41,579 bases of DNA from Candidatus Gastranaerophilales bacterium (lineage in GTDB: Bacteria; Cyanobacteriota; Vampirovibrionia; Gastranaerophilales; Gastranaerophilaceae). Shown piece by piece: positions 1-41,579 of the stretch. Position numbers and translations under genes: made by a program. The stretch covers positions 1 to 41,579 of the forward strand of contig CALUPH010000017.1 in the NCBI GenBank assembly GCA_944322615.1, read 5' to 3'. The number at the start of each line of letters is the position of its first letter. Position 1 is the first letter of the stretch. The notes below the pieces were generated by a model. The model was given only the letters and a program-made list of their open reading frames with translations, was not told where the DNA came from and ran no database searches.

Positions 1-473
1 GTTTCATATACTTTGGTTTCTCTTGTAATCAGGGTAAAATCGTTTCCTATAACTATTGGGAATTTAGAATTTCTTATATAGTCAATTGCAAGATTTTCTC
101 TGTCAAATATACCAAATTTCGGTGTATTGATTTTTAATTTGTACATTATTTTTTTTGCAATACTGTTAAAATAAGTTATTCTGGCTGCTTCAGCAAAGGG
201 GGCAAATATGGGAAAACATTCCTTTTTGAATTTGTCTGCAATTCCATTAATAATTGCAAGCTGCGACGTTACTATTGTAAATTCTATTTGATTATATTTT
301 ACAAAATCGCATATAGAATTTACATCATTTTCCCTTATATTTATTGGGGTAAATGATGTATCTTCTGTTTTGTCTAATGATGTTATATATATGTCATGAG
401 TACTATCTTGCAGCTTTATATACTGTGCAAGCATTATTGCATTAAGATCTGAGCCCACGATTAATATTTTCAT
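1..473 (-). CDS. PurD-like protein (divergent GAR synthetase relative), 3' part missing
   Basis: The reading frame opens with ATG at 473 and runs off the left edge after about 157 residues. The N-terminal half lines up by eye with phosphoribosylamine-glycine ligase (PurD): a Rossmann start MKILIVGS, then a segment (NGIADKF, PIFAPFAEAARI, NSIAKKIMYKLKINTPKF) matching the PurD stretch that leads into the ATP-grasp domain. The conserved substrate-binding motifs are not recognisable: the usual GGREHAL after the first strand reads GSDLNAIM, and the usual VGPE reads TSQL. It may be a paralogue with changed function or simply a divergent lineage-specific PurD. It is the last visible gene of the glyA-def-fmt-aroH operon, starting 3 nt after the aroH stop. 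Family membership is fairly sure; activity is not. Confidence 0.6.
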   Translation of the reverse strand, partial: MKILIVGSDLNAIMLAQYIKLQDSTHDIYITSLDKTEDTSFTPINIRENDVNSICDFVKYNQIEFTIVTSQLAIINGIADKFKKECFPIFAPFAEAARITYFNSIAKKIMYKLKINTPKFGIFDRENLAIDYIRNSKFPIVIGNDFTLITRETKVYE

Positions 474-476
474 AAC

Positions 477-842
477 TTACTTTAAATCTTTTCTTAATTT
501 CTCAGCACCTTTTAAATATACATGTTTTATTTCATTTTGTGCAAGGTCTGTATTGATTACAATAAGAATTCTTAAGCATTTTGGTAATGAACCATTGATG
601 TTTAATTCTTGTACGCACATCATTGGTACATTTTGCCAAGTCTCAAATTCTTCTCTTGCAAACTTAGCAGGATAGGCTGCATCTAAATCCTTTGTCATTG
701 TAAATATTACGTTAGATATATCAGTATCTTGATATTTATTTTGTTTCTTTAATTCGGAAATAAGTTCTATTGTAGCATTCTTTATTTCTTCAATGCTGTT
801 TGAATCTACGGTAATTGCACCTCTTATTCCACGTTGATACAT
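477..842 (-). CDS. aroH: Chorismate mutase, AroH type
   Basis: Converts chorismate to prephenate at the branch to phenylalanine and tyrosine. The 121-residue protein is colinear with the monofunctional trimeric AroH enzyme of Bacillus (127 aa). The Bacillus active-site residues are all visible with at most one position of shift: Arg7, Cys76, Glu79, Arg91 and Tyr109 (Bacillus Arg7, Cys75, Glu78, Arg90, Tyr108). The ATG at 842 is the start because GGAG lies seven bases upstream; a TTG four codons earlier is part of that SD region. The start is 1 nt after the fmt stop, so translation is probably coupled. There is no regulatory domain, so feedback control, if any, lies elsewhere. Confidence 0.93.
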   Translation of the reverse strand: MYQRGIRGAITVDSNSIEEIKNATIELISELKKQNKYQDTDISNVIFTMTKDLDAAYPAKFAREEFETWQNVPMMCVQELNINGSLPKCLRILIVINTDLAQNEIKHVYLKGAEKLRKDLK

Positions 843-843
843 T

Positions 844-1785
844 TTATTCTCCAACTTTCATATTCGCTTTTATTTTAGCTCCGTTTGCAAAATCAAAGGC
901 ATTCATTATACCTTTACTTTCTGGTTTCACTTTTGTTATTAATATGCAGCCTTCACCTGTATTTATTTCAATTCCGTCTTTTGAAACTGATGTTATTGTT
1001 CCGCAGTATAAATTACTTTTTTTGTTTGTTAATCTTGTTTCAAGTATTTTTATTACTTTATTATTTATCATTGTGTATGCACAAGGAAAATCTACCATTG
1101 AACGTACTTGATTGTGTATACTTTCTGCGTTTTTCTTCCAATCTATTAATCCGTCTTGTTTATTGAATTTCTTTGCAATTGTTACCCCTTCGCTGCATTG
1201 TTTTTGGGGAATTAATTCTCCTGTATATAAACCTTTTAATGTTGAACAAATAAGTTGTGGGGATTTTTGGCAAATAATTTCTTTTAATTCAATATCAGTC
1301 ATGTTCTCTGTAATTGTTATCTCTTGAGTTTCACAAATATCACCTGCATCAAGTTCAAGTACAGTTAGCATTGTTGTTATGCCTGTAATTTTATCCCCGT
1401 TATATATACATCTTTGTATAGGATTTGCACCTCTATATTTTGGCAGCAAAGAAGCATGTAAATTTATTGTTGAATACTTTGGTATATCTAATACTTCTTG
1501 TGATAATATCTGTCCGAAGGCAAAAGTAACAAAGAAATCTGGTTTTAGATTTTTTAATATTTCAATTAATTCAATATCTTTACTTATTTTTTCAGTTTGA
1601 TAGCAAGGAATATTATTTTCCATTGCAAACACTTTTACAGGAGGAGGTGTTACTTTATTCCCTCTGCCTTTTGGTCTATCCGGTTGTGTTACAACTGCAA
1701 GAAGATTAATTTCACTGTTTTTATATAATTCTTCCAAACTTTTTACGGCAATGTCCGGTGTTGCCATATATACTACGTTAATCAA
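844..1785 (-). CDS. fmt: Methionyl-tRNA formyltransferase
   Basis: Formylates initiator Met-tRNA with 10-formyl-tetrahydrofolate. At 313 aa it has the family's usual length. The catalytic triad is visible as Asn108, His110 (NLHASLLP) and Asp146 (LDAGDI), equivalent to E. coli Asn106, His108 and Asp144, and the C-terminal tRNA-binding domain is present. The start appears to be TTG at 1785: an AGGAGG lies seven bases upstream, and this start gives the normal short N-terminus before the conserved TP motif. The next ATG would delete the first beta strand. The TTGA start overlaps the def stop by 4 nt, which indicates translational coupling of the formylating and deformylating enzymes. Confidence 0.95.
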   Translation of the reverse strand: MINVVYMATPDIAVKSLEELYKNSEINLLAVVTQPDRPKGRGNKVTPPPVKVFAMENNIPCYQTEKISKDIELIEILKNLKPDFFVTFAFGQILSQEVLDIPKYSTINLHASLLPKYRGANPIQRCIYNGDKITGITTMLTVLELDAGDICETQEITITENMTDIELKEIICQKSPQLICSTLKGLYTGELIPQKQCSEGVTIAKKFNKQDGLIDWKKNAESIHNQVRSMVDFPCAYTMINNKVIKILETRLTNKKSNLYCGTITSVSKDGIEINTGEGCILITKVKPESKGIMNAFDFANGAKIKANMKVGE

Positions 1786-2366
1786 TTATTTTCCTCCTGC
1801 TGAGGATTCTTTTGTATTTCTTCTTCCAGTTCTTTTTCTTCTATAAGATAATCTGAATCAACTCCACCAAGTCCCTTTTCTGCCAATACTTTATCCGTCT
1901 CAAAACGATTTCTGCAATGGTCTATGAATAATATTCCGTCTAAATGATCAAATTCATGCTGAATTGCTCTTGCTAAAAGTGAACCGTCTGTAACTTCTAA
2001 TATAAATGGTTTACCTTTTATATCAAGTGCTTTGATTTTTACTGATTTATATCTTCTTACGTTAGTATATGCCTCTGGAAAGCTTAAACAGCCTTCATAT
2101 GAATTTATAGCACCTTCTTTTTTTATTATTTTAGGGTTTATAAATGTAATCGGATTCATTGTTTTTGGATCTGTTCCGACATCTATTACAAAAACCCTCA
2201 AATTTTCTCCGATTTGAGGTGCTGCAAGCCCAACACCATTGGTTGCATACATTGTGTCATATAAATCGTCTACTAAAATTTGTACTTTTTTTGATATTTT
2301 ATGAACTTCTTTTGATTTCTCTCTTAAAGAAGGTGTTCCATACTTAACTATTTTTCTTACTGTCAT
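1782..2366 (-). CDS. def: Peptide deformylase
   Basis: Metalloenzyme that removes the N-formyl group from nascent proteins, acting with Fmt encoded directly downstream. All three family motifs are present: GVGLAAPQIG (residues 44-53), EGCLS (91-95, metal ligand Cys93) and QHEFDHLDG with ligands His137 and His141 and catalytic Glu138. The protein is 194 aa, slightly longer than E. coli Def (169), because of an acidic, glutamate-rich C-terminal tail after about residue 165. The ATG overlaps the upstream stop by one base (TAATG), typical of an operon junction. Confidence 0.96.
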   Translation of the reverse strand: MTVRKIVKYGTPSLREKSKEVHKISKKVQILVDDLYDTMYATNGVGLAAPQIGENLRVFVIDVGTDPKTMNPITFINPKIIKKEGAINSYEGCLSFPEAYTNVRRYKSVKIKALDIKGKPFILEVTDGSLLARAIQHEFDHLDGILFIDHCRNRFETDKVLAEKGLGGVDSDYLIEEKELEEEIQKNPQQEENN

Positions 2367-3421
2367 TAGTCTGTCTTTCCTTCACCAAATTTTGCGTGTC
2401 TGTTTAAAATAATCATTACAGTAGATATTATAACAGCATATAAGAAGTATTTTGTAGTATCTGATGCCGCAATATATGTTGCAATACCACCCATTACTAT
2501 TGAAAATGCAACTAAAATCAATACTGCTTTATTTTGTGAAAATCCGAATTTTAAAAGTTTATGATGTATATGTTCAGCATCTGCTACAAATGGTGATGTT
2601 CCTTTTAAAATTCTTCTTAATGATGAGAATGTAATATCTAATATCGGTACCGCTAATATTAAAAGAGGTACATACATTTTTATATCTGTTGCTTTCATTT
2701 GGTACATTATTGATAATACAGAAAGTAAAAATCCTGCAAATAATGCACCTGAATCACCCATAAAAATTTTCGCAGGATGAAAGTTGTATGTTAAAAAGCC
2801 TAACATAGAACCTGCTAAAATAAATGCTATTAATGAACTTACGGTGTCTGATGGCACAAGCGCGACTGCAATTAAGCCTAAAGTAACAGAACTTATTGTA
2901 ATTACAGAACCTGCTAAACCGTCAACACCATCTATAAAATTAACTGCATTACTAATACCTACAATCCAGGCAATTGTTCCAAAATATGATAAGATCGGGT
3001 GTAATTCTACTAATCCTATAAACGGAACAAAGATAGTTGTTATTTTTACGCCCAAACAAAAAACAATTGATGCTATTGTAATTTGGTTTATAAATTTGAA
3101 TTTTGCTCCCAGTCCGTATATATCATCAATCAGACCTAAAAGAAAAATTAATGAACTGCCTAATAATAGCCCTGATAATAATGAACGATGAGGATAATAA
3201 CTCAATAATATTAAAGAAAAGAACGATAGTATTGAACATATCCAAATGGCAACGCCGCCTAATCTTGGTATCGGATGCGAATGTATTTTTCTTTCATTCG
3301 GTTTGTCCATTAATCCTTTTTTTTCTGAATATGCAATTACTAATGGGACAATAAATAATCCCAAAATAAATGCAATAACTGTTCCTATTATGTTTGCTTC
3401 TGATAATTGTAAGAAAGTCAT
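2366..3421 (-). CDS. WecA/TagO-family undecaprenyl-phosphate sugar-1-phosphate transferase
   Basis: Polytopic membrane enzyme of the MraY/WecA superfamily, which transfers a sugar-1-phosphate from a UDP-sugar to undecaprenyl phosphate and so starts a cell-surface polymer. Visible motifs are the first cytoplasmic loop around residues 39-56 (KPNERKIHSHPIPRLGG), Asp99-Asp100, NFIDGVDGL at 161-169 with catalytic-site aspartates, MGDSG at 221-225, and a HIHH motif at 284-287. The HIHH is the WecA/TagO signature and argues against MraY. At 351 aa it has about ten hydrophobic segments. It sits between glyA and def in one transcript. The dTDP-rhamnose genes at 18.6-21.8 kb could feed the same surface polymer, which is inference. 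Confidence 0.88.
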   Translation of the reverse strand: MTFLQLSEANIIGTVIAFILGLFIVPLVIAYSEKKGLMDKPNERKIHSHPIPRLGGVAIWICSILSFFSLILLSYYPHRSLLSGLLLGSSLIFLLGLIDDIYGLGAKFKFINQITIASIVFCLGVKITTIFVPFIGLVELHPILSYFGTIAWIVGISNAVNFIDGVDGLAGSVITISSVTLGLIAVALVPSDTVSSLIAFILAGSMLGFLTYNFHPAKIFMGDSGALFAGFLLSVLSIMYQMKATDIKMYVPLLILAVPILDITFSSLRRILKGTSPFVADAEHIHHKLLKFGFSQNKAVLILVAFSIVMGGIATYIAASDTTKYFLYAVIISTVMIILNRHAKFGEGKTD

Positions 3422-3423
3422 AA

Positions 3424-4671
3424 TTAATCCTTATATAATGGGTATTTTTCGCAAAGTTTTAATGAACGTTCTCTTAGTTCTTTTATCTTTGCTTCATCTT
3501 TTGTATCTGAAATTTTTACTGCTTCGGCTATAATTTTGCCTACTTCAATCATATCTTCTTCTTTAAATCCTCTTGTTGTCATAGCAGGGGACCCTAGTCT
3601 TACACCGCTTGTTACAAATGGACTTTGAGGATCATTCGGTACTGTATTTTTGTTAGCTGTGATTCCGACAAGCTCAAGTATATTTGCTATGTCTTTACCA
3701 GTTTTGTTTAATTTTCTCAAATCAAGAGTCATTAAATGGTTTTCAGTTCCGTTACCAACTATATCAAGACCTTCATCCATTAATGATTTTGCAAGTGCTT
3801 TTGCATTTAGTTTAACTTGCTTTGCATATGCTTTGAAATCATCAGATAATGCTTCTTTTAATGCAATTGCTTTACCTGCAATAATGTGCTCAAGCGGACC
3901 TCCTTGAATTCCCGGAAATACTGCTTTATCAATACCAAGTGCATGTTCTTGTTTGCACATTATTATGCCGCCTCTTGGTCCTCTTAATGTTTTGTGCGTT
4001 GTTGTTGTTACAAAATCTGCATATGGAAATGGACTTGGGTGCTCACCTGTTGCTACAAGTGCTGCAATATGTGCTATATCAGCAAGAAGTAAAGCACCTA
4101 CTTCATCTGCTATTTCTTTGAATTTCTTAAAATCTATAACTTTTGAATAATTGCTGGCTCCGCAAATAATAAGTTTTGGTTTATGTTTATGAGCCATTTC
4201 TCTTACATTATTGTAGTCAATTTCTCCTTCATCATTAATTCCGTATGACACAATATTAAAGTATAAGCCGGAGAAATTAACCGGTGAACCGTGAGATAAG
4301 TGTCCGCCATTTGATAAATCCATGCCCATTACAGTGTCACCCGGTTTTAGTGCATACATAAATACTGCCATATTTGCTTGTGCTCCGCTATGTGGTTGTA
4401 CATTGGCATGCTCTGCATTAAATAATTTCTTTGCTCTTTCTTGGGCAAGTTCTTCTATTTTATCGACATTATCGCATCCGTTATAAAATCTTTTATATGG
4501 CTTGCCTTCTGCGTATTTGTTTGTTAATACACTTCCGCAAGCAGCCATTACTGCTGGTGAAGTGAAATTTTCACTGGCTATTAATTCTATTGTATTTTGC
4601 TGTCTTTTTAGTTCTTTTTCTATTAATTCAGCTACTTCTATATCTGTTTTTTTTATTACGTCTAATTCCAT
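3424..4671 (-). CDS. glyA: Serine hydroxymethyltransferase
   Basis: PLP enzyme that interconverts serine and glycine and loads one-carbon units onto tetrahydrofolate. At 415 aa it matches the bacterial family length. The PLP lysine is Lys227 in [14 protein letters not shown], equivalent to E. coli Lys229, and the N-terminal ELIASENF motif is present. The ATG at 4671 follows a GGGGAG SD. It is the first gene of the minus-strand operon that continues into wecA/tagO-like, def, fmt and aroH, so a one-carbon producer is transcribed together with a one-carbon consumer (Fmt). The region upstream is shared divergently with dnaJ. Confidence 0.97.
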
Positions 4672-4702
4672 GTTAAACTCCCCAACCTATAATCTCTAAG
4701 CT

Positions 4703-4722
4703 AAATGTATTTTAATACATTT
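4703..4722. promoter_or_regulatory. Palindrome in the divergent glyA/dnaJ promoter region
   Basis: AAATGTATT and its exact reverse complement AATACATTT are separated by TT, giving 9-bp arms. The site is in the 134-bp gap between two divergent genes. On the minus strand a TTTACA hexamer lies just upstream and TACATT falls 17 bp after it, so the palindrome overlaps a plausible glyA -10 region. It could be an operator; chance in AT-rich DNA is the main alternative. Confidence 0.35.
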
Positions 4723-4805
4723 TACTTGTAAAAAAAAGTATATTAATTACAAAAAGTGTTTGATATTTTTTTCCTCTTCCGTAAAATTAAAATAGGAGAG
4801 AGATT

Positions 4806-5843
4806 TTGGCTAATTATTATAATAAAGATTTATATAAAATTCTTGATGTGAATTATGATGCTACGACTGAGGAAATCAAGCTTTCTTATCGTAAACTTGT
4901 AAGAATCTATCATCCTGATGTTACGGGAAATGATTTGGGTATTAGTAAATTCAAAGAAATTCAAGAAGCATATGAAATACTGACTGATACAGAAAAACGT
5001 AAAAAATATGATGTTCTTCGAGGATATTATAAAGAAAAAATTAAAAAAGAATATGAAAAAACTACAAAAAACAAATACGAGGAATATATAAAAAAAGCGA
5101 AAAAGAATGCAGATAAACCTGAATCTTTTTCTAAATCAATAAATGATGCATTAGATAATTTATTCCATTCCGGTAAACAAACATATAAAAAACAAGAACC
5201 CAAACAATCTGTTAATGGAGAAGATATAAATATTGATTTAACAATATCTTGTTTTGAGGCATTGGAAGGTACAAACAGAAAGGTTAATATATTACATACA
5301 CAACCTTGTCCTAAATGTGAAGGAAGAATGTTTATAAATGGTTCTCAATGTAATATGTGTAATGGTACAGGACAAATCTCTTTACAAAAAAAAATTAATG
5401 TAAAAATTCCAAAGGGAGTTTCTCAGGGGGCTAAAGTCAGAATAAAAAAAGAAGGAAATAAAGGTCTAAATGGGGGTAAGGATGGTGATTTATATCTAAT
5501 TATTAACATAGACAAAAATCCTTATTTTGAAATAGAAGGTTATAATATATTGTGTAATTTACCTGTAACTCCTTTTGAAGCTGTTTTAGGTGCTGAAATT
5601 CCAATTAATGTTTTTAATCAAAAAATTACAGTGAAGATTCCTCCGATGACATCTTCCGGACAAAAATTACGTTTGTCTGGACTTGGTATTGAGAATAAAT
5701 CTAAAACTAAAAAAGGTGATATTATTATTACTGTTCTTATAAAACTTCCTGAAAAACTTTCTGAAAAAGAAAAAGAACTTTATTCACAGTTAAAGGAACT
5801 ATCAAAATACGACATCAGAAAAGATATGAACGATGCAAAATAA
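4806..5843 (+). CDS. dnaJ: DnaJ-family co-chaperone with a reduced zinc finger
   Basis: Hsp40 co-chaperone that stimulates DnaK ATPase through its J domain (residues 5-70; HPD at 36-38). After a lysine-rich linker without a clear Gly/Phe region come the two C-terminal beta-barrel client-binding domains (about 140-335). The zinc finger is unusual: only two CxxC pairs are present, Cys168/Cys171 and Cys182/Cys185, where standard DnaJ has four CxxCxGxG repeats. It would bind one zinc instead of two, placing the protein between DnaJ and zinc-free CbpA. Start is TTG at 4806, preceded by AGGAG; no in-frame ATG lies near the J domain start. The 3' end overlaps queE by 11 nt. Confidence 0.85.
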   Translation: MANYYNKDLYKILDVNYDATTEEIKLSYRKLVRIYHPDVTGNDLGISKFKEIQEAYEILTDTEKRKKYDVLRGYYKEKIKKEYEKTTKNKYEEYIKKAKKNADKPESFSKSINDALDNLFHSGKQTYKKQEPKQSVNGEDINIDLTISCFEALEGTNRKVNILHTQPCPKCEGRMFINGSQCNMCNGTGQISLQKKINVKIPKGVSQGAKVRIKKEGNKGLNGGKDGDLYLIINIDKNPYFEIEGYNILCNLPVTPFEAVLGAEIPINVFNQKITVKIPPMTSSGQKLRLSGLGIENKSKTKKGDIIITVLIKLPEKLSEKEKELYSQLKELSKYDIRKDMNDAK

Positions 5844-6498
5844 AGTATTAATAAAAGAAATTTTTGAATCTATACAAGGGGAAGGACCATATATTGGAGT
5901 GAACCAATTATTTATCAGATTCTCTTCTTGTAATTTGCATTGTGCGTATTGTGATACTGATTTTAAAACGGATTTAAAAGAATATACTTTAGAAGACCTT
6001 ATTTGTGAAATTAACAAATATGAAAATATTCATTCAGTAAGTCTTACAGGTGGAGAACCTTTGCTTGAATCTGATTTCCTTTCTGTATTGCTGAACAAAG
6101 TGAATAAAAAGATATATTTGGAAACCAATGGAACTTTATTTGAAAATCTTGAAACAGTAATTGATTATATAGATATTGTTTCAATGGATATAAAATTGCC
6201 CTCGACTACAAAAATGAAACCACACTGGGAAGAACATTCAAAATTTATAGAAATAGCAAAAGAAAAAGAACTTTTTTTAAAAGTGGTTTTTGATACAAAT
6301 ATAACGGAAGATGAAATTAATAAAACTGTTAGTCTGGCAAAAAAATATAATACACTTATTGTTTTACAACCTAAAATGGATGGTGAATATTTAAATTTAA
6401 CTTCTGAATTTATTAATGATACATATTACAGATTTTTGAATAAGTACCAAAATATAAGACTTATCCCTCAAGTTCATAAGTTTTTGAATGTAAGATAA
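5833..6498 (+). CDS. queE: 7-carboxy-7-deazaguanine synthase (radical SAM)
   Basis: Radical SAM enzyme that contracts 6-carboxytetrahydropterin to 7-carboxy-7-deazaguanine on the route to queuosine. The 221-aa protein starts with the QueE-typical FESIQGEGPYIG segment (residues 11-22), followed by the cluster motif Cys33, Cys37, Cys40 (CNLHCAYC) and the SAM-binding SLTGGEPLL. The spacing is the standard Cx3Cx2C. The gene overlaps dnaJ by 11 nt. QueC, QueD and QueF are not in the window, but FolE2 at 35.7 kb could supply the dihydroneopterin triphosphate precursor. Confidence 0.92.
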   Translation: MQNKVLIKEIFESIQGEGPYIGVNQLFIRFSSCNLHCAYCDTDFKTDLKEYTLEDLICEINKYENIHSVSLTGGEPLLESDFLSVLLNKVNKKIYLETNGTLFENLETVIDYIDIVSMDIKLPSTTKMKPHWEEHSKFIEIAKEKELFLKVVFDTNITEDEINKTVSLAKKYNTLIVLQPKMDGEYLNLTSEFINDTYYRFLNKYQNIRLIPQVHKFLNVR

Positions 6499-6567
6499 TT
6501 TTATAGATTTAACAAAATACAATCTCTTTGCTATTATGTATATATTGTTAGTAATTTGGAGATTTTT

Positions 6568-8232
6568 ATGAGAAGCGATGAAATAAAACAAGGATTGCAA
6601 CGTACTCCGCACAGGTCTCTATTATATGCGACAGGTGTTAGTGAAAAACAAATGAATAAAAGATTCATTGGTATAGCAAGCAGTTTTACTGATTTAGTTC
6701 CCGGTCATTGCGGAATGAGAGAAATTGAACGTCAAATAGAAAAAGGTATTCATACAGGTGGCGGTCAAGCATTTATTTTTGGTGTTCCTGCTATTTGTGA
6801 CGGTATTGCAATGGGACATAGCGGAATGAATTATTCTCTTCCGTCTCGTGATTTGATTGCAGATTGTATTGAATCTGTTGCAACTGCTCATAAGTTAGAC
6901 GGGCTTGTTTTATTAACTAATTGCGATAAAATTACTCCCGGTATGATTATGGCTGCAGCAAGACTTGATATTCCTTGTATTGTTGTTACAGTAGGTCCAA
7001 TGTCTGACGGTAAATGTCATAATAATACACTTACTATGATAAAAGGTACATTTGAAGCAATCGGTAAGTTTTCAAATGGCGAAATAGATGAAAAAATGCT
7101 TAAGGAAATGGAAATAACATCTTGTCCTACGGCAGGTGCTTGCCAAGGCTTATATACTGCAAATACTATGGCTTGTTTGACAGAAGTTATGGGTATGAGT
7201 TTGCCCGGTTGTGCTACTTCTGCTGCTGTTAGTGCTAAAACTAAACGTATTGCCTTTGATTCAGGTGTTATTATTAATGAATTAATTGAAAAAGATATTC
7301 GCCCTTCTTCAATAATTACAAAAGAGTCAATCAGAAATGCAATAATTGTAGATTTAGCTTTAGGCGGTTCAACTAACTCTATTTTGCACTTGCTTGCAAT
7401 AGCTAATGAAGCAGGGGTTGACGTTACATTAAAAGATTTTGAAGAATTAAGCTTTAAAGTTCCTCAAATTATTAAACTTGATCCATCTGCAGCAAAAACA
7501 ATGACTGATTTAGATAATGCAGGTGGTATTCCTGCCGTATTAAAAACCATATATGGCAATGTAAAAGAAATGTCTGATACAACAGGTGTATCAGGTCTTA
7601 AGTTGTCACAAATCGCTTCTGCTGATATTTGGTGTGATAATGAAGTAATAAGACCAATCTCTGATCCTGTTACTTCAAATCCCGGTCTTGCTGTTTTACA
7701 TGGTAATTTAGCTCCTAATGGTGCTGTAGTAAAAATTTCAGGTGTTGAAAAAGAAGCTTTAGTATTTACAGGTAAAGCTAAAACTTTTAATAGCGAAGAG
7801 GATGCTATGCAAGCAATTATGGATGATAAAATTGTAAAGGGTGATGTTGTCGTTATTAGATATGAAGGTCCAAAAGGCGGACCAGGCATGCGTGAAATGT
7901 TGTCTCCGACATCTGCAATTGTTGGTAAAGGACTTGGGAAATATGTTGCTCTTATAACTGACGGCAGATTCTCCGGCGGTACAAGAGGTCTATGTATCGG
8001 GCATATATCTCCTGAAGCTCCGGCTGGCGGTATTATTGGCTTGATAGAAAATGGTGATGAAATTCATATTGATATTCCAAATAGAGAATTAACATTGAAT
8101 GTTTCTGATTCTGTTCTTGAAGAAAGAAGAAAAAACTTTAAACCTATTCCTACCAAGGTTAAAAAAGGATATTTAAAGAGATATTCAACTGTTGTTTCTT
8201 CTTCTGATAAAGGAGCTGTTACTAGTATTTAA
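6568..8232 (+). CDS. ilvD: Dihydroxy-acid dehydratase
   Basis: Iron-sulfur dehydratase making the 2-keto acids of valine and isoleucine. Signature motifs are [25 protein letters not shown] and [12 protein letters not shown]; the length of 554 aa is standard. The ATG at 6568 fits the conserved MRSD start and has GGAG upstream; a TTG 12 bases earlier lies in the SD itself. The first cluster region reads VPGHCGM, so the cysteine found at PCN in plant-type enzymes is replaced as in E. coli-like enzymes. That hints at an oxygen-labile cluster (inference). ilvC and ilvBN are about 20 kb away, so the pathway is split. Confidence 0.96.
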
Positions 8233-8253
8233 TGAATATTTATTATATTATTT

Positions 8254-8285
8254 AAAATAGACAAGCATAATTGCTTGTCTATTTT
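8254..8285. terminator. Bidirectional rho-independent terminator
   Basis: A perfect 14-bp stem (AAAATAGACAAGCA / TGCTTGTCTATTTT) with a TAAT loop, followed by a T tract on the plus strand and matched by A's on the other side. It sits between the convergent ends of ilvD and the helicase gene and can serve both. Confidence 0.9.
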
Positions 8286-8300
8286 TGTTTTAGATTTAAT

Positions 8301-11300
8301 TTATATAATATTTAAATTGCAATAAGATTTTTTATATGGACAAAAACGGCAAGAAGTTTCTGTTTTGTTAGGATTAAATTTTAGTGATTTAATGTCAAAA
8401 ATTGCTTTCTTAAATTTATCTAATATTTCAATACAATTTTCCTTTGAAAGTCTTAATTCTAACGGTTTTTTATATTCTCTTGGAAAAATAAATATAGTTG
8501 AAATATCATCATAATCACAATTTAATTCTTTACATAAAAAGTGTTTATAAATTGCCATTTGGTTATAATAATCAGAATGGTTACCTTCAGGACTTATTTG
8601 TTTTTCATCTTGTCTATCGCCGGTTTTGTATTCATATATTATATATTTATTGTCTGGTAATTTATCTATTCGGTCTATTTTTCCGGTAAACAGTTCTCCG
8701 TCTATATCAAAATTGAAAGAGTGTTCTGTTTTATACAATTGTTCAACAGGCGTCATTCTTAATCTGTCATAACAGCAATCACCATCTTTATCAATATTAC
8801 ATAATACTTTTGAACCATCATTTAGCATTCTTTTAAGTTCTAATTTACTCGAAATTGGTAAAGATATTAGTGTATCATTAAATTTTTGTATAAATTGGCT
8901 TTTTGTTGGAAAGACTTTTTGCTCTATTGCCATATTTATAGCGTATTCATATGCAGCATGAATTGCTGTACCAAAATGTGCCTTATCTGCATTTCTTGTT
9001 TTTGCTTCCAATCCAAATATATTTGTGTATAAGTACTGTCTAGGGCAAGAAATATATCCATTGATTTTTGATACTGAGTACGCTTTCCCGTATATAGTGT
9101 TTTTTATATATTCGTTGAATTCTTTTTCATAGTCCCGATCACAAACCGTTAAAAATTTTATTATTTCTTCTTCATAACATTTATTTGATTTATCTATTTG
9201 TTCATATTTTTGGGGATTAATAAGTTTTATTATATTTTCTGTTGTTAATAAATCTAACGGCTCTATATCCTGACCATTATTATTTATTTTTGTATAAGAT
9301 AGATATAAAGAATGTTTTGCTCTTGTCATTGCAACATAAATTAATTTTATAAGATTTGCTTTTTTTATCTTGTTTTTCATATCATCAGAAATATTTTTTC
9401 CTGTAAAACTATCTTTTGATATATCATCTTCAATGCTTAATGGAATAATAGGATTTTCAAAATCATTTTTTTTCTTTATTAAGTATGGAATATACACATA
9501 TTCAAATTCCATGCCTTTTGAACCATGATAGGTTACCAATTGTATTGCATTTTGTTTAACAGGTGGTTTATCTGTATAAATTTTAACATCTGCATTCATT
9601 GTATCTTCAATATATTTTATAAAGAATTCAAAGCTGCAAGGTTTTTCGATATCTGAGAAACTTTCTGCCAATTCAACAAGCTTTTTGATTCCTGATATAT
9701 TTTCGCTTCTGTTTATTGGATTATTAAAATAATATTCAAAGATGCCTGTTTTATTACCTATTGCAAGAATTGTATCTTTTAAATTCATTGTTTGTTTGAT
9801 ATCTTTTAATTCATCATAGGTGTTAATAAATTTTTCAAGTCTTTCAGGATTAGAAAATTTAATAGTTTTCTCTTTATTTCTGATTTTTGTTTTATATAAA
9901 TATCCATTATTTTTATATTCTCTTATACAATCAATAAAAGTATTATATGAATTCTTTTGTGTATATATAAATTCATAATCATTTTCGTTTATATTAAAAG
10001 GTTTTGATAAAATCATTTTAAAGAAAGAATCATTATAAAAACTTGAGTTTGCTAAAAATTGCATGTATAAAAACATAATAATAAATGATTGAACATCGAA
10101 TAAATTCTTACCCTTTGCTGTTTCATATGGAATATTTGCTGATTGTAATAAATTTCCATATTGAGTTAACTCGTCGTTAGTTCTTGTTAAAATAGCAATT
10201 TCAGATAGTTTCTTTTCTCCTGTTTTTTCATCTCTAGGACAATTCGGTGAATTAATCAATTCCTTTATTTCTTCAATTATATGTACTTTCTCTTGAAGAG
10301 CGTCTCTGTATATAAGGCATCTGACATCCTTATTTTTATTTGATAAATCTTTATTTGAAGCTATTAATTCTTTTGAAATATTGTAACTTTTAAAATATTG
10401 ATCTTTTTCAAGACTTATATCATCTTGCAATATTATTTGTCTTGCTACATTGAGTATTTTCTCTGTTGAACGCATATTCTTTTTAAAACAAATTACATCA
10501 TTTTCTTTTACATTTAATTTAATAATGAAATTTTTTACAGAATCTAATCTGGCACCTTGGAAGGTATATATGATTTGGTCATCATCGCCTACAACAAAAA
10601 TATTTTTCTTATTCATATTATTTGCAAGATTAAATAATATTTCATTTTGGGCTATATTTGTATCTTGATATTCATCGGCTATTATATAGTCATAATTTGA
10701 TGCAATTTTTTTTGTAAAAGTCTCATTATTTTCAAATTCATCAAGAACTAAAGATATCATATCTCCAAAATCAAGGAAATTCTTTTTTTGCATTTTTGAT
10801 TTGTATAGTTCATACAGTTCCCAAACTTCTTCTGCTTGTGCAACTTTCTTTTCTGCTTCAAGCAATGATGATGTTTTTTGTGGATATCTGTTTGTATGTT
10901 GTTGCCAGTATTCTGTTCTTTTTATTACTAATGGCTGCCAGTCCGGATTATTCTTTATGTTATCAAAATATTTATCTTTATTTAGTCTGTATTTTTTTAT
11001 TTCTTCTATACGTTCTAATATTTTATCTATAAAATGATAAGGTCCGTTTTTTTCTGTTGTAAAGGTTGTCGGTTCTTTTTCATCTTTATGTTTTGTGATT
11101 CTCTCATCTATACATTCTTTCATAAATGTTGTTTTTAATGTATCGGTTATAATCTTAATATTATTAATACCAAAAATATCCGGATTATTTTGTATTACAT
11201 CAAGGCAAAAACTGTGATATGTATATATATTTATATTTGTATTTACCTGACCTAATGCTTTTTCAAGACCTTTTTTCATCTCTGATGCGGCTGTCTCTGA

Positions 11301-11474
11301 AAAAGTTAAACATAAAATCTTATCTGGTGATATGCCGGATTCTATCATTTCTTTAATTCTCTGAGATATTGTAAATGTTTTTCCTGTCCCGGGGCCTGCT
11401 AATATAAGAAATGCACCTTCTCTTTTATAAGTATCTATTGCGTTTTGTTGTTCTTTATTCGCTTTTTGTACCAT
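8301..11474 (-). CDS. UvrD/PcrA-like superfamily 1 helicase fused to a RecB-type nuclease
   Basis: Single polypeptide of 1057 aa. The helicase part carries Walker A AGPGTGKT (26-33), the DEYQDTN Walker B/motif II, a VGDDDQIIYTFQGA motif III, a YHGSKGMEFEYV motif V region and AMTRAKHSLYLSY (motif VI). The C-terminal 250 residues form a PD-(D/E)XK domain of RecB/AddB type: DRIDKL followed by IIYEYKTG gives the D and ExK residues. Cysteines resembling the AddB iron-sulfur clasp frame it (ISCPRQ upstream; SCRFCPY and SYC near the C-terminus). The likely role is DNA end resection and repair, as in AdnAB/AddAB, although related helicase-nucleases also occur in phage defence. The ATG has AAGGA eight bases upstream. 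The gene stands alone between ilvD and an accessory region. Confidence 0.88.
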   Translation of the reverse strand: MVQKANKEQQNAIDTYKREGAFLILAGPGTGKTFTISQRIKEMIESGISPDKILCLTFSETAASEMKKGLEKALGQVNTNINIYTYHSFCLDVIQNNPDIFGINNIKIITDTLKTTFMKECIDERITKHKDEKEPTTFTTEKNGPYHFIDKILERIEEIKKYRLNKDKYFDNIKNNPDWQPLVIKRTEYWQQHTNRYPQKTSSLLEAEKKVAQAEEVWELYELYKSKMQKKNFLDFGDMISLVLDEFENNETFTKKIASNYDYIIADEYQDTNIAQNEILFNLANNMNKKNIFVVGDDDQIIYTFQGARLDSVKNFIIKLNVKENDVICFKKNMRSTEKILNVARQIILQDDISLEKDQYFKSYNISKELIASNKDLSNKNKDVRCLIYRDALQEKVHIIEEIKELINSPNCPRDEKTGEKKLSEIAILTRTNDELTQYGNLLQSANIPYETAKGKNLFDVQSFIIMFLYMQFLANSSFYNDSFFKMILSKPFNINENDYEFIYTQKNSYNTFIDCIREYKNNGYLYKTKIRNKEKTIKFSNPERLEKFINTYDELKDIKQTMNLKDTILAIGNKTGIFEYYFNNPINRSENISGIKKLVELAESFSDIEKPCSFEFFIKYIEDTMNADVKIYTDKPPVKQNAIQLVTYHGSKGMEFEYVYIPYLIKKKNDFENPIIPLSIEDDISKDSFTGKNISDDMKNKIKKANLIKLIYVAMTRAKHSLYLSYTKINNNGQDIEPLDLLTTENIIKLINPQKYEQIDKSNKCYEEEIIKFLTVCDRDYEKEFNEYIKNTIYGKAYSVSKINGYISCPRQYLYTNIFGLEAKTRNADKAHFGTAIHAAYEYAINMAIEQKVFPTKSQFIQKFNDTLISLPISSKLELKRMLNDGSKVLCNIDKDGDCCYDRLRMTPVEQLYKTEHSFNFDIDGELFTGKIDRIDKLPDNKYIIYEYKTGDRQDEKQISPEGNHSDYYNQMAIYKHFLCKELNCDYDDISTIFIFPREYKKPLELRLSKENCIEILDKFKKAIFDIKSLKFNPNKTETSCRFCPYKKSYCNLNII

Positions 11475-11712
11475 TGACTTTTCCTTCTTTTGTTTGAGAA
11501 ATGTTTGTTTTTTTATTATACAATATTGATGTTTTTGTTTCTTATATTAAATCTTTTATTAATATAAATAAATGATGTGTCATCTGTGGTTATATATTAG
11601 TTCTTTTAATAAAACATACTAAAAGCATAAATACCAGTTTATTTGTGCAAAAAATTGTATAACCGTTTTTGGCATAGTTCTTCTTTATAATATAAAATAA
11701 GGAGGTGAAAAT
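11475..11712. promoter_or_regulatory. Divergent promoter region between the helicase and a small-protein gene
   Basis: There is no gene here. A minus-strand TATAAT at 11520-11515 could be the -10 of the helicase gene; its -35 is poor. A plus-strand TATAAT at 11686-11691 lies ten bases before a strong AAGGAGGTG SD (about 11699-11706), so the small-protein transcript would have a very short leader; no good -35 is visible at 17 bp. The rest is AT-rich with no stable hairpin recognised. Confidence 0.4.
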
Positions 11713-11865
11713 ATGTCGAAAATCATTACAACTAACCATAAAGTTATTAATGTATTTGGAATTAAGATTTGTGATATTTGGGAAGATTACATAGAAAGAA
11801 GGTTAATAAAATATGATCTTCAAATAAGTGATTTTAATATAGAAGAAAAGGAAGATGATAATTGA
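11713..11865 (+). CDS. Small hypothetical protein, 50 aa
   Basis: A short gene with ATG at 11713 and TGA at 11863-11865, supported by a near-perfect SD (AAGGAGGTG, about 6 bp spacing) and a TATAAT at 11686. The product is not recognised. It has a positive or neutral N-terminal half with a WEDYIERRL patch (residues 23-31) that could be an amphipathic helix, and a strongly acidic tail ending EEKEDDN. There is no signal peptide or membrane segment. A small protein with its own strong SD beside a nuclease region could be a regulator or antitoxin-like partner, but nothing in the sequence proves that. Confidence 0.6.
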   Translation: MSKIITTNHKVINVFGIKICDIWEDYIERRLIKYDLQISDFNIEEKEDDN

Positions 11866-12094
11866 ACTTTAGAAAATATTAATTAAAAGTTAAGGATTTT
11901 ATGAATTTGTTTCTTTTATATAGTATATGTTAAGAGTATATTTGTATATATTTTTTAACTCTAGAAATTCTATAAATTAATAATTTATAAATAAAAATGC
12001 TAGAATATCTTGGCGTTGTTTTTTTAATATATAACCAAAGTTGTCGTGCGAGAGTTTATATTTAATTATGTACAAAAAAAAGGAAGGAGTTATT
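11866..12094. other. Intergenic AT-rich stretch
   Basis: 229 bases between two small genes. It holds only AT-rich sequence, with the SD of the next gene (AAGGAAGGAG, about 12080-12089) at its end. I see no RNA gene, strong terminator or clear promoter. Confidence 0.5.
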
Positions 12095-12280
12095 ATGTCA
12101 ATTTTATTCGTACAAGAAAGAAATGGATTGGTATATGTATATGGAGAAAATAATATCCAATTATTTTCAAGATGTGGTGAACTATATGGTTATACGTCTT
12201 CATCCGTGACTATAAAAAGCGGAAACCTGTTGCATATTTATAATGAAAAAGGTACTCAAATAGGTTCGCGTCCTTGTTAA
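12095..12280 (+). CDS. Small hypothetical beta-rich protein, 61 aa
   Basis: The ATG at 12095 is chosen because AAGGAAGGAG lies just upstream; an upstream in-frame TTG at 12041 has no SD and would add 18 unlikely residues. The sequence alternates beta-strand-like segments. Two related halves are visible: VYVYGENNIQLFSRCG and LLHIYNEKGTQIGSRPC share the pattern hydrophobic-Y-x-E-x-x-x-Q-x-x-S/G-R-x-C. This suggests an internal duplication with one cysteine per half (the last residue is Cys). No signal peptide or known family is recognised. It could be a free-standing blade-like module or the partner of another protein. It precedes the TPR gene and is separated from it by a hairpin. Confidence 0.6.
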   Translation: MSILFVQERNGLVYVYGENNIQLFSRCGELYGYTSSSVTIKSGNLLHIYNEKGTQIGSRPC

Positions 12281-12296
12281 ATTATTTTAATATTGA

Positions 12297-12326
12297 AAAC
12301 ATAGCTGTATTTATACAGCTATGTTT
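12297..12326 (+). terminator. Hairpin after the 61-aa gene, possible terminator
   Basis: AAACATAGCTGTA pairs perfectly over 13 bp with TACAGCTATGTTT around a TTTA loop. The following T run is only three bases, so termination may be weak or the hairpin may instead be an mRNA stability element in front of the TPR gene, which starts at 12345. Confidence 0.6.
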
Positions 12327-12344
12327 AACTAGAAGGAATTTACT

Positions 12345-13232
12345 ATGCGTGATGAACATTTCTACACCAGAAGCATGAAACTTAATCCAAAAAATTTAGC
12401 AGAATATTATATAGGAAGAGCCGATTTTTATTGTTTGGAAAAAGACTATGATAAAGCATACAGCGATTTTTGTGAGGCTATTAAACTCGGAGTTGATGTT
12501 TCACGGAATTATAATTATAAAGTTTGTCTTGATTATATTGAGGCTGAGAAAAAGATTGAAATATTAACTGCAAAAATTCATAAAAATCCTGAAAGTGATT
12601 TTTTGTATTATAAAAGAAGTCGATTTTATTTGTTAAAGAATAAAATTAAAGAGGCATTTAATGATGTTGTAAAAATGATTCAGATAAATCCTAGTGTTGA
12701 AAATATATACTTACTTAATGAAGTTTGTGACAAGATAAAGGAATATAATGTAAATAATGCAACCAAAATTGCGAATAAGAAACAATTAATTGAAGCATAT
12801 AAGCTAAGAATAAATTATGCTGAAGAGCAAATATTACTCAGGAAAAAAGAAGATTATTGGCAATATAAAGCAGAACGTGATCTTGACGAAATTTTGAAGC
12901 TCACAAAAGATAAAGCTTTAGCTTTATATTTACGAGTTAATTTTTATGAAAATATTAATAAGATCGGGAATGCAATTTTATACTGTAAAAAAGTTGTTGA
13001 ACTTTCAAAATCACAAAAAAATAAGACATTGACATATTTGTATGCAACAAAACTAATTGCATTATATGCAAATGAAGAAAAATATGATAAAGCAATGCAA
13101 ATAGCTTTACAATATCAGGAAAAACCTGTTTCTGAAGAATTAAAGAAAGGATTAAAATATATAAATAAATTTGCTTCAATGCAGGTAGATGTATTAAGAA
13201 AAAATATAAGAACATCATTAAAAAGGGATTAA
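12345..13232 (+). CDS. Tetratricopeptide-repeat-like protein
   Basis: 295 residues, mostly helical and lysine-rich. TPR-like units are visible: AEYYIGRADFYCLEKDYDKAY near residues 19-39 with the next helix ending in DFCEAIKLG, a second around 87-113 (YYKRSRFYLLKNKIKEAF), and a weaker one near 190-265. There is no signal peptide or membrane segment, so it is probably a cytoplasmic scaffold that binds another protein. An AAGGAA SD precedes the ATG. The HTH gene follows after 24 nt and is probably co-transcribed. Its target is unknown; the nearby regulator and nuclease genes are candidates only by position. Confidence 0.75.
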   Translation: MRDEHFYTRSMKLNPKNLAEYYIGRADFYCLEKDYDKAYSDFCEAIKLGVDVSRNYNYKVCLDYIEAEKKIEILTAKIHKNPESDFLYYKRSRFYLLKNKIKEAFNDVVKMIQINPSVENIYLLNEVCDKIKEYNVNNATKIANKKQLIEAYKLRINYAEEQILLRKKEDYWQYKAERDLDEILKLTKDKALALYLRVNFYENINKIGNAILYCKKVVELSKSQKNKTLTYLYATKLIALYANEEKYDKAMQIALQYQEKPVSEELKKGLKYINKFASMQVDVLRKNIRTSLKRD

Positions 13233-13256
13233 AAATAAGAAATAGAGGGATCAAAA

Positions 13257-13622
13257 GTGAAAAATAAATTAGACAAGATAAGATATTCGAGAATGTCAGA
13301 TTTATTGCAACTAATACACATAATGATGGCAGAACCGAAAGGTGTAAGTCTTGATGATATAATGGATGAATTTAATGTTTCCAGACGAACAGCAGAAAGG
13401 ATGCGTGATGCCGTTATAAGCATACTGCCACAGGTAGATGTTGTAAATATTCAGGGGAAAGTAAAACGCTGGGGTTTTGTTAATTATTCAATGAAAGAAA
13501 TTGTTAGATTTACTGATAAAGAAATTTTGATAATGGAAGTAATTAAACATAATATTAAAAATGCTATTTTTACTGAAATTGATTCAATTATAGATAAAAT
13601 GAAAATCCTAAGAGAAAAATAA
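13257..13622 (+). CDS. Solo helix-turn-helix protein resembling the N-terminus of WYL regulators
   Basis: 121 residues with a winged-HTH segment at about 14-62 (VSLDDIMDEFNVSRRTAERMR is the core). It resembles the DNA-binding part of DeoR/WYL-domain regulators, and the sequence continues into the linker (FTDKEILIMEVI) that normally leads into the WYL domain, but the frame stops at 13622. Full-length relatives have about 320 aa. Only 59 bp separate the stop from the next promoter and start, so no WYL remnant fits downstream: it is a genuine short form or a deletion derivative. Start is GTG at 13257 with AGAGGGA upstream; ATG at 13293 is an alternative that would keep the HTH. It probably regulates the adjacent nuclease or TPR genes (inference). 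Confidence 0.72.
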   Translation: MKNKLDKIRYSRMSDLLQLIHIMMAEPKGVSLDDIMDEFNVSRRTAERMRDAVISILPQVDVVNIQGKVKRWGFVNYSMKEIVRFTDKEILIMEVIKHNIKNAIFTEIDSIIDKMKILREK

Positions 13623-13649
13623 ATGATAATTTAATATTTCTAAACTAAT

Positions 13650-13678
13650 TTGTATTTTTCTAGGTGGAATATTATAAT
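13650..13678 (+). promoter_or_regulatory. Sigma70-type promoter of the nuclease gene
   Basis: TTGTAT at 13650-13655 and a perfect TATAAT at 13673-13678, separated by 17 bp. Transcription would begin near 13685, which rules out a TTG start at 13681 for the nuclease gene and favours the ATG at 13702. One TATTTCTAAA copy lies just upstream at 13635-13644. Confidence 0.65.
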
Positions 13679-13701
13679 CATTGAGAATTATGGGGGTTGG
13701 T

Positions 13702-15351
13702 ATGTCAGTTAAGATTAACAAAGAAGATAATGCTGCAATAGAAAGTTTGAAGAATTTTATTTGTAATAATGTGGAATTAAGTAAGTTAGAAGAAAAGTAT
13801 AAAAAATTTAATATATTTGATTGCTTAGGGGTAAATAAACAAGAACTTAAACATTCAAATTTTTTGGCTTGGCTTTTTAATCCAAGATTAAACCAAGGGA
13901 TAGGTGATTTTTTTGTTAAAGAATTTTTAAAGAATGTATTAATAAATGATCAAAATCCACCTAGTAAAAACAAACCATCTGTTTTTGATATTGATTGTTT
14001 TGATATGACAGATATTGAAGTTATAAGAGAATATAAAAATATTGATATTTTTATACTTGATGAAAAAAATAAATTTTTATGTGTAATTGAGAATAAAATA
14101 TATTCAAAAGAAAATAATAATCAATGCCAAAATTATCACAAAGCTATAGAAGAAAAAGAAAAATTCAAAGAATATAAAAAGTTGTATGTATATTTAAAGC
14201 CAACTTTAGATGATGATATTAGCGATAAGAGTTTTATTCCTATTGAATATAAAGAAATAATTAATATTTTGTCTAATATAATATCAAGAAAAATGGTAAA
14301 TCAGAATTTACTAATTGTTTTACAAGATTATAAAGATTTGTTAAATCGTGATATTTTAAAAGATGAGGACAAAAAGAAATTATGTTCAGAAATATATAAA
14401 AAACATAAAAATTCTATTAAACTTTTAAATAATATTTGTATCAATAATGAAGAGTTGCAAACGAAAATTTGTGATAAAATACATAAAAAAATTAAAGAAA
14501 AAGGATTTATAATATTTAAAGAAAAAAATAAAAGATGGATTAATTTCACGCATAATTCTCTAAGAAAATACGAAAAATATTTCAGTTTTGTTATTAATAA
14601 TGATACGAAAAAAAATTTTATTGTTGATATCCGTTTTAAAGTTGATAATGAAGTTTCAGCCGAATTAAAAAATATTTATAAAAATTGTAGAACAAAAGAA
14701 AATGTAATAAATAAAATTATAGATGAAGATACAAATGAAAAAGAAAACTATTTGTATTATGAGGGAAAAATAGAAGAGAAACTTAATAAAATTGATGAAT
14801 ATCTTTCAGAAGAAAAAATAAAAGATATAAAAATCGTTTTAGAAAAAAAATATCCTAATATTAAAGAGCAAAATAGAAGTCAAGAAGTTAAAGGGTCATT
14901 TGAACACAGAAAAGTTACAGATAAAGAAGATATTAGTGATTACGTCAAAGAAATATACAGAAAAGTATATAAAAATCATAAACAAGCAATTGATATTATA
15001 ATAGATAATATTAATATAAATGATTTACAATATGCTCTTTCCAGATTCTTAATAGAATATTTGGAATCAATAGATTATAAGATAGAAAAGTATAATACAC
15101 GAAATATTAGTTTCCGAAGAAAAAGTAATTCTGAAATTTGTTTTTATATAGTAAATAATACAAATAAGGAAAATAATGGTGATATTAAAATTAGGCAGAA
15201 TAATAACAAATGGGAAGATATCTTGACTAAAGACGATTTCAAAACTCTTCCGGAGGAATTTGAATATAATGATTGTGAAATTCCTGATACTTGTAAAGAA
15301 AAAATAAAAAAGATTTTGAATAATTATTTGAGTAAATATAAAAACTTATAA
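13702..15351 (+). CDS. PD-(D/E)XK nuclease-family protein (PDDEXK_4-like)
   Basis: Very Lys/Asn/Ile-rich protein of 549 aa. The N-terminal domain matches the PDDEXK_4-type signature: HSNFLAWLFNP near residue 51, then Asp115 in NIDIFI, and Glu130-x-Lys132 in VIENKIYSKE, followed by the Q-x-x-x-Y segment seen in this family. These residues form a plausible D...ExK metal-dependent nuclease centre. The C-terminal 350 residues are helical and not recognised. ATG at 13702 is favoured because a GGGGG patch lies five bases upstream and the promoter at 13650-13678 leaves a short leader; ATG at 13690 is possible. Base composition is more AT-biased than the flanking housekeeping genes, in keeping with transfer. 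Members of this family often sit in defence islands; the function here is unproven. Confidence 0.78.
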   Translation: MSVKINKEDNAAIESLKNFICNNVELSKLEEKYKKFNIFDCLGVNKQELKHSNFLAWLFNPRLNQGIGDFFVKEFLKNVLINDQNPPSKNKPSVFDIDCFDMTDIEVIREYKNIDIFILDEKNKFLCVIENKIYSKENNNQCQNYHKAIEEKEKFKEYKKLYVYLKPTLDDDISDKSFIPIEYKEIINILSNIISRKMVNQNLLIVLQDYKDLLNRDILKDEDKKKLCSEIYKKHKNSIKLLNNICINNEELQTKICDKIHKKIKEKGFIIFKEKNKRWINFTHNSLRKYEKYFSFVINNDTKKNFIVDIRFKVDNEVSAELKNIYKNCRTKENVINKIIDEDTNEKENYLYYEGKIEEKLNKIDEYLSEEKIKDIKIVLEKKYPNIKEQNRSQEVKGSFEHRKVTDKEDISDYVKEIYRKVYKNHKQAIDIIIDNININDLQYALSRFLIEYLESIDYKIEKYNTRNISFRRKSNSEICFYIVNNTNKENNGDIKIRQNNNKWEDILTKDDFKTLPEEFEYNDCEIPDTCKEKIKKILNNYLSKYKNL

Positions 15352-15367
15352 GGTTTAAGTTTGTAAG

Positions 15368-15397
15368 TATTTCTAAAAATAGATATATATTTCTAAA
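15368..15397 (+). repeat. Two direct TATTTCTAAA repeats downstream of the nuclease gene
   Basis: TATTTCTAAA occurs at 15368-15377 and 15388-15397, ten bases apart, and a third identical copy lies upstream of the same gene at 13635-13644. They could be operator half-sites, remnants of insertion, or chance in AT-rich DNA. Confidence 0.4.
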
Positions 15398-15439
15398 TAC
15401 CCCGTCAAAAATAAATAAAAAATAGGTAAATATTAGTGT

Positions 15440-15467
15440 TTTACATAGTAATCATATTTGTTATAAT
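15440..15467 (+). promoter_or_regulatory. Sigma70-type promoter of the cooC-like/folD operon
   Basis: TTTACA at 15440-15445 and TATAAT at 15462-15467, 16 bp apart. The predicted transcription start is about 15474, downstream of the in-frame ATG at 15468, so the true start of the ATPase must be the next ATG at 15498. Confidence 0.65.
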
Positions 15468-15497
15468 ATGACTATAAATAAGCTTTGGGAGATTTTA

Positions 15498-16256
15498 ATG
15501 ACTGTATCAATAGCAATTACGGGAAAGAGCGGGAGTGGTAAAACTACAGTAGTAAAAGCATTATGGCAAGTGCTTCGACAGAAACATCCTGATAAAACAA
15601 TTCTGCTATTTGATAATGACTTAACTGCTGAACTTGGTCATAGCTTTGGTAAAGATATAAGACAAACAATATATGGTATAAGAAGTGGTAAGCATGAATA
15701 TAAAACAGGTATTCCTGAAGATATGACAAAACAGGAATATATAGAATGGGCGCTTGAGGATATTCTTGAACCGTTAGATGATAATACGGATATTATTGTA
15801 TCATGGCTAGTAGGTTCAAAAGATTGTAGATGCCCTATAACAAAACAGATTAATGATGCATTAGTGAAATTAATTTCACGTTATGATTATGTTATTTTTG
15901 ATTGTGAATTTGATTTGAAATATTTGCATCAACTTGTTGATATTCCTATTAATGTTACGTTGGTAATTGCAAGACCGAATGAAGCTTCAATTCATTTAGC
16001 AAAAAGGATTGAAGAATATAGTGCTAAATATGCCGCAGGTGAACAACTTGGCGTAATTTTAAACAAAGTGAATAAACAAGAAATAGAACCATTGCTTCAG
16101 TTGCTTCAAAAGTATGATTTGACGACACTAGGTACAATTCCAAAAGATGATACATTAAAGGAAAATAGAGTTTCAAAAGAGTCAAAAATTGTAGAAAAAG
16201 CAATGGATGAACTATATTACAGATTAAATATTCCGCAAAGTGAGGAAATACAATGA
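15498..16256 (+). CDS. CooC-type nickel-insertion/metallocenter-assembly ATPase
   Basis: P-loop ATPase of the MinD/SIMIBI class, 252 aa. The deviant Walker A GKSGSGKTT (residues 9-17) keeps the signature lysine Lys10. Cys110-Arg-Cys112 matches the CxC motif that binds metal at the dimer interface of CooC (Cys112/Cys114 in the carbon monoxide dehydrogenase maturation factor). A DCEFD segment stands where CooC has its D-x-E-A-G switch II, so that switch is altered. The ATG at 15498 has TGGGAG upstream. The stop overlaps the folD start (ATGA). CooC proteins mature Ni-containing CODH or acetyl-CoA synthase; neither is in the window. The client enzyme is unknown, but coupling to folD points to one-carbon metabolism (inference). 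Confidence 0.72.
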   Translation: MTVSIAITGKSGSGKTTVVKALWQVLRQKHPDKTILLFDNDLTAELGHSFGKDIRQTIYGIRSGKHEYKTGIPEDMTKQEYIEWALEDILEPLDDNTDIIVSWLVGSKDCRCPITKQINDALVKLISRYDYVIFDCEFDLKYLHQLVDIPINVTLVIARPNEASIHLAKRIEEYSAKYAAGEQLGVILNKVNKQEIEPLLQLLQKYDLTTLGTIPKDDTLKENRVSKESKIVEKAMDELYYRLNIPQSEEIQ

Positions 16257-17104
16257 CCGTTATACTTGATGGTAAATCGCTCGCAAATAAAATTATAGAA
16301 AATATAAAAATAAATACTGAAAGTTTATCAAAAAAACCAAAACTTGCTGTGATTTTAGTCGGTGATGATTCTGCCAGTCAAATTTATGTAAAAAATAAAC
16401 AAAAAAAAGCTGAATATGTTGGGTTTGATTCAATTGTTATTCCTCTTCCTTCTGATGTAACAGAAGAAAATATATTAGAACATATTTATATTTTAAATGA
16501 AGATGAAAATATTAATGCAATATTAGTACAACTTCCACTTCCAAAAGGTATAAATCAAAAGAAAATACTTGAAGCGATAGACCCTATTAAAGATGTTGAT
16601 GGTTTTACATCATATAACTTTGGAAGATTAGCATTGGGTTATATGCCATATGCATTTCCTTGTACACCTAAAGGAATTGTTAAACTTTTGGATGCTTATA
16701 ACATTGAGATTGAAAGTAAAAATATAATTGTAATAGGACGCTCAAATATTGTGGGTAAACCTTTATCCCTTATTTTTCAACAAAGAAATGCTACTGTTAC
16801 AATGGCAAACAGCTATACTAAAAATCTTAAAGAACTTACTAAAAATGCAGATATAATAGTATCTGCCGTAGGAAAGCCTAATTTTATTGATGGTTCATTT
16901 GTAAAACAAGGTGCAGTAGTTGTTGATGTTGGTATTAATAGAACTGAAGTAGGCATTTTAGGCGATGTTGATTTTCCTTCTGTGTATGAAAAAGCATCCT
17001 TTATTACTCCAGTACCAGGTGGTGTTGGACCGATGACTATTGCAGAGCTTTTGGAAAATACATATGAATTATTTAAAATTCAAAGAAGTTTAATTTTACA
17101 ATAA
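16253..17104 (+). CDS. folD: Methylenetetrahydrofolate dehydrogenase/cyclohydrolase
   Basis: Bifunctional enzyme converting 5,10-methylene-THF via methenyl-THF to 10-formyl-THF, the donor for Fmt and purine synthesis. The 283-aa length is standard. Visible motifs: Tyr45 and Lys49 of the YVxxK active site, ILVQLPLP, DVDGF, PCTPKGI, the nucleotide-binding GRSNIVGKPLS and the C-terminal PVPGGVGPMT. One small departure: the usual C-H-S-x-T before the second strand reads A-N-S-Y-T. Start ATG overlaps the preceding ATPase stop by 4 nt, so the two are translationally coupled. No further gene follows in the operon; about 200 bp without a gene come next. Confidence 0.96.
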   Translation: MTVILDGKSLANKIIENIKINTESLSKKPKLAVILVGDDSASQIYVKNKQKKAEYVGFDSIVIPLPSDVTEENILEHIYILNEDENINAILVQLPLPKGINQKKILEAIDPIKDVDGFTSYNFGRLALGYMPYAFPCTPKGIVKLLDAYNIEIESKNIIVIGRSNIVGKPLSLIFQQRNATVTMANSYTKNLKELTKNADIIVSAVGKPNFIDGSFVKQGAVVVDVGINRTEVGILGDVDFPSVYEKASFITPVPGGVGPMTIAELLENTYELFKIQRSLILQ

Positions 17105-17302
17105 ACTTAATATAACTTAATAAATATCTAAAGTATATACATTGGATAAACTCTTGTATCGTGCCGTTTTTCACTATTTGATTTTTTCTACGAAAAATTA
17201 ATTTTAATTTTTATACAAAAAACATGTTTAAAAAGTTGAATATACAGGCATATAAATAATAGTTATGCGAGATGTTCTCTTTGCAAAATAGTCAGGAAAG
17301 TT

Positions 17303-17575
17303 ATGATTCTAGAGTACAAAGTTAATGATTCATATGTTCAAGCTGCGTGGTTAAAGACCCTTTATGATTTGGTTGAAGAACTTAATTGTAAATGTCAAAC
17401 GTATATTGATGAATCGTATAACCGAAGCAATAAAAAATTTGATAGAATGCGAACTATAAAAATTTACGGCTCGGATACAATGTTAAGTTGGTTCAAATTA
17501 AGAATGGAAAGATATTCTCATTTTATCTTTAATTTTAATGAACAACCTGACATTAAGAGCGGTTTTGTAGAATAG
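17303..17575 (+). CDS. Small hypothetical protein, 90 aa
   Basis: The ATG at 17303 has AGGAAAG just upstream, and a clear terminator follows 33 bases after the stop, which supports a real single-gene unit. No family is recognised. The N-terminal half looks helical (AAWLKTLYDLVEEL, residues 14-27), followed by a basic patch (RSNKKFDRMRTIKI) and a probable beta strand and helix (DTMLSWFKLRMERY). It has two cysteines, CKC at residues 29-31, and no signal peptide or transmembrane segment. The 198 bp upstream holds no recognised RNA or regulatory element. Confidence 0.6.
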   Translation: MILEYKVNDSYVQAAWLKTLYDLVEELNCKCQTYIDESYNRSNKKFDRMRTIKIYGSDTMLSWFKLRMERYSHFIFNFNEQPDIKSGFVE

Positions 17576-17607
17576 TTGTAAATAAAGTTGTTGTTTAGTT
17601 TTAGATT

Positions 17608-17636
17608 AAATTACCGAGAAATCGGTAATTTTTTTT
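17608..17636 (+). terminator. Rho-independent terminator with GAAA tetraloop
   Basis: AAATTACCGA pairs perfectly with TCGGTAATTT across a GAAA loop, followed by a T tract to 17636. It ends the 90-aa gene; the stop of the convergent Cys-rich gene lies at its edge. Confidence 0.88.
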
Positions 17637-17883
17637 ACATATTTTTATCAATTGCTTCAAAAGCAATTATGTGATCGTCGCAAATGCAAATCGAATCTCT
17701 GTGTTCACGTTTTCTGCATCCGTCTGTAAAAACAAGATTTACATTTTCTAAACAAACAATATCATCATCTTCATAGTCTTCAACTAAACAACCTGTGGCA
17801 CAAAATCTAATAGTACATATTCTTACAGTTTTTGTGCATTTATTTTTTAGAGCATTAAGCAATGATTTTTTCTTGTTACGCAT
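17635..17883 (-). CDS. Small cysteine-rich hypothetical protein, 82 aa
   Basis: The ATG at 17883 has GAAGGAGG directly upstream; an earlier in-frame start is disfavoured because it would place that SD inside the coding sequence. The N-terminus is basic (RNKKKSLLNALKNKC). Eight cysteines follow in C-x6-C-x4-C-x3-C and later single and CIC positions. The second half (GCLVEDYEDDDIVCLENV and later SICICDDHIIAFEAI) has the strand pattern of a small LSm/SH3-like beta barrel. A metal- or RNA-binding role is conceivable, but no known family is identified. It is a single gene transcribed away from the HdeD gene. Confidence 0.6.
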   Translation of the reverse strand: MRNKKKSLLNALKNKCTKTVRICTIRFCATGCLVEDYEDDDIVCLENVNLVFTDGCRKREHRDSICICDDHIIAFEAIDKNM

Positions 17884-17959
17884 ATTTCCTCCTTCTGCAA
17901 AAAATATATCGGAACATGATAAAAATAACATTGTAGAATTGGGCTAAAGATAATGGTTG

Positions 17960-17973
17960 ATGAATATATTCAT
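17960..17973. promoter_or_regulatory. Perfect 14-bp palindrome between divergent genes
   Basis: ATGAATATATTCAT reads the same on both strands and lies between the Cys-rich gene (minus) and the HdeD gene (plus), about 40 bases before the HdeD SD. Possible operator; no convincing -35/-10 pair is seen next to it. Confidence 0.3.
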
Positions 17974-18011
17974 GTATTTTTTCATAATAATTGAGAAAAT
18001 GGAGGTTATAT

Positions 18012-18560
18012 ATGTTGAACGTTATAAAAAAATCCGGTGATATTCTTCTATCTGAAGGAATTTTTTTAATTTTAATTGGATTAGTGATGGTATATTTATC
18101 ACAATCTATGACAGTAATATTGGCTTTTCTTTTAAGTATTGGATTGTCTTTTATCGGGTTATATAGAATTATAAATTCCGTTATTGCAAGAAAGGAAATA
18201 TCATCTCCCTTTTTATCAGTAATGTCGGGGGTGTTACTTTTAATTATAGGTTTATATTTGGTCTTTCATCCTTTATTTAATACATTACTTTTGACTGTTG
18301 CTGCAGCATTATATTTCTTACTTGAAAGTATAAGTTCATTTTCGACTGCTGTAACGGTAAAGGGGTTTAAACAAATATTTTGGGTCGCTTTATTTACAGG
18401 TGTTGTACAATTACTTCTTTCTATTGTTATTTTTATTGGTCTTCCATATACTGCCTTATGGTTTATTGGAATGCTTATCGGCATAAACTTTATTTTTGCC
18501 GGAATAAAAAATATTTCCGATTATTCATATCTTAAACAATTATTGCCAAAAGCCTGCTAG
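18012..18560 (+). CDS. HdeD/DUF308-family membrane protein
   Basis: 182 residues forming about six hydrophobic helices with short loops (roughly 18-36, 40-56, 70-88, 92-110, 123-143, 146-165). This matches the HdeD (DUF308) family, inner-membrane proteins whose E. coli founder is tied to acid resistance at high cell density. The repeated [12 protein letters not shown]-type segment is typical. The ATG at 18012 is preceded by TGGAGG; the earlier TTG would lie upstream of that SD. The stop overlaps the convergent rfbA stop by 4 nt. Biochemical role is unknown. Confidence 0.82.
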
Positions 18561-19426
18561 TTAATGTTCTTAATATATTGATAATACGGATTGTTCGGAT
18601 ATTTATCAGCAATTGCATGTAATTGTTTTTTAGAAATAAAACCCATTCTGAATGCTACTTCTTCAAGACAAGCGATTTTGAAACCTTGATTATCTTCTAT
18701 GGTTTTTATAAATTGTGAGGCTTGGAGAAGTGATTCATGAGTACCGGTGTCAAGCCAAGCAAATCCTCGTCCGAGAATTTCAACGTGAACTTTTTCTTTA
18801 GCAAGATATGTATTATTCAAATCTGTTATTTCCAGTTCATTTCTTGTTGATGGCTTTTGATTTTTTACATATTCAACAACATTATTATTGTAAAAATATA
18901 GTCCTGTAACTGCATATTTTGATTTTGGATTTTGTGGTTTTTCTTCAATGGAAATGACTTTTTTATTTTTATCAAATTCAACAACTCCAAAGCGTTGAGG
19001 ATCTTTTACTTCATAAGCAAATAAAGTTGCACCAACTTCATTTTCTGTCCTTTTTACAGCATCTTTCAACATTTTCGAAAAAGATGGACCATAGAATATA
19101 TTATCACCCAAAATCAAGGCAACAGAATCATTCCCAATAAACTCTTTACCTAAAATAAATGCTTGTGCTAAACCATCGGGACTTGGTTGTTCTTTGTATG
19201 AAAAATGAACGCCTAATTCACTGCCGTCTCCTAATAATTTTTGAAAATTTGGTAAATCATTAGGTGTGGAAATTATTAAAATTTCTTTTATCCCGGCAAG
19301 CATTAATACTGAAATAGGGTGATAAACCATTGGCTTATCATATACAGGCAGTAATTGCTTTGAAATAGCTATTGTTGATGGGTAAAGACGAGTACCGGCC
19401 CCGCCTGCTAAAACTATACCCTTCAT
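18557..19426 (-). CDS. rfbA: Glucose-1-phosphate thymidylyltransferase
   Basis: First step of dTDP-L-rhamnose synthesis: glucose-1-phosphate plus dTTP gives dTDP-glucose. At 289 aa it is standard RmlA length. Motifs are [11 protein letters not shown] (residues 6-16), [15 protein letters not shown] and LGDNIFYG, with the EEKP segment in mid-protein and the C-terminal [15 protein letters not shown]. It is the last gene of the rfbCBDA operon; its ATG overlaps the rfbD stop as ATGA. Confidence 0.97.
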
Positions 19427-20244
19427 TCACACCTCAATTCTAAATATTCTTTTAAAGCTGTTTCCCATTTTCTGCAAATTTTATTATTTTCCATAATGCT
19501 ATTTTTTGGACGTTTTGCTTTCCTTGGAAATTCATCAGTAGTGCAAGGTTTTAAATTAACATTATAATTGCATAGTTCAAATATTTTTTTAGCAAAACCA
19601 TACCAGCTTGTATGTCCGCTTCCGCATATTTGATATATTCCAAACGGCATTTTTTCATTTATAAGCTTTACAATTCCGTTTGAAAGTTCAACCGTCCAGG
19701 TAGGACTGCCTATTTGGTCATCTACGACTTTTAATTCATCTTTATCTTTTAAACTAATCATTGTTTCAACAAAATTCTTTCCGTGATGCCCGTATAACCA
19801 ACTTGTTCTTGCAATATAGTATTTTTCGCATTCTTGTACAGCTTTTTCACCTTCAAGTTTTGATTTTCCATATACATTTATAGGGTTTGTTTTATCATTG
19901 GGTAAATATTTATCTTTTTTTGTTCCGTCAAAAACATAATCGGTTGATATGTATATTAATGTTATTCCCAATTTCTTACAAATATCTGCAATATTTTTTG
20001 TTCCCAGTGCATTTATTTTGAATGCTGTATCAGTTTCATCTTCTGCTTTATCGACATTTGTATATGCCGCACAATGTATAACATAGTCGGGTTTGTTCAA
20101 TGATAGGATTTCTTCAACATTTTGAATATTGGTAATATCAAGATTATCTATATCAGTTTCTAAAACTTCAAAATTTTCATCTTCCAATATCGGACAAAGG
20201 TCTTGTCCCAACATTCCTTTTGCCCCTGTAACAAGAATCTTCAT
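19423..20244 (-). CDS. rfbD: dTDP-4-dehydrorhamnose reductase
   Basis: Last step to dTDP-L-rhamnose, reducing the 4-keto group with NAD(P)H. 273 aa, an extended SDR fold: GAKGMLG dinucleotide motif (7-13), Thr101-Asp102 and the catalytic Tyr125-x3-Lys129. ATG at 20244 is chosen because CAGGAGC lies upstream and MKILVTG is the usual N-terminus; a longer frame starting at 20274 lies inside rfbB. The start is 1 nt after the rfbB stop, and the 3' end overlaps rfbA by 4 nt. Confidence 0.96.
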
Positions 20245-20245
20245 T

Positions 20246-21226
20246 TTATATAGCTCCTGATTTCTTTTGTTCAATGCTTTTTATCCAGTCTTGATTATTC
20301 AAATACCAGTCTATTGTGATTTTAATACCTTCTTCAAATGTTAAAGACGGTTCCCATCCAAGTTGCGATTGAATTTTATCATTACTTATAGCATATCGTC
20401 TGTCGTGACCTAATCTGTCTTGAACATATTCAATAGAAGACTCATCTTTACCCATAGCATTTAATATTAATTTTGTAATTTCAATATTTGTTTTTTCATT
20501 ATGACCGCCGATATTATATATTTCACCGATTTTTCCATTATGTAATACCGTATCAATTGCACTGCAATGGTCATATACATATAGCCAATCACGAACATTT
20601 AAACCGTCACCATATACAGGTACTTTTTCTCCTTTTAAAAGTTTTGATATGAAAAATGGAATCAATTTTTCAGGGTATTGGTATGGTCCATAATTATTTG
20701 AACAACGTGTATTTAAAACAGGCATTTTATAAGTTTCATAGTAGGCTCTAACCAATAAATCAGCACTGGCTTTAGAAGCAGAATATGGGCTGTTTGGAGC
20801 AAGTGGTGTTGTTTCATAAAAATAACCGGTTTTTCCTAAAGAACCATATACTTCATCGGTTGAAACTTGAAGATATCTTTCTATCTTAGCATCTTTTGCT
20901 GCTTGTAATAAATTTAAAGTTCCTTTTACATTTGTTTCTATAAATATTTCAGGACCGGTTATAGAACGGTCAACGTGGCTTTCTGCTGCAAAATTAACAA
21001 CACAGTCAACTTGATTTACAAGTTCTCGGACGAGTTCTTTGTCACATATATTCCCGTGAATAAACTTGTAGTTTTGATTATCTTTTACGTCGTTAAGGTT
21101 TTCTATATTCCCAGCGTACGTTAAAGCATCAATATTTATGACTTTATAATTTTGATATTTTTTTAGTATGTGCCTTATGAAACAACTTCCAATAAAACCT
21201 GCACCGCCTGTAACAAGTATATTCAT
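20246..21226 (-). CDS. rfbB: dTDP-glucose 4,6-dehydratase
   Basis: Second step of dTDP-rhamnose synthesis, NAD-dependent. 326 aa extended SDR protein with GGAGFIG (7-13), the catalytic Thr123-Asp124-Glu125 triplet typical of 4,6-dehydratases, and Tyr148-x3-Lys152. The ATG has GAGG upstream, 1 nt after the rfbC stop. It is slightly shorter than the ~350-aa E. coli enzyme but no motif is missing. Confidence 0.97.
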   Translation of the reverse strand: MNILVTGGAGFIGSCFIRHILKKYQNYKVINIDALTYAGNIENLNDVKDNQNYKFIHGNICDKELVRELVNQVDCVVNFAAESHVDRSITGPEIFIETNVKGTLNLLQAAKDAKIERYLQVSTDEVYGSLGKTGYFYETTPLAPNSPYSASKASADLLVRAYYETYKMPVLNTRCSNNYGPYQYPEKLIPFFISKLLKGEKVPVYGDGLNVRDWLYVYDHCSAIDTVLHNGKIGEIYNIGGHNEKTNIEITKLILNAMGKDESSIEYVQDRLGHDRRYAISNDKIQSQLGWEPSLTFEEGIKITIDWYLNNQDWIKSIEQKKSGAI

Positions 21227-21227
21227 T

Positions 21228-21773
21228 TTAATCCTCTATTTCTTTTAATCTTGGTTGAATTTTATCTTTTTCGCTTAATATAGGCTCAAAATCTATACCC
21301 CAATCTATTCCGATATCAGGATCGTTCCATAATATTCCCCTATCGTGTTCTTTTGAGTATTCATTTGATGCTTTATAAAGTAGTTCTGCTATATCACTTA
21401 AAACAACAAATCCGTGTGCAAATCCATCCGGAATATATAGCATGTGTTTATTTTCTTCAGTTAATTTTTCTCCCACCCATTTCCCAAAAGTCGGTGAATT
21501 TTTTCTAATATCAACAGCAACATCAAAAATTTCGCCTTTTATACAGCGTACTATTTTTGCTTGACCTTTTGGGGCTGCTTGATAATGCAGACCTCTTAAA
21601 ACACCTTTTGTTGAGCGAGAATGATTATCTTGATTGAAATCAATATCTATTCCATTTTTGATAAAATCTGATTTCTTATAACCTTCAAGAAAAAATCCTC
21701 TTTCATCTTTAAAAACTTTAGGAATTATGAGTTGAACATCTTCAATATCTAATTTTTTGAATTCAAATGGCAT
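21228..21773 (-). CDS. rfbC: dTDP-4-dehydrorhamnose 3,5-epimerase
   Basis: Third enzyme of the pathway, a cupin-fold epimerase of 181 aa. The catalytic base is His63 in GVLRGLHYQ, and the family segments DVAVDIRKNSPTFGKW and YIPDGFAHGF are present. It is the first gene of the rfbCBDA operon; GGGGATG lies upstream of the ATG and a promoter-like TATAAT further up. Product rhamnose is presumably used for a surface polysaccharide; no rhamnosyltransferase is in the window. Confidence 0.96.
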   Translation of the reverse strand: MPFEFKKLDIEDVQLIIPKVFKDERGFFLEGYKKSDFIKNGIDIDFNQDNHSRSTKGVLRGLHYQAAPKGQAKIVRCIKGEIFDVAVDIRKNSPTFGKWVGEKLTEENKHMLYIPDGFAHGFVVLSDIAELLYKASNEYSKEHDRGILWNDPDIGIDWGIDFEPILSEKDKIQPRLKEIED

Positions 21774-21790
21774 AAATATTACATCCCCTT

Positions 21791-21818
21791 TTTTATCATT
21801 ATATCAGAAATGATAAAA
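21791..21818 (-). promoter_or_regulatory. Promoter -10 and inverted repeat before the rfbCBDA operon
   Basis: On the minus strand a perfect TATAAT (21803-21798) lies about 25 bases before the rfbC start; the -35 is weak. It overlaps a 10-bp inverted repeat (TTTTATCATT / AATGATAAAA with an 8-base loop). The hairpin lacks a T tract in the minus direction, so an operator or weak terminator for the gene upstream are both possible. Confidence 0.45.
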
Positions 21819-21831
21819 GGTGATATGTATA

Positions 21832-22605
21832 TTATTGAATTTCTAAAAGAAGATTTGTAAACTCTATATCGTCATAGTCAATCGCTGTTGTTTTATAAAG
21901 ATTTCTTCCAGTTCTTATTGTTACGTTGTTATTTTGATTCTCTTTTATTAAACTTTTCGGAATACTAATTTTTTGATTATCACCGTTAATTTTTATTTTG
22001 GCTATTTTATTTCCGTTGAAATATAATTCGGGGGGACTTGAATATGCAGTTAATACCCTTGATTGACCTATTCTTTGAGCTTCAATGGTATCTATTCCTA
22101 TTATCGAACCTATAATAAGTTTTAATTCTTCATTAGGTTTCAAAGGTTTTATTTGAAAATCTTTTGTGTAAAAAGAACCGTTTGAATTTGCGCTAAAATC
22201 ATATGCGTTTGCGCTTCTTTCAGAGAAAGAATCATCACCAATATGAATCATATTTGTTTCTACGATTATATCTTTAGGTGTTGTTTTTTCTATTCCTATG
22301 CTGATAGGTGTTTTAGGTTGAGAATTTATTGTCATTGAAAAAGGTTTATATCCTGATTTTTCTAAGGACATTATTGTTGGTGAATTTATTTTTGTTTCAA
22401 GCTTAAATGTTCCGTCTTCTTTAGTTTGTGTTACATAGTTTTTTGACGGAATTTTTACAACTACGCCTTCAATAGGTGTATTACTGTTAGAATCGTAAAC
22501 TTGATTTACATCTTTTCTTAGTTCTTTTTTTATTTCACCTGTAATTGTTTTTGCAAAAGAAGGAAGTCCTAATATTAAAAATAAAATTACAAATATTTTT
22601 TTCAT
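21832..22605 (-). CDS. Secreted protein with a carboxypeptidase-regulatory-like domain
   Basis: 257 aa with a clear signal peptide: MKKIF, a hydrophobic core (VILFLILGLP) and a probable cleavage after SFA near residue 18. Residues about 42-100 match the CarboxypepD_reg/CNA-B-like beta-sandwich pattern: TPIEGVVVKIPSKN, then the turn KEDGTFKLE and EKSGYKPFS. The rest (about 130-257) is a second beta-rich domain of unknown type. The start at ATG 22605 puts the signal peptide in the right place; a TTG nine bases earlier is possible. It is transcribed toward rfbC but is separated from it by a hairpin/promoter. An envelope or adhesive role is inference. Confidence 0.75.
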   Translation of the reverse strand: MKKIFVILFLILGLPSFAKTITGEIKKELRKDVNQVYDSNSNTPIEGVVVKIPSKNYVTQTKEDGTFKLETKINSPTIMSLEKSGYKPFSMTINSQPKTPISIGIEKTTPKDIIVETNMIHIGDDSFSERSANAYDFSANSNGSFYTKDFQIKPLKPNEELKLIIGSIIGIDTIEAQRIGQSRVLTAYSSPPELYFNGNKIAKIKINGDNQKISIPKSLIKENQNNNVTIRTGRNLYKTTAIDYDDIEFTNLLLEIQ

Positions 22606-22746
22606 TTTACTCAACCCTTTTTTTGTCAGTCTAATAAGTAGTCAAAAAAAACAAAATAGCAGAGTGTATATATTCTGTTGCTTAGATTGACAATTAATAA
22701 AAGCTGTATTTAAAATTATTAAAGATTAGAAAAAGAGGATTGCTAT

Positions 22747-23322
22747 ATGAAAGTAGTTGCAATTAACGGAAGTCCGCGTAAAGGTGGAAATACCGAGATT
22801 ATGTTGAAAAAAGTTTTAGAAACACTTGAAAAACGTGATATAGAAACAAAATTAATTCAAATAGGCGGAACAAATATTCATGGGTGCAGAGGATGTTGGG
22901 CTTGTAAAAAACTTCAAAACAGAAAATGTGCATTTAATGATGATATCTTAAATGATATTTTAGAAGATGTATATACTGCTGATGCTATAGTTCTGGGTAC
23001 CCCTTCTTATTTTTCTGCAATGACCCCGGAAATGAAAGCTTTCATAGATAGAATGGGCGTTGTAGCTTTAGGTAACGGAAAATTATTAAAACACAAAATT
23101 GGTGCAGTAGTTGTTGCACAAAGAAGGTCAGGTGGCTCGGCAATACAAGCTTCTATTCATCATATGTTTTTAATGTCTGAGATGATTATCCCCGGATCTA
23201 CATATTGGAATTTGGGTTTTGGAAGAGATAAAGGCGATGTTTTATCAGATGATGAAGCAATGCAAAATATGGAAAATTTGGGAGAGAATATATATTGGCT
23301 CCTTGAAAAAATAAGTAAATAA
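22747..23322 (+). CDS. Iron-sulfur flavoprotein (NADPH-FMN reductase fold)
   Basis: 191-aa flavodoxin-like protein. The FMN phosphate loop is GSPRKGGNT (8-16), and the compact cluster motif Cys47-x2-Cys50-x2-Cys53-x7-Cys61 matches the [4Fe-4S] motif of the archaeal/clostridial Isf family. TPSYFSAMTP forms the second flavin contact. Family members pass electrons from ferredoxin and can reduce O2 or H2O2 in anaerobes. GAGG lies upstream of ATG 22747. It is a single-gene unit ended by a strong terminator; its neighbourhood includes the PerR/flavodiiron genes 3 kb away, which fits oxygen defence. Confidence 0.85.
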   Translation: MKVVAINGSPRKGGNTEIMLKKVLETLEKRDIETKLIQIGGTNIHGCRGCWACKKLQNRKCAFNDDILNDILEDVYTADAIVLGTPSYFSAMTPEMKAFIDRMGVVALGNGKLLKHKIGAVVVAQRRSGGSAIQASIHHMFLMSEMIIPGSTYWNLGFGRDKGDVLSDDEAMQNMENLGENIYWLLEKISK

Positions 23323-23344
23323 AAAACGGCATATGCCGTTTTTT
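23321..23344. terminator. Bidirectional terminator
   Basis: AAAAAACGGCAT and ATGCCGTTTTTT form a 24-bp perfect palindrome (effective loop ATAT) at the convergent ends of the flavoprotein and EF-hand genes. Tracts of A and T on both sides let it work in both directions. Confidence 0.9.
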
Positions 23345-25571
23345 ATTCTAATAAAGCTCTTAACATAACCGCAACACCAAGTTGTTGGTCAACATAGTTA
23401 GGATCGAACTGACCGTCGGCAACATATTTGCCTTTTTCATAATTGTCAGTTCCAGCCCATACATAAGGTGATGGAAGTCCTTTGTTTGCATAGCCCATAC
23501 CGTTATAGTGCTCTGCATAGTTATAATATGTTTCAATGTTATCAGGATCTATTGTAGATAAGTCACTTCCGTAATTTGTAACAGCATCTATAGCTGCTTC
23601 TGTCCAGTCTTCAAAATAGATACCTTTTGGTACAATGGTAGTTGTTTGTCCGAGTTTTTGACCATTGTGTAAGTATGTATCAAAATTGCCTGAACCTTCA
23701 CGCCAGTGAATTGCTGCAACTAATTCAGCCGGCATGCCGGTTGCTTCTTCAACGGCTTCATATTTGTCTTTGTTCTTTTCCCAGTTTTCTTTGAATAATT
23801 CAAGTTCATTTGCTTGTCTGTCTGAAAGGTTTAATTCAAAATCGAAGTCAAAATCACTAACTGAATTTTCTTTTTCTGTTTTTTCTGCTTGTTTTACGTT
23901 TATTTGTTCATTTATTTTATCAAGTTCACCTTGGGCAGTTGTTAGTTTGTCCTGAGCAGTTTTGAGTTCGGTATCTTTAACTGTTTGAACATTATCTTTT
24001 GCTTCGTTATAAGCTTGCATTGCTTCTTTTGTTTCAGGACCGCAAACTTTTGCTATTTCATCTTCTATTTCGCTTCTTTCCTTTTCAAGTTCAGATAATG
24101 CGTTTTCCTCTGTTTCTAATTGAGTTTCAAGCTCTTGTTTTTCATCTTTAAGTGTATCAAGTTTTTCTTCATCTTTTTCAAGTTTATTTTTAGCTTCTGT
24201 AATTTTAGTCTCTAATTCTGCTTTTTTATTATTTATTTCAGCTTGTTTTTCTTCATCATCTGAAGATTGACCGGATAATGATGATAAAGCTGATTCAAGA
24301 GCTGATATATTAGATTTGTCTGCAGAAACGACGGATTCTTGTTCTGTAATTTCACCATCTTTGTTATTAATATCAATTTTTAATCCGTCAACAGTATCTT
24401 CTTTCTCTGCTATTGCATTTAAGTTGTCTTCTCTTTGCTGCTTTAATTCTTCTGATATATTATCATCATTTTCAACAGCTTCATCATATGCTTCTTTAGC
24501 TTTTTCGCAGTCTTCTTCTGCTGATTTGACCGCAGAATTTTCACCGGAATAAACTTCGTTTACTCCTTCTTGAGCATCCTTAACTTCACTTTCTTTCTTA
24601 GTTTTTTCACTTTCAAGTTCTTCTAAGGACATATTTTCAATTGTTTTAGGTTCAGTTGCATTAGAACTTGAGAAGGAATTGCTGCTTCCTGAAGTTCCAC
24701 CGCCACTAAAACCGCCGGCACTGCTAGTGCCTCCGCTGGATGATGTGCCGGTTGCAGGTGTGGTTTCTGCAGCTTTATCTTCAAGTTCTTCTTCTACTTT
24801 GTCATCTATTTCTTTTGATACTTCTTCAAGGTCATTATCATAAGAAAATTTGCCATCAATTATATCGTCAAAAGCTCGTTTTATATCTGCTTCAGTAAGT
24901 TCACCTGTATTGTTGCCGTCATAACCTTTGATAAATTCTTCAAATTTAGCTTTTTCTTCATCACTAAGTACACCATCACCATCTTCGTCTAAAGTTTTGA
25001 TGACTGTTTTATTTGAATATACTTTGTCGAGTAGTCTGTTAATTATATTTGAACCACTTTCAGCTAAATTTTCTTCTTCCGTTCCTTGTGTCGGATTGTT
25101 ATTAATTTCTGTTACTGCCTCAGATAATTTGTCAAAAGATATAGAGGTTCCGTTCTCGTCTGTTTGTGCAATTTGACCTAAGAACATTTCAGCTTCTTCT
25201 TTGCTTAAGTTTCCGCTTTTATCTGTATCTAAAGCATTAATTACATTTTCATTTCCTAAGGCACTGTTAACTAAATCCGTAATTATCGATGATCTATTTT
25301 CTGATTCAAATGTATCGGAATTAGAATCTTCGGGTTCTACAAATTTTCCGTCAACAAAATCCATTGACATTATTTCACTTAAGCTTTTTGAAAAAATAGA
25401 TACATCTGCTCCCACTTCTTCGACCAGATAATCTTTAAATTCGTTGCTATACATGAAAATACTTATGTCAGAATCTTTTAACGTATTCTGTTCTTGGATA
25501 TTTTTACCTGATTCTGCTAACTTTTCCTCAATATATGATTGGAAACCGAGTTTTAAACTTTCAAGATTCAT
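23343..25571 (-). CDS. EF-hand, coiled-coil and lysozyme-like multidomain protein
   Basis: 742 aa. EF-hand loops: DTDKSGNLSKEE (115-126), DEDGDGVLSDEE (195-206), DGNNTGELTEAD (218-229) and a degenerate one at 138-149, so at least two would bind calcium well. Residues 270-305 form a Gly/Ser/Thr-rich linker. About 310-580 is a long, highly charged coiled coil. The last 150 residues form a lysozyme/transglycosylase-like domain, with a candidate catalytic Glu625 in IHWREGSGNF and a conserved-looking GIYFEDWTEAAIDAV segment resembling phage and bacterial muralytic domains. There is no signal peptide, which is odd for a wall hydrolase. The start at ATG 25571 has only a weak SD. It is a monocistronic gene, divergent from perR. 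Confidence 0.75.
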   Translation of the reverse strand: MNLESLKLGFQSYIEEKLAESGKNIQEQNTLKDSDISIFMYSNEFKDYLVEEVGADVSIFSKSLSEIMSMDFVDGKFVEPEDSNSDTFESENRSSIITDLVNSALGNENVINALDTDKSGNLSKEEAEMFLGQIAQTDENGTSISFDKLSEAVTEINNNPTQGTEEENLAESGSNIINRLLDKVYSNKTVIKTLDEDGDGVLSDEEKAKFEEFIKGYDGNNTGELTEADIKRAFDDIIDGKFSYDNDLEEVSKEIDDKVEEELEDKAAETTPATGTSSSGGTSSAGGFSGGGTSGSSNSFSSSNATEPKTIENMSLEELESEKTKKESEVKDAQEGVNEVYSGENSAVKSAEEDCEKAKEAYDEAVENDDNISEELKQQREDNLNAIAEKEDTVDGLKIDINNKDGEITEQESVVSADKSNISALESALSSLSGQSSDDEEKQAEINNKKAELETKITEAKNKLEKDEEKLDTLKDEKQELETQLETEENALSELEKERSEIEDEIAKVCGPETKEAMQAYNEAKDNVQTVKDTELKTAQDKLTTAQGELDKINEQINVKQAEKTEKENSVSDFDFDFELNLSDRQANELELFKENWEKNKDKYEAVEEATGMPAELVAAIHWREGSGNFDTYLHNGQKLGQTTTIVPKGIYFEDWTEAAIDAVTNYGSDLSTIDPDNIETYYNYAEHYNGMGYANKGLPSPYVWAGTDNYEKGKYVADGQFDPNYVDQQLGVAVMLRALLE

Positions 25572-25690
25572 TTTCCCATTACCTTTTTCTTTTTCTTTTT
25601 CTTTATAGTCGGCATTTTAAGTTTTTTTCTTTAGTTTTTGTAACATTTTTTAATAATTCTGTTTATCGTAGTGAAAATATCAGATAAATG

Positions 25691-25728
25691 TTGCATAATA
25701 ACAATTGTAAAAGTGATAATGGATATCA
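25691..25728 (+). promoter_or_regulatory. perR promoter with an overlapping inverted repeat
   Basis: TTGCAT (25691-25696) and GATAAT (25715-25720) form a -35/-10 pair with 18-bp spacing. TGATA-ATGGA-TATCA at 25714-25728 is an inverted repeat over the -10, six bases before the perR ATG. This is the expected place for autoregulation, though it only loosely resembles a Fur/Per box. Confidence 0.45.
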
Positions 25729-25734
25729 GTTTAT

Positions 25735-26124
25735 ATGAATTATTCAAGACAAAGAGAAATTATTTTCGATACATTAAGAAGACATGCAGTGCATCCTACT
25801 GCAGAACGTCTATACAATATAATCAAGGGAGAACAGCCTGATTCAAATATTGGTATTGCGACTGTATACCGTAATCTTAGGCGAATGGCAAACTCGGGCA
25901 GTATAAAAAAGATTAGCGGCTTAGAAGAAGCTGAACATTTTGATCATAATACCCATACTCATTATCATTTTTTATGCAAGAAGTGTAATAAGGTTTTTGA
26001 TATAGATGCAAAAGTTGCACCTGAAATTATAGAAAATACTCAAAAAGAGACAGGTTTTATAATAGATTCCTATGATGTAGTATTTCATGGAATATGTAAG
26101 GATTGTCAAACTGAAGAAAATTAG
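25735..26124 (+). CDS. perR: PerR-type Fur-family peroxide regulator
   Basis: 129-aa Fur-family metalloregulator. The winged helix includes the recognition region IGIATVYRNLRRM (39-51). Metal-sensing ligands match PerR: His20 (HPTAE), Asp70 (FD, the residue that is Asp in PerR and usually Glu in Fur), His76 and His78 (HYHFLC). Structural zinc is held by two CxxC pairs, Cys81/Cys84 and Cys121/Cys124. It should repress oxidative stress genes until peroxide oxidises a metal-ligand histidine. There is no convincing SD before ATG 25735, so a short-leader transcript is likely. The next genes, rubredoxin and flavodiiron protein, fit a PerR regulon. Confidence 0.87.
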   Translation: MNYSRQREIIFDTLRRHAVHPTAERLYNIIKGEQPDSNIGIATVYRNLRRMANSGSIKKISGLEEAEHFDHNTHTHYHFLCKKCNKVFDIDAKVAPEIIENTQKETGFIIDSYDVVFHGICKDCQTEEN

Positions 26125-26128
26125 TATA

Positions 26129-26156
26129 TTGTCTGATTTAATTTAGATTTTATATG
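26129..26156 (+). promoter_or_regulatory. Possible promoter of the rubredoxin-flavodiiron pair
   Basis: TTGTCT (26129-26134) and TATATG (26151-26156) are spaced 16 bp, about 30 bases before the rubredoxin start. The -10 match is poor, so read-through from perR is also possible. Confidence 0.3.
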
Positions 26157-26187
26157 ATATTATGTAAGAGAAGTAAAGGAGATAAAA

Positions 26188-26328
26188 ATGGATAATTACA
26201 TTTGTACAGTATGTCATTATGTTTATGAACCGGCAGAAAACGGTAATGTTGCATTTGAAGATTTACCGGAAGATTATGTTTGCCCTTTATGTGGTGTTGG
26301 TAAAGATTTGTTTGAAAAACAACAATAA
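26188..26328 (+). CDS. Rubredoxin, short form
   Basis: 46-residue iron protein with the two-cysteine knuckles Cys6-x2-Cys9 ([11 protein letters not shown]) and Cys32-x2-Cys35 ([14 protein letters not shown]), the Fe(Cys)4 site of rubredoxins. Typical rubredoxins have 52-54 residues; here the loop between the knuckles is shorter, like the rubredoxin domains at the end of rubrerythrin and flavodiiron proteins, and the glycine after the first knuckle is His10. AAAGGAG lies seven bases before the ATG. It ends 42 bp before fprA and very likely donates electrons to that flavodiiron protein. Confidence 0.92.
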
Positions 26329-26370
26329 TAAAAAAATTCTTGTTTAAAGTTGGGAGAGGCAGGTTAGACT

Positions 26371-27555
26371 ATGATTTACAAAAAGATAAAGGATAATATC
26401 CTATATGCGGGTATGAATGATTGTGATAGGTTGATTTTTGATGAGTTAATTCCATTAGATCACGGTACCAGTTATAATTCATATATCGTTATAGGTAGTG
26501 AAAAGACTGCTGTTATTGATACAATGTATCCTAAATTTACTCAAGAATATTTGAAATCTTTTGACGAAAACGGGATAAAAAAAGTAGATTATATTATAGC
26601 AAACCATGGTGAACAGGATCATTCAGGAAGTATTCCTGCAATGTTAGAAAAATTTCCGCAAGCCGTAGTTGTTACAAATGCTGTATGTGCAGGAAATTTG
26701 AAGGAAATGTTATTAATTCCTTCTGACAAGATAAAAATAGTAAAAAATGACGAAGAATTATCGTTAGGTGATAAAACTCTTCAGTTTAAAATTGCACCGG
26801 GTGTACATTGGCCTGATACAATGTTTACATATTTAAAAGAAGATAATATTATTTGTACTTGTGATTTTCTTGGTGCACATTATGTTTTTGAAGATGTATT
26901 TGCAGTTCCTTCTAAAGAACTGGAAAGAAGTGCAAAAAAATATTATGCAGAAATAATGATGCCGTTTGCTACAGTTTGCAGAAAATATATTCAGCAAATT
27001 AGAAATATGAACGTAGATATGGTAATGCCAAGCCATGGTCCAATTCATAAAAATCCTAATTATATATTGGATTTGTACGAAGATTGGGCTGGTGAGAAAG
27101 GTAAAAATTTAGTTCTTTTACCATATGTATCAATGTATCATTCAACGACAGAGATGATTGATTATCTTGCAAATAAACTTGCAGAAAAAGGAATTCCGTC
27201 TATAAAATATGACATGGTAGACGGTAATTTGGGGGATTTGGCTATAGCTTTAGTCGACGGAACCACAATTGTACTTGGAACGTCAATGGTATTAGCAGGA
27301 CCACATCCGGCTGCTTTTAATACTGTATATTTAGCAAGTGTTCTGAAACCAAAGGCAAAAATAGCATCATTTATTGGTTCATATGGTTGGGGCGGTAATT
27401 TATTTGGCAAAATGGCAGATATGTTAGCACCTTTAAAACTTGATGTTATTGAGCCAATTCTTGTAAAAGGTCGTGCTAAAGCTGAAGATTTTGCTAAAAT
27501 TGATGTAATGGCTCAAGAAATATATAACAAACATCATGAACTTGGACTTATATAG
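26371..27555 (+). CDS. fprA: Flavodiiron protein (A-type, O2/NO reductase)
   Basis: 394-aa enzyme with an N-terminal metallo-beta-lactamase-like diiron domain and a C-terminal flavodoxin domain. Diiron ligands are visible at His79, Glu81, Asp83 and His84 (HGEQDH), with further ligands in the GVHWPDT and CDFLGAH segments and PSHGPIH near residue 217. The flavodoxin part starts near residue 250 (YVSMYHSTTEM). It reduces oxygen to water (or NO to N2O) with electrons from rubredoxin, whose gene lies immediately upstream. GGGAGAGG and AGG precede the ATG. A terminator follows directly. Confidence 0.94.
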   Translation: MIYKKIKDNILYAGMNDCDRLIFDELIPLDHGTSYNSYIVIGSEKTAVIDTMYPKFTQEYLKSFDENGIKKVDYIIANHGEQDHSGSIPAMLEKFPQAVVVTNAVCAGNLKEMLLIPSDKIKIVKNDEELSLGDKTLQFKIAPGVHWPDTMFTYLKEDNIICTCDFLGAHYVFEDVFAVPSKELERSAKKYYAEIMMPFATVCRKYIQQIRNMNVDMVMPSHGPIHKNPNYILDLYEDWAGEKGKNLVLLPYVSMYHSTTEMIDYLANKLAEKGIPSIKYDMVDGNLGDLAIALVDGTTIVLGTSMVLAGPHPAAFNTVYLASVLKPKAKIASFIGSYGWGGNLFGKMADMLAPLKLDVIEPILVKGRAKAEDFAKIDVMAQEIYNKHHELGLI

Positions 27556-27571
27556 AAAGTGAATATAAAAT

Positions 27572-27607
27572 AAAAAAGAGATGTTAAATTATTAACATCT
27601 CTTTTTT
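27572..27607. terminator. Bidirectional terminator between fprA and ilvC
   Basis: A 16-bp perfect stem (AAAAAAGAGATGTTAA / TTAACATCTCTTTTTT) around an ATTA loop, with A and T tracts on each side. It ends both the fprA and the convergent ilvC transcripts. Confidence 0.92.
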
Positions 27608-27623
27608 GGTTTATTTAAAGAAC

Positions 27624-28843
<1,220 letters not shown>

Positions 28844-30580
28844 ATGACAGCCGAGCAAATTAATAAGACAGAAAAAATGACGGGTGCCAGAATTTTTTTA
28901 GAATGCCTTAGAAAAGAAGGTGTTGATAAGATATTTGGTTATCCCGGCGGTTCAATTCTTCATATATATGATGAACTATATAAATGTGATTTTATTAAGC
29001 ATTATCTTGTAAGGCATGAACAAGCTGCAGTACATGCTGCTGAAGGTTATGCAAGGATTACAGGAAAACCCGGTGTCGTTTTAGTTACGTCAGGGCCTGG
29101 TGCGTGTAATGCAATAACAGGTATTGCAAATGCATATTATGACAGCTATCCATTAGTTGTATTTACAGGTCAAGTTGATTCTCGCTTAATTGGTAATGAT
29201 GCATTCCAAGAATCTGATATTGTCGGTATTACACGTACTTGTTGCAAACATAACTATTTAGTAAAAAATGTAAGTGATTTACCTCGAGTAATCAAGGAAT
29301 CTTTTCATATTGCAAGAACAGGTAAGCCAGGACCCGTTGTAGTTTCATTACCTAAGGATGTTTTGACATCAGTTAGAGAATTTAAATATCCTGATAAAAT
29401 AGATTTGCCGGGTTATAATCCGACATATGAAGGACACCCAATTCAGTGTCGTCGTGCATTAAAGGCTTTATGTGATGCAAAGCGTCCTGTAATAATATCG
29501 GGTGGTGGTGTTATTCATTCAGATGCTTGGCAGGAAATAAGAGAACTCGCACGAAAGTTAAATATCCCTGTTGCAACTACTCTTATGGGCATTGGTACTT
29601 TCCCTCAAGGCGAAGATCTTTCACTTGGTATGCTTGGTATGCATGGTACTTATTGGGCAAATCATGCTGTAAGTAATTGTGATGTGCTTTTTGCGGTTGG
29701 AACAAGATTTAATGACAGAATTACAGGATGTTTAAAACGTTTTTGCAAAGATGCAAAGGTTATTCATGTTGATATTGATCCTTGCTCAATAAGTAAAAAT
29801 GTTCCTGTTGATACACCAATTGTTGGTGATGCTAAAAAAGTTTTAAATCTTATGTTAAATGAATATAACACTGGCAAATATTCATATGATATGGATGAAA
29901 GAAGAGCTTGGATTTCACAAGTAAATGAGTGGAAACATAATAAGGCAATGAAGGCTGTAAAAGACGGTATTATGAGTCCGCAAGATGTAATAGAGGCAAT
30001 ATATAATAAAACAAAAGATAAAGATGCAATAATAGCAACAGAAGTAGGTCAGCATCAGATGTGGACTGCGCAGTTGTATAAATTCTCAAAACCGCGTCAA
30101 TTAGTAACGTCAGGTGGATTAGGAACTATGGGATTTGGTTTTCCTGCTGCTATTGGTGCGCAGATTGCAGCTCCTGATAAATTAGTATTCAATATTGCCG
30201 GTGATGGTAGTATTCAAATGAATATACAAGAGCTTATGACTTGCGTTGATTACAAAATACCGGTAAAGATTGCTGTTATTAATAATGGTTATCTTGGAAT
30301 GGTAAGACAATGGCAAGAAAAAATGTTTAATAAGCATTATTCTCAAACGCCGATAACTTCTCCTGATTATGTAAAATTAGCAGAAGCATACGGAATTTTG
30401 GGTATAAGAGTTACAAAAGAAGAAGAAATTAATTCTGCACTTGATAAAGCAATAGCATACAACGGACCGGTGATTATCGATTTTGTTGTTGAACCTTTTG
30501 AAATGGTTTATCCTTGGGTTCTAGCAGGTAAACCTTTAGATGAAGTTCTTTTATCAAATGAAACAGGATTGGGAGAATAA
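28844..30580 (+). CDS. ilvB: Acetolactate synthase, catalytic subunit
   Basis: TPP enzyme joining two pyruvates, or pyruvate and 2-ketobutyrate, at the start of branched-chain amino acid synthesis. 578 aa. The three domains are evident: the N-terminal PYR domain with the catalytic glutamate in HEQAAVHAAEGYAR, the central FAD-binding domain, and the C-terminal TPP domain with GDGSIQMN...NN (GDG-x-NN). ATG 28844 has GGAGAG just upstream; a GTG at 28817 is disfavoured because it would lie before that SD. ilvN follows 2 nt after the stop. Confidence 0.97.
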   Translation: MTAEQINKTEKMTGARIFLECLRKEGVDKIFGYPGGSILHIYDELYKCDFIKHYLVRHEQAAVHAAEGYARITGKPGVVLVTSGPGACNAITGIANAYYDSYPLVVFTGQVDSRLIGNDAFQESDIVGITRTCCKHNYLVKNVSDLPRVIKESFHIARTGKPGPVVVSLPKDVLTSVREFKYPDKIDLPGYNPTYEGHPIQCRRALKALCDAKRPVIISGGGVIHSDAWQEIRELARKLNIPVATTLMGIGTFPQGEDLSLGMLGMHGTYWANHAVSNCDVLFAVGTRFNDRITGCLKRFCKDAKVIHVDIDPCSISKNVPVDTPIVGDAKKVLNLMLNEYNTGKYSYDMDERRAWISQVNEWKHNKAMKAVKDGIMSPQDVIEAIYNKTKDKDAIIATEVGQHQMWTAQLYKFSKPRQLVTSGGLGTMGFGFPAAIGAQIAAPDKLVFNIAGDGSIQMNIQELMTCVDYKIPVKIAVINNGYLGMVRQWQEKMFNKHYSQTPITSPDYVKLAEAYGILGIRVTKEEEINSALDKAIAYNGPVIIDFVVEPFEMVYPWVLAGKPLDEVLLSNETGLGE

Positions 30581-30582
30581 TT

Positions 30583-31086
30583 ATGCGACATACTATATCT
30601 GTTTTAGTAAAAAATGAACCGGGAATTTTATCCTGTGTTTGTGATTTATTCTCGACCAGAGGATATAATATAGAAAGTTTATCTGTAGCAGCTACTATTG
30701 ATCCGTCTTTTTCAAGAATAACGATAGTTACGGTTGGTGATGAATTTGTTATTGAACAAATATGTAAACAGTTGAACAGATTAATAAATACAATTAAAGT
30801 AGTAGAACTTCCTAAGTCTGCTGAAAAATGCATAGAAAAAGAATTGATATTCTGCAAGGTTACGGCAAAAGACAATGCAAGAAATGAAATTTTGAGAATT
30901 GCAGAAATTTTTGATGCAAAGATTATTGATGTATCAACAGAAACATATACATTGGAATTTTGCGGTGATTCAAGACAGGTTGCAACAATATTGGCACTTC
31001 TAAAACCATTGGGTGTAAAAGAATTAGTCCGTTCCGGTGTTGTTGCTATTACAAGAGAAAACCAGTTTATTAATTTAAATAAGTAA
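30583..31086 (+). CDS. ilvN: Acetolactate synthase, regulatory subunit
   Basis: ACT-domain subunit that activates IlvB and gives valine feedback inhibition. 167 aa, as usual for the long IlvH-like form. The ACT motif NEPGILSCVCDLFSTRGYNIESL (about 12-34) is clear, and a second C-terminal ACT-like domain follows. GGGAG precedes the ATG. Co-transcribed with ilvB. Confidence 0.96.
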   Translation: MRHTISVLVKNEPGILSCVCDLFSTRGYNIESLSVAATIDPSFSRITIVTVGDEFVIEQICKQLNRLINTIKVVELPKSAEKCIEKELIFCKVTAKDNARNEILRIAEIFDAKIIDVSTETYTLEFCGDSRQVATILALLKPLGVKELVRSGVVAITRENQFINLNK

Positions 31087-31129
31087 AATATTTTATTATA
31101 ATTTTCTATACAATATAGAAAGGGTATTT

Positions 31130-31537
31130 ATGAAAAAATTTTTATCATTAATTTTATTTGTTTCGGCATTAATTTGTCTTTCTGGTACTGATTTATGTTC
31201 TTTAAATTCAGTTTCATCAAGAGTTGAAGCTGCAGAATATAAGCAAGTTCAAGCATATCATATCTTAGTTCCTACGGAACAAGAGGCAATTGACCTGAAA
31301 AATGAAATTATGAAAGGACAAACCAGAACGGAAATTTTTAGTAATTTTACAAGTGCTGCAAGAAAATATTCTAAATGTCCATCCGGTGCTGATGGAGGAA
31401 AATTAGGCTGGTTTGGTAAAGGTGATATGGTTAAACCTTTTGAAGATGCAGCTTTTAATCTTACAGAAGGTACGGTTTCAGATCCTGTTAAGACACAATT
31501 TGGCTATCATTTAATATATGTAGTCTCAAAGAAATAA
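31130..31537 (+). CDS. Secreted parvulin-type peptidyl-prolyl isomerase
   Basis: 135 aa. A signal peptide spans about residues 1-35: MKKFLSL, a hydrophobic core, and a likely cleavage near VEA-AEYKQ. The rest is a single PpiC/rotamase domain: AYHILVPT, then KYSKCPSGADGGKLGWFGKG, and FGYHLIYVV. It would help fold exported proteins. AAAGGG precedes the ATG. A strong terminator follows. It could read through from ilvN, 43 bp upstream. Confidence 0.92.
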   Translation: MKKFLSLILFVSALICLSGTDLCSLNSVSSRVEAAEYKQVQAYHILVPTEQEAIDLKNEIMKGQTRTEIFSNFTSAARKYSKCPSGADGGKLGWFGKGDMVKPFEDAAFNLTEGTVSDPVKTQFGYHLIYVVSKK

Positions 31538-31552
31538 ATAATATATAAAAGT

Positions 31553-31585
31553 AAAAAATAGGGCAGATTTACTGCCCTATTTTTT
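31553..31585. terminator. Bidirectional terminator
   Basis: A perfect 14-bp stem AAAAAATAGGGCAG / CTGCCCTATTTTTT with an ATTTA loop, shared by the parvulin gene and the convergent endonuclease IV-like gene. Confidence 0.92.
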
Positions 31586-32415
31586 TATAAACTTAAATAA
31601 TAATCTTTTAAAAGTTTTGTATCTGTTTCAATATTAGGACTTTCACATACTAAAACGCCTTTTACATTATATTCTTTAAATACTTTTAAAAGATCTTTGT
31701 AATTCATATCACTTTCTTCAAAAATAAGGTGATTTTTTTCACCTTTAGCTCCATATTCTATACCTGCTAAATGTGCGTGGAAATTATTAAAAATATCATT
31801 TCCTAATTCTTTTCCCATATATTCAAACATTTTGGAAAATTCATCATAGGTATTATATATTCCGTTATTTCTTGCGTGAATATGTGCAAAATCTACGCAA
31901 GGTAATACATTTTTAAACTCTTTTGAAAGTTGTACAATCTCTTCTAAAGTTCCCCATTGAGTTCCTTTTCCTGTAGTTTCAGGACGTACCCAAATATTGT
32001 TGTTTTCTGCTTCTAATATTGAACAGATTTTTTCCATAGATTTATATACTGTTTTATAAACTTCATCTATAGATTGTTTCATATAAAATGCAGCGTGAAA
32101 AGTTATACTGTATGCGCCTATTCTTTCGCCCATTCTGGCTGTTTCAATTATTCTATTAATACTTGCTTCAATTTTTTCTTCTTCTTGAGAGTTAAGGTTT
32201 ATATAATATGGACCGTGGCAAGTGATTTTTTTATCTTGAAGTTGGCTGAATTGTTTTACAAGTGCTTGATTTGATTCATTCATTTTTACACCGTGAACAA
32301 ATTCAACTTCGAGTCCATCTAAATCCATTTGATTAATTAAATCAAGTCCCTTTTTGTAGCCTTTCCCTTCAGCTGCTAAAGGTAACCCGGCTGTTAAAAA
32401 ATGAAGTTTATTCAC
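31585..32415 (-). CDS. Endonuclease IV-like TIM-barrel protein
   Basis: 276-aa xylose-isomerase-like TIM barrel of the AP endonuclease 2/Nfo group. Metal ligand positions of endonuclease IV are mostly recognisable: His in TCHGPYY, His in TFHAAFY, Glu in RPETTGK, Asp and His in VDFAHIHAR, His in FHAHLAG and Glu in VCESPN. The usual D-x-H pair near the end reads EKNH, so one ligand differs; the activity may be AP endonuclease or something else. Start GTG at 32415 overlaps the formyltransferase stop by 8 nt, with AGGAGA 12 bases upstream, so the pair is translationally coupled. Confidence 0.75.
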   Translation of the reverse strand: MNKLHFLTAGLPLAAEGKGYKKGLDLINQMDLDGLEVEFVHGVKMNESNQALVKQFSQLQDKKITCHGPYYINLNSQEEEKIEASINRIIETARMGERIGAYSITFHAAFYMKQSIDEVYKTVYKSMEKICSILEAENNNIWVRPETTGKGTQWGTLEEIVQLSKEFKNVLPCVDFAHIHARNNGIYNTYDEFSKMFEYMGKELGNDIFNNFHAHLAGIEYGAKGEKNHLIFEESDMNYKDLLKVFKEYNVKGVLVCESPNIETDTKLLKDYYLSL

Positions 32416-33355
32416 TGTATAAAATTTCTCCTTTTTTTGGATTTAAACGTTCAACAAAATCTCTTCCTGAAGAGATGAAAAATGCTCCATATTGAATTGA
32501 ATCTATTTCCAAAATGTCTTCACCGCAAGCAACTTTTAATGAATTTTTAGTATCGCATATAGTTCCGGGAGTGAAATTGTGGTTTTTTTCTATAACATAT
32601 GCTGAGTTTATCCTTAAAACAGTACCATTGTAACAAGTTATAGCGCCAATATAAGGATTTAACCCTCTAATAAATCTTTCAATTTCTTCTGCAGATTTAT
32701 TCCAGTCTATAAAAATATTTTTCTTTTCAAATGATAGAGCTTCTGCTTTTTTGAATTCTCCGTCTTTTGGCTGTGGTTTTCTCGGAAAATCGTGAGTTTC
32801 ATAATAATCTAATGCTTCATAAAGCATTGAAGCACACATTTGGTTAGTTCTGTAAAACAATGTTCCCATTGTTTCATTTAAATCTAAATTAAATCTGTAT
32901 TGAGAAATTATATCTCCAGTGTCAAAGTTTTCATCCATAAAATGAAGTGTAATGGCAGATTCTTCTTCTCCGTTTATGATGACATGAGAGTATGGATTTG
33001 CGCCTCTATAATCAGGCAACTTTGACGGGTGAAGATTTATAAATCCGTCTTTTGTTAGTTGAAGTAATTCTTTTGGTAATTTTTTATTAAAGGATGCAAC
33101 AACACCTAAGTCTGCATTAAGATTCTTTATTCTTTGTAAGAAACCTTTATCGCTCAAGCTTATATTGTAATCTATAATATCGAAGCCCAGCGTTTGTGCC
33201 GTGTCAACCATTAGTTTGTTTGTAGGGTCATCTTTAGCCGGAGGTACAACACCTACAATATTTATTCCTTTTGCTGCCAATTTGCTTAAACAAACTAATG
33301 CCATATCAGGCATTCCAATGAATAATATTCTCTTTTTATACTTCTTTTCTGTCAT
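32408..33355 (-). CDS. Formyltransferase-family protein (second Fmt-like enzyme)
   Basis: 315 aa with the formyltransferase N-terminal fold and a C-terminal domain like Fmt. The catalytic residues are Asn107, His109 (NLHPSKLP) and Asp145 (FDTGDI). Serine follows the proline in NLHPS, where Fmt has NLHAS, closer to sugar or amino N-formyltransferases such as those acting on nucleotide-linked amino sugars. It is not the Met-tRNA enzyme, which is at 844-1785. The substrate is unknown; with the dTDP-sugar operon in the same window a surface-sugar substrate is plausible but unproven. AAGGA precedes the ATG; it is the first gene of a two-gene operon. Confidence 0.82.
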   Translation of the reverse strand: MTEKKYKKRILFIGMPDMALVCLSKLAAKGINIVGVVPPAKDDPTNKLMVDTAQTLGFDIIDYNISLSDKGFLQRIKNLNADLGVVASFNKKLPKELLQLTKDGFINLHPSKLPDYRGANPYSHVIINGEEESAITLHFMDENFDTGDIISQYRFNLDLNETMGTLFYRTNQMCASMLYEALDYYETHDFPRKPQPKDGEFKKAEALSFEKKNIFIDWNKSAEEIERFIRGLNPYIGAITCYNGTVLRINSAYVIEKNHNFTPGTICDTKNSLKVACGEDILEIDSIQYGAFFISSGRDFVERLNPKKGEILYSE

Positions 33356-33368
33356 AACTTTTTCCTTA

Positions 33369-33380
33369 ATTATAATTATA
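33369..33380 (-). promoter_or_regulatory. Candidate -10 elements upstream of the formyltransferase gene
   Basis: Two adjacent minus-strand TATAAT hexamers (33380-33375 and 33374-33369) lie just before the SD. No TTGACA-like hexamer is found 17 bp further up, and the divergent serS gene uses the same gap. Confidence 0.4.
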
Positions 33381-33449
33381 ACAAAAAAATAGCTTTTATT
33401 TTAAATGTGTTTCTAATAAAATACTAAGTGATAAATACGAGGTGTGATT

Positions 33450-34715
33450 ATGTTAGATATTAGAATGATTAGGGAAAATCCTGAAAAAGTTAATGAATTA
33501 TTGAAAAGAAGAAATCCAAATCTATCTATTGACGGTATTTTGGATATTGATGCGCAAAGAAGAAAAGTTCAAACTCAAGCTGATGAACTCAGAGCTAAAA
33601 GAAAATCTATGTCCCAAGAAATCGGTACATTAAAAAAACAAGGGCAAAATACGGATGAAATTCAAGCTCAAGTAAAAGAAATGGCTGATGAAATTAAAGC
33701 TTTGGAAGAAAAAGAACAACAACTTGATTTGGAACAAAAAAATCTTCTTCTATCAACACCTAATATTCCTGATGAGACCACTCCAATAGGATTATCAGAA
33801 GATGATAATGTTGAAGTAAAAAGATATGGTGAACCTCGTAAAGTAAACTTTGAGCAAAAAGCACATTGGGATATATGTGTAGAAAAAAATATAGTAGATT
33901 TCGAACGGGGAGTTAAACTTTCTCAATCCAGATTTTCTTTGTATAGAGGAAAAGGTGCTCAATTAGAACGTGCGATAATTAATTTTTTCTTAGATACTCA
34001 CACTCAAGAACACGGTTATGAAGAAATATTGCCGCCTGTAATGGTAAATGCTGCTGCAATGACTGGAACAGGTCAGCTTCCTAAATTTGCACAAGATATG
34101 TATAAGTGCGAAGAAGAAGATTTATATTTGATTCCGACTGCAGAAGTACCTGTGACAAATATATATTCAGGTGAAATTTTAAATGAAGATGATTTGCCAA
34201 AGTATATGACAGCATACACACCTTGTTTCAGAAGAGAAGCAGGCAGCGCAGGTAAAGATACAAGAGGATTAATAAGACAGCACCAATTTAATAAAGTTGA
34301 GTTAGTAAAGTTATGTACTCCTGAAACAAGCGTTGAAGAACACGAAAAATTGACAAGAAATGCTGAAAGAGTACTTGAATTATTGGAACTTCCATATAGA
34401 AGAGTTGCACTTTCAACTGGAGATATTGGTTTCTCAGCAAGAAAATGTTTTGACTTGGAAGTTTGGTTACCTTCTTATAATAATTATAAAGAAATTTCAA
34501 GTTGTTCTAATTTTGGTGATTTCCAAGCCAGAAGAGCAAACATAAGATACAGAAGTAAAGAAACAGGTAAGCCTGTATTTGTACATACTTTGAATGGTTC
34601 AGGTCTTGCTGTAGGAAGAACATTTGCTGCAATTTTGGAAAATTTCCAAAATGAAGATGGAACAGTCACAATACCAAAAGTATTAAGAAAGTATACAGGC
34701 TGGGATATTCTGTAA
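33450..34715 (+). CDS. serS: Seryl-tRNA synthetase
   Basis: Class II synthetase, 421 aa. The N-terminal coiled-coil arm that binds tRNA (about 30-100) is followed by motif 2 ([17 protein letters not shown]) and motif 3 ([17 protein letters not shown]). The ATG at 33450 has GAGGTG upstream; a GTG two codons earlier is disfavoured. It heads a plus-strand run with tmk (1 nt gap), a small protein, folE2, an aminotransferase and hisH. Confidence 0.97.
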
Positions 34716-34716
34716 T

Positions 34717-35337
34717 ATGAAAAGAGGTCTATTTATTACTTTTGAAGGTGCTGATGGTTCCGGAAAAACAACTCAGTTAAATAATGTTAAAATGTTTTTG
34801 GAAGAAAAAGGTTATAGTGTTATTGTAACAAGAGAACCAGGTGCACTAGATATCGGACAGAAAATAAGAGATATACTATTACATCATAAAGGCGTAGTTG
34901 CTGACAGATGTGAAATGTTCTTGTTTTTAGCTGATAGAGCACAGCACGTTGAAACATACATAAAACCAGCGCTTGAACAAGGCAAAATAGTATTGTGCGA
35001 CAGACATACGGATTCTACAATTGCATATCAAGGTTATGGTAGAGGTCAAGATATATCTTTGTTGAAAGAACTAAATAAAATCGCAGTAAAAGGATTAAAG
35101 CCTGATTTAACATTATTATATGATGTTTCGACAGAAACCGCTCAGCAACGTGTCGGCAGTGAAAAAGACAGAATGGAATCTGCGGGAATAGATTTTCATA
35201 GAAAAGTAAGAAATGGTTATATTGAACTTCAAAAAGAAGAACCAAATCGTATAAAGTTAATAAATGCAAATAATTCAATAGAAACTGTTTTCGAAGATAC
35301 AAAAGATATTATAATAAAGTTATTACAAGAGAAATAA
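34717..35337 (+). CDS. tmk: Thymidylate kinase
   Basis: Phosphorylates dTMP to dTDP, needed for DNA synthesis and, indirectly, for the dTDP-sugar pathway. 206 aa with P-loop GADGSGKT (11-18), the DRHTDSTIAYQGYGRG segment and a VGSEKDRMES lid. It starts 1 nt after the serS stop. Confidence 0.96.
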   Translation: MKRGLFITFEGADGSGKTTQLNNVKMFLEEKGYSVIVTREPGALDIGQKIRDILLHHKGVVADRCEMFLFLADRAQHVETYIKPALEQGKIVLCDRHTDSTIAYQGYGRGQDISLLKELNKIAVKGLKPDLTLLYDVSTETAQQRVGSEKDRMESAGIDFHRKVRNGYIELQKEEPNRIKLINANNSIETVFEDTKDIIIKLLQEK

Positions 35338-35346
35338 GGAGAAGAA

Positions 35347-35688
35347 ATGCCTGAAGGTTTTAGACGTTGGTATGATAATGACCCTATATTAAAGGAAGCA
35401 TTAGAACTTTTAAAATTGCAGACAGATGATAAAAAGTCAACTGCGGCAGATTTTATTATTTCTCTTCAAGAGCAAGTTGCACAAGATGTAATTGAAAGAA
35501 TATATGAAATTACTCAGCAATTTGCAGGTAAAGGAAATCGTTGGTATGATAGCGATCCTGTGATGTTAAAAGCTATAGAGCTATTGAGAGTTGCACCGCC
35601 CCAGACTCAAAGAATAGCTGCTTTAAAATTGCTTTTAGCTATGGAAAGTAATGATATGGAATCTTTGGAAAAAGAAGATAATGAATAG
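35347..35688 (+). CDS. Small hypothetical protein with a duplicated RWYD motif
   Basis: 113 aa with AAGGAG before ATG 35347. It consists of two related halves: RWYDNDPILKEALELL (from residue 7) and RWYDSDPVMLKAIELL (from residue 65), each followed by a helix (ADFIISLQEQV and AALKLLLAME). This indicates an internal duplication of a helical hairpin. It ends in an acidic tail and overlaps folE2 by 8 nt. I do not recognise the family. Position between tmk and folE2 suggests a housekeeping role. Confidence 0.72.
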   Translation: MPEGFRRWYDNDPILKEALELLKLQTDDKKSTAADFIISLQEQVAQDVIERIYEITQQFAGKGNRWYDSDPVMLKAIELLRVAPPQTQRIAALKLLLAMESNDMESLEKEDNE

Positions 35689-36475
35689 TCAGTTAAAAGA
35701 TATACAAAATCAAAAAGATCAAAGAGGCATCGACATTCAAAAAGTCGGTGTTAATGGTGTTGAAGTTCCTTTATTAATAGACAGGAAAAATTCAGACAGT
35801 CAGGTAGTATCAGCTAAAGCAAGATTAAGTGTTACCTTGCCTCATGACTATCGAGGTACACATATGTCTCGTTTTATTGAAATATTAAGTGAATATTCCA
35901 GTAAAAGAACACTTGGGGTTGATATAAAAGGACTTTTACAAGATGTAAAAAAACGTTTAGAGTCTGAATCAGCACACGTTAAGTTTGAGTTTAAATATTT
36001 TATAAATAAAAAAGCACCTGTTAGCGAAATGGAATTCCCGGTAGGTTATGACTGCTCTTTTCAAGGTGATTTAACAGGTGATAATTACAAGTTTATATTG
36101 GGGGTAAAAGTTCCGGTTACAACTTTGTGCCCTTGTTCTAAGGAGATTTCAAAGTATTCGGCTCATAATCAAAGAACAATGGTAAAAGTAAAAGTAAGTT
36201 ACGATGAAAAGGATATGATTTGGATTGAAGATTTGGTTGAAAAAATTGAGAGTTGCGGTTCTTGCCAAGTCTATTCAATATTAAAAAGATGTGATGAAAA
36301 ATATGTGACAGAATCAGCATATGAAAACCCTAAGTTTGTTGAGGATGTTTTGCGTGATGTTATTTGTCTTCTAGAAAAAGATGAAAAAGTTACTTTCTAC
36401 GAAGTAGAAGTCGAAGCTCAAGAAAGTATTCACAACCATAATGCTTGGGCTTGGCAATCAAAAAGCAAGGTGTAA
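35681..36475 (+). CDS. folE2: GTP cyclohydrolase, type IB
   Basis: Opens GTP to 7,8-dihydroneopterin triphosphate, the first step to folate and, via QueD/QueE, to queuosine. 264 aa. The catalytic region TTLCPCSKEIS carries Cys150, with His162 in YSAHNQR, matching the type IB family (Cys147/His159 in the gonococcal enzyme). It differs from zinc-dependent FolE. ATG 35681 is chosen because an earlier in-frame ATG at 35651 would overlap the preceding gene by 38 nt; the chosen start overlaps by 8. An aminotransferase follows in the same operon. Confidence 0.95.
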   Translation: MNSQLKDIQNQKDQRGIDIQKVGVNGVEVPLLIDRKNSDSQVVSAKARLSVTLPHDYRGTHMSRFIEILSEYSSKRTLGVDIKGLLQDVKKRLESESAHVKFEFKYFINKKAPVSEMEFPVGYDCSFQGDLTGDNYKFILGVKVPVTTLCPCSKEISKYSAHNQRTMVKVKVSYDEKDMIWIEDLVEKIESCGSCQVYSILKRCDEKYVTESAYENPKFVEDVLRDVICLLEKDEKVTFYEVEVEAQESIHNHNAWAWQSKSKV

Positions 36476-36494
36476 AGCTAGTTGGAGACATAAA

Positions 36495-37739
36495 ATGAAA
36501 GAATTATTTAACGATTATGTTCAATCTTTGGAAACATACATTATGTTTCAAATTAAACAAGAAACTCAGCGTTTGACTCCGGAATTAACAGCAAAGGGAA
36601 GAAAACCAATTTCTTTATCAATGGGAGCCCCTGTTGAAGCTCCGCCTGAGTTTGTTACAAAGAAATTAATTGAAGCAGTAAATGAAGACGGACTTCATAC
36701 TTATACAGTTCCAAAGGGTGAATCATATTTTGTTGAAGCAGTTGCAACAAGAATGAAAAATCGTTTTGGTATTGATTTAGATACAAAAACTGAAATATGT
36801 TCTTTGATTGGTTCAAAAGAAGGTATTGCAAACATGATTAGAGCATTGGTTAATCCTACTACCGATGTTACTAAACAAGATATAATTTTAATACCGGATC
36901 CCGGGTATGCTTCATATAAAGAAATGGTTAAAGTATCAGGCGGTTTAGCTTATGGTGTACCGTTAAAACCTGAAAATAATTTTATGCCAAATTTAGATGA
37001 AGTAGCAGCAAATCTTGAAAAAGACGGATATTCAATGAAAAGAGTAAAGGCTCTTATTATTAATTATCCTAATAATCCTTTAGGTGCTGTTGCTAATATG
37101 GATTATATGAAACATACTGTTGAATTTTGTAAGAAACATAAAATTTTACTAATGTCTGATGCTGCATATATTGATATGGTATTTGAAGGTCAGCCAAAGG
37201 CTCCGAGTGTATTTGAAGTTGAAGGTGCAAAAGATGTTGCTGTAGAATTTTACAGTTTTTCAAAACCATATTCAATGACAGGCTGGAGAATAGGTTGGGT
37301 TTGCGGTAATAAAGATGCTGTTGGTATATTGGCAAAATTAAAATCAACTATAGATACAGGTATTTATAAACCTATTCAAAAAGCTGCTGCTGCAATTTTG
37401 AATTCAAAAGAAGGCGACGAGTACATTGTAGAAGCAAATAAAAGATTTGAAAGAAAACAAAAAGTTGTAGTAGATGGGTTTAAAGAACTTGGCTGGCCTA
37501 TGGATAAGATTAATCCTCCAAAAGCTACATTCTATTTGTGGTTGCCAATACCGCCAAAATATAAAACTTCAAAAGAATTTACTGATGCTGTATTACAAAA
37601 ATCAGGAATTGTTTTAGTTCCTGGCAGTGGTTTTGGCGAAAACGGCGAAGGCTGGGTAAGAATGTCAATCGTTGCATCTGAAGAACAAATGCACGAAGTT
37701 ATTAAAAGATTAAAAGAAGACGGTTTCTATTTTGAATAA
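36495..37739 (+). CDS. PLP aminotransferase, LL-diaminopimelate aminotransferase-like
   Basis: 414-aa fold-type I class I/II aminotransferase. The PLP lysine is in SFSKPYSMTGWRIGW; the upstream segments IGSKEGIANM, PDPGYASYKEM and NYPNNPLGA resemble the LL-DAP aminotransferases that make lysine and peptidoglycan precursors in plants, cyanobacteria and related bacteria. Substrate cannot be fixed from sequence alone; other dicarboxylate or aromatic substrates are possible. ATG 36495 has GGAGAC upstream; a longer frame from 36441 lies inside folE2. The stop overlaps hisH by 8 nt. Confidence 0.82.
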   Translation: MKELFNDYVQSLETYIMFQIKQETQRLTPELTAKGRKPISLSMGAPVEAPPEFVTKKLIEAVNEDGLHTYTVPKGESYFVEAVATRMKNRFGIDLDTKTEICSLIGSKEGIANMIRALVNPTTDVTKQDIILIPDPGYASYKEMVKVSGGLAYGVPLKPENNFMPNLDEVAANLEKDGYSMKRVKALIINYPNNPLGAVANMDYMKHTVEFCKKHKILLMSDAAYIDMVFEGQPKAPSVFEVEGAKDVAVEFYSFSKPYSMTGWRIGWVCGNKDAVGILAKLKSTIDTGIYKPIQKAAAAILNSKEGDEYIVEANKRFERKQKVVVDGFKELGWPMDKINPPKATFYLWLPIPPKYKTSKEFTDAVLQKSGIVLVPGSGFGENGEGWVRMSIVASEEQMHEVIKRLKEDGFYFE

Positions 37740-38322
37740 AGTTGTAATTGTAGATTATGAAGCGGGAAATTTAAGAAGTGTCGCAAATATGCTGACATTT
37801 CTTAATGTCCCGTTTGTTATAACTTCTGATAAAAATGAAATTTTGTCTGCGAAAAAGATTATTTTCCCGGGACAAGGTCATTTTGCTCAAGCTATGAGTA
37901 ATTTGGAAAGAAAAGGATTAGTTCCTGTTATAAAAGAATGCTGTCAAAAGGGGATTCCTTTTCTTGGTATTTGTATTGGACTTCAAATTCTTTTTGAAAG
38001 TAGTGAAGAAGCTCCTAATGTTGCAGGGCTTGGTATTTTTCAAGGTGAAGTAAAACGATTCACAAAAGGGAAGATTCCTCAAATTGGTTGGAATAAAGTA
38101 ATCCCTACTCAGAATAATATATATATTCCTGAGGGCTATTTCTACTATGTAAATTCTTATTATGTTGTACCGAAAAATGAAAATATAATAAGTGCTTATA
38201 CCGATTATAACGGTAAGTTTTGTGCAGCAGTACAAAAGGAAAATATTACTGCAGTCCAGTTTCATCCGGAAAAGAGTGCTAAAGCCGGTTTGGAATTTTT
38301 TAATAATTGGTTGAAAGATTAA
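37732..38322 (+). CDS. hisH: Imidazole glycerol phosphate synthase glutaminase subunit
   Basis: Class I glutamine amidotransferase of histidine synthesis. Triad Cys81 (FLGICIGLQ), His178 and Glu180 (QFHPEKS); the VDYEAGNLRS start is typical. 196 aa. Start is TTG at 37732, overlapping the aminotransferase stop as TTGAATAA; the next ATG would remove the essential N-terminal strand. The partner HisF is not in the window. Alternative HisH-like amidotransferases in surface-sugar clusters exist, but the sequence looks like standard HisH. Confidence 0.9.
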   Translation: MNKVVIVDYEAGNLRSVANMLTFLNVPFVITSDKNEILSAKKIIFPGQGHFAQAMSNLERKGLVPVIKECCQKGIPFLGICIGLQILFESSEEAPNVAGLGIFQGEVKRFTKGKIPQIGWNKVIPTQNNIYIPEGYFYYVNSYYVVPKNENIISAYTDYNGKFCAAVQKENITAVQFHPEKSAKAGLEFFNNWLKD

Positions 38323-38397
38323 ATTTTTATTATAGTTTTAATAGACTATATTTTGTCTTGCATTTTTTATATACTATTATATTAATAGGTAAAAACA

Positions 38398-39444
38398 ATG
38401 TTTGAAAGAATAAAATCTTTATTAAGAAAAGAAGAAAAAAATAAAAAATATATAAGTTGTGAGTACATTCAACATGGCTTTAATGTTGACTATGAAGATA
38501 TAAAAATGTGCTGTTTTAACTGTCATGAAGGCGGTGGCAGACAGATTCTTATAGATAATTATAAAGGTCAAATGATTGATTGGAATAAGTTCTTTAAAGA
38601 AAAAAGAAAAATGAGAGAACTAAACAAAAAAGGTATTATCCTTGAAAGATGTAAAGGATGTTTTTTCTTAAAAGAACGTGAATGGGATGATGAAGATTAT
38701 ATTAGTTATATGGTTTTTAATCATTGGACTCAATGTAATTGTAAATGTAAATACTGCTTTACTAATGAACAATCTGACTTTTTTAATAAAAGAGTGAATT
38801 ATAATATGTATCCCGTAATTAAAAAGCTTGTTGATATGGGAAAAGTCAGAGGCGGTGGAGAAATTGGTTTTGGTGGAGGAGAACCTGCATTATTACCTGA
38901 ATTTGAACCAATGATGAATATGTTGATGGATGCCGGATGCGATAATATTAGAGTCCATTCTTCTTGTGTTAAATATTCTCCTGCAATTGAAAGAGGATTA
39001 CGAGAAGGAAAAGTTACTCTTGTTTGTTCTGTTGATTCAGGTACACCTGAAACATATACTGATATAAAAAGAGTTAATCATTTTGATAAGGTATGGGAAA
39101 ATCTTGCACAATATGCAGCTTCGCAAACTGATAATAAATATAAAGCAAAGACTAAATATATCATATATCCCGGATATAACGATAATAAAGAAGAACTTGA
39201 AAAATGGTTTGATTTAACTGTCAAAGCAGGTATAAGAAGTGTTGTACTTGATGTAGAAGGCGGTTGGTATATTAATAATAAATTTAATATTTCTGATGAA
39301 ATGTATGAACTCCTTGAATATGCAGGTAAAAAAGCAGACGAGCTTGGGATGAAATTTGTTGAATATTATGATAGAGCAAATGATATGCGCATTCATAAAG
39401 AAGAGTATAAACAATTGAGAGACAATGGACAAAATAAACAGTAA
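38398..39444 (+). CDS. Radical SAM protein with a cysteine-rich N-terminal extension
   Basis: 348 aa. The radical SAM cluster motif is Cys113-x3-Cys117-x2-Cys120 (QCNCKCKYCF), followed by the SAM-binding GFGGGEPAL. Unusually, about 110 residues precede it and hold six cysteines: Cys21, Cys38, Cys39, Cys42, Cys85 and Cys88 (CCFNCHEGG and RCKGCF). These could bind an auxiliary [4Fe-4S] cluster, like an N-terminal counterpart of the SPASM domain. The C-terminal barrel continues to residue 340. The substrate is unknown; SPASM-type enzymes modify peptides or sugars. The 3' end overlaps the MATE gene by 20 nt. ATG 38398 has a modest SD (AATAGGT). Confidence 0.8.
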   Translation: MFERIKSLLRKEEKNKKYISCEYIQHGFNVDYEDIKMCCFNCHEGGGRQILIDNYKGQMIDWNKFFKEKRKMRELNKKGIILERCKGCFFLKEREWDDEDYISYMVFNHWTQCNCKCKYCFTNEQSDFFNKRVNYNMYPVIKKLVDMGKVRGGGEIGFGGGEPALLPEFEPMMNMLMDAGCDNIRVHSSCVKYSPAIERGLREGKVTLVCSVDSGTPETYTDIKRVNHFDKVWENLAQYAASQTDNKYKAKTKYIIYPGYNDNKEELEKWFDLTVKAGIRSVVLDVEGGWYINNKFNISDEMYELLEYAGKKADELGMKFVEYYDRANDMRIHKEEYKQLRDNGQNKQ

Positions 39445-40771
39445 TATTGCCGAAAAGATTAAAAATTATAAACACTACTTTATAGACCTATTAATATTAG
39501 CATTGCCTCTTTTGATAGGAAATCTTGGTCATACTCTAATTGGTGCAACTGACGTTTTTGTTGTTGCAAAGTATAAAATTGATGCTCTTGCAGCTATAAG
39601 TATTGCAAATTCCATTTTGTTTACCATTTTTATTTTCGGTATCGGTTTAATATGTGCTGTTTCTATTGTTCTTGCAAATAAAAGAGGCTCAAGACAAAAA
39701 ACAAAAAAATATTTACTTTCAACTTTGATTTTTTCGTTTGTTTTGGCTGTATTTTTTTCTATAATCTGTTATTGCTCAAAATTATTAATACCATATATGG
39801 GTTTTGAAGAACATTTAATTCCTTATATCGAAGAATATATTACAATTGTTTCCTTTTCTATGTTTGGAATGTTTTTATATGAAGGAGTAAAACAATTTCT
39901 ACAATCATATGAAATTGTTAATTTCCCTAATTTAATACTATTGTTGGCAGTTTTTGTAAATCTTATTTTTGATATAATATTAGTTTTTGGATTTGGAAGT
40001 ATCCCGTCAATGGGGTCAAAAGGGGCAGCAATTGCAACCTTCTCTGTAAGAACATTAATGGGAATTATAATGTTTCTATATGTTTTTAGATTTATTGATT
40101 TTAAATCTAAAATTGATTTTTCATATATGAAAAATTTAATAAAGATAGGTTATCCGATAGGAGCGGCATTATTATTAGAATTTCTTGCATTTAATATAGT
40201 TACGATACTTGTTGGTCGAGAATCTGCATTATTAGCAGCAACACATAGTATTTTAACTACAATATCATCGTCTACATTTATGGTTCCTTTAGCTATATCT
40301 ACAGCTGTATCTGTAAAGGTAGCATATTATTATGGTGCAGGAAAAACGGAGGAAATAAAAAGATTTTCATTGGCAGGATTAATAATGGGTGTGGGTTTTA
40401 TGGCATTAGCCGGAATATGCTTTGCTTTGTTCCCAAAACAGTTAATAAGCTTGTTTACAAATAATAAATCAGTATTAGATGTTGCAATACCAATAATGAT
40501 GGTAGTAGCTATGTATCAGGTATTTGACGGATTTCAGGTTGTTTCAGGCGGTATTTTAAAAGGATTTAAATTAACAGCTTTTGTATCAAATGCAGTTTTC
40601 TTTGGATATTGGATTGTTGGTATGCCTTTAGCCGTTCTCTTAGTTTATAAATATGATATGTCGCTAAGAGGTTATTGGATTGCGCTTGCAGTCTCGTTAT
40701 GTGTTATGGGCTTTGTTCAAGCTTTTATGGCTAAACATAAATTTAATCAGGTTAAAGAAATGTATAAATAA
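39425..40771 (+). CDS. MATE-family efflux transporter
   Basis: 448 aa with about twelve membrane segments and the two homologous halves of the MatE family (first half 15-210, second 230-440). The LALPLLIGNLGHTLIGATDVFVV start of the first helix matches the family. MATE proteins export cationic drugs or metabolites against Na+ or H+. The ATG overlaps the radical SAM stop region by 20 nt with no clear SD, so translation is likely coupled. Export of the radical SAM product or a precursor is the natural hypothesis; general drug efflux is the alternative. Confidence 0.9.
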   Translation: MDKINSNIAEKIKNYKHYFIDLLILALPLLIGNLGHTLIGATDVFVVAKYKIDALAAISIANSILFTIFIFGIGLICAVSIVLANKRGSRQKTKKYLLSTLIFSFVLAVFFSIICYCSKLLIPYMGFEEHLIPYIEEYITIVSFSMFGMFLYEGVKQFLQSYEIVNFPNLILLLAVFVNLIFDIILVFGFGSIPSMGSKGAAIATFSVRTLMGIIMFLYVFRFIDFKSKIDFSYMKNLIKIGYPIGAALLLEFLAFNIVTILVGRESALLAATHSILTTISSSTFMVPLAISTAVSVKVAYYYGAGKTEEIKRFSLAGLIMGVGFMALAGICFALFPKQLISLFTNNKSVLDVAIPIMMVVAMYQVFDGFQVVSGGILKGFKLTAFVSNAVFFGYWIVGMPLAVLLVYKYDMSLRGYWIALAVSLCVMGFVQAFMAKHKFNQVKEMYK

Positions 40772-40816
40772 TAATTAAAATTAGTTAATGTATATACAAT
40801 TCAGACGAATTTAAGG

Positions 40817-40822
40817 TATAAT
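40817..40822 (+). promoter_or_regulatory. Candidate -10 element of pyrH
   Basis: A perfect TATAAT lies 35 bases before the pyrH ATG. The -35 region (TACAAT at 40795-40800, 16 bp away) is poor. AATAGG near 40848 is the likely SD. Confidence 0.45.
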
Positions 40823-40857
40823 AAGCGTATTGTTTTATAGTTTTTAAATAGGTTTAT

Positions 40858-41579
40858 ATGGAAGAGAAATTAAAGTATAAGAGAATTCTGCTAAAACTAA
40901 GCGGTGAAGCTCTTTTGGGAAAACAAGAATTTGGGATTGATCAAAATCCATTAGAAATGATTGCAAATGAAGTAAAACAAGCATATGATGCAGGTGCTGA
41001 GATTGCAATAGTAGTTGGGGGCGGTAATATTTTTAGAGGTGTAAAAAATTCCGCAAAATACGGTATGGACCAAGCAACCGGCGATTATATAGGTATGCTT
41101 GCTACAGTTATGAACGCACTTGCACTTCAAAGTGCTTTAAGAAAAATAAATGTTCATTGCAGAGTGCAGTCGGCTATAGATATGGATAAAATAGCTGAAC
41201 CTTATATCAGATTTAAGGCAATAAGACATCTTGAAAAATCAAGAGTTGTTATCTTTGCGGCAGGAACAGGAAATCCATTCTTTACAACAGATACAGCTGC
41301 CGCGTTAAGAGCATCGGAAATAGGTGCTGAAGCTATGTTGATGGCTAAAAATGGAGTAGACGGAGTATATTCTGATGATCCGAGAATTAATCCAAATGCT
41401 AAAAAATATAGTAATATTACCTATGATGATATAATTATCAAAGGTTTGAAAGTTATGGATACTGCATCTTGTGCTTTATGTAAACAGAATTCTATACCAA
41501 TTGTGGTATTTGATTTTGCAGCAAAAGGCAGCATTATAAAAATATTAAAAGGCGAAAATATAGGAACATATGTAGGAGG
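40858..41579 (+). CDS. pyrH: UMP kinase, C-terminus cut by the window edge
   Basis: Hexameric amino-acid-kinase-fold enzyme that phosphorylates UMP to UDP. The visible 240 residues carry LLKLSGEALLG (11-21), VVGGGNIFRG, GTGNPFFTTDTAAALRA and VDGVYSDDPR, all typical of bacterial PyrH. E. coli PyrH is 241 aa and its usual last residues (G-T-x-V) are already reached, so only a few codons are missing. The ATG is at 40858. Confidence 0.97.
   Translation, partial: MEEKLKYKRILLKLSGEALLGKQEFGIDQNPLEMIANEVKQAYDAGAEIAIVVGGGNIFRGVKNSAKYGMDQATGDYIGMLATVMNALALQSALRKINVHCRVQSAIDMDKIAEPYIRFKAIRHLEKSRVVIFAAGTGNPFFTTDTAAALRASEIGAEAMLMAKNGVDGVYSDDPRINPNAKKYSNITYDDIIIKGLKVMDTASCALCKQNSIPIVVFDFAAKGSIIKILKGENIGTYVG

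What the first reader, a model, noticed from the sequence alone, without database searches (positions are those of the whole stretch)
11475..15410. Accessory cluster of small proteins, TPR protein, solo HTH and PDDEXK_4-like nuclease next to a helicase-nuclease
Five genes without housekeeping roles lie together: a 50-aa and a 61-aa protein with strong SDs, a TPR protein, a WYL-like HTH without its ligand domain, and a PD-(D/E)XK nuclease. The helicase-nuclease with AddB-like cysteine clasp borders them. Helicases, PDDEXK proteins, WYL-type regulators and TPR scaffolds recur in defence islands (established for the families), but I know of no named system with this set. The defence role is inference.
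Basis: partly seen in the sequence, partly recalled or inferred. Interest (0 to 1): 0.65.

Follow-up and report, generated by a model that had tools for sequence, protein, structure and literature searches.

The report
Mobile nuclease cassette with split regulator
A gut bacterium carries a recently acquired island whose nuclease, small partner protein and two-part gene switch recur on mobile elements beside known anti-virus genes, so it is probably a virus-defence cassette with an undescribed kind of switch.

Summary
The genes are real and the island is larger than the finding: window 8249-15437, helicase-nuclease included, is missing from two close relatives (86 and 84 bp in its place) and is AT-richer than its flanks. 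The host is a Gastranaerophilales MAG (titles of related loci). It is not one conserved five-gene system but an assembly of modules. (1) A 61-aa beta-repeat protein (S61) and a PDDEXK_4 nuclease (PADLOC candidate PDC-S26) recur together: S61 lies within three genes of 15 of 36 such nucleases in 383 genomes of the order, about 0.1 expected; a full WYL regulator does so for 18 of 36. (2) The TPR gene and the 'solo' HTH form a tight pair in 4 loci; the HTH is a real subfamily (clade of 6, support 100/99), not a broken WYL protein. Besides the window, it precedes Ssp-like genes (with TPR) and a type I methylase/RhuM-Fic/SIR2-like run (without TPR). (3) The helicase-nuclease ends WYL-McrB-McrC operons elsewhere. 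Best reading: a mobile defence cassette whose nuclease is held off by a split TPR + winged-HTH switch. The association with defence genes is shown; function is inferred.

The parts
8249..15437 (.). Whole acquired island (helicase-nuclease plus five genes), between ilvD and a CbiA/MinD-like ATPase gene
   Evidence: blastn: G006 has 86 bp and G001 84 bp between the two flanks; GC 25.7% and 23.3% in the island, 31.3% and 31.6% in the flanks
8254..8285 (.). Terminator-like hairpin between ilvD and the convergent helicase-nuclease gene
8301..11474 (-). UvrD-type helicase fused to a PDDEXK_1 nuclease (1057 aa), accessory paralogue
   Evidence: PF00580 4.5e-58, PF12705 2.2e-20; 57-68% relatives in 5 of the 34 other same-genus genomes, and a 39% paralogue elsewhere in the own genome
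11713..11865 (+). 50-aa protein (s50), strong SD
   Evidence: Relatives at E<=0.001 in 10 of 383 genomes, own genome included; beside WYL or WYL-McrBC genes in L143, L291, L292, L293
12041..12047 (+). TTGTCGT element 53 bp before the S61 start; candidate operator or promoter element
   Evidence: TGTCG[TC] lies 50-53 bp before the TPR start in three other TPR loci and 53 bp before S61 here
12095..12280 (+). S61: 61-aa all-beta repeat protein, recurrent neighbour of PDDEXK_4 nucleases
   Evidence: AF2 mean pLDDT 95.5
12297..12326 (.). Perfect 14-bp inverted repeat, 2-nt loop, just before the TPR gene
12345..13232 (+). TPR protein (295 aa), candidate sensor half of the regulator
   Evidence: paired with the solo HTH in 4 loci
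13257..13622 (+). Free-standing WYL-type winged HTH (121 aa), candidate repressor half
   Evidence: clade of six solo HTHs, support 100/99; alignment
13702..15351 (+). PDDEXK_4 nuclease (549 aa; upstream TTG start at 13681 possible) with an extra C-terminal part, perhaps a partial repeat
   Evidence: PF14281 5.8e-34, PDC-S26 3.3e-73; D115, E130, K132 invariant in 35 sequences; weak second profile hit 390-513

Best explanation
The island is a horizontally acquired defence cassette built from modules that mobile elements of Gastranaerophilales exchange. Proposed working: S61, TPR protein, solo winged HTH and nuclease are transcribed together from a promoter upstream of S61. The solo HTH, which is the DNA-binding part of a WYL regulator without its sensing domain, represses that promoter, probably at the TTGTCGT element. 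The TPR protein, made from the adjoining gene, takes the place of the missing WYL domain: it senses an infection or DNA-damage signal and releases the HTH from DNA. The PDDEXK_4 nuclease then accumulates and cuts phage DNA or, as abortive infection, cell DNA. S61, shaped like one to two propeller blades, binds the nuclease as chaperone, inhibitor or targeting subunit. The helicase-nuclease, transcribed the other way, is a second defence effector of the kind that ends McrBC operons elsewhere. Shown: gene content, horizontal gain, conserved pairs, conserved upstream element, neighbours. Inferred: repression, sensing, S61 role, anti-phage effect.
For: Island absent from G006 and G001, AT-rich. 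S61 within three genes of 15 of 36 nucleases, 0.085 expected; the two occur together in 18 genomes, 3.1 expected. Full WYL gene within three genes, same strand, of 18 of the same 36. Integrase, resolvase, terminase, DUF5681 in those loci. TPR-HTH pair with gaps of -7 to 25 bp in 4 loci; solo HTH clade 100/99. The pair precedes SspC-like and SspD-like genes in G342 (SspD 5.4e-90; SspC C-terminal part 7.9e-44) and a solo HTH precedes a type I methylase, a RhuM-Fic protein and a SIR2-like protein in G220. TTGTCGT element at -50 to -53. WYL-McrB-McrC-helicase-nuclease runs in G007 and G242.
Against: No anti-phage data for any of these genes. Only two of the four TPR-HTH pairs adjoin recognisable defence genes; in G021 and G066 the neighbours are unknown. 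L275 and L290 hold a solo HTH without a TPR relative in view; L141, L169 (contig end) and L170 hold a TPR without the HTH. The nuclease's relatives outside the order had no S61 or WYL beside them in 65 of 65 loci, so S61 is not needed by the family as a whole. The TTGTCGT element was picked by eye after an alignment, and is absent before the TPR in G021:C46 and G260 and at -85 in G142. S61's propeller likeness has Foldseek E>0.04.
Confidence: 0.5

Rival explanations
1. The TPR-HTH pair is a regulator of the mobile element itself (lysogeny, excision or copy number) and has no functional tie to the nuclease; the window holds remnants of an element in which a defence gene and an element regulator ended up side by side.
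For: In G021:C46 and G066:C1 the pair lies divergently beside a conserved element block and a small repressor-like gene, and TPR without HTH lies near a Mu-type transposase in G021:C95. The window island holds no integrase or transposase.
Against: The pair directly precedes defence-type genes in the window and in G342, and a solo HTH precedes RM-type genes in G220. The related full WYL proteins sit with the nucleases themselves.
Confidence: 0.25
2. Plain accretion: several unrelated accessory genes piled up in one permissive site, each working alone (solo nuclease, solo helicase-nuclease, orphan regulator).
For: The full set occurs nowhere else in what was searched; the helicase-nuclease stands alone in G008 and G021:C66; G011 carries a different accessory gene at the same site.
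Against: S61-nuclease and TPR-HTH adjacency is far above chance; same-strand spacing of 25-80 bp from TPR to nuclease suggests one operon.
Confidence: 0.15
3. S61 and the nuclease are a toxin-antitoxin pair that keeps the mobile element in the cell, with no phage-specific role.
For: Small protein directly upstream of the nuclease (15 of 41 nuclease genes in the table, three of whose loci were chosen for their S61 hit); element context.
Against: 21 of 36 nucleases had no S61 within three genes; S61 also precedes other genes and stands alone; in the window S61 is separated from the nuclease by two genes.
Confidence: 0.1

Closest known systems
PADLOC candidate PDC-S26 (PDDEXK_4 single-gene defence candidate)
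   Same: Nuclease matches its profiles at 3.3e-73; conserved D, ExK and QxxxY residues
   Different: About 150 extra C-terminal residues; here with S61 and a TPR-HTH pair, whereas PDC-S26 is a single-gene candidate whose activity is untested as far as I know (recalled)
CapW/BrxR WYL-domain defence regulators (PMC9122601 passages, PMC9122588 abstract)
   Same: Winged HTH about 42% identical to the N-terminus of full WYL proteins that sit with helicase-nuclease or McrBC genes
   Different: No WYL and no WCX domain; a separate TPR protein is encoded next to it
Two-protein defence regulators CapH+CapP and CapK+CapS (PMC13373217 passages)
   Same: A sensor gene and a separate winged-HTH gene in tandem near immune genes
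   Different: Sensor is a TPR protein, not a kinase (CapK) or peptidase (CapP, recalled); CapK and CapS also carry STAS domains
McrBC type IV restriction
   Same: Relatives of the helicase-nuclease, s50 and WYL lie in McrB-McrC runs
   Different: No mcrB or mcrC in the window island
Gabija (GajAB)
   Same: Helicase part hits GajB profiles, as UvrD helicases do
   Different: No GajA-type gene among the island ORFs; GajB lacks the fused PDDEXK_1 domain (recalled)

Membership tests
PDC-S26 / PDDEXK_4 nuclease | Profile match above curated cut-off | tested here: met
   PF14281 118.1 bits against 22.3; PDC-S26 3.3e-73
PDC-S26 / PDDEXK_4 nuclease | Catalytic D...ExK residues | tested here: met
   D115, E130, K132 and Q141 invariant in 35 sequences
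PDC-S26 / PDDEXK_4 nuclease | Nuclease and anti-phage activity | not testable with these tools
   needs expression and plaque assays
WYL regulators (CapW/BrxR) | N-terminal winged HTH related to theirs | tested here: met
   about 42% identity to full WYL proteins of the order; HTH_11 23.9 bits against a cut-off of 25
WYL regulators (CapW/BrxR) | WYL and C-terminal (WCX) domains | tested here: not met
   121 aa, no PF13280 or PF25583; a full relative has both
CapH+CapP / CapK+CapS type two-protein regulators | Separate wHTH gene in tandem with a sensor gene at defence operons | tested here: inconclusive
   TPR-HTH tandem in 4 loci; two of the four precede defence-type genes; sensing untested
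CapH+CapP / CapK+CapS type two-protein regulators | Kinase or peptidase domain in the sensor | tested here: not met
   P0004's matches at E<=1 are TPR-type models and one sub-threshold Adenine_glyco hit; no bacterial sensor kinase or peptidase domain
RRNPP peptide sensors | HTH and TPR in one chain plus a secreted pro-peptide | tested here: not met
   two separate chains; the pro-peptide part was not tested
Gabija | GajA (OLD ATPase/TOPRIM) gene beside GajB | tested here: not met
   PADLOC scan of all six island proteins and the next gene listed no GajA (for the helicase-nuclease only the best 25 of 46 families were shown)
Complete prophage or transposon | Integrase, transposase or terminase in the island | tested here: not met
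   none among the six island proteins by Pfam or PHROGs

The most novel reading that the evidence does not exclude
A previously undescribed portable two-protein regulator, a TPR sensor plus a free-standing WYL-derived winged HTH, which mobile elements place in front of different defence operons (PDDEXK_4 nuclease here, Ssp-like genes in G342, and by the HTH alone a type I methylase run in G220), so that the sensing half of a WYL switch has been replaced by a separate protein; together with a propeller-blade-like small protein (S61) that partners PDDEXK_4 nucleases.
Probability: 0.33. Interest if true: 0.72.

Novelty: new variant of a known kind. Interest (0 to 1): 0.55.

Why it matters
Defence operons are dangerous to leave on, and the known switches (CapW/BrxR, CapH+CapP, CapK+CapS) were found only recently. 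A TPR plus free winged-HTH switch would be another solution and points to an unknown infection signal. The S61-nuclease link gives the PDC-S26 candidates a testable partner, at least in this order. The data also show that prophages and integrative elements of Gastranaerophilales, a group for which one full-text search found only two papers that also mention prophages, carry a shuffled set of defence genes.

Tried and rejected
Broken WYL gene: rejected; downstream frames hold no WYL remnant (one search shows the frame closing after the HTH), the solo HTHs form one clade, and of 44 matches listed in 116 family genomes only the window's was a short frame, the other 43 being frames of 251-390 aa with a clear score gap (214 against at most 136 bits). 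Two further rows labelled 'solo' (L091, L098) are not in that clade; L091 is probably a wrongly picked ORF.

Phage relatives: TPR and S61 gave no match in 50,697 phage records; TPR, nuclease alone and HTH gave none in viral contigs; the nuclease alignment gave 5 and S61 gave 2 viral contigs.

C-terminal repeat of the nuclease: pairwise BLAST saw nothing, a profile saw a weak second hit of 6.9 bits, and AF2 gives a like order of helices and strands at pLDDT 36-59; left open. Fold search of the nuclease had no hit at E<=0.001, only weak hits, among them several PD-(D/E)XK enzymes. Viral fold search of S61 likewise weak, many WD/propeller-type proteins.

Literature: full-text searches for PDDEXK_4 and PF14281 found 0 papers; tetratricopeptide + WYL + phage + transcriptional repressor found 0. 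These cover only the open PMC library. Other searches.

Site conservation beyond the nearest four relatives could not be judged: the loci are not all turned to one strand, so I drew nothing from it. G018 has no ilvD beside the ATPase gene and was not counted as an empty site; G011 has another gene there.
Full report
What was checked. The window is one whole contig (C17) of a 1.96 Mb, 29-contig genome, 96% complete. The five genes and the bordering helicase-nuclease are intact and as described.

An acquired island. Against four close relatives (ATPase gene 98-99% identical), blastn shows G006 collinear on both sides with 86 bp where the window has 8249-15437, and G001 with 84 bp; G011 has a 310-aa gene there and G018 has other genes next to the ATPase gene. 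So two of four show an empty site, one another occupant, one a rearrangement. The island has 25.7% GC (helicase part) and 23.3% (rest), the flanks 31.3% and 31.6%. The helicase-nuclease is part of it: relatives at 57-68% occur in 5 of the 34 other same-genus genomes searched, while a 39% paralogue lies elsewhere in the own genome. No integrase or transposase was found among the island proteins.

Module 1, S61 and nuclease. In 383 genomes of the order, the nuclease gave 36 genes in 34 genomes (E<=1e-12, 37 matches, two of them pieces of one gene) and S61 48 matches in 35 genomes (E<=1e-5). Eighteen genomes hold both, 3.1 expected. I read the surroundings of all 36 nuclease genes: 35 in the table, one (G019) in a short locus. 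The table has 41 rows; I dropped six for this count because they were not or were fetched for their S61 (L150, L158, the second L156 gene, L271, L281, L285). S61 lies within three genes on the same strand in 15 of 36, the window included; 0.085 were expected for random placing. A full WYL gene does so in 18 of 36; S61 or WYL or solo HTH in 22 of 36. Some contigs end close to the gene, so these are lower bounds; elements that spread between genomes also make the cases less independent than they look. The usual order is S61, nuclease, sometimes a second PDDEXK_4-like gene, WYL. Near these genes lie phage integrase, resolvase, terminase, DUF5681 and ParB-methylase genes (Pfam on representatives), so the carriers are prophages or integrative elements. 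My labels 'XRE' and 'DnaB-like' rest on looks, not on a profile. McrC is close to 3 of the 41 nuclease genes, a helicase-nuclease to 4 (window included), twice in tandem with a nuclease (L147 42 bp, L258 62 bp).

Outside the order. A scan of 84,980 species gave 207 relatives of the nuclease, 80 kept. By title or by matching contig I count 15 of these 80 as Gastranaerophilales, leaving 65. S61 was found in 6 and WYL in 9 of the 15, and in 0 and 0 of the 65. The profiles were trained on Gastranaerophilales, so remote WYL proteins could be missed. The nuclease family is thus widespread and usually without these partners; the cassette is a habit of this order's elements. S61 relatives do exist in two unrelated viral contigs.

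Module 2, TPR and solo HTH. The TPR family is rare: 7 of 383 genomes at E<=1e-12, one of them weak (G213, 1.4e-14; not fetched further). In four loci (window, G021:C46, G342:C93, G066:C1) a 120-125-aa HTH follows the TPR gene with gaps of 25, -7, 12 and 9 bp. In L141, L169 (contig end) and L170 the TPR stands without it; L275 and L290 have the HTH without a TPR relative in view. A tree of 48 HTH sequences puts six solo HTHs in one clade with 100/99 support. In 116 genomes of the family, 43 of the 44 listed matches to the solo-HTH profile are frames of 251-390 aa and only the window's is short.

What the HTH stands next to. In G342 the pair precedes, after 323 bp, a 455-aa protein matching the C-terminal part of SspC (7.9e-44) and an SspD-like protein (5.4e-90); no SspB was noticed in the stretch read, so this is Ssp-like, not a proven Ssp system. 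In G220 a solo HTH precedes a type I methylase, a RhuM-Fic protein (PDC-S23) and a weak SIR2-like protein. In G021:C46 and G066 the next genes match nothing. So two of four pairs, and one further solo HTH, adjoin defence-type genes.

Upstream element. Aligning the five TPR upstream regions drew my eye to TTGTCGT. TGTCG[TC] occurs 50-53 bp before the TPR start in G021:C95, G342 and G066, at -85 in G142, not in G021:C46 or G260, and not before the window's TPR; but 53 bp before the window's S61. Its density is about 0.2 per kb per strand. Of 38 other S61 genes, 3 have it within 200 bp, none at that distance. I read this as one operon starting at S61 in the window, with a shared promoter or operator element; it was chosen after looking, so it needs a footprint. 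A perfect 14-bp inverted repeat lies between S61 and TPR.

Module 3, helicase-nuclease and s50. In G007 and G242 a WYL gene is followed by McrB, McrC and the helicase-nuclease; in G025 it lies in an element with a Mu-type transposase, next to a WYL gene and s50. Elsewhere it stands alone (G008, G021:C66). The s50 domain lies beside a WYL gene in G025, G003:C62 and, with McrBC, in G005 and G342:C6.

Structures. S61 is predicted with high confidence as all-beta (pLDDT 95.5). Among its best PDB matches are propeller fragments that assemble into propellers (6r5x, TM 0.62), but at E of about 0.05 or more, so the likeness is suggestive only. The nuclease model is good in the catalytic half and poor beyond residue 290.

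How it most likely works. CapW represses its operon and is thought to lose DNA on ligand binding (PMC9122588, abstract read); BrxR has winged HTH, WYL and dimerisation domains (PMC9122601, passages read); CapK and CapS split sensing and DNA binding over two proteins and answer single-stranded DNA (PMC13373217, passages read). By analogy the TPR protein would sense and the solo HTH repress. Nothing here tests that. S61 as nuclease partner rests on adjacency alone.

Verdict. Ordinary in being a mobile defence-type island with a known nuclease family; new in the conserved S61-nuclease association and in the TPR plus solo winged-HTH pair, for which I found no description in the searches named (of these only the listings were seen).

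Noticed in passing
window 23343-25571 (-): A 742-aa gene (weak EF-hand hits only) lies in a second stretch, about 23327-25693, that is missing from the close relatives.
   Followed up: partly
L144 2629-9930 and L278 1-6060: WYL, McrB, McrC and helicase-nuclease in one run: a possible extended type IV restriction operon.
   Followed up: partly
L167 2174-3100; also L291, L292, L293: A reverse-transcriptase gene (RVT_1; PADLOC RT_VI 2.9e-60) recurs in the same elements, often beside a DnaB-like ATPase gene.
   Followed up: no
L140, L141, L168, L169, L171: A conserved block of large unknown proteins (two about 400-aa paralogues, about 700 aa, about 400 aa) marks an undescribed element of this order.
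   Followed up: no
L275 129-1145 (-) and L279, the 319-aa gene: S61 repeats fused to longer proteins: a 338-aa protein in L275 and a 319-aa protein in L279.
   Followed up: no
L155 9515-10447: At the same ilvD/ATPase site G011 carries a different 310-aa gene, so the site has been filled more than once.
   Followed up: no
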